Assembly: GCA_017561665.1 (NCBI GenBank)
Contig: JAFZBQ010000020.1
Location: forward strand, 1-32,097
Length of the DNA stretch: 32,097 bases
Source: Bacteroidales bacterium
GTDB lineage: Bacteria; Bacteroidota; Bacteroidia; Bacteroidales; UBA932
Direction: 5' to 3'
Of this stretch, positions 1-32,097 are shown piece by piece (the first letter of the stretch is position 1; each line of letters begins with the position of its first letter). The position numbers and the translations under genes were made by a program. The notes below the pieces were generated by a model. That model was not told the origin of the DNA. It made no database searches and saw nothing but the letters and a program-made list of their open reading frames with translations.

Positions 1-106
1 AAAGAATCTACGCTTGCTCTTTTACTGTTGCTACAATAAAAATACTTGCTTGTACTTTTGTCTTCCAATAATTCAATCAACTGCCCCCTCCTTTCGAAAG
101 GGACTG

Positions 107-114
107 CAAAGATA
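107..114 (-). promoter_or_regulatory. Predicted minus-strand promoter for a gene off the left edge
   Basis: Read on the minus strand, positions 114-107 spell TATCTTTG, a match to the Bacteroidales -7 consensus TAnnTTTG. Downstream on the same strand lie a perfect 12-bp palindrome CCTTTCGAAAGG (90-101) and an AGGAGG (92-87) six bases before a TTG codon (80-78). From that TTG the frame stays open to the left edge, about 26 codons. It may be the start of a gene running leftwards, but there is too little sequence to identify it, and the region is more A/T-rich than the genes around it. Confidence 0.4.
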
Positions 115-180
115 CACATCTTTTGCTTTCTGCAAAATTTTTTTTGACTAATTTCGCAACCGAATATCGGAACGCCCTTT

Positions 181-723
181 ATGCGCAGCTACTGGAACCT
201 TTTCTGGACCTTTGTCAAGGTGAGCACCTTCACTATCGGAGGCGGAATGGCTATGGTTGCGGTGGTGCGCGACATCCTGGTAGAGAAGCGCAAATGGATG
301 ACCGACGACGAGTTTATGGACATCCTGGCCATCTCCCAGACGCTGCCGGGACTGATGGCGGTGAACACCGCAATCTTTGTCGGTTACAGGCTGATGGGCA
401 CCAAAGGCAGCATCGTCGCCACCCTGGGCAGTGTGCTGCCGCCGTTCATCATTATCCTGGCTATCGCAATGATATTCACCGGCTATAAGGACAATCTAAC
501 CATAGAGGCTATTTTCAAGGGAATCCGTCCGGCGGTGGTGGCGCTCATCGCGGTGCCCACCATCAAGATGGCCCTCAAGCAGAAGTGGAACTGGGTTTAC
601 GGCATTCTGGCCATCGTTACTATGGCGCTGATAGCCTTCCTCAAGGTATCTCCTATGTACATTATACTAGTCGTTGGCGTCATCGCCGCCTTCGTGGCAA
701 AATACAGGGAGGGCCGGCAATGA
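181..723 (+). CDS. Chromate-type transporter, first half-size subunit
   Basis: This 180-residue membrane protein belongs to the CHR (ChrA) family in its half-length form, in which two small genes replace one long protein. Known members export chromate by an ion-coupled mechanism, although in gut Bacteroidales the true substrate is unproven. The family signature FTIGGG is near residues 17-22 and the stretch ISQTLPGLMAVNTA follows at about 51-64. Several hydrophobic segments fill the rest. Its TGA stop overlaps the ATG of the next gene in an ATGA, so the pair is almost certainly co-translated. No ribosome-binding sequence is visible. A possible -7 box (TAATTTCG, 149-156) lies upstream. The family is clear; the substrate is inferred. 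Confidence 0.88.
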   Translation: MRSYWNLFWTFVKVSTFTIGGGMAMVAVVRDILVEKRKWMTDDEFMDILAISQTLPGLMAVNTAIFVGYRLMGTKGSIVATLGSVLPPFIIILAIAMIFTGYKDNLTIEAIFKGIRPAVVALIAVPTIKMALKQKWNWVYGILAIVTMALIAFLKVSPMYIILVVGVIAAFVAKYREGRQ

Positions 724-1271
724 TATTCTTCGAACTGTTTTACACATTCTTCTTCATTGGGATGTTCACCATCGGCGGCGGCTATGCCATGCTGACACTC
801 ATTCAGCATCAGGTGGTAACGGTGCACGGTTGGATCAGTGCTGAAGCCTTTACCGACATAATCGCCATCAGCCAGATGACCCCCGGCCCCATCGGCATAA
901 ACAGCGCCACCTATATCGGCTATAGCGTGATACAGGCGATGGGTTATTCGCCCGCCCTGTGCGTGGCCGGCTCTTTTTTGGCCACCAGCGCGGTGGTGCT
1001 GCCGTCATTTTTGATAACCTATTGGATATGCCGCCTGTACGCACGGCTCAAGAGCAATCCTGTATTCGCCGGCGTCCTCCAAAGCTTTAAACCGTTGGTT
1101 ATCGGGCTGCTGGCGGCGGCGACGCTGGTGCTGATAACGCCGCAGACATTCCCCGACTACATCAGCTGGATAATCTTTGCCGCGGCGTTTGCCATAACGA
1201 TGTGGGCCAAGGCCAGCCCGATACTGACCATAGTGCTGGCCGGCATCGCCGGCTATCTGATATACGCCTAG
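720..1271 (+). CDS. Chromate-type transporter, second half-size subunit
   Basis: This 183-residue partner of the preceding gene has the same family pattern: FTIGGGYAM near residues 15-23 and ISQMTPGPIGINSATYIGY near 54-72, the GP-rich segment typical of CHR domains. The frame is open upstream, but the ATG at 720, within the ATGA overlap, is the natural start because it gives the family's usual N-terminus (MIFFELFYTFFFIGMFTIGGG region). The two halves usually insert as a complex. The gene ends 8 bases before the end of the convergent kinase-like gene, so there is no room for a separate terminator. Confidence 0.88.
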   Translation: MIFFELFYTFFFIGMFTIGGGYAMLTLIQHQVVTVHGWISAEAFTDIIAISQMTPGPIGINSATYIGYSVIQAMGYSPALCVAGSFLATSAVVLPSFLITYWICRLYARLKSNPVFAGVLQSFKPLVIGLLAAATLVLITPQTFPDYISWIIFAAAFAITMWAKASPILTIVLAGIAGYLIYA

Positions 1272-1279
1272 AAGACAGG

Positions 1280-2959
1280 CTAAAACCCGAAGCTGCTGCC
1301 GCCCAGGAACTCGCGAAGCAGCGATGTCGGCGGAATCTCCTTGTCGGAAACCGGAGTGAAATAGCGGATGAATTTGAGCAGGCGGTGCGCTTCGCTGTAT
1401 TCGGGGCGGTTCTTGGGCACAGTGCGCAGAATCTGCTCCGCGTGGTTGCGCATCACCGCGAATTCCAGCAGGTAGGCGCTGTTGAACATCACGTCGGCCT
1501 GCTCCTGGAAGGGCAGGATCCACTTCTCCTCTGCATCGCACACGCTTGGCCACTGGCTGATGGTCTCCACGGCGGTGAAGGCTCCCTTGTTGTAGTCGCG
1601 TACGATGCGGCGCAGCAGGCGGTTGTCTGTGGTGGGTATGGAGTTATGGTTGTCCAGCGAAGTGCTGGTCATCGTGTTGATGAATACCCGGTATTTGCTC
1701 TCGTCGTCGATGCTGGGCAGCAGGGCCGGATTCAGGGCGTGAATGCCCTCTATCAGGAGTATGCTGCCGCGGCCCAGCCGGGTCTTGCGGCCGTTGTATT
1801 CACGCATGCCGGTCACAAAGTTGTAGCTGGGCATCTCCACGCTCTCTCCGGCGAGCAATTTTTGAACATCCTTCTCCAGATAGGCGTGGTCCACCGTCTC
1901 AAAGTTGTCGAAATCGTATTTGCCGTCGGGCAGCAGGGGAGTGTCCACCCGGTTTACGAAATAGTCGTCGGTAGAGAACGATATCGGATTCAGGCCGCAG
2001 GCCTTCAGCTGTATGCTGAGCCTCCGGCAGAAAGTGGTCTTGCCGCTGGAACTGGGGCCGGTGATGAGCACCACCTTGAGCGGGTTCTTGCGCTGGCGCG
2101 ACCTGTGGTAGATTTTTTCTGCAATCTGGACGATTTTCTTTTCCTGAAGCGCCTCCGCAATCTGGATCAGTTCACTGGCACGACCGCCCTGGCAGGCGCG
2201 GTTCACATCGCCGACATTGCTCAGCCCCATGATTATGTTCCAACGCAGATTCTCGGCAAAGACCGAGAAGGTGCGCGGCTGGTCTTTGAAAGGCGCCAGG
2301 CGGTGCGGGTCGTGACGGTCGGGCAGGCGGAGCAACAGGCCTTCGTGGTACTTTTCCAGCTTCCAGAGCTTGAGATAGCCGGCAGAAGGAACCAGGCGGC
2401 CGTAGTAGTAATCCACAAAATCGCCCAGGATGTAGTATTCGGTATAAACTTCTTCGCTGGTCTCGAACAGTTTGACCTTGTCGTCGGAACCCTTCTTTGC
2501 AAACAGTTTGATGACCTCTTCAGTGGCGGCATCCCGGCGGTGGAACTGCATGTCCTCCGCCACAATCTCCTGCATGCGGCACCGGATGCGCTCTACATCC
2601 TCGTCGGTGACTTTTTCGCGGCCCTTTTTCCGCAGGTTGCAATAATAACCTCCGGAAATCGGATGCTCCAGGTAGATGCGGCCGCCGGGAATCACGTCGT
2701 GCGTGGCCTTGCAGAGCAAAAAGCACAGTGAACGGAAGTACACGCGCATTCCGCTGGCATTACGCATATCCAGAAATTCTACGGTGTTGCTGTTATACGC
2801 CCTGTAGCGAAGCCCCTGCGACACGTTGTTTACCTTGGCGGAGACGATTTCATAGGGCTGTTTGAACTGTGAGCGGAACTCTTCGAGGATTTCGAACAGA
2901 TAGACACCTTCCGGAAAATCCTTGGTTGTGCCCGTATTTTTGCAATGAATCTGGATCAT
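1280..2959 (-). CDS. TGS-like / uridine kinase-family nucleoside kinase
   Basis: This 559-residue cytoplasmic protein has two parts. The N-terminal part, about 1-250, resembles the TGS and second-additional-domain-like region of threonyl-tRNA synthetase. The C-terminal part is a P-loop kinase of the phosphoribulokinase/uridine kinase family. The Walker A motif GPSSSGKTT is at residues 301-309, followed by the STDDYF stretch expected of uridine kinases and a GIHALNP segment. Bacteroidota carry this fused form widely and it is usually annotated as a nucleoside kinase; its exact substrate is not settled by sequence. A minus-strand TACCTTTG (2981-2974) lies about 14 bases before the ATG and supports this start. 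It is divergent from the lipoprotein gene at 3069. Confidence 0.85.
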   Translation of the reverse strand: MIQIHCKNTGTTKDFPEGVYLFEILEEFRSQFKQPYEIVSAKVNNVSQGLRYRAYNSNTVEFLDMRNASGMRVYFRSLCFLLCKATHDVIPGGRIYLEHPISGGYYCNLRKKGREKVTDEDVERIRCRMQEIVAEDMQFHRRDAATEEVIKLFAKKGSDDKVKLFETSEEVYTEYYILGDFVDYYYGRLVPSAGYLKLWKLEKYHEGLLLRLPDRHDPHRLAPFKDQPRTFSVFAENLRWNIIMGLSNVGDVNRACQGGRASELIQIAEALQEKKIVQIAEKIYHRSRQRKNPLKVVLITGPSSSGKTTFCRRLSIQLKACGLNPISFSTDDYFVNRVDTPLLPDGKYDFDNFETVDHAYLEKDVQKLLAGESVEMPSYNFVTGMREYNGRKTRLGRGSILLIEGIHALNPALLPSIDDESKYRVFINTMTSTSLDNHNSIPTTDNRLLRRIVRDYNKGAFTAVETISQWPSVCDAEEKWILPFQEQADVMFNSAYLLEFAVMRNHAEQILRTVPKNRPEYSEAHRLLKFIRYFTPVSDKEIPPTSLLREFLGGSSFGF

Positions 2960-2973
2960 ACCGATGATTTTCC

Positions 2974-2981
2974 CAAAGGTA
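2974..2981 (-). promoter_or_regulatory. -7 box for the kinase-like gene
   Basis: TACCTTTG on the minus strand matches TAnnTTTG and ends 14 bases before the ATG at 2959, implying a leader of roughly ten bases. It lies in the divergent intergenic region shared with the gene at 3069. Confidence 0.5.
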
Positions 2982-3004
2982 ATGAAACTTTTCGGTATAT
3001 TTCA

Positions 3005-3034
3005 TTTGTATTTGGACACTTTTCACTAACTTCG
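3005..3034 (+). promoter_or_regulatory. Predicted promoter for the BACON/FISUMP lipoprotein
   Basis: TTTG (3005-3008), an 18-base spacer and TAACTTCG (3027-3034) fit the Bacteroidales -33/-7 pattern with one mismatch in the -7 box. The start codon at 3069 lies 34 bases beyond, giving a leader of about 30 bases. Confidence 0.5.
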
Positions 3035-3068
3035 CACGGATAAACCGATAATCAAGTTTCATTACGAT

Positions 3069-4424
3069 ATGAAAAAGTTTTTGACAGTGTTGATGATAGC
3101 TATCTCGCTAGCATTTGTTTCTTGCGCAGATGAACCTGAGGTGAGCATCAACAAGCAGATGGAAGAGATGGATTACAAAGGCGGCGTCCTTGAGTTTGAC
3201 GTTACAGCCAACTGTGACTGGGAGATTATCTGCGACAGCGACGACCAGGATCTTCTCACCGTCTCACAGTGGACCGGAGGCCCCGGCACCCAGACGGTCT
3301 CCGTGGTTGTTGACCCCAACGACTCACACGCTATCCTCAAGCACTATTTCACCGCTGTCGCCCATGGCAAAAAGAGAGATGCCCTCCAATCGATGATATT
3401 GGTGCAGGGAGCCCCGGCATACGTTCAATTCAGCAAAAACTCTTTCAAGACAGATTATATCGGCGGTGAGTATAAATTCACCGTATCCGCAAACTTCCCG
3501 TGGGAAATCACCGTGGACGGAGAGGGTGTTACAGTGGAACCCACCTCCGGAGAGGCGGTGATTGAGGAGGAAGAAGATCCTACGGCGCCAAAAACCGATG
3601 ATGACGAAGAGGATGCACCCAATGTAATTACCGTAACGATAGATGAATACGAGGGCGATTCACCCAGGACATTCCTGTTGCATGTCACCGCAGTCGGGGA
3701 CGATGCTGTCGTGGAAGATGACCTTGTAATCACCCAGGATTCCCCTGCGCTTATGATTGGTAACAAGGAGTATCGCATCAAGAAGATGGGTGACGGCCGC
3801 TGGTGGATGGTTGAGAATCTTTGCTTCTTCAACAAAGGCATCACTATCGGCGACGGACAGTGCGGGGTGTGGTATCCTTGCAGCGACTTGGCCGCTGAGC
3901 CCGATCCGACAACCGACGGCATCCTTGCCAAGGGTCTGCTCTATTCCGATGCAGTTGCTTTCAACACCACCATCACCAAGACTACCGCTAAACGGCAGGA
4001 AGGTGCCCAGGGCATCTGCCCCAGCGGTTGGCATATCCCTACACTGGAAGAGTACATGGCATTGGTGGGTAAGTGTAACAACTCCGCCGTCCCCGTAAAT
4101 GAGGATGCTCCATACTACGACAAATCCCGCAACAGCGGTTCACTTTCCATGCTTAAGGCAGCAGGCTTTGTAAGCAATCATGCAGGCTATGTACAGGGTA
4201 GTGGTGCCGGCTATGCAAACGGCTTCACTACACAGGGTTATCTGGCTCGACTTAACAAAGTTACCACCACTTATTTCTTCTGCTCCAACCATTATACGGA
4301 CCAGATGTGGTATGCCCTTGTCCTGAACGAAGTAAACAACTCTGCAAACGTGGGCTATATGAACAACTACGTTGCGGCAAGGCCCTTCGCCGGCAGCATC
4401 CGTTGTATCAAAGACATCAAATAG
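3069..4424 (+). CDS. Surface lipoprotein with two BACON domains and a FISUMP domain
   Basis: This 451-residue lipoprotein begins with a signal peptide and the lipobox FVSC (Cys19). Residues about 22-115 and 117-224 each read as BACON-like immunoglobulin folds: the ANCDWEI and ANFPWEI strands and the closing LVQGAP and ITQDSP segments are characteristic. The second is interrupted by a very acidic insertion (about 167-183). Residues 229-451 form a domain of the Fibrobacter succinogenes major paralogous (FISUMP) type, with GRWWMVENL, GICPSGWHIPT and a terminal SIRCIKD. BACON domains are thought to act in carbohydrate or mucin attachment; the FISUMP domain has no firm function. The small gene at 4431 follows after 6 bases, so the two are probably one transcript. 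Confidence 0.85.
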   Translation: MKKFLTVLMIAISLAFVSCADEPEVSINKQMEEMDYKGGVLEFDVTANCDWEIICDSDDQDLLTVSQWTGGPGTQTVSVVVDPNDSHAILKHYFTAVAHGKKRDALQSMILVQGAPAYVQFSKNSFKTDYIGGEYKFTVSANFPWEITVDGEGVTVEPTSGEAVIEEEEDPTAPKTDDDEEDAPNVITVTIDEYEGDSPRTFLLHVTAVGDDAVVEDDLVITQDSPALMIGNKEYRIKKMGDGRWWMVENLCFFNKGITIGDGQCGVWYPCSDLAAEPDPTTDGILAKGLLYSDAVAFNTTITKTTAKRQEGAQGICPSGWHIPTLEEYMALVGKCNNSAVPVNEDAPYYDKSRNSGSLSMLKAAGFVSNHAGYVQGSGAGYANGFTTQGYLARLNKVTTTYFFCSNHYTDQMWYALVLNEVNNSANVGYMNNYVAARPFAGSIRCIKDIK

Positions 4425-4430
4425 ACCACT

Positions 4431-4865
4431 ATGAAAGTCGGTGCTAAAATACTTACCATTGTCGTCATCCTGCTTCTGCTGGTGGCAACAGCTTTCGTCT
4501 ACATCAAGTTTTATTTCGTATTCGGCAGCGGCGTCAAGGCTGGGGAGCTCAACCAGATAGTATACAAAGGTTGGGTTTGGAAGACTTATGAAGGCCGTTT
4601 GATCCAGACCGGTTTCAAAGGGGCCCGTGGCGGTGGCAGCATCCAGTCCAACGAGTTCAATTTCTCTGTGGTGAAAAAAGAAGTTGCAGATTCCCTGATG
4701 CGCTGCAGCGGTAAGCAGGTAGAGCTTCACTACAAAGAATACAACGGAGCCCTTCCCTGGCGCGGAATGCAGAAATATGTAGTGGACAGCATCGTTTCGG
4801 TGTCAATCCCGCAGGGGACCAACACCATTCCAATCGTTCCGGAAGACAATTCGTTTGATTTTTAG
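4431..4865 (+). CDS. Small membrane-anchored protein of unknown function
   Basis: This 144-residue protein has one N-terminal membrane helix (about 5-27) followed by an extracytoplasmic domain of about 110 residues rich in beta-strand-like sequence. The segment NQIVYKGWVWKTYEGRLIQ, at about 42-60, is the most distinctive part. Similar Bacteroidota proteins are sometimes labelled 6-phosphogluconate dehydrogenase in databases. Nothing here supports that: it is far too short and has no nucleotide-binding motif. It follows the surface lipoprotein by 6 bases. Its TAG stop shares bases 4862-4865 with the stop of the convergent GH3-type gene, a compact arrangement with no terminator visible. Confidence 0.75.
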   Translation: MKVGAKILTIVVILLLLVATAFVYIKFYFVFGSGVKAGELNQIVYKGWVWKTYEGRLIQTGFKGARGGGSIQSNEFNFSVVKKEVADSLMRCSGKQVELHYKEYNGALPWRGMQKYVVDSIVSVSIPQGTNTIPIVPEDNSFDF

Positions 4866-6382
4866 CTGTTCATCTTGAGCAGCTCGTCCATGTGCTTGCG
4901 CCCGTTGTAAAGGCGCGGGACTTTGTGTTGTCCGCCCAGTTTCCCCTTTGAGTGCATCCAGTCGTAGAAGAGGCCGTGACGGGCTTCTATGAGTTCCAGA
5001 GGCTCCATAATGCCTCCGGAGGCCACGCTGAAGTGCTCGTAGTCGTGGTCATCTTCGCGCAGATGCTGCTCAAGGATCATTGCAAAATCTGCCAGTGAAT
5101 TAGGACGTTTGTTGAATTCCACCAGCCACTGGTGATATCCGCCTCCGGTATGTTCGTCCACAAACGGCGCCACGGTAAATTCCAGCACCGATGCGCCCGT
5201 CTCTGCGCAGGTGTCGGCCAGAGCCTTTTCTGCCTGCTGCATCGACAGATCCTCGCCCCAAATATTGATGAATTGATGGGTGCGTCCCACGATGTCGAAC
5301 TTGTAGGGCGCCTTGCGGGTGAATCTTACCACGTCGCCGATGTCGTAGCGCCATAATCCGCACGAGGTGGAGATAAGCATCGCATATTCCACGCCGGGCT
5401 CGATTTCCCATAGGGGAATGGGCTTTGCGTGGCGCTTGCCGTAGGTGCTCATCGGGATGAACTCGTAGAATATCTCGTAGTCCAGCATCAGCGTCATGGA
5501 GTGGTCGTCGGGATCGGTCTGGACGCCGAAGAACCCTTCGGATGCGTTGTATGTCTCTATGTACTGAACCTTGCCGGAGGGGAACAGAGTGTCGAATATG
5601 GGCTCGTAGGGGAGGAAACTCATACCTCCGTGGGCAAAGAACTCCATGTTTGGCCAGAGTTCCTCTGCTGTCTGGACTCCGTAGCGCTCCATAGTGCGCT
5701 TGATGAGTACCAGATTCCAGTCGGGAGTGCCCGAGAAAGAAACCATATTCTTGTGTGCTATGATGTCGGCGATAGCGTCGTACTTTTCGTATATGTCCTG
5801 GATCTGCGCTGTCCTGACCGGCGGGGTTATGTGCATCAATCCCCTGAGTATCGGATGGATAGCCGCCGTCATTATGGCACTTACGTCGCCGACCTTGGCG
5901 GTCTTGGTGGTGTATTTCGGATTGAAGTTACCCGAAAGGATGAGGGACCACCCCTTGGAGACGTGGGAGTTGCGGTGGGTGTCCAGATAACTGGCAGTGA
6001 CGTCGCGGCCGCCCTTCATATGGCAGTGCCTCAGGCCGCGGTCGGATACCGGTATGAATTTGATGTTGTCGCTGGTGGTGCCGCTGGAGGTGGCGAAATA
6101 CTTGACCCGGCCGGGCCATAGCACATCCCTCTCTCCGTTCATCATACGATGGATGTCGTCTCGCAGGTCGGCGTAGTCGCTTACCGGAACGCGGGAAGCA
6201 AAATCTGCGTATGAATGAATCCGGTCGAAGCCGTGACGACGTCCCCAGTCGGTCTTTGCCCCCTGGCGCACAAGCATCTGCAGAGTGCGCTTCTGTAGCG
6301 TTTCAAACCCGTCGTCGTAGCGCTTTACGGCGCGGACGCGGGGCTTGAAAAACTGCCGTACTATGGGGGTCAGCAAATCCAT
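4862..6382 (-). CDS. GH3 (auxin-responsive) family acyl-adenylating enzyme
   Basis: This 506-residue cytoplasmic protein belongs to the GH3 family of adenylate-forming amide synthetases, named for plant enzymes that conjugate hormones to amino acids; it is not glycoside hydrolase family 3. The three nucleotide-binding motifs are visible: SSGTTS at 99-104, YNASEGF at 278-284 and RYDIGD at 345-350. Length matches the family. Bacterial members are common in Bacteroidota, but their carboxylate and amine substrates are mostly unknown. A minus-strand TATCTTTG (6409-6402) lies between the end of the S9 peptidase gene and this ATG, so it may have its own promoter although it sits only 31 bases downstream of that gene. 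Confidence 0.87.
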   Translation of the reverse strand: MDLLTPIVRQFFKPRVRAVKRYDDGFETLQKRTLQMLVRQGAKTDWGRRHGFDRIHSYADFASRVPVSDYADLRDDIHRMMNGERDVLWPGRVKYFATSSGTTSDNIKFIPVSDRGLRHCHMKGGRDVTASYLDTHRNSHVSKGWSLILSGNFNPKYTTKTAKVGDVSAIMTAAIHPILRGLMHITPPVRTAQIQDIYEKYDAIADIIAHKNMVSFSGTPDWNLVLIKRTMERYGVQTAEELWPNMEFFAHGGMSFLPYEPIFDTLFPSGKVQYIETYNASEGFFGVQTDPDDHSMTLMLDYEIFYEFIPMSTYGKRHAKPIPLWEIEPGVEYAMLISTSCGLWRYDIGDVVRFTRKAPYKFDIVGRTHQFINIWGEDLSMQQAEKALADTCAETGASVLEFTVAPFVDEHTGGGYHQWLVEFNKRPNSLADFAMILEQHLREDDHDYEHFSVASGGIMEPLELIEARHGLFYDWMHSKGKLGGQHKVPRLYNGRKHMDELLKMNS

Positions 6383-6401
6383 ATCCTAGAGAATCGGGCT
6401 G

Positions 6402-6409
6402 CAAAGATA
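6402..6409 (-). promoter_or_regulatory. -7 box for the GH3-type gene
   Basis: TATCTTTG on the minus strand matches TAnnTTTG and ends 19 bases before the ATG at 6382. It falls in the short gap after the S9 peptidase gene, which suggests separate transcription from that gene. Confidence 0.5.
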
Positions 6410-6413
6410 ATAA

Positions 6414-8504
6414 TTATTTGCACCAGCGGTCAAGCCAGTCGAAAACCTCGCGATGCCAGTAGACGCAATTCTGCGGCTTTAGCACCCAGTGGTTTTCTTC
6501 CGGGAAGAGGAGCATCTTGCTCTCCACACCCATCATCTGGGCGGCATTGAAGGCGGCCATGCCCTGGTCGTAAGGCACGCGATAGTCCTTCTCACCGTGA
6601 ATCACCATGATAGGTGTATCCCAGTTCTTGACCATGGTGTGAGGGGAGTGGTCGTAGAGTTTACGGGCAACTGGATTGTCGCTCCACGGCGCACCGGCTT
6701 GAGGCACGTCGGGCAGGGCGATGCCGCCGTTATCCCAGTTGGGGAACCACATTTCCTCTGTCTCCATAAACATATGCTCTTCGTTGAAGATGCCGCAGTG
6801 GGCCACGAAGGCGCTGAAACGGCCCTGATGGATGCCGGCCAGGTTGTATACCGAATAGCCGCCGTAGCTGGCGCCGATGGCAGCCATCTTACCCACGTAA
6901 GGCTCCGCCTTAAGGGCATCGGCGGCGGTGAAATAGTCCTGCATGTTCTGGCCGGTGTAATCGCCGGATATCTGCTCGCACCACTCCTGACCGAAGCCGG
7001 TGGTACCGTGGCGGTTGGGAAGCACCACAACGTAGCCCTGGGATGCCATCAAACGATAGTTCCAACGGGTGGACCACTCCTGGCTGAAGCAGCTCTGAGG
7101 GCCGCCCAGACATACCAGGATGGAGGGATATACCTTATTCGGATCGAACTTTGGCGGATAGAGCACCCAGGTGAGCATCTTGCCGCCGTCGGTGGTGGTC
7201 AGGCGGCGCGACTCCATCTTGATCTCTTCCAACTGCGCGAGAATCTCGTCGTTTTCGTGGGTAAGCTGGGTCCAGCTGCCGTCTGCAGGATTCACAGCCA
7301 CGATTTCTGCGGGGCGCATCATAGAGACGTTGGTGGTCACTATCAGGTCGTTATCGAATATATCTTTGGAGAAAATGGGGCCGCCAAAGTCAAACCACTC
7401 GTTCTCCGGGGTCACGCGGGAGAGATTGCCGGTGGCCAGGTCGGCTTTCCAAATCTGGCCCAGGCCTTCTACTACCGATGAGAACCAGACGCTGCCGCCG
7501 TCGGGGCTCCAGGCGGGACTGTCGGCGTTGTAGATGAAGCCGGCGGTGAGTTCTTTCATCCGCCTGGTGGCCAGGTCCATCACGAACAATCTTACGCGGT
7601 CGGCCTCATAACCTGCGCGCTCCATACTCAGCCAGGCGATCTTGCCGCCGTCGGGCGAGAATACGGGGTTTGTGTCATATCCCGGCATACCCTCTGTCAG
7701 GTTCTCGCTACTCTTGTTCTTGACATCGTACAGATAGATGTCGGTATTTGTTGAGAAGGCGTATTCCTTGCCGGTAAGTTTGCGGCAGGAGTAGGCAATG
7801 AATTGCCCGTCGGGACTCCAGGAAAGTTGCTCCAGGCCGCTCCATGGCTCGGTAGGGAGCTCGAACGGCGCGCCGTCCAGAATATCAGTGCCCTTGCCGA
7901 TCTTCCCATTTTTGAAAGAGGCTACATAAGTGTGGGGAATGTACTCCACAAAGTGGTCCCAGTGGCGGTACATCAGGTTGTCTATGGTGCGCACGTTGGC
8001 CTTGTCCAGGTCGGGATAGCGGTCGGTGGGGGCGGTGTAGTTCTTGAAGTCGGAAGTATAGAGCACCTGTTTGCCGTCGGGTGAAAATTTGAACTCGCCG
8101 ATTCCCCGCTCTACCTTGCTCGCCTTGCGGGCGTGCTTGCCGTCCGGGTCGCATACGTACATCTGTCCCTTGGTCAGGTAGGCGATTTTCTGCCCATCAT
8201 CAATCCATCTGGCGTTGAAGATGCTTGTTGGGGATTTGGTTATCTGAACCGGGTCGCTGCCGTCGGCGTTCATCACGAACAGCTGCCGGCAGTCGCGGTT
8301 CTCCTCGATGCTGGTATATGTCACGCCGTAGAGTATCTTGCTGCCGTCGGGCGACGGCTGAGGGTCGCTCACCTTGCCCATAAGGCGCATTACCTCCGGA
8401 GTATAATGGTCGGTTTTTACGCGCGGTTTCTTGATATAGCCGCTCTCTGCAGTGCACGAAACGGTCATAATTGCACAGAGTAAGAGGAAATATAGTTTTT
8501 TCAT
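6414..8504 (-). CDS. S9 family (prolyl oligopeptidase-type) peptidase lipoprotein
   Basis: This 696-residue exported serine peptidase has an N-terminal WD40/TolB-like beta-propeller (about 35-430), with several SPDG-type repeats, and a C-terminal alpha/beta-hydrolase domain. The catalytic triad can be placed: Ser546 in GASYGG, Asp640 in HGEKDYRVP and His672 in ENHWVLKP. The frame is open 12 codons further upstream, but the start at 8504 gives a clean signal peptide with lipobox TVSC (Cys17), so it is preferred. The family removes dipeptides or acylated residues from peptides; specificity cannot be read here. A -7 box sits five bases before the ATG. It is divergent from the C10 peptidase gene, so two secreted peptidases share one control region. 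Confidence 0.9.
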   Translation of the reverse strand: MKKLYFLLLCAIMTVSCTAESGYIKKPRVKTDHYTPEVMRLMGKVSDPQPSPDGSKILYGVTYTSIEENRDCRQLFVMNADGSDPVQITKSPTSIFNARWIDDGQKIAYLTKGQMYVCDPDGKHARKASKVERGIGEFKFSPDGKQVLYTSDFKNYTAPTDRYPDLDKANVRTIDNLMYRHWDHFVEYIPHTYVASFKNGKIGKGTDILDGAPFELPTEPWSGLEQLSWSPDGQFIAYSCRKLTGKEYAFSTNTDIYLYDVKNKSSENLTEGMPGYDTNPVFSPDGGKIAWLSMERAGYEADRVRLFVMDLATRRMKELTAGFIYNADSPAWSPDGGSVWFSSVVEGLGQIWKADLATGNLSRVTPENEWFDFGGPIFSKDIFDNDLIVTTNVSMMRPAEIVAVNPADGSWTQLTHENDEILAQLEEIKMESRRLTTTDGGKMLTWVLYPPKFDPNKVYPSILVCLGGPQSCFSQEWSTRWNYRLMASQGYVVVLPNRHGTTGFGQEWCEQISGDYTGQNMQDYFTAADALKAEPYVGKMAAIGASYGGYSVYNLAGIHQGRFSAFVAHCGIFNEEHMFMETEEMWFPNWDNGGIALPDVPQAGAPWSDNPVARKLYDHSPHTMVKNWDTPIMVIHGEKDYRVPYDQGMAAFNAAQMMGVESKMLLFPEENHWVLKPQNCVYWHREVFDWLDRWCK

Positions 8505-8509
8505 AATTA

Positions 8510-8517
8510 CAAATATA
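8510..8517 (-). promoter_or_regulatory. -7 box of the S9 peptidase gene, near-leaderless
   Basis: TATATTTG on the minus strand fits TAnnTTTG and ends only 5 bases before the ATG at 8504, implying a leader of a base or two. On the plus strand TAACTTTA (8520-8527) could be a weaker -7 box for the C10 peptidase gene at 8552. Confidence 0.5.
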
Positions 8518-8551
8518 CTTAACTTTACGAGAGAAACCACTCATATAGCGT

Positions 8552-10330
8552 ATGAGATACATCAAAAAACTTACGTTGGCTCTGCTGGTTGTCTTGACAG
8601 CGCTGCCGGCCTTTGCCGACAGCGTTACGCCGAAGCGGGCCGCGGAGGTGGCGGTTGCCTTCTTTGCCGGCGGTGCCAAACGCGGTGCCGGGGATGCCGG
8701 TCTCAAGGCGGCGGAGGTCTCTTCGGATGCATATATGGCTTTCAACCGTGACGGCGGCGGATTTGTCGTAATCGCCCTCAACGATGCGGTGACGCCCGTT
8801 CTGGCATATTCGCCGGAGGGGTCATTCCCTGCAGAAAAGGATATGCCAGCGCCGATGGCGTGGTGGTTTGCCAATCTGGCGGAGCAGATAAATGCCCTCG
8901 GCGATGGCGCAACGGCCTCTGAGGCGGTGCGTGCCTCCTGGGAGAATCCGGAGCCAGTGAGGGGGGAATCAAAACTCTATGAAACGGCGCTGTGGAGCCA
9001 GGATGCACCGTACAACAACAATTGTCCGGTTGTGGGCGGCATCCATTGCCTTACGGGGTGTGTCGCCACCGCAGGTGCCATTATAGCCCGCTTTTTCCAA
9101 TGGCCCGACGCCGGTGTGGGGACAATTCCCGCCAAACCTTCGAATGTTTCCGGGCCCGACTATCCCGCACATAGCCTTGGACACTCCTACGATTGGGACA
9201 ATATGCCGCTCAGCTACAGCTCATATTCATCAGCCCAGGCAGAGGCAGTGGCGACCCTCATGTACGATATGGGCACTATGGCAAAGATGGCTTACGATCC
9301 CGATTTCTCTTCGGCCAGTGCGGCGGATCTGCTGACCGGTCTCAAGGAGTATATGAAATATAATAAAGGGGCATATCAGGTAAGCAGGACTGAGTATTCG
9401 GATGCCCAGTGGAGTCAATTGCTGAAGAGTATCCTGGATGATTACGGCCCGACTGTTTACAGTGGGCTGGATCCGCTATATGGCGGGCACTCGTTCGTTT
9501 TGGACGGTTATGATGAACAGGGCCGCTTCCACTTCAACTGGGGTTGGGGATTTAGCAATTGTTACTGTGCCATAGACAATCTTGTGCCGGAAGGAATGGT
9601 ATACAATTTCTCTGAAAGACACCAGGTGATGGTGGGTCTGGTACCGGACTATGATGGAACCAGTACCGGCAGGGACATCCTCCGATTCACCCGGATGAAG
9701 GATAATAACGGTAATGAATATAACGGTCTGTCCGCTACCGTGACGGATTTCGTGGAGAATGAGGAATTTGTTTGTATAGCAGCCGCCTGGGGCCCCATGG
9801 CCAATGCATTCAACGGAACACTCTACTTTTCTCTTTACGACAAGAACGGCAATTTCAAGCAGGATATCAGCGAAGGTTTTGAACGTTCCCTGCCTTTGAA
9901 CGGATTCAACCTTATCGGGGGTTCTTGTATGATTACCACAACCATCGCTCCCGGCGACCGTATCAAGGTGCGATACGTGGGTCAATATAACGAAGGCATT
10001 ATTGATATCGGTGCCGGTTGTGTTTTGGAGATTATTGTCATGGAAGATACCGGCGGCGGTGACGAACCCGACCCCACCGCGGGCTATACTGCGGCGGAAA
10101 CGGCGGCATCGACGGCGCTCAGTTATGCTAAATCTACGTCGATACTCACACTGACGTTTGCCCATCCGGCCAACTGGGCGGTGAAGCATTCCAGCGGCGT
10201 AACTGTCGCAAGCGGTGTTGCAGCCGCCGGCGGCCCTGTGGCCTTGGACCTGTCGGGCTGCGCATCAGGCACTTACATCATATCCATCGGCAGCGCCGAC
10301 GATCCGTTTACTTTCACCATCACCAAGTAA
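8552..10330 (+). CDS. Secreted C10 family (streptopain-like) cysteine peptidase
   Basis: This 592-residue secreted zymogen has a signal peptide (cleavage expected after Ala22), an inhibitory propeptide of the Spi type (about 23-145), then the peptidase domain. The catalytic Cys170 lies in TGCVATAGA and His313 in GGHSFVLDGY, followed by FNWGWG, as in streptopain and the Bacteroides C10 enzymes. The region after about 370 holds a beta-sandwich and a C-terminal stretch with LDLSG and GTYIISI. That stretch resembles the C-terminal sorting or DUF3244-type tails found on such proteins; which one is unclear. The family cleaves host proteins extracellularly. The next gene begins 11 bases downstream and is probably co-transcribed. 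Confidence 0.9.
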   Translation: MRYIKKLTLALLVVLTALPAFADSVTPKRAAEVAVAFFAGGAKRGAGDAGLKAAEVSSDAYMAFNRDGGGFVVIALNDAVTPVLAYSPEGSFPAEKDMPAPMAWWFANLAEQINALGDGATASEAVRASWENPEPVRGESKLYETALWSQDAPYNNNCPVVGGIHCLTGCVATAGAIIARFFQWPDAGVGTIPAKPSNVSGPDYPAHSLGHSYDWDNMPLSYSSYSSAQAEAVATLMYDMGTMAKMAYDPDFSSASAADLLTGLKEYMKYNKGAYQVSRTEYSDAQWSQLLKSILDDYGPTVYSGLDPLYGGHSFVLDGYDEQGRFHFNWGWGFSNCYCAIDNLVPEGMVYNFSERHQVMVGLVPDYDGTSTGRDILRFTRMKDNNGNEYNGLSATVTDFVENEEFVCIAAAWGPMANAFNGTLYFSLYDKNGNFKQDISEGFERSLPLNGFNLIGGSCMITTTIAPGDRIKVRYVGQYNEGIIDIGAGCVLEIIVMEDTGGGDEPDPTAGYTAAETAASTALSYAKSTSILTLTFAHPANWAVKHSSGVTVASGVAAAGGPVALDLSGCASGTYIISIGSADDPFTFTITK

Positions 10331-10341
10331 AATCATTCGAT

Positions 10342-12294
10342 ATGAAAAGATATAGTATTATTTTGATGATTCTGGCTGCGGTTGTCACAGGGGCCGTTTC
10401 GTGTGTCAATCTGGACGACCTCGAAGGCCGCGTTTCAAAACTGGAAGGCCAGATGTCCGAATTGACCCGCCTTTGCGAACGGCTGAACAGCGACATTGGT
10501 TCAATGAGTTCCGTGGCGTCTGTCCTGGAGGGTACCGAAGTCATTACCGACATCTCCGAAATCAAGGAGGACGGCAAGGTCGTGGGTTATGCCATCACTT
10601 TCAGCAAGAGCGGCGTAAAGAAGATTTACAACGGCAAGGATGGCGCCCCCGGCACTTCGGGCAAGGACGGCAAGACCACCGTCTTCAAGATTCAGGACGG
10701 TAACTGGTATACTTCTACAGACAATGGTGTTACCTGGACGCTGGCAGGTCAGGCCACCGGCAGTCAAGGCCTGCCCGGCAAAGACGGCATCAGCCCGATG
10801 ATAAAGAACGAAAACGGCCGGTGGTGGATTTCTACAGACAAGGGCGTGACCTGGACCGACGCCGGCTCCAGCGAGGGATCTCCGGGTACCCCCGGGCAGG
10901 ACGGCGTAAGTCCGCTGATTAAGAATGAAGACGGCCGCTGGTGGGTATCCACCGACAAAGGCGAGACTTGGACCGATGCCGGACCAAGCGTCGGCGACCC
11001 CGGTAAAGATGCGCCCATGATCGGCATCGTGCCGGGCGAGGGCGGGGCGTACTATTGGACCCTTGACGGTGAAATTATCCTGGATAATGCCGGTATGCCC
11101 TTTGCGGCGGGCGGTCAGAACGGCCTTACGCCCGAACTTAAAATAGAAGACGGCTACTGGTATGTCCGTTACGGCACCGGCGAGTGGAGAAAGTATGAAA
11201 AAGCTACCGGAGAGAACGGTGCCGACGGTACGGTATGGACTATCGGCGAGAACGGAAACTGGTTCTGCAATGGTGAAGACAGCGGAAAACCTTCGCAGGG
11301 CTCCGACGGCACGGTATGGACCATCGGCGACAACGGCAACTGGTTCTGCAACGGCGAGGATACCGGAAAACCTTCCCGCGGACCTCAGGGCCCTTCCGGT
11401 TCCGGTGGGGAATCGTTCTTCACTTCGGTTGAGAGCGACGGCAGCAGCCTCACTCTGGGGCTTGCCGGGGGCGCTACGGTAGTGGTGCCGATTGCTGGTG
11501 ATCTTTCCATTTCCTTTGCGACGGCCACCAACCTGTCGGCAACGCCAGGCGCGACCCTCAACATCTCCTACACCATCACCTCATCCACAGGCAGCGCCGA
11601 CATCGACGTGATGCCTACCGCCGGTCTCAAGGCCAAGGTGACGGAGAACGGCCTCAAGGGCACCATTACCGTGGTGGTTGGCGCGTCGGTGGACTTCGAG
11701 TATGACAAGGTCACCGTCATCGTTACCAACGGCAAGATGACGCTGCTCAAGAAGATTACATTTACCGAAGGCGGGTCCATTGTGGTTACCGACGAGCATA
11801 CCACGAGCCTTATGACCTGCAAGGGAGGAAACGTAAATTTTAACATAGCCGCCAACGTGGAGTATCAGGTCAGCATCACGTCGGGCGGCTCCCCCGCAAA
11901 TTGGGTGCATCACATCAGCACCAGATCGCTGACCCCCTACAGCCTCGGCTTTTCGGTGGATCCGAATACCGGAGGCAGGCGTACCGCAACAATTACCGTC
12001 TCCAGCACGGAAACCAGTGATAAGGCTGAGTTTACGGTGATTCAGTACGCTGCCACGGGGAGCTTTGTGGTGACGGCCACCGGCGGAGTGTCCAAGTCCG
12101 TCGAGATTGCCGGCAGCAATCTCTCCGGCCTGATTGATTTTGAGGGCGAGGTGTCCGAGTGGACGCAGGGTGCATCACACACCTACAGCGACGCCGCTGC
12201 CGCCCACAGCGCGGAGTACTTCGTAGAGAATGCCACAGGCTTCTCCTTTCAGAACCTCACAAATCTGGTGAATCTGAACGTCGCCGACTTCTAG
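10342..12294 (+). CDS. Collagen-like repeat lipoprotein with DUF4988-type N-terminus
   Basis: This 650-residue lipoprotein has lipobox GAVSC (Cys21) and then a short coiled coil (DLEGRVSKLEGQMSEL, about 25-41). A DUF4988-like segment (about 60-100) ends in the YNGKDG motif. Next come three 39-residue repeats (from residues 107, 146 and 185), each with GKDG or GQDG collagen-like triplets and a W-x-STD-x-G-x-TW motif. Two 24-residue units (295-318, 322-345) carry DGTVWTIG and NWFCNGED, and a short Gly-rich hinge follows. The C-terminal part contains a BACON-like fold with FTVIQ. It looks like an extended surface stalk with adhesive modules. Position after the C10 peptidase suggests a surface partner, which is inference. 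Confidence 0.82.
   Translation: MKRYSIILMILAAVVTGAVSCVNLDDLEGRVSKLEGQMSELTRLCERLNSDIGSMSSVASVLEGTEVITDISEIKEDGKVVGYAITFSKSGVKKIYNGKDGAPGTSGKDGKTTVFKIQDGNWYTSTDNGVTWTLAGQATGSQGLPGKDGISPMIKNENGRWWISTDKGVTWTDAGSSEGSPGTPGQDGVSPLIKNEDGRWWVSTDKGETWTDAGPSVGDPGKDAPMIGIVPGEGGAYYWTLDGEIILDNAGMPFAAGGQNGLTPELKIEDGYWYVRYGTGEWRKYEKATGENGADGTVWTIGENGNWFCNGEDSGKPSQGSDGTVWTIGDNGNWFCNGEDTGKPSRGPQGPSGSGGESFFTSVESDGSSLTLGLAGGATVVVPIAGDLSISFATATNLSATPGATLNISYTITSSTGSADIDVMPTAGLKAKVTENGLKGTITVVVGASVDFEYDKVTVIVTNGKMTLLKKITFTEGGSIVVTDEHTTSLMTCKGGNVNFNIAANVEYQVSITSGGSPANWVHHISTRSLTPYSLGFSVDPNTGGRRTATITVSSTETSDKAEFTVIQYAATGSFVVTATGGVSKSVEIAGSNLSGLIDFEGEVSEWTQGASHTYSDAAAAHSAEYFVENATGFSFQNLTNLVNLNVADF
10660..11010 (+). 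repeat. Three in-frame 117-bp coding repeats
   Basis: Units start near 10660, 10777 and 10894 with a fixed 117-bp period (39 codons). The second and third are the most alike, sharing SP-x-IKNE-x-GRWW. The first is diverged. Confidence 0.75.
11224..11376 (+). repeat. Two in-frame 72-bp units at 81-bp period
   Basis: 11224-11295 and 11305-11376 encode near-identical 24-residue units (DGTVWTIG, NGNWFCNGED, GKPS), separated by three codons. Only a few residues differ between them. Confidence 0.8.
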
Positions 12295-12301
12295 CGGCTT
12301 G

Positions 12302-12916
12302 CTAGAATCGCCAGCCGCCTACAATCATTATGTTGTGCAGGTGGATGCTCCCGGTATGGTGCATCTCGGGGTACTGTACCATCGAGTTCAGCAGGCCGAT
12401 GCTGGCCTCGAACCCCCACTGCCAGTGTTTGCCCTCGAGGAAGATTACGCTGGGCTGCAGGGCAATGTCATAACGCTTGAAAGTCTCTTTGTTATTGAGG
12501 GGATCCATCGGGTCGGCATCGATATAGTATCTGTCGGGGAGCGTTACTATGGAGAGTTGAGGCCCGATTCCGAAAATTGCCTCCTGGTCGTAATCATCTG
12601 TGTGATATCTGGCTACGCAGAAAATATCGGCATAAGAGAGGCAGTGATTGTCACCGCCGATCCAGCCGATATGGGCAATATCGCTCATCTGCATACGGAT
12701 TCCTGCTCCGGGCATCAGTGACCAACGGCCTTCAAGGGGAATGTCCAGGCCGTATGAGAGGCGTACCACTGCGCCGGGGTTTTGCTCCCATGCAGTAGAG
12801 CCCGTTTCCAGGAACAGGCCGGCACCCATCATAAAGTTATTTGTGAGTTTCTTCTCCTGTGCATACGATGTCGTACACAGGGCAATAAGAGCGATGGCGA
12901 TAAAAATCTTTTTCAT
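12302..12916 (-). CDS. Small outer-membrane beta-barrel-like protein
   Basis: This 204-residue protein has a signal peptide ending SYA before Gln-Glu, and a sequence of alternating hydrophobic strands that ends in Phe, as expected of an outer-membrane barrel. The start at 12916 (MKKIF) is preferred over an in-frame ATG five codons upstream because it gives a standard signal peptide. Many strands carry aromatic girdle residues, such as WSLMPGAGIRM and WQWGFEASIGL. No enzymatic motif is present. It converges on the collagen-like lipoprotein gene with 7 bases between stops. The 109-bp element at 12960-13068 lies directly upstream. Confidence 0.7.
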   Translation of the reverse strand: MKKIFIAIALIALCTTSYAQEKKLTNNFMMGAGLFLETGSTAWEQNPGAVVRLSYGLDIPLEGRWSLMPGAGIRMQMSDIAHIGWIGGDNHCLSYADIFCVARYHTDDYDQEAIFGIGPQLSIVTLPDRYYIDADPMDPLNNKETFKRYDIALQPSVIFLEGKHWQWGFEASIGLLNSMVQYPEMHHTGSIHLHNIMIVGGWRF

Positions 12917-12959
12917 ATTGATTAAATGCATCGCTCGCGAAATTCTAACGCGATTTTTG

Positions 12960-13068
12960 CGTGGAGGGTAACGTGTTGGTAGAGAATAGATAACGCAACG
13001 ACACCCCTAAGCCGCGATGGGGGGTGCTATTGTGGAATTGGCTGTATTTCAGGAGGTTTGCCTCCACG
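12960..13068 (+). repeat. 109-bp inverted-repeat element, copy A
   Basis: The element begins CGTGGAGGGTAA (12960-12971) and ends TTTGCCTCCACG (13057-13068). The outer 8 bases of the two ends are perfectly complementary. A central hairpin pairs CACCCC (13002-13007) with GGGGTG (13021-13026), and a second small hairpin GGAGG-TTTG-CCTCC occupies 13052-13065. Immediately outside are a T-tract on the left and an A-tract on the right. A second copy lies at 16706-16814 in the opposite orientation, with the same length and hairpin register. No tRNA, rRNA or known riboswitch pattern is recognised. It may be a miniature mobile element or a structured control element. Confidence 0.7.
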
Positions 13069-13508
13069 AAAAAAAGATTTGGAGACCACAATTCTGTTCC
13101 TTTCAGGTATCCAACTGCAGACCGCTTTCATATGCTCAACTGCACAGGATTTCCCTATCTCTGACCCGGACGGAACAAAAACAGCTTGCCGATTACATTA
13201 TTCGGTCATACAACTGTATCGACTATGCAGTGGTGTCCGACTACTTTGGCGGGTACGAGAAAATGATCATCGCAATCAATACTACCAAGGGAAGCGAATA
13301 TGACATTCCGGAGGATTTCACGGCGGGGTCAGACCTTATTTATTCAAAAATGACACAGTTTTTGCTAGACACAGGTGTAGTAGACAGTGTTGACTTGCTG
13401 CTCCATCTGCCGGAAGACATTCGCCGGTCTCTCATTGCCCCCGTATGTACAGCCACAGGTGCCAGCATTAAAAAAGCAGCCAAGTATCTTCACGTAAAAA
13501 TTGATTAA
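13017..13508 (+). CDS. Unrecognised protein starting inside the 109-bp element
   Basis: This open frame of 163 residues is not recognised. The only upstream ATG lies in the loop of element A's hairpin; the next in-frame ATG is at 13263, so the true start is uncertain. The plausible protein core begins near LTRTEQKQLADYI. The tail, GASIKKAAKYLHVKID, reads like a short helix-turn-helix and suggests a DNA-binding or transposase-derived fragment. No catalytic motif such as a HUH pair is present, and no signal peptide. The stop overlaps the -7 box of the next gene. It could be a remnant of a longer gene or a small regulator. Confidence 0.5.
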   Translation: MGGAIVELAVFQEVCLHEKKIWRPQFCSFQVSNCRPLSYAQLHRISLSLTRTEQKQLADYIIRSYNCIDYAVVSDYFGGYEKMIIAINTTKGSEYDIPEDFTAGSDLIYSKMTQFLLDTGVVDSVDLLLHLPEDIRRSLIAPVCTATGASIKKAAKYLHVKID

Positions 13509-13513
13509 CTTTG
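13506..13513 (+). promoter_or_regulatory. -7 box for the 87-residue membrane protein gene
   Basis: TAACTTTG matches the consensus exactly and overlaps the TAA stop of the preceding ORF. The ATG at 13522 begins 8 bases later, so the predicted transcript has a leader of only a few bases. Confidence 0.5.
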
Positions 13514-13521
13514 TAGTTACT

Positions 13522-13785
13522 ATGGAACAACAAGCAAATAAAACATCCGGCAGGAAGCTGGTACGCTGGATACCGTATGCCGGAATCGCCGCCGCCATCA
13601 TAGTGGTGGTGCTGGCCATCGGAAACAAGGACAGGGAACTCATCGACACTTTTGACGATCCCGCACTGGCGTACGCCCAGGTAGAGGACGCCTTCAATCA
13701 GATATCAAGCAAGATGGCCCGCGGCATAGAAATTGCCTCGGAATCAGACACTACCGCTAAAATAAATGAACCTGAAACAGAATAA
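13522..13785 (+). CDS. Short membrane protein, anti-sigma-operon type
   Basis: This 87-residue protein has one membrane helix (about 15-35) and a short outer tail with DTFDDPALAYAQVEDAFNQI. That DP-x-x-AY-x-x-x-E pattern is familiar from small proteins next to ECF sigma factors and DUF4252 proteins in Bacteroidales. The ATG at 13522 is chosen over an upstream ATG (13501) because it follows the -7 box and gives the usual short cytoplasmic N-terminus. The cytoplasmic part is only about 15 residues, too short for a classical anti-sigma domain. It is followed after 4 bases by the DUF4252 gene and is surely co-transcribed with it. Confidence 0.65.
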   Translation: MEQQANKTSGRKLVRWIPYAGIAAAIIVVVLAIGNKDRELIDTFDDPALAYAQVEDAFNQISSKMARGIEIASESDTTAKINEPETE

Positions 13786-13789
13786 AGAA

Positions 13790-14275
13790 ATGAAAAAGAT
13801 ACTTACAATAGCAGTCCTGCTGCTCATATTCATCTGCGCCGACGCACAAAACGGCAAGAATCTCTACAAGAAGTATTCGGAAGCAGAAGGGGTAAGCGCC
13901 GTTTACATTTCCCCCGCAATGTTCCGGATGATGGGCAAACTTCCCGACCTGAACGTAGAGGGACAGAGTGTCAACCTCGCCCCCATAATCAAAACGATGT
14001 CTGGTCTTTATCTCATAAACAGCGAGAATCCAGAGATTAACGCCGGCCTGGCGAAAGAGGTGGAGAAGTTCATTTCCAAGGGCGACTACGAACTCCTGAT
14101 GGAGACCAAAGACGCCGGCGAGACGGTGCGCATGTACACCGTGGGCACCGAAACGGTGGTCGAGAGTTTCGTGATGATTGCATCCGAAGAAAACCAGACT
14201 ACCTTCATCTGCCTCGACGGCAAGATGAACCGCGAAGAGTTGGAAGCCATCCTCGCCGAGAAGATGCAGGAGTAA
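13790..14275 (+). CDS. DUF4252 domain exported protein
   Basis: This 161-residue exported protein has signal peptide MKKILTIAVLLLIFICADA, followed by a DUF4252 domain covering the rest. Hallmarks are the ISPAMFRMMG segment, the GLYLINSE strand and the repeated short strands before a C-terminal helix. The start at 13790 is preferred because the upstream in-frame ATG (13766) lies within the preceding gene. DUF4252 proteins are usually encoded with an ECF sigma factor and a small membrane protein; their function is unknown. Here the membrane protein is present but no sigma gene is visible. The gene converges on the glycosidase-like gene with 2 bases between stops. Confidence 0.8.
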   Translation: MKKILTIAVLLLIFICADAQNGKNLYKKYSEAEGVSAVYISPAMFRMMGKLPDLNVEGQSVNLAPIIKTMSGLYLINSENPEINAGLAKEVEKFISKGDYELLMETKDAGETVRMYTVGTETVVESFVMIASEENQTTFICLDGKMNREELEAILAEKMQE

Positions 14276-14277
14276 TC

Positions 14278-16680
14278 CTAGCGCAGCCTCAATTCTTTGC
14301 TTTCAAACGGTATCGGATAGGTCGACATCCACACTGTGGGTGTGACCTCTTTTGTGGCGGCCGAGACGGCCCAGACTTCTATCGTCTTGCCCAACATATC
14401 GGGCGTAAGCGGATAGTAGTACGTGTAATTGCCTTCGGTATCGTTCAGCCAGACCTGCCAGCCCCAAGGGTTGCAGGTGTAGGACGGGGCGCGGTCGGGA
14501 CAGCCCCTCCACTCACCGTCTATCTTTAGGGCAGCCCAGGCGCCTTCTCGGGGGAACTTGCCGTCGATGGCGATACACAGGTATGCGCCCTGGGGAATCT
14601 CGTCGAGGGTGATTTCTTTAGTAAAGCAGTATCCCTTCCACTCTTCGAACTCGCCCTTCTTCATCCAGTAGGTCGGGAAGAGGTTGGTGGCGTGCCAGGC
14701 GGTGCGGTCCACCTGTTTGCCGTCGCGGAACCCTTTGATTTCGGTGATGCGCAGCGGGGTGAAATCGAGGTGGAAGTAGCGGAATTCTCCAACCCCGCTC
14801 AGGTCAATCTCCATCTTGGTATCGCTTAGGAAGGTAACTGTCTTCCAGCTTTTTAAGTCCTTTGAGACATACGCCGTGGCGCCCTCCTCTATGTAGTATG
14901 GCTGCATCGAAAATTCGTCGTATGTTTCGATTACAAGCTTATCCAGGGTTGTCACCTCTCCCAAATCCAGATTGAGTGCGGTAGTGAACGGTTTGAAGAA
15001 CTCGTCGCGGATGGCCACGGAGAAGGATGTGCCCAGGTCGTCGTCGAACATAAAGCGGTCCCAGCAGTCACGGATGGTGAACGAACGCTGGTTGAACAGG
15101 GCGTCGCGGGCTGCCTGAACCTGCGCGATATTTGTGGGTCCGGAGCGCTCCAGCGAACGGAGTTCCAGCGCATTGTTGTCGGCGGCATAGGTCATCGCAT
15201 CGTAGATGCACTGCCCTTCGCGAGGATATTCGGTCGGCTGCAGTTCGGCCAGTTTTCTGTGGTACGGCTGCTTGAGTTTATCCCCCGGGAACTTTATCCT
15301 CATAGAGCGACCCTTGGCCAGGGCGTCGGCCCATTTGCCGTCGAGCGAGGCTTTTTTGAATGTGCCCTTGACGACCTTTGCGTTGTAGCTCTGGCCGGGC
15401 ATGCCCAGCAACTTCACGGTGACTTCATCGCCAACCTTGTCGTTTACAATTTGATACGGGATGCCGCTGATGGCCACTTTGTCCTTTTCGGGAACGGTGG
15501 TGATCTTTATGAGTGCGGCGCGGAACGGCAGCACCTCAACCTCTATCGATTTGCCGTAAGCATAGCTGCCCAGATCGTAGATATAAGGATGATACTGACG
15601 GACTTGAACCTTCTTCGCAGGGTCCAGACCGGTCTCTTCACCCAGGTTGACGATGTATTTCACCGGCTCCCAGGTGAGGTTGCGGAGCGTCAGGAAGCGG
15701 GTCGTGCCGTCACCGCGGCTGAGCGCTTCCGGGCCGTACTGCTCTTCCGGCAGACGCTTGGCATTAACCAGGATGTCACGGTACTGACGGTGGAGGTTGT
15801 AGATGAAAGCCAGCATCGGATATTCGTCGTCCCGCAGCAGCCAGGGATTGGCGTAAATCTGCGGCGCCATAATCAGCTCGCGGCCGAACGCCTGCAATAT
15901 CAGGTCGTCTTCCCAATAATCGAGGCAGGAACTAAGGCACACGCCGTGGTCTTCGGTCAGACGGGTAAGGTTTTCGGGCGCCTTGCGGGCTATCGCCTGG
16001 CCGCGGTGGTGCGGCGCCGTCATCGTATTTGTCATAAAGACATCGATGTAGGTCTCGTCGCCGCCCAGCAGATAGGTCGTGGAATACTTGGTGCCGGGGC
16101 CAAGCTTCAGGCGATGGTTCAGCAGCACGAAATCGGGCCGTATTTCGCGTACCTTTGCCATCATCTGCTCGAAATAATCGTATTTGGAGGGGCGCAGCTG
16201 GCCGCAGACGCCGTCCATCTTGAACAGCCCGAGGTTGTAGTCGCGTACAAACTCCCACACCATATCCATTCTCTCGGAAGCCTCTTCCTCGGTATCGCCA
16301 AAGCCGTCCGGGCCGCCCCAGACACCCAGGCTGGCGCCGAATCCCGCCGCCTTGTCGCGTATGGGTCCCAGTCCGTGCGGGTACTGGTTATGGAATCGTT
16401 CTGAGCGTGTAGAGCCGTAGAAATGACGGCCGTCCAGCATTCCGGCATCAAAGGCGAAAATGTCCAGCTCCATCCCGTAGGTGTCGTACAGCCACTGGAA
16501 AAACTCGAGCTCGGCGTAGGTCTGCGCCTCGCTGGGTCCTTCGTTGGTGTGGCTCATCCAGGTGAAATATTCCGCCTTCGAGGGCGTGGTCTCTTCGGCC
16601 CCCGCTATGGGGTATGTCTGGGCATTGACGCTTGTAAACGCGACGGCAGCCATCGCTGCCAGTAGAATCATCTTTTTCAT
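14278..16680 (-). CDS. Secreted clan GH-D-like (alpha-galactosidase-like) glycosidase
   Basis: This 800-residue exported protein has a signal peptide ending VNA before Gln. The first 350 or so residues look like a TIM barrel related to clan GH-D (GH27/GH36): GVWGGPDG, then LFKMDGVCG with Asp156 at the expected nucleophile position, then LLNHRLKLGPG. An all-beta domain follows, then a discoidin-like segment (about 500-640, LDLGEVTTLDKLVIETYDEF) and a C-terminal jelly roll of the GH2 N-terminal type. The start at 16680 is preferred to the ATG at 16755, because a -7 box lies just upstream. The enzyme class is inferred; the acid/base residue is not identified. Element B lies directly upstream. 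Confidence 0.7.
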   Translation of the reverse strand: MKKMILLAAMAAVAFTSVNAQTYPIAGAEETTPSKAEYFTWMSHTNEGPSEAQTYAELEFFQWLYDTYGMELDIFAFDAGMLDGRHFYGSTRSERFHNQYPHGLGPIRDKAAGFGASLGVWGGPDGFGDTEEEASERMDMVWEFVRDYNLGLFKMDGVCGQLRPSKYDYFEQMMAKVREIRPDFVLLNHRLKLGPGTKYSTTYLLGGDETYIDVFMTNTMTAPHHRGQAIARKAPENLTRLTEDHGVCLSSCLDYWEDDLILQAFGRELIMAPQIYANPWLLRDDEYPMLAFIYNLHRQYRDILVNAKRLPEEQYGPEALSRGDGTTRFLTLRNLTWEPVKYIVNLGEETGLDPAKKVQVRQYHPYIYDLGSYAYGKSIEVEVLPFRAALIKITTVPEKDKVAISGIPYQIVNDKVGDEVTVKLLGMPGQSYNAKVVKGTFKKASLDGKWADALAKGRSMRIKFPGDKLKQPYHRKLAELQPTEYPREGQCIYDAMTYAADNNALELRSLERSGPTNIAQVQAARDALFNQRSFTIRDCWDRFMFDDDLGTSFSVAIRDEFFKPFTTALNLDLGEVTTLDKLVIETYDEFSMQPYYIEEGATAYVSKDLKSWKTVTFLSDTKMEIDLSGVGEFRYFHLDFTPLRITEIKGFRDGKQVDRTAWHATNLFPTYWMKKGEFEEWKGYCFTKEITLDEIPQGAYLCIAIDGKFPREGAWAALKIDGEWRGCPDRAPSYTCNPWGWQVWLNDTEGNYTYYYPLTPDMLGKTIEVWAVSAATKEVTPTVWMSTYPIPFESKELRLR

Positions 16681-16685
16681 ATCAT

Positions 16686-16717
16686 CAAAGGTAATGATTT
16701 TTTGCCGTGGAGGCAAA
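16686..16717 (-). promoter_or_regulatory. Predicted promoter of the GH-D-like gene, -33 box inside element B
   Basis: On the minus strand TTTG (16717-16714), a 20-base spacer and TACCTTTG (16693-16686) form a good Bacteroidales promoter. The TTTG is part of the terminal repeat of the 109-bp element. The ATG at 16680 lies only 5 bases past the -7 box. Confidence 0.55.
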
Positions 16718-16814
16718 GACGCTGGTACCCAGCAAAATGCAAAAAGATACCCCATACGTTAAACAGGGGGTGTCTTCGTGTAAATTACTGAGGAATAGGT
16801 GTTTACCCTACACG
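16706..16814 (-). repeat. 109-bp inverted-repeat element, copy B
   Basis: Read on the minus strand, it starts CGTGTAGGGTAA and ends TTTGCCTCCACG. The ends match copy A at 11 of 12 and 12 of 12 bases. GACACCCC and GGGGT of the central hairpin fall at the same offsets as in copy A, with no gap anywhere in 109 positions; 62 positions match by hand count. The intergenic stretch beyond it, towards the dehydrogenase gene, holds a further imperfect hairpin (16814-16833) but no T-tract, and nothing else that I recognise. Confidence 0.7.
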
Positions 16815-16876
16815 TGGTTCTTGGCGAACCCACGACGACCTGCGGTAGAGGGGCTTTCAGAATATGTGAGATAATC

Positions 16877-17605
16877 CTAATCGAACGCCAGCGAGGTATA
16901 TCGCCTCAGGTAGAACTGGTCAATGGTGCCGGTGCCTTTGCGGGTCACAAGGAACCGTACAATCTCGGCGACCTCCTCCGGCTGCAGCAGCTCCTCCGCC
17001 TTGATGTCGGGCCGCATCTTGCGGACCATATCGGTGGCCACGCCGCCGGGCGAAATCAGATGCACGCGGATGCCGAACGGCTGCACCTCCTTTGCCAGCA
17101 CCTTGGTGAAGCCGGTGAGGGCGTGTTTGCTGGAGGAATAAACCGACTGGTTGATATAGCCCTTGAATCCCACCACAGAAGCGATGTTGATGATGATGGG
17201 CTTTGCCGACTGCTCCAGATAGGGCAGGGCCTCCCGGCAAATGAAGAACGGCGCCTTGGCATTGACGGCGAAGATGGCGTCCCACTGCGCGGGCGACACT
17301 TCGGCAAAACTGCCCAGCTGCGCCAGCCCGGCGCAATTGACCAGCAGGTCCAGTCCGCCGAAGGCAGACACCGTCTCTGAAACTATATACGAATATGAAT
17401 CCACCGAAGAGAGGTCGGCCACGACTGGCTTGACGCGGACGGCAAACTCCGAAGCGATTTCATCGGAAACACGCTTCAGATCCTCTTCCGAGCGAGCCAC
17501 CAGCGCCAGGTTGTAGCCGACGCCGGCCAGTTCACGGGCAATCGCCAGGCCGATGCCGCGGGAGGCGCCGGTCACCAGCGCCGTCATCTTGGATGCATCT
17601 GCCAT
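16877..17605 (-). CDS. Short-chain dehydrogenase/reductase, 3-oxoacyl reductase-like
   Basis: This 242-residue cytoplasmic oxidoreductase has a Rossmann fold. The cofactor motif TGASRGIG is at 12-19, NCAG at 90-93, the active-site Asn115, Ser143 and the catalytic Tyr156/Lys160 (YSSSK). The length is that of the classical SDR family. It resembles the 3-oxoacyl-ACP reductase-like group, but substrate specificity cannot be set from sequence. The gene starts 3 bases after the stop of the peroxiredoxin gene, so both belong to one transcript. An alternative start at Met7 would also leave the fold intact. Confidence 0.88.
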   Translation of the reverse strand: MADASKMTALVTGASRGIGLAIARELAGVGYNLALVARSEEDLKRVSDEIASEFAVRVKPVVADLSSVDSYSYIVSETVSAFGGLDLLVNCAGLAQLGSFAEVSPAQWDAIFAVNAKAPFFICREALPYLEQSAKPIIINIASVVGFKGYINQSVYSSSKHALTGFTKVLAKEVQPFGIRVHLISPGGVATDMVRKMRPDIKAEELLQPEEVAEIVRFLVTRKGTGTIDQFYLRRYTSLAFD

Positions 17606-17608
17606 AAG

Positions 17609-18064
17609 CTAACCCTCCAGGATCTGGCCGGCGGCATTCTTTGTGTCGACCTTTTCTATGATGCGCTCCAGTATGCCGTCCTCAGAAAAGATAAAGGTGC
17701 GGCGCAGAGTGCCCATTGTGCTCTTGCCGTACATCTTTTTCTCTCCCCACGCTCCGAAATCCTGCAGCATCTGCATCGATGTGTCGGCCAGCAGGCGGAA
17801 CGGCAGCTCGTATTTGGCGCGGAAGCCGGTGTGGCTCTTGGCGCTGTCCTTGCTGACACCCACCACGTTATATCCGGCGGCGGTCAGCGCGGCGTAATTG
17901 TCGCGGAAACTGCAAGCCTCGGCAGTGCAGCCGGAAGTGTTGTCCTTGGGGTAGAAATAGATGATGGTCTTGCGTCCCTTGCCGATGAAGTCGGCGCTGC
18001 TGACCATATTCCCGTCCTGGTCCATGACCTCAAAGGCGGGCATTTTGTCACCGATCTTTAGCAT
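17609..18064 (-). CDS. bcp: Thiol peroxidase of the Bcp/PrxQ type
   Basis: This 151-residue peroxiredoxin reduces hydrogen peroxide and organic hydroperoxides, using thioredoxin as reductant. The sequence YFYPKDNTSGCTAEACSF places the peroxidatic cysteine at 46 and the likely resolving cysteine at 51, the spacing typical of the Bcp/PrxQ subgroup. Phe/Trp residues and the GTLRRTFIF strand near the end agree. It has no signal peptide and so acts in the cytoplasm. A minus-strand TATCTTTG (18098-18091) lies 26 bases before the ATG. It is the first gene of a two-gene unit with the short-chain dehydrogenase. Confidence 0.92.
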   Translation of the reverse strand: MLKIGDKMPAFEVMDQDGNMVSSADFIGKGRKTIIYFYPKDNTSGCTAEACSFRDNYAALTAAGYNVVGVSKDSAKSHTGFRAKYELPFRLLADTSMQMLQDFGAWGEKKMYGKSTMGTLRRTFIFSEDGILERIIEKVDTKNAAGQILEG

Positions 18065-18090
18065 ATAAACAGTCTTTTTTCAGTTTGAAT

Positions 18091-18098
18091 CAAAGATA
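18091..18098 (-). promoter_or_regulatory. -7 box for the peroxiredoxin gene
   Basis: TATCTTTG on the minus strand, in the A/T-rich divergent region between the peroxiredoxin and the GH2 gene. A TTTG (18125-18122) lies upstream at a somewhat long 23-base spacing. Confidence 0.4.
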
Positions 18099-18112
18099 AC
18101 AAAAATTATAAT

Positions 18113-18120
18113 TAACTTTG
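18113..18120 (+). promoter_or_regulatory. -7 box for the glycan-processing operon
   Basis: TAACTTTG matches the consensus and lies 32 bases before the ATG at 18153. It is the only good promoter seen ahead of the four genes that run to 24466. The nearest upstream TTTG is at 18084-18087, a long spacing. Confidence 0.5.
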
Positions 18121-18152
18121 ACAAATAAGTCAATCGAATAACTTAACTGTAA

Positions 18153-20927
18153 ATGACCTCTATGGCATCTTTCAGATACATCACTGCATTGACATTGGCG
18201 GCGCTGCTGGCGGCCATATCATTGCAGGCAAAGACCGATTCAAAACCGCTGACAAGCGCGGCTTCCAGCTCCCTGAGCCGGACGGCGCCGCAGGAGCGCT
18301 CCTACACCCACATCCTCAAGTCAGCGAAGGAGCACGGCGGCGACTATGTCTGGAAGATGTGCAAAGACAAGGAGGTGGTCGACGGCCCCGAGCAGATCTC
18401 CAGCCCCGGCTACGACGATTCCGGCTGGATGGAGGCGATAGTCCCCGGCACCGTGCTGCACTCGCTTGTAGAGAACGGCGTCTATCCCGACCCGTACTAT
18501 GCCGACAACAACGAGATAGAGAAGGGGCTGATTCCCGACCTGGCAAAGGCGGGCCGTGACGAATATACATACTGGTTCCGCACCAAACTGGAATTTCCCT
18601 ACGATGCCGACCCCGGCCGCCGCATCTGGATGCAGTTCGACGGCATCAACTACCACGCCGAGGTGTGGCTCAACGGTAAAATGCTCACCACCTGGACGGG
18701 AATGTTCTGGGAGGAGAGGGTAGAGATAAGCGAGTTCATCCACCTCAAGGGAGAGAACGTACTGGCCATCAGGGTGCTGCCGATTGACAGCCCCGGTACG
18801 CTGGCGGCCCGCAGTTGGGGTGCCGGAAAGGAGTTCCACAACGGCGGCGACGGCTGGATTGGCCGTAACGTTACTATGCTGATGAGCGCTGGCTGGGACT
18901 TTACTTTCTGCGACGGCGTGCGCGACCGCAATACCGGCATCTGGAAGGATATCAAGATATACCAGTGCCGCGAGGCATCCGTATTCAACCCGTTCGTCCG
19001 TTCTGAACTCAGTCATCCCGGCTACGACGAGGCCCGCGAAACCATCTCCGTGGAGGTGCTCAACAACACCATGGGCAGCCTGGATCTTGACGTGGAGGCG
19101 GAAATCGAGGGCACGGGCATCGTGGTCTCGAAGCCTGTCAAGCTGCTCCGTTGCGAAAAACGCGAGGTGGTGTTCACACCGGAGGAGTTCCCGCAGCTTG
19201 TCATCAAGAATCCCAAGCTCTGGTGGCCGGTGAACAAGGGCCCCCAGAACCTCTATAACCTCAAGGTGCGCGCCGTGATTCGCGGAACCACCGTCGACCA
19301 GGCGGCCATCAGATTCGGCATCCGCGAGGTCCGCGCCGACCGCAACACCCCCGACAAATCCAAGATATTCTATGCGAACGGCCGCAGGATATTCATCCAG
19401 GGGACCAACTGGATTCCAGAGGCTATGTGCCGTGCCGACGACGCCCGCATTTACGCACAACTGCGTTACACTGCCCAGAGCGGCGTCAATATGCTGCGAC
19501 TGTGGGGCGGCGGCATCACCGAGAGCGACTATTTCTACTCGCTCTGCGACGAACTCGGCATCCTTGTCTGGGAGGAATTCTGGATGACTGGCGACACCAA
19601 GCACCCCGTGGACCAGGGCGTCTATCTGAAGAACGTGGCCTCGGCCGTGCGCCGCACCCGTACACATCCGTGCCTGGCATTCTACGTATGCTCCAACGAA
19701 TCGACCTATACACAGGGCGTACCTGAACTCATACAGATGCTGGACGGCACGCTGCCCTACCAGATGCAGAGCGAATGCGACGGCGTGCACGACGGCAGCC
19801 CCTACAAGACGGTGAACCCGATGAGCTACTACGAGAACACCGCCTCCGAGCGCGGCAGCCGTGTGGACGGCTTCAACCCCGAATACGGCGCCCCCTGCCT
19901 CCCTACGGCCGAATGCATCAAGGAGATGATGCCCGAGAAGGACTGGTGGCCCATCGGCGGTCCGGTGTGGAATTATATGGAGGGCAACGGCTTCTACAAG
20001 ATGACCACCCTCTACAAGGATATGACCGACCAGTTTGGCGAGTCGAATAATATTGATGAATATGCAGAGCGTGCCCAGTTTGTGGGGGCGATGATGTACA
20101 AGGGCATCAGCGATGCCTGGCGGTACAATATGCTGGACAGTGGCGACCGCTTCACCTCCGGCTACCTCTTCTGGTTCCACAACAGCCCCATACCGCAGAC
20201 CCCGAGCCGTATGTGGCACTGGAGCCTGGAGCCGACCGCAGCGCTCTACGCTATGGCCAACGCCGCCGAGCCGGTGCACCCGATATTCGACTACATAAAG
20301 AACACAGTTTCGGTGGCCAACGACCTTGCTGAGGCGCAGCCCGGCTGCAAAGTCACCGTTGAGGTGATTGACGTCCCCGGCAAGAAGGTCTGGAGCGGCT
20401 CGGCGACTGTGGATGTTCCTGCCGAAGGCACCGCCTGCGATGTTATCAAACTCGATTTCCCGGCCGACATTTACCCGGTACACTTCATCAAACTGAGACT
20501 GTATGACAAGACCGGCAAGCAGATCGGCAGCAGCTTCTATTGGCGCTCTACCAATGAATACAAGGGCGCCAACAGTGTCAGCGGCCCTTGCACCGGCGGC
20601 TTCCAGGCCATCAACAACCTGCCCGAGATAAAACTGCGCGCCAAGGTCAGCAGCGGTTATGATGCCGATGGCGAACATGTCACCAAGGTGGCGTTGAAAA
20701 ATCCCGCCAGGACGGTGGCGTTCTTCACCCGCCTGCAGTGGCTCGGCCCGGACGGCAAGAGCGTGCGCCCGTCGTTTTACAGCGACAACTTCTTCTGCCT
20801 GATGCCGGGCGAAAGCCGCACAATCGATATCAACAACCTGCCCAAAGACCTCCCGGCCGGCACTTACACTCTGGTTGTGGGAGGCTTCCGCCAGAAAGAA
20901 CAGCGATTCAAGGTTGAGGTTAAATGA
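18153..20927 (+). CDS. Glycoside hydrolase family 2 enzyme, exo-glucosaminidase/mannosidase-like
   Basis: This 924-residue exported protein has the GH2 layout: signal peptide (cleavage after about LQA), jelly-roll sugar-binding domain (about 60-260, with WMQFDGINYHAEVWLNG), immunoglobulin-like domain, TIM barrel (about 400-680) and C-terminal beta domains. The likely acid/base is Glu516 in CSNES and the likely nucleophile Glu577 in NPEYGAP. The FNPEYGAPCLPT context and the long C-terminus recall exo-beta-glucosaminidases of the CsxA type, and less closely beta-mannosidases. It removes a terminal beta-linked sugar; which one is uncertain. Its TGA overlaps the ATG of the next gene (ATGA), so the two are translationally coupled. 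Confidence 0.85.
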   Translation: MTSMASFRYITALTLAALLAAISLQAKTDSKPLTSAASSSLSRTAPQERSYTHILKSAKEHGGDYVWKMCKDKEVVDGPEQISSPGYDDSGWMEAIVPGTVLHSLVENGVYPDPYYADNNEIEKGLIPDLAKAGRDEYTYWFRTKLEFPYDADPGRRIWMQFDGINYHAEVWLNGKMLTTWTGMFWEERVEISEFIHLKGENVLAIRVLPIDSPGTLAARSWGAGKEFHNGGDGWIGRNVTMLMSAGWDFTFCDGVRDRNTGIWKDIKIYQCREASVFNPFVRSELSHPGYDEARETISVEVLNNTMGSLDLDVEAEIEGTGIVVSKPVKLLRCEKREVVFTPEEFPQLVIKNPKLWWPVNKGPQNLYNLKVRAVIRGTTVDQAAIRFGIREVRADRNTPDKSKIFYANGRRIFIQGTNWIPEAMCRADDARIYAQLRYTAQSGVNMLRLWGGGITESDYFYSLCDELGILVWEEFWMTGDTKHPVDQGVYLKNVASAVRRTRTHPCLAFYVCSNESTYTQGVPELIQMLDGTLPYQMQSECDGVHDGSPYKTVNPMSYYENTASERGSRVDGFNPEYGAPCLPTAECIKEMMPEKDWWPIGGPVWNYMEGNGFYKMTTLYKDMTDQFGESNNIDEYAERAQFVGAMMYKGISDAWRYNMLDSGDRFTSGYLFWFHNSPIPQTPSRMWHWSLEPTAALYAMANAAEPVHPIFDYIKNTVSVANDLAEAQPGCKVTVEVIDVPGKKVWSGSATVDVPAEGTACDVIKLDFPADIYPVHFIKLRLYDKTGKQIGSSFYWRSTNEYKGANSVSGPCTGGFQAINNLPEIKLRAKVSSGYDADGEHVTKVALKNPARTVAFFTRLQWLGPDGKSVRPSFYSDNFFCLMPGESRTIDINNLPKDLPAGTYTLVVGGFRQKEQRFKVEVK

Positions 20928-22204
20928 GAAGAACGGCCGTCATATTTGCCCTGACCCTCGCAATCCTAACTGCCTGCGAGAGTGACGCCACGCTGCTTAA
21001 AAGGGAAATCCGCGAGGATGTCCTCATAGATAAGGTCGACTCTCTGGCACGGGCGGTGGCCTCCACCGGCTTTAACGCCGGCAATGTTTACAAGGAGGTC
21101 TGGATCCGCGATTTCAACACCTTTATTGAGCTCTCCCTGGAGGTGATGCCAGAGGCTGAGGTGCGTGGCGCGCTGGATACATTCTTCGACTTCCAGGGCG
21201 AGGACGGCAACATCCCCGACGCCTTCGTGGAGGTGGCCGACACGGAGAATCTGGGCTACAAATACCGATTCTGCGAGGCGCGGCCCGGTCTGGCGGCCCA
21301 CAAGAACACCGTGGAGACCGACCAGGAGAGCTCGCTGGTTCAGGCGGTGGCGCAGTATGTAGATATCACTGGTAACGTGGCCTATCTGTCCACCGCGCTG
21401 CCGCATCTGGAAAAGGCCATGGAATTCCTGCGCCGCGACAAGTGGAACGACACCTACGGCCTGATTACCGGCGCCACAACTGCCGACTGGGGCGACGTGC
21501 AGCCGGAACACGGTTGGGGCGTGGAGATAGACGAAAATACCCATTACACCATTGATATTTACGACAACGCGATGTTCGCCTTGGCGCTGGGAGACCTGGC
21601 TCACCTGTGCCATCTGGCCAATGCCGACAGCAGTGCCGCCCGCTGGCAGGCGCTGCGCGATACCGTGGCCGGTAATGTCCGCCGCCATCTCTGGGACGCC
21701 TCCAGACAGAAATACATCCCGCATATCTACCTTAACGGCTCTCCCTTCCCAGAAGATTTCGATGAAGACGAAATCTGGTATCACGGCGGCACGGCCGTAG
21801 CGGCCCAGGCAAGGCTTCTGACTTCGGAGGAGCTGGCTGCGGTGAACGCCCGTATGGTGCAGAACGTGAAGGATGCGGGTGCGCAGAGCATCGGCCTGAC
21901 GCTCTATCCCTGCTATCCCGACGGCTTCTTTGCCAACCCGATGATGGGGGCTTGGCAATATCAGAACGGCGGCGACTGGACCTGGTTCGGTGGCCGTATG
22001 ATCCAGGCGCTCATAGACTATGGTATGATTCGTGAAGCGTATGAAGAATTGAAGCCGATGCTGCAGCGGGCGGTGGACGACGGCGGCTTTTACGAATGGT
22101 ACAAGATAGACGGGACACCGGTTGGCAGCGGTACCTACCGCGGCGCCGCCGGCGTGCTGTACAAGGCAAACCGAATGTTACGCGATTATTCTAACAATCT
22201 TTAA
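20924..22204 (+). CDS. Six-hairpin glycosidase-like lipoprotein
   Basis: This 426-residue lipoprotein has lipobox LTAC (Cys18) and then an (alpha/alpha)6 toroid of the six-hairpin glycosidase type. Supporting motifs are EVWIRDFNTF near 50, TDQESSLVQAV near 136, ATTADWGDVQPE near 186 and GGDWTWFGG near 346. The acidic residues in these motifs are candidates for catalysis. The fold is shared by amylo-alpha-1,6-glucosidase, GH15, GH37 and GH63 enzymes, and I cannot choose between them. The protein is tethered in the periplasm or on the outer surface. It overlaps the GH2 gene by 4 bases and is followed after 12 bases by the oxidoreductase gene. Confidence 0.7.
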   Translation: MRRTAVIFALTLAILTACESDATLLKREIREDVLIDKVDSLARAVASTGFNAGNVYKEVWIRDFNTFIELSLEVMPEAEVRGALDTFFDFQGEDGNIPDAFVEVADTENLGYKYRFCEARPGLAAHKNTVETDQESSLVQAVAQYVDITGNVAYLSTALPHLEKAMEFLRRDKWNDTYGLITGATTADWGDVQPEHGWGVEIDENTHYTIDIYDNAMFALALGDLAHLCHLANADSSAARWQALRDTVAGNVRRHLWDASRQKYIPHIYLNGSPFPEDFDEDEIWYHGGTAVAAQARLLTSEELAAVNARMVQNVKDAGAQSIGLTLYPCYPDGFFANPMMGAWQYQNGGDWTWFGGRMIQALIDYGMIREAYEELKPMLQRAVDDGGFYEWYKIDGTPVGSGTYRGAAGVLYKANRMLRDYSNNL

Positions 22205-22216
22205 ATACACGTCAGT

Positions 22217-23674
22217 ATGACCAACATCTCAAGACGCAAATTCATCCAGGTCGGCGCAGTAAGTGCAGCCGGCGCTATCGCGGCCACCAGCGGCCTATCC
22301 GCAATGGAAGCCATGGACCCGCGCAAAAAGAAAAAATCGGCAAACCAGCCCGCTCCCAAGCCCGAAAAGGTGCGTATGGCAGCTGTCGGCATCGCCAACC
22401 GCGGCCGTCAGATTATCCAGGAGTTCGATGCCACCGGACTGTGCGAGTTCGTGGCCCTGTGCGACGTCGATCCCAAGAGCAAGGAGAGCCAGCAGACCAT
22501 CGCCGAGCATCCCAACGCCAAGGTCTTCACCGACTTCCGCAAGTTGTTCGATGAGTACGGCAGCCAGTTCGACGCCGTCTGCATCGCCATTCCCGACTTC
22601 TCCCACTTCCCCGTGACAATGCTCGCGCTCAATCAGGGCAAGCACGTCTACGTAGAGAAACCAATGGCCCGCACGTTCTACGAGTGCCAGCTGATGATGG
22701 ACAGCGCCCGCCGCCATCCCAACCTGGTTACACAGGTCGGCAACCAGGGCCACTCCGAGGCCAACTACTGGCAGTTCAAGACCTGGGTAGAGGCCGGCAT
22801 CATCAAGGATGTATACCGCATCGACGCCTTCTTCAACGCATGGCGCCGCTGGTATCCGTACGATCCCAACATCGACCATTATCCCGAGGCAATGCCCGTT
22901 CCCGACGGCATGGAATGGAACATCTGGAACACCACCGCACAGTTCCACGACTACAACGACAAGTATCATCCCGGCAACTGGCGCGGCTGGTACGACTTTG
23001 GCCTGGGCGCCCTCGGCGACTGGGGAGCCCACATCATCGACACCTGCCACGAGTTCCTGCAGCTTGGTCTGCCGTATGAGATTGATCCGCTCAAGATAAC
23101 CGACTACAACGACTACTTCTTCCCCAAAGAGACCACCCTCCGCTTCAAGTTCCCGTCCCGCGGCGATATGCCGCCGGTTGACCTTACCTGGTACGACGGC
23201 GAGACCAATTACCCGCCCATCCCGGAAGGCTACGGCAAGCGCGATGTGAACCAGGACGACGTCCCGGCTTCGGGCCAGAACGTTCCCGGCCAGGATTTGT
23301 CGCTGAGCCCCGGCAAGGTGATTTACTCCAAGGACCTCACATTCCGCGGCGGCACCCATGGCGCAACACTGCAGATCATACCTCCCGAAGTGGCAAAAGC
23401 CATGGAAGGCAAACTCCCCGAAGTGCCTCCGACACCCTCCAACCACTACGCCAACTTCCTCAAGGCTTGCAAGGGAGAAGAGAAGACCCGCAGCCCGTTC
23501 GAGGTATTCGGCCCTATGTGCCAGACCTTCTGCCTGGGTATCATCGCCATCCGCACCCAGCGCAAGATAACCTTCGACAGGGTTACCAACACCATCCTGG
23601 GCGATCCGTTTGCAAACAGTCTGCTCACCGACCGTCCTCCGCGCAAGGGTTGGGAAGAGTACTATAAAATGTAA
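22217..23674 (+). CDS. Tat-exported Gfo/Idh/MocA oxidoreductase
   Basis: This 485-residue NAD(P)-dependent sugar oxidoreductase has a twin-arginine signal (ISRRKFIQVG, residues 4-13), so it is exported folded with bound cofactor, as known for Zymomonas glucose-fructose oxidoreductase. The Rossmann part starts near 54 (AAVGIANRGRQ). The conserved EKP motif holds Lys148, and GDWGAHIID holds His272, a typical active-site residue. A proline-rich linker separates signal and domain. Exported relatives oxidise the C3 hydroxyl of glycosides, and some were described as GH109 glycosidases. Placement before a DUF1080 gene favours a 3-keto-glycoside role; substrate is inferred. Confidence 0.87.
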   Translation: MTNISRRKFIQVGAVSAAGAIAATSGLSAMEAMDPRKKKKSANQPAPKPEKVRMAAVGIANRGRQIIQEFDATGLCEFVALCDVDPKSKESQQTIAEHPNAKVFTDFRKLFDEYGSQFDAVCIAIPDFSHFPVTMLALNQGKHVYVEKPMARTFYECQLMMDSARRHPNLVTQVGNQGHSEANYWQFKTWVEAGIIKDVYRIDAFFNAWRRWYPYDPNIDHYPEAMPVPDGMEWNIWNTTAQFHDYNDKYHPGNWRGWYDFGLGALGDWGAHIIDTCHEFLQLGLPYEIDPLKITDYNDYFFPKETTLRFKFPSRGDMPPVDLTWYDGETNYPPIPEGYGKRDVNQDDVPASGQNVPGQDLSLSPGKVIYSKDLTFRGGTHGATLQIIPPEVAKAMEGKLPEVPPTPSNHYANFLKACKGEEKTRSPFEVFGPMCQTFCLGIIAIRTQRKITFDRVTNTILGDPFANSLLTDRPPRKGWEEYYKM

Positions 23675-23680
23675 GGAAAT

Positions 23681-24466
23681 ATGAAAAGACTGATACTGAT
23701 CGTCGCCGCCACGGCGATGATGGCTTCTTCTTGCGGCCAAAAGGCCAAAACCGACCCCGTGGCCGACGCCTTGGCGATAGAAACCGCCGCCGACAATACC
23801 CTTTCGGCAGCCGAAGAGGCCGCCGGATGGCAGCTGTTGTTCGACGGCAAGACCACCGAGGGGTGGCAGAGCGCCAAGCCCGTCAATATGGGTAAGTTTC
23901 CTGAAGGAGGATGGGGCATCACCGACGACGGCCTGCTGTATGTATTTGCCGGTGACGGCGCCGAGAGTGCAAACGGCGGCGACATCATCACCACCCGCAA
24001 ATACCGCAACTTCATCCTCAAGGTCGATTTCAAGATGACCGAGGGTGCCAACAGCGGCATCAAGTACTTTGTGGATCCGTTCCTGAACACAGGTGCCGGT
24101 AGCGCCATCGGCTGCGAGTTCCAGATTCTGGACGACGACAATCATCCCGACGCCAAGCTGGGCGTGAACGGCAACCGCACTTTGGCCTCTTTGTACGACC
24201 TGATTCCCTCAAAGCACGTTCCTCTTGCCGACAAGTTCGGTTGGCACACCGCAATGGTTGTGGTAAACGGCAATCACGTAGAGCATTGGCTGGACGGCGA
24301 AAAGGTTGTGGAATATGAGCGCAACAACCAGATGTGGGATGCATTTGTAGACTACAGCAAATATCGCGACTGGCCCGACTTCGGCAACTACGAAGAGGGT
24401 TACATCCTGCTGCAGGACCACGGTCATCAGGTGTTCTTCAAGAATATCAAGATCAAGGAGCTGTAG
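23681..24466 (+). CDS. DUF1080 (3-keto-disaccharide hydrolase type) lipoprotein
   Basis: This 261-residue lipoprotein has lipobox ASSC (Cys18). The domain opens with [13 protein letters not shown] (about 48-60), the hallmark of DUF1080/3-keto-disaccharide hydrolase, a concanavalin-like beta-sandwich. Further signs are [34 protein letters not shown] and the C-terminal [18 protein letters not shown]. Members of this family act on glycosides already oxidised at C3, by hydrolysis or elimination. Following the Gfo/Idh/MocA gene by 6 bases, it probably cleaves that enzyme's product in the same compartment. It ends the operon, just ahead of a strong hairpin. Confidence 0.88.
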
Positions 24467-24480
24467 AGAAAACAGGACAC

Positions 24481-24516
24481 AAAAAATGGACGACCGTCAA
24501 AGGCCGTCCATTTTTT
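24481..24516. terminator. Bidirectional hairpin terminator
   Basis: A perfect 12-bp stem (AAAAAATGGACG with CGTCCATTTTTT) encloses a 12-base loop. It lies between convergent genes and ends in T-tracts on both strands, so it should stop transcription from both sides. Confidence 0.85.
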
Positions 24517-24531
24517 ATTTGAATGATTGTA

Positions 24532-27258
24532 CTACAGAGTAACGGAAATGGGATGACTCTTCATGTTCTCACCACCCTTGTTGCCCCAGGAGTAGACGGT
24601 AATCTTACTTGCGGGAATTGCGGGAAGATCGGCACGAGGAATCGAGAACTCAAGTTCAGCACCCTTTGCTGGATCAAATGTGCCATTTGCATTGTAGTGG
24701 GTTTTGATATCACCGCTGGGCAGGATGGTGCTGTCTCCGAGAGGTGTTGCTGCGAATGCAGGAGCATCGCTGGTACCAGCGAAAGGCCAGATGACGAATA
24801 TGAACTCGTAAGGGCCGTTTTCCCAAAGAGTGCTACCACCGGTTGATGCGTCGTTATCCAGGTCAAATGCGTAGTATACGTAGCCCTTGCCGTTCCAGAT
24901 GTCGGTGTACTGGAAAGTGGTTCTTCTGGTGTAGAAGTAGAGGTTTGTTTCGTCGCTAGCCATCTTGAATTCTGCATAACGTGCTTCGGCGGCATCGTTG
25001 GTTGCGCCCTTAACCTTTGCCCAGTCGCTCATGTCGCCGTCGATGGTGATCTGAACGGGACCTTCTTCTGCATAAACGAAGAGATCCTTGACCTGAACGG
25101 CCTCGTCATTATTGGCGGAGGTCGAGATATTCAATCTGAAGAAGCTGAGCACGGTGGGATCAAAAGGACCAAAGTCGGGGATGCCGGAATCCACGCCATC
25201 CTTGAATGCCAGGTCAATCTCGTTCCAGCCAACTTTTACATCACCCAGCTTGCCTGTCCAGGAGAGTTCGTTGTTGTCGAGTACAGTACTTGTCAACTCA
25301 ACCAAAGCATCAGCCAGGTTGAGTTTCTCGACCGTACTTACATAATACTTGAAGTGCAGGTGACCGTTTGCGAGGGTGAAACTGGGATTTTTAACCTCAG
25401 GGGCCTTAAAGTAAATATTGGCTTTACCGCCGGGGCCCATCAGGCCGGAAACACTGTTATTGATGGGGTTCCAGCTACCCTGGCCGCCGATAGAAACAAA
25501 GCTGCTGAAGGATTCGGGAGTATTGTTGAACAGATACAGCCTGTCTGCCTCGGGTACGGTGCAGGTGCTCTCGGGCTCTTCGTTTGCGGGAGTGGGGCAG
25601 CTGCGTACATAGAAAGTGGTCTTTATATCAGGATTATTCTTGGCAGAAACGGTTACTGCGACAAAGTTGTCAGGATTAACCGTAACGGTATTGCCGGTAA
25701 CTGTAATGATACCGTCATCGCTGATGGTGAAAGCACCCTCTGCATAAGAATACTCAACACCGGACTTATCCATACCTGCAGGTGCTACATCAAAGAAATC
25801 CTTGAGGTCAGCACTCTTGCCAACGGGGATAAAGAGTTTGGAAGGTTTGATTTTTGAGGTGATGGCGGTTATTGTGGTTTCTGCGTAAACGAAGAGATCC
25901 TTGACCTGAACGGCCTCGTCATTATTGGCGGAGGTCGGGATATTCAATCTGAAGAAGCTGAGCACGGTGGGATCAAAAGGACCATAGTCGGGGATGCCGG
26001 AATCCACGCCATCCTTGAATGCCAGGTCAATCTCGTTCCAACCAGCCTTTACATCACCCAGCTTGCCTGTCCAGGAGAGTTCGTTGTGGTCGAGTTCGGT
26101 ACTTGTCAACTCAACAAACCCATCAGCCAGGTTGAGCTTCTCGACCGTACTTACATAATACTTGAAGTGCAGGTGACCATTCGCGAGGGTTAAAGCGGGG
26201 TTGGTAACCGCAGGTGCCCTAAAGTAAATATTGGCTTTACCGCCGGGACCCATCAGACCGGAAACACTGTTGTTGATGGGGTTCCAGCAACCCTGGCCGC
26301 CGATAGAAACAAAACTGCTGAAGGATTCGGGAGTGTTGTTGAACAGATACAGCCTGTCGGCCTCGGGTACGGTGCAGGTGCTCTCGGGCTCTTCGTTTGC
26401 GGGAGTGGGGCAGCTGCGTACATAGAAAGTGGTCTTTATATCAGGATCATTCTTGGCAGAAACGGTTACTACGACAAAGTTGTCCGAAGGATTGGCGTCT
26501 GTGGAGTTGCCGGTAACTGTAATGATACCCTTGTCGTCAATTTCAAACGCGCCGGCTGCATAATCATAATTCACAGAAGTCTTAAGTGCGCCTTCGGGAC
26601 CTACTTCAAAGAAATCCTTGAGGTCAGCGCTCTTGCCAACGGGAATGAAGAGCTTGGAGGGTTTGAGTTTTGCAGTGATGGATTCGATAGAAGGAGCGAT
26701 AACAGCTTTAGGGATAGCAACCTGGTTACCACCAATGGTGATGTAGACATATTCCTCATCCTCCGTAATAGAAGGTTCGGGACCGGTCTTCTCGCCGCAG
26801 TCTTTCCAAGTGTCTTCTGCTCCGAAGCGATACCACCACTTGTTGTTGTCAAACTTGAATTCGGGAACCTTTACGGTTGCGGGAACTGGCTTGCCGGAGG
26901 CATCCTTGACAACCTGGTCGTTTACAGTCCATACCAGTTCGCCGTCAACTTCCTTGATACCGATGGTGGGGGCGGTGGCGTCCTGACCGGGCTCTCCGTC
27001 CTTGATGGTGGCGGTTGTGCCGTTGGAGAATTTGATTACATAGCCGTCTTCGGTTTCGGTTACGGAGTCAACATAAACCTTGTCCTTGAGGGCATTGGCA
27101 ATTGTGAACGCACTGTTGGCCGTTTCGGTCGTAGTGGTGAGTTCTGCCATTCTTTCCTCAAGTGCGCCGAGACGGTCGTAAACGTCTTTTAAGTCAGGTG
27201 TGCAGGAAATGCCCAGGAAAAGGGCACCTGCCAGCAAAAGAAAAGAGAGTTTTCTCAT
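24532..27258 (-). CDS. Multidomain lipoprotein with duplicated 271-residue module
   Basis: This 908-residue lipoprotein has lipobox GISC (Cys19), a coiled-coil start (DLKDVYDRLGALEERMAEL) and a DUF4988-like segment with IKDGEPGQDA, similar in layout to the lipoprotein at 10342. Two nearly identical modules follow (about 193-464 and 465-735). Each has a KPSKLFIPVGKSADLKDFF start, a beta domain, a cysteine-containing linker (CPTPANEEPESTCTVPE) and a jelly-roll-like part ending VKDLFVYAE. The C-terminal 170 residues (ITIDGDMSDWAKV onward) resemble family 9 carbohydrate-binding modules. No catalytic site is evident. It is probably a surface glycan-binding protein; this is inferred from architecture. 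Confidence 0.8.
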   Translation of the reverse strand: MRKLSFLLLAGALFLGISCTPDLKDVYDRLGALEERMAELTTTTETANSAFTIANALKDKVYVDSVTETEDGYVIKFSNGTTATIKDGEPGQDATAPTIGIKEVDGELVWTVNDQVVKDASGKPVPATVKVPEFKFDNNKWWYRFGAEDTWKDCGEKTGPEPSITEDEEYVYITIGGNQVAIPKAVIAPSIESITAKLKPSKLFIPVGKSADLKDFFEVGPEGALKTSVNYDYAAGAFEIDDKGIITVTGNSTDANPSDNFVVVTVSAKNDPDIKTTFYVRSCPTPANEEPESTCTVPEADRLYLFNNTPESFSSFVSIGGQGCWNPINNSVSGLMGPGGKANIYFRAPAVTNPALTLANGHLHFKYYVSTVEKLNLADGFVELTSTELDHNELSWTGKLGDVKAGWNEIDLAFKDGVDSGIPDYGPFDPTVLSFFRLNIPTSANNDEAVQVKDLFVYAETTITAITSKIKPSKLFIPVGKSADLKDFFDVAPAGMDKSGVEYSYAEGAFTISDDGIITVTGNTVTVNPDNFVAVTVSAKNNPDIKTTFYVRSCPTPANEEPESTCTVPEADRLYLFNNTPESFSSFVSIGGQGSWNPINNSVSGLMGPGGKANIYFKAPEVKNPSFTLANGHLHFKYYVSTVEKLNLADALVELTSTVLDNNELSWTGKLGDVKVGWNEIDLAFKDGVDSGIPDFGPFDPTVLSFFRLNISTSANNDEAVQVKDLFVYAEEGPVQITIDGDMSDWAKVKGATNDAAEARYAEFKMASDETNLYFYTRRTTFQYTDIWNGKGYVYYAFDLDNDASTGGSTLWENGPYEFIFVIWPFAGTSDAPAFAATPLGDSTILPSGDIKTHYNANGTFDPAKGAELEFSIPRADLPAIPASKITVYSWGNKGGENMKSHPISVTL
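25067..26694 (-). repeat. Tandem duplication, period 813-816 bp
   Basis: Matching landmarks lie 813 bp apart (for example 25081 and 25894) or 816 bp apart near the other end (25805 and 26621), the difference being a one-codon indel. Stretches around 25081-25200 and 25894-26013 are almost identical in DNA. Copy limits are approximate: about 25067-25879 and 25880-26694. Confidence 0.85.
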
Positions 27259-27304
27259 AATTGATAATAATTTGGTTGAATATTTGAGTAAATCGGTTGA
27301 CGTA

Positions 27305-27430
27305 TTATCTCTACAAAATTATAACTAAAAAACCGGAAAATCAATCGGTATTTGTAAAGAATCCTCAAAAAAGATTTTAGTGTGTTTCGAATCGGGTTTT
27401 TCGATTGACTTTTTATAATTTTGTAGATAA
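27305..27430. promoter_or_regulatory. Inverted repeat carrying two divergent -7 boxes
   Basis: TTATCTCTACAAAATTATAA (27305-27324) is the reverse complement of TTATAATTTTGTAGATAA (27413-27430) apart from a 2-base insertion. Each arm contains TAATTTTG, a consensus -7 box, pointing outward: one to the gene at 27258 (minus), the other to the gene at 27432 (plus). The 88 bases between are A/T-rich. The plus box ends 8 bases before the ATG at 27432. Confidence 0.65.
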
Positions 27431-27431
27431 C

Positions 27432-28655
27432 ATGAGGTACAAAAGACTGATTCTGACAATTTACCTGGCACTGCTGCTGGCACCGGTTCCGGCCAGGGCC
27501 CAGTATATCTGGACTGCGGTCAGCAACGAGGCGCTTTACTCCAATATGCTGACCTACCTGCGCACCTTCCAGAACGATCTGGTGGGCGAGCCGGTCTATT
27601 ACATGGCCCAGGACCTGATGGTGCAGATGGAGGCGGCCTACCGCACCGACCCATTTATCTGGATGAGCCAGGTGCACAACTTCTGCAATAAGCTGGAGGC
27701 GATGTATCCGCCCTCGCTCAGCCATCCCAAGGTATCAAATAACTCTGAGGACCGGTACGACAAGATCCGCCGCGGCATTACCCGCCTGCGCGACTTCCCG
27801 ATGCACGAAGTGACCCTCTCATACGAGACGCCGCCGCCCGCCAGCGGCCAAGCCGAAGCTTTCACCTCCGCCAACAAGCAGTGGCTGCAGTATAAGCGAG
27901 AGGAGTTTTTCCGTTTCCTGCGCGGCCCCCGTCCTACAGGAGACGAACTGCAGGTGGCCAAGCTCTACAGTTCCGGAGTCGTGCTCCGCACCAGGGACGT
28001 ATGCATCGGCATTGATATATGCTACGGGGAAGGGCTTTACGACGGCCTTTACAAGGAAGAGCTGGCCGATATGCTGGACGTGCTGTATGTCACTCACGCC
28101 CACGGCGATCACTATGACCTCGAACTGTTCCGGATGATGATGGCCAAAGGCAAACCGGTGGTCGGCCCCTCGACTATGGCCCGTCACTTTACCGGAGTAG
28201 AAGGAGAAAAACATTTCTGGGAGGACAGCCATCTGGAACCCGAGGTCATCGGCGGCGTGGTCACAACCCAGGCCTATATGTCAGCCCAGGGCGAGGATCC
28301 CTGCCTTCTCTATCTCATCCAGATCGGAGACTGGCGCATAATTCACATCGGCGACAATTCCCACCACGAGAACGAGGAGCTTATTTACCCGCTCTTCCCT
28401 ATGGCGGACGTGGTGTTTGCGCCTGTGTTCCAGGGTGTCGTGTATCTTTTCACCAGCACTCTCGCCGCCCCGAATCCCGACAATGTCGGGCAGGTCTACA
28501 TAAATATCCACGAAAACGAATGGCACCACGAGATTCACGGCCGTATCTCATATGAATATCTGTATAACCACAACGGCGCCCTTAACAACGCCGGCCGGCC
28601 GTACCCGTCGGTTGCAATAGTGGACAACGGCGAACACATAACCCTTTACAAATAG
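27432..28655 (+). CDS. Secreted metallo-beta-lactamase-fold hydrolase
   Basis: This 407-residue exported protein has a signal peptide ending ARA before Gln and a helical N-terminal region of about 170 residues. The metallo-beta-lactamase core follows, with THAHGDHYD placing metal ligands His222, His224, Asp226 and His227. IHIGDN supplies the next Asp and INIHENEWHH a later histidine cluster. The start at 27432 is chosen because it gives a clean signal peptide directly after the -7 box; an upstream TTG in frame would overlap that box. The family includes lactonases, phosphodiesterases and other metallohydrolases, so substrate cannot be named. The lipoprotein gene follows after 6 bases. Confidence 0.82.
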   Translation: MRYKRLILTIYLALLLAPVPARAQYIWTAVSNEALYSNMLTYLRTFQNDLVGEPVYYMAQDLMVQMEAAYRTDPFIWMSQVHNFCNKLEAMYPPSLSHPKVSNNSEDRYDKIRRGITRLRDFPMHEVTLSYETPPPASGQAEAFTSANKQWLQYKREEFFRFLRGPRPTGDELQVAKLYSSGVVLRTRDVCIGIDICYGEGLYDGLYKEELADMLDVLYVTHAHGDHYDLELFRMMMAKGKPVVGPSTMARHFTGVEGEKHFWEDSHLEPEVIGGVVTTQAYMSAQGEDPCLLYLIQIGDWRIIHIGDNSHHENEELIYPLFPMADVVFAPVFQGVVYLFTSTLAAPNPDNVGQVYINIHENEWHHEIHGRISYEYLYNHNGALNNAGRPYPSVAIVDNGEHITLYK

Positions 28656-28661
28656 GTCGAT

Positions 28662-29567
28662 ATGAAGGTTATATACATATTTTTGACGATGCTGGCTACG
28701 GTGCTCACCGCCTCCTGCAACGGGAAGGGAAATCCCGGAGATAAAACCTCTGACGGCGATATCTGGGTGCACGTCAAGCCGCTCGTGGCCAAGGTTGAGG
28801 TCAGCAGCGAAGGGACGCTTATGGAGACCTATGAGTACACTTATGACGAGAAGGGGCGGTTGCTGACGCTCAAACAGACCGACAATCTCTCCAAGACGGA
28901 GATGCTGGATTTACAGTATACATATACGGGAGAAAACGAATTGAAAATTAGCGGAAAGTTCTATCCCATTTCCACCAACCGGTTCATAGACGTGACCTAT
29001 TCTTCCACCTCAGTGGCTTCTTACGGCAAAGGCCGGAGGGTAGGCACTTTGACCTATACCGGCAGCTGGAGCGGTGCCTGGACATACACCACCTGTCACG
29101 ACGAGAACGGGGTCGCGGCCAGTACCGAATGTAAGGACGCCTTCGCCTCCAAGGAGGGCTATTACACCTCCGACATGGTCTACAGCGAGGAATATTCCGT
29201 CTCCGGCGGCACCGTCGTCCAGGCTGTGGCCGGCACCGACATCAAGGCGAAGAGCGACAAGGCCACAAGCACCGCCAACACTTCGTCTTTGAAAACCGTT
29301 TATACCGCAAGCGACAAGGCCGACAAGCAGAACTTTGCGGCATACCTTATGCCGTGCACCTTCCCGGTGTGGGTCGCGGCCGGCCTGCCGGGCAACAAGC
29401 AGCTGATAACGGGTATTAGCAGCTATACAGGCGATATCAAGTCGGCCGAATCCTCTACCATCGATTATACTTTCGATGCCGAGGGCAACATAGACACCGC
29501 CGTCCGCACTGACAGCAATGCCGGCCAACCCATCCTGGTCCGCACGTACAAGTTCACGTATCTTTAG
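28662..29567 (+). CDS. Lipoprotein of unknown function, YD-type strands
   Basis: This 301-residue lipoprotein has lipobox LTASC (Cys19). Its body consists of short beta-strand pairs of the type YEYTYDEKGRLLTL, with later YTYTGENELKI, IDYTFDAEGNIDTAV and a closing YKFTYL. This recalls the DUF4595 or RHS/YD-like repeats common in Bacteroidales surface lipoproteins. No catalytic motif is seen. It is co-transcribed with the metallohydrolase upstream (6-base gap), so it may present or anchor the same function at the envelope. The assignment to DUF4595 is tentative. Confidence 0.65.
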   Translation: MKVIYIFLTMLATVLTASCNGKGNPGDKTSDGDIWVHVKPLVAKVEVSSEGTLMETYEYTYDEKGRLLTLKQTDNLSKTEMLDLQYTYTGENELKISGKFYPISTNRFIDVTYSSTSVASYGKGRRVGTLTYTGSWSGAWTYTTCHDENGVAASTECKDAFASKEGYYTSDMVYSEEYSVSGGTVVQAVAGTDIKAKSDKATSTANTSSLKTVYTASDKADKQNFAAYLMPCTFPVWVAAGLPGNKQLITGISSYTGDIKSAESSTIDYTFDAEGNIDTAVRTDSNAGQPILVRTYKFTYL

Positions 29568-29593
29568 AGGAAGCGTCCCGGCACCTGAGTGTT

Positions 29594-29673
29594 CCCAATG
29601 GTGGAAAATCGGCCCCATTGGGTACAAAATCGGCCCGAATCGTACCCAATGGAAGCGTTTTGACCCCATTGGG
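29594..29673. repeat. Nested palindromes between convergent genes
   Basis: Two 8-bp stems occur in tandem: CCCAATGG (29594-29601) with CCATTGGG (29615-29622), and CCCAATGG (29645-29652) with CCATTGGG (29666-29673), each with a 13-base loop. A third pairing, GGGTAC (29620-29625) with GTACCC (29642-29647), would compete with both. The word AAAATCGGCCC occurs twice. No T-tract follows, so it is not a standard terminator. Confidence 0.75.
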
Positions 29674-29680
29674 AGCGGAA

Positions 29681-32097
29681 TTAGTAAAACAACATATCCT
29701 GCGCCTGCTGGGCGCGGCGGTTCTGGACGGCGTTCATCTTGCCAAAGTTCCACTTGATACCGAACATCACGTAGCGACCCAGGATCAGCCGGTAGCTGTC
29801 CTGCACATAGTCCTCGGCGTCGATGTGGCTCAGGTTGCGCATCTGGCCCAGAATGTCGTGCGCGGCAATGCTCAGTGTGACCGTGCCGATATCCTTGGCG
29901 ATGGACTGGTCCCAGTGCCACTCCGGACGGCCGTATCCTTCGGCATATCCGGTAAAGAAGTTGTAGTTCAACTCGGTCCATATCCTGAACTTGTGCGGGG
30001 TTTTGTAGCTGCCCGACATGCCGATACGGTTCTCCGTGGTGATGACGTCCTTGCTGCCCGGAGTCGAGAAATGGGCATAGTTGAAGCCGTTTGTAAAGCC
30101 CACAGTCATCGACCAGGGGTCTTTGTTGTACTTGATATGGATGCGTTCGTTGGTGTAATAATTGTCGGTATTGTTCTCCTCGAAGCCGCTCGCGCCGCTG
30201 TAGAACCAGTTCCCGCTTTCATCACCCCAGAACTGCTCCATAAATGCCGAATAGTCGGTCTTGCCCGCCTCCAATGGATCTATCGGCCGGGAGGCCCTGT
30301 AGCCTATCGAATTGCTGTAAACTCCGCGAAGATTCAACTCAAAGGAGAGGGTACGTTCCTTATTGAGAGGGGCGTTATACCCGGCATTGGCATTTAAATA
30401 TCCGCGCGGCCGTTTGGCGTTGACCGGGACGTTGTACTGCACGCCGTGTGTGTCGTACCAGAAGGCGTTAATTACGGGGTGCAGCGTCATATTGTATGAC
30501 AGCGATGCATTCAGCGAAGAGAACTTCTTTGGGAAACCCTTGCGGAATGAAAGCGAAGAGTAAAGAGAAGTGTACGGGCGCAGGTAAATGTTGCCGGCGC
30601 TTATCCGTGTCGGATTGGAGACATTCAGCGTTGGCAGCATCTGGGAGCCCAGCGGTTGCACTTGCTGGCCTGAGACATAACAATAGAGGTTTGTGGCATC
30701 TTTGAAGTAACTTATGTTGATCCTTGGCATTACGCTCCATATCCAATCTTCTCCGGTGAGGGCTTCAATTCCCTGTGAGCGTGAGAACACCCGGTTTTGG
30801 ATACCCTCAGCAGAAGCACCGATGCCGAACTGCCAGCCTTTGAGAATATACGATCCGGTAGCGCCATAGCTTTGACGCAAGTACCGGCTGTCGGACAGCG
30901 TTGAATAATAATCATTGGCACTGCCGTCGGCATTGAATGCATCGCGCAGCGAATAATCCCAATTGCCGGAAAACGATGTCTGGGTTGACAATCTGAACTT
31001 TTCTCCAAAGGGTTCTGTGTAACCAAGGGAAGCATAGAAACGGTTGGCTCTCGCGAACTGGTTGTAATGCAGGTCGATGTTTTGAACGGCACCGCCGGCC
31101 ATGGTGTTGGAATACTCCTGGCTGGTCCCATTGCCTTTGTTAAAAGAGTAATTGATATTACCGGTAATCGAACGCATCATATTTCCGCCAATTCCCAGAT
31201 ATCCGCCGCTGGCATATGCAGAGAAAGACTTGTTTATGCCGTCGTCGTGGGCGGTGCGGTTACTGCTGTTAAGCGTCATCATCTCCCGCGTGGTCTGGGT
31301 GCCGGCCTCGGAGTCGGAATGGGACTCCCTATGGTTTAAGCTTGTTCCTACGGTGTACTTGAATTTGCCTTCCTCCTTCCTTACAGATGCATTCGCCTGG
31401 AGTGAATTACCCTGATAGAAGGCCTTGTTTGTCGATTCGGAGAGCATATCGCCCTCCTCCTGGAAAGTGGTGCGAAGAGTCTTGGACGCCGATTTTGTGC
31501 CGGAGTAGTTATAGGAAGTTGATGCAGCCAGCTCGACATCCTTCACGCGGGTAGTCACAGCGTTCACGCCAAGCTGGGCGGATGTGGTCAGGCCGCCACC
31601 ACCGCCAATGTTGAATGTCTGCCCGTCCTCTGTGGTGAAGACCTGCCCGCCGTCGGAAATGTTCGACGCGTTGCCGACGAACGTGAGCTGGTCCTTCGGA
31701 TTGTAGGTGGAAACCATCGACTTGACGCTGTATAGCAGGCCACGGTCGTCGCGCAGTTCGTTGTCGGAGAAGTCCAGCGTCGTGCCGCCTTTGGCTGCGA
31801 CATTGCCGAACCATCCATCCTCATATTCCTTCTTGAGCGCCACGTCCACCTCCTTGGTCCGTTTGCCGTCTGCGATGCCGGTGATGCGCTCCTCGTCGGA
31901 CTTCTTGTCAATAACGCGGATCTTGTCCACGATGGATGCCGGCAGGTTATTGAGCGCCATCGACTGGTCTTCAAAGAAGAAGGTCTTGCCGTTTACTGTG
32001 ATACGGCTCACCTCCTCTCCGTTTACCCGCACCTTGCCCTCGTCAGAAATGTCGATGCCGGGCATCCGGGTCAGCAGGTCCTTGAGCACGGCGTTCT
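29681..32097 (-). CDS. TonB-receptor-like outer-membrane barrel, 5' end outside window
   Basis: The 804 or so visible residues are the C-terminal part of an outer-membrane protein. The frame is open to the right edge (Asn-Ala-Val-Leu-Lys precede the first GTG), so the N-terminus, with signal peptide and any carboxypeptidase-like domain, is missing. The visible start (LKDLLTRMPGI, then VRVNGEEVSRITVNGKTFF) is the plug domain of the TonB-dependent type. The rest is a barrel of alternating strands, of the group often called outer-membrane beta-barrel family 3. It ends with a short non-barrel tail (QNRRAQQAQDMLFY). No SusD gene lies downstream, which argues against a standard glycan-uptake pair. 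Substrate unknown. Confidence 0.85.
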   Translation of the reverse strand, partial: NAVLKDLLTRMPGIDISDEGKVRVNGEEVSRITVNGKTFFFEDQSMALNNLPASIVDKIRVIDKKSDEERITGIADGKRTKEVDVALKKEYEDGWFGNVAAKGGTTLDFSDNELRDDRGLLYSVKSMVSTYNPKDQLTFVGNASNISDGGQVFTTEDGQTFNIGGGGGLTTSAQLGVNAVTTRVKDVELAASTSYNYSGTKSASKTLRTTFQEEGDMLSESTNKAFYQGNSLQANASVRKEEGKFKYTVGTSLNHRESHSDSEAGTQTTREMMTLNSSNRTAHDDGINKSFSAYASGGYLGIGGNMMRSITGNINYSFNKGNGTSQEYSNTMAGGAVQNIDLHYNQFARANRFYASLGYTEPFGEKFRLSTQTSFSGNWDYSLRDAFNADGSANDYYSTLSDSRYLRQSYGATGSYILKGWQFGIGASAEGIQNRVFSRSQGIEALTGEDWIWSVMPRINISYFKDATNLYCYVSGQQVQPLGSQMLPTLNVSNPTRISAGNIYLRPYTSLYSSLSFRKGFPKKFSSLNASLSYNMTLHPVINAFWYDTHGVQYNVPVNAKRPRGYLNANAGYNAPLNKERTLSFELNLRGVYSNSIGYRASRPIDPLEAGKTDYSAFMEQFWGDESGNWFYSGASGFEENNTDNYYTNERIHIKYNKDPWSMTVGFTNGFNYAHFSTPGSKDVITTENRIGMSGSYKTPHKFRIWTELNYNFFTGYAEGYGRPEWHWDQSIAKDIGTVTLSIAAHDILGQMRNLSHIDAEDYVQDSYRLILGRYVMFGIKWNFGKMNAVQNRRAQQAQDMLFY

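What the first reader, a model, noticed from the sequence alone, without database searches (positions are those of the whole stretch)
12960..16814. Two copies of an undescribed 109-bp element with conserved ends and hairpin
12960-13068 (plus) and 16706-16814 (minus) are both exactly 109 bp. Ungapped hand alignment gives 62 identities. Identities concentrate in the two ends (CGTGKAGGGTAA and TTTGCCTCCACG) and in a central hairpin at identical offsets (CACCCC at 42, GGGGT at 61). The unconserved loop and flanks show they are diverged copies, not a recent duplication. They could be a miniature mobile element with 12-bp inverted ends or a structured RNA or control element. I do not recognise it from any described family.
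Basis: seen in the sequence. Interest (0 to 1): 0.72.

Follow-up and report, generated by a model that had tools for sequence, protein, structure and literature searches.

The report
Fixed-length mobile hairpins with transposase remnant
The two look-alike 109-letter stretches are copies of a small, probably mobile DNA element that can fold into a hairpin and goes with its own kind of transposase; the window even keeps a broken piece of that transposase beside one copy, and the same pairing recurs in uncultured gut and rumen Bacteroidales.

Summary
Observation confirmed: 12960-13068 and 16706-16814 are both 109 bp and share 62 of 109 bases. They belong to a large family: I compiled 124 copies from 18 of 26 genus genomes, 120 of them 108 or 109 bp long. 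Terminal stem and central hairpin both show paired changes, which fade at the element's edges. Copies lie mostly outside ORFs, favour convergent gene ends and lack target duplications; three copies of one genome are missing from a syntenic relative.

Key link: a ~310-aa Y1 (HUH) transposase whose predicted fold is closest to the REP-associated transposase 4er8. Of 80 such genes from named MAGs, 58 have an element within 300 bp and 40 have one on each side; leaving out 11 probably seen before, 49 and 34 of 69. Window 13119-13508, beside element 1, is the surviving C-terminal part of this transposase.

Best reading: REPIN-like elements (REP doublets) of a divergent Bacteroidales RAYT lineage; the window holds a decayed "REPtron" plus a dispersed copy. 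A new variant of a known kind. Mobilisation by the transposase is inferred, not shown.

The parts
12960..13068 (-). Element 1, 109 bp (A-to-B orientation of the family is the minus strand). Tag CGTGGAGG at both ends.
   Evidence: R1 85.5 bits, E 9.7e-17 (it is in the training set)
16706..16814 (+). Element 2, 109 bp (A-to-B orientation is the plus strand). Tags CGTGGAGG and CGTGTAGG. Lies 25 bp before the likely ATG (16680) of the minus-strand gene 14278-16680.
   Evidence: R1 90.6 bits, E 6.2e-18 (in the training set)
13119..13508 (+). C-terminal remnant of the ~310-aa Y1 transposase (129 residues and stop); the HuH-Y catalytic half is missing
   Evidence: translation; 58% identity over 128 aa to the intact L018 protein, E 4e-52; profile A4 positions 180-309, E 9e-48
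12997..13031 (.). Central hairpin of element 1 (family positions 38-72)
16743..16777 (.). Central hairpin of element 2 (family positions 38-72); terminator-like on the minus strand (16768-16750)
13042..13052 (-). Inner box of end A of element 1 (CTGAAATACAG)
   Evidence: position 17-27 box
12976..12986 (+). Inner box of end B of element 1 (TTGGTAGAGAA, degenerate)
16722..16732 (+). Inner box of end A of element 2 (CTGGTACCCAG)
16788..16798 (-). Inner box of end B of element 2 (CTATTCCTCAG, degenerate)

Best explanation
The two stretches are copies of a non-autonomous mobile element of the REPIN kind (an inverted REP doublet), served in trans by a RAYT, a REP-associated Y1/HUH tyrosine transposase. 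Each end has a specificity tag (CGTGGAGG in the window) that is complementary to the other end, and an inner conserved box CTGAnnnnCAG; a central hairpin joins the halves; total length is held at 108/109 bp. Inferred mechanism: when one strand is exposed, for example on the lagging strand, the element folds into terminal stem plus central hairpin, the HuH-Y domain cuts at the foot of the structure guided by the tag, and the strand is joined at a new site without target duplication. Shown here: anatomy, gene association, tag correlation, presence/absence. Not shown: cleavage, strand transfer, role of the C-terminal domain. In this genome the CGTGGAGG subfamily has probably lost its own transposase, since only the C-terminal part of one is found, beside element 1. 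Settled copies tend to sit between convergent genes, where the central hairpin may act as a two-way terminator (inferred).
Against: No cutting or transposition was observed, and no clean empty site: the presence/absence junctions carry further indels. 22 of 80 transposase loci have no R1 hit at E <= 0.001 nearby, and L170 and L171 in the genus have none at E <= 0.1. The intact transposase of the window's own genome (C4) shares a tag at 7 of 8 bases or better with 0 of 17 dispersed copies there. The inner box, which would be the REP palindrome, shows no covariation. Eight genomes with elements have no strong transposase match (compare), though all are drafts. Many similar copies share flanks between species, so recent movement is not frequent. 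NCBIfam's REP transposase model scores below its cut-off.
Confidence: 0.86

Rival explanations
1. A structured RNA or cis-acting RNA element (small RNA, leader, or a dedicated two-way terminator family) kept for its RNA structure and spread by ordinary descent.
For: Paired changes in the central stem; bias to convergent gene ends (44 convergent to 5 divergent, against 9 to 11 in element-free gaps); at pnp-rnfA the element sits where relatives have terminator-like hairpins; one strand of element 2 scores as terminator-like.
Against: Symmetric ends with exact edges, subfamily tags that follow the transposase lineage, adjacency to the transposase, different subfamilies in one genome, presence/absence in relatives, no Rfam match. 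A terminator does not need the tags or the fixed length.
Confidence: 0.07
2. The 108/109-bp units are the left and right ends of a whole transposon (element-gene-element) that moves as a block like an IS or the 'TIRtrons'; solitary elements are leftovers of deletions.
For: 40 of 80 genes carry an element on each side at short distance (median 66 bp upstream, 20.5 bp downstream). RAYT-like genes flanked by terminal inverted repeats are described (PMC3733652 section 16). In the window one element sits beside a gene remnant.
Against: Each flanking element is itself a complete symmetric unit. Dispersed elements outnumber the gene: 124 compiled elements against 14 strong matches covering more than half the protein in the same 26 genomes. 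The two flanking copies of a gene differ (78-82% identity in four genus loci).
Confidence: 0.1
3. A conventional MITE of a cut-and-paste DDE transposase.
For: Short terminal inverted repeats and small size.
Against: No target duplication over 123 copies; partner is a Y1 enzyme; central stem covariation is not expected of a plain MITE.
Confidence: 0.02

Closest known systems
REPINs of Pseudomonas fluorescens (Bertels and Rainey 2011, PMC3116915; abstract and passages seen)
   Same: Inverted doublet of conserved ends around a spacer whose length and hairpin capacity are kept, compensatory changes, extragenic, tied to a RAYT.
   Different: Unit 108/109 bp instead of 71 bp between 16-mers (GI); tag differs between subfamilies; inner palindrome lies 16 nt from the edge; lone ends not clearly found (8 of 9 end matches in the own genome are doublets; the ninth is no R1 element).
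RAYT / TnpA-REP of E. coli (structure 4er8)
   Different: 14% identity over the alignment; about 130 further C-terminal residues, for which a moderate model (pTM 0.44) had no significant PDB match.
TnpA-REP subclass 2.6 of Bacteroidetes (= RAYT group 5; PMC6006769, section 12 and passages seen)
   Same: Bacteroidetes lineage; genes flanked by 'atypical secondary structures' with copies elsewhere in the genome.
   Different: Published motifs NH[LIV]H and YIH[QN]NP and 179 aa; here DH[IL]H, YL[YF]NNP and about 305-315 aa. Their structures are in a supplement that I could not read, so overlap of the repeats is open.
TIRYT / TIRtrons (PMC3733652, section 16 and passages seen)
   Same: RAYT-like genes flanked by inverted repeats, some self-complementary and repeated in the genome.
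   Different: Described motif GGGGWSAS is not the tag here; 20 of 26 examples were later placed in subclass 2.1 (PMC6006769 passage).

Membership tests
REPIN (REP doublet) | Two conserved ends in inverted orientation around a spacer | tested here: met
REPIN (REP doublet) | Hairpin capacity with compensatory changes and kept length | tested here: met
   caveat: the search model contained these pairs and this length
REPIN (REP doublet) | Mostly extragenic | tested here: met
   34 of 124 more than half in an ORF, against 83% of random windows (crude ORF calls)
REPIN (REP doublet) | Linked to a RAYT gene | tested here: met
   58 of 80 loci; 11 of 13 in the genus; window remnant
REPIN (REP doublet) | GT[AG]G tetranucleotide (canonical REPs; by PMC6006769 absent in classes 2.6 and 3) | tested here: inconclusive
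   GTGG at positions 2-5 in 3 of 4 window ends, but the second base is G in 142 and C in 95 of 240 family ends
REPIN (REP doublet) | Each REP forms its own hairpin at the tag | tested here: inconclusive
   the CTGAnnnnCAG box is palindromic in many copies but lies inward and does not covary
REPIN (REP doublet) | Cutting and rejoining of single-stranded element by its RAYT | not testable with these tools
   needs purified protein
RAYT (REP-associated Y1 transposase) | Y1 HUH catalytic fold with HuH and Tyr motifs | tested here: met
   Pfam Y1_Tnp 31 and 35 bits, cut-off 23; H65, H67, Y125 invariant in 68 proteins; fold match
RAYT (REP-associated Y1 transposase) | NCBIfam NF047646 REP_Tyr_transpos at its curated cut-off | tested here: not met
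   35.0 and 37.1 bits against 80; so a divergent relative, not filed under that equivalog
TnpA-REP subclass 2.6 (RAYT group 5) | Motifs NH[LIV]H, YIH[QN]NP, about 179 aa | tested here: not met
   DH[IL]H, YL[YF]NNP, about 305-315 aa
MITE of a DDE transposase | Target-site duplication | tested here: not met
   matches of flanks at chance level for k = 2 to 10 over 123 copies
Rfam RNA families | Match to a covariance model | tested here: not met
   no match over the elements at E <= 1

The most novel reading that the evidence does not exclude
A distinct class of RAYT system: a ~310-aa Y1 transposase with an uncharacterised C-terminal domain serves a measured 108/109-bp unit in which the paired terminal tag, not a local REP hairpin, carries specificity; the inner CTGAnnnnCAG boxes are read by the extra domain; and the central hairpin persists because the host uses settled copies as two-way terminators between convergent genes.
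Probability: 0.35. Interest if true: 0.72.

Novelty: new variant of a known kind. Interest (0 to 1): 0.58.

Why it matters
In the papers seen here REPIN/RAYT systems are worked out mainly in Proteobacteria; for the Bacteroidetes genes only 'atypical secondary structures' are mentioned (PMC6006769). Here is a defined element with sharp edges, a tag that changes with the transposase lineage, and many natural variants in one genus. That makes the recognition code, and why such elements persist, directly testable. A share of the intergenic hairpins at gene ends in rumen and gut Bacteroidales MAGs may be such elements, so this also helps annotation.

Tried and rejected
Rfam: one match at E <= 1, elsewhere in the window and probably chance (mir-4818, E 0.18). 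tRNA/tmRNA: 0. Phase-variable promoter: considered from memory because of the inverted ends; dropped because many copies lie between convergent genes. Integron attC: considered from memory, not formally tested. DDE MITE: no target duplication. Local hairpin of the inner box, or pairing of the two inner boxes: neither covaries (240 ends, 120 elements), although single copies can fold so. RNAalifold alone kept only 7 pairs of the central hairpin.

Order-wide R1 search: 3 of 295 genomes at E <= 0.001, the own genome plus two with 94- and 89-bp hits at E 6.5e-4 and 9.7e-4, probably chance; strict filters and 13 scored candidates per genome, so it says little. C-terminal domain: 0 PDB matches at E <= 0.001, model of moderate quality; the second-look alignment covers mainly residues 1-238 of the full protein. 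A profile search of PDB sequences gave only weak hits to IS200-type transposases (E 0.01-0.06). Paper searches: two papers, 34 fourteen, 37 eighteen (several off-topic), 76 and 78 mostly off-topic, 77 one paper on P. gingivalis (passages do not describe this element), 104 three off-topic.

The 124 elements are those listed or held: one search's list was cut, and G015:C238:992-1100 (cut by a locus end) and G000:C64:19534-19641 (weak, no locus) were left out. R1 contained the terminal and central pairs and a length of 109, so later counts lean that way; against this, its 12 training sequences had no two-sided change in the terminal stem, whereas the wider set has many. In one search the third base pair outside the element reaches z 2.0. 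ORF calls are crude; 40 of 124 contexts were undetermined. In one search, G020's pnp-rnfA gap gave a weak R1 match (E 0.085), perhaps a degenerate element. The within-genome tag test is mixed (54 of 126 own against 367 of 1693 other).

Full report
OBSERVATION. Aligned without gaps (12960-13068 plus, 16706-16814 minus) they share 62 of 109 bases, mostly in both ends and around the central hairpin. A pattern of the two ends, allowing 70-100 bases between its halves, hits three places in the 2.2-Mb genome; all are 109 bp, and the reversed pattern hits none. The third copy fills the gap between two convergent genes that I read as pnp and rnfA from their protein sequences (recall, not a family search). 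Among 40 other genomes one, G023, has a match, again 109 bp. At fixed length and up to two mismatches 3 of 26 genus genomes have matches: six in G000, three in G023, two in G015.

FAMILY. From 12 copies I built a covariance model, R1. It has matches in 18 of 26 genomes of the genus at E <= 0.01 and at 20 places in the window's own genome at E <= 1. From the listed and held matches I compiled 124 elements without duplicates: 62 of 109 bp, 58 of 108, two of 110, one of 107, one of 126. By the tag at the ends they fall into subfamilies: CGTGGAGG (window type; 12 elements with at least one such end, in G000, G023 and G015), CGTGGCA, GCTGGAG/CCTGGAGG, GCTGGC, CGTG[AT]TTT, CGTGGCGC and a few others. 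Shape and length are kept while sequence changes.

ANATOMY. Over the 120 elements of 108/109 bp the two ends are complementary and change together (positions 1, 2, 5, 6, 7: z 6-12), and so does the central stem (positions 40-52: z 4-12). In the 12 training copies 13 of 29 pairs had two-sided changes (12 of them central), the covariation score was 0.229 against 0.131 in shuffles (0 of 500 as high), and slid structures reached at most 0.116. Just outside the element the signal drops (pairs 1 to 6 outside: z 1.3, -0.1, 2.0, -0.6, 0.8, 0.6). Note that complementary change of the ends could also arise because one protein reads both ends, without pairing. Between the stems each end holds a conserved box CTGAnnnnCAG (positions 17-27). 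It covaries neither within itself nor with the other box, so it looks like a recognition sequence; a local hairpin is possible but not supported by this test. In the own genome 8 of 9 matches to the CGTGGAGG end lie in complete elements; the ninth, on C7, shows no R1 element.

TRANSPOSASE. 21 of 26 genus genomes have a Y1_Tnp match. One type, about 305-315 aa, starting MKGR, with motifs DH[IL]H and YL[YF]NNP, has elements on its flanks. Its profile gives 14 strong matches (E < 1e-60) in 10 of 26 genomes. Thirteen of these loci were scanned with R1: 11 have an adjacent element (one only at E 0.017), two (L170, L171) have none, and none of seven loci of other Y1 type has one. I then fetched 80 related genes from MAG contigs titled Bacteroidales or Bacteroidia, many from rumen and gut (the best 80 of 110 found), and ran R1 on them. 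With hits at E <= 0.001, 58 of 80 have an element within 300 bp: 48 upstream, 50 downstream, 40 both. 101 of 110 hits lie in the 61 kb near the genes and 9 in 159 kb beyond; 58 hits are 108 bp and 39 are 109 bp. Eleven of the 80 are probably genus loci already seen; without them it is 49 of 69, with both sides in 34. In L188 the flanking elements carry the window's CGTGGAG tag. Across 48 non-redundant loci transposase similarity follows tag similarity (Mantel r 0.52, 0 of 5000 permutations), and for 30 of 37 classed loci the nearest transposase has the same tag class. Within genomes the test is positive but mixed: flanking elements match dispersed copies of the same genome in 54 of 126 comparisons and of other genomes in 367 of 1693; for the window genome's intact gene on C4 it is 0 of 17 for each of its two elements.

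THE WINDOW. 50 bp after element 1, window 13119-13508(+) encodes the C-terminal 129 residues of this transposase: 58% identity to the intact L018 protein, E 4e-52; profile positions 180-309, E 9e-48. Of its 20 best matches among the 80 genes, 15 have TGGAG-tagged elements, two TGGC, one another tag and two none. The catalytic half is missing. In intact loci an element lies upstream of the gene at a median of 66 bp, so element 1 plus remnant is best read as a decayed REPtron. Element 2 is a dispersed copy before a minus-strand gene.

MOBILITY AND CONTEXT. Elements at G017:C33 2345, 8153 and 8708 are absent at the syntenic places of G018, and the last two also of G006; R1 finds nothing in the fetched G018 and G006 stretches, and one different element in G020 near the third site. 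The junctions are not clean empty sites. At pnp-rnfA the window's genome has 114 nt, 109 of them element; G023, G021, G015, G016 and G020 have 66, 69, 76, 89 and 117 nt with terminator-like hairpins. R1 finds no element there in the first four and a weak match (E 0.085) in G020. There is no target duplication over 123 copies; the base next to an element is G or C in 202 of 246 cases. 34 of 124 copies lie more than half inside an ORF, against 83% of random windows; neighbours are convergent in 44, tandem in 35, divergent in 5 and undetermined in 40, against 9, 37 and 11 in element-free gaps (Fisher p 1.8e-4 for convergent against divergent). Many closely similar copies in different species have homologous flanks, which means descent rather than recent movement.

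INTERPRETATION. Shown: family, structure, edges, gene association, tag correlation, presence/absence. Inferred: that the transposase cuts and moves the element as single-stranded DNA; that the tag acts as guide (by analogy: a guide role of GTAG was supported for Marinomonas REPs, while similar attempts failed for E. coli and Stenotrophomonas; PMC8266576 passages); that the C-terminal domain reads the inner box; that the central hairpin terminates transcription.

KNOWN KINDS. It fits the REPIN description of PMC3116915 (passages), which also mentions a 'clover' fold as a possible substrate. It differs from canonical REPs in the place of the palindrome and in lacking a universal GT[AG]G, and from subclass 2.6 in protein motifs and length (PMC6006769). 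I found no description of this element in the searches; that library lacks most subscription papers, and supplements could not be read. Hence: new variant of a known kind.

Noticed in passing
window 29594-29673: Four copies of CCCAATGG/CCATTGGG in alternating orientation form a compact palindromic intergenic structure; the Rfam mir-4818 match there (E 0.18) is probably chance.
   Followed up: no
L264 (G017:C33) 4195-4310 and 9970-10070: Two other dispersed hairpin repeats with a shared core CTTCGCTCCGGGCCAG...CTACGCGAA; the first has more than 20 short matches in G018. Not the element described here.
   Followed up: partly
L022, L028, L032, L034: Another Y1 transposase type (NHVH, YVxMNP, about 300-400 aa) in the genus. 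R1 finds no element in L022, L028 and L032; in L034 one lies about 1.3 kb away.
   Followed up: partly
G017:C62 (L019/L169) and G007:C57 (L181): Apparently broken copies of the transposase (split frame; one internal stop) next to elements, as in the window: the gene seems to be lost while elements persist.
   Followed up: partly
flanks of 123 elements: The base directly next to the element is G or C in 202 of 246 cases; possibly a target preference or an uncounted part of the end.
   Followed up: partly
G012:C178 (L171) and G013:C40 (L170): Relatives of the transposase without an R1 element nearby; they may serve elements too different for this model.
   Followed up: no
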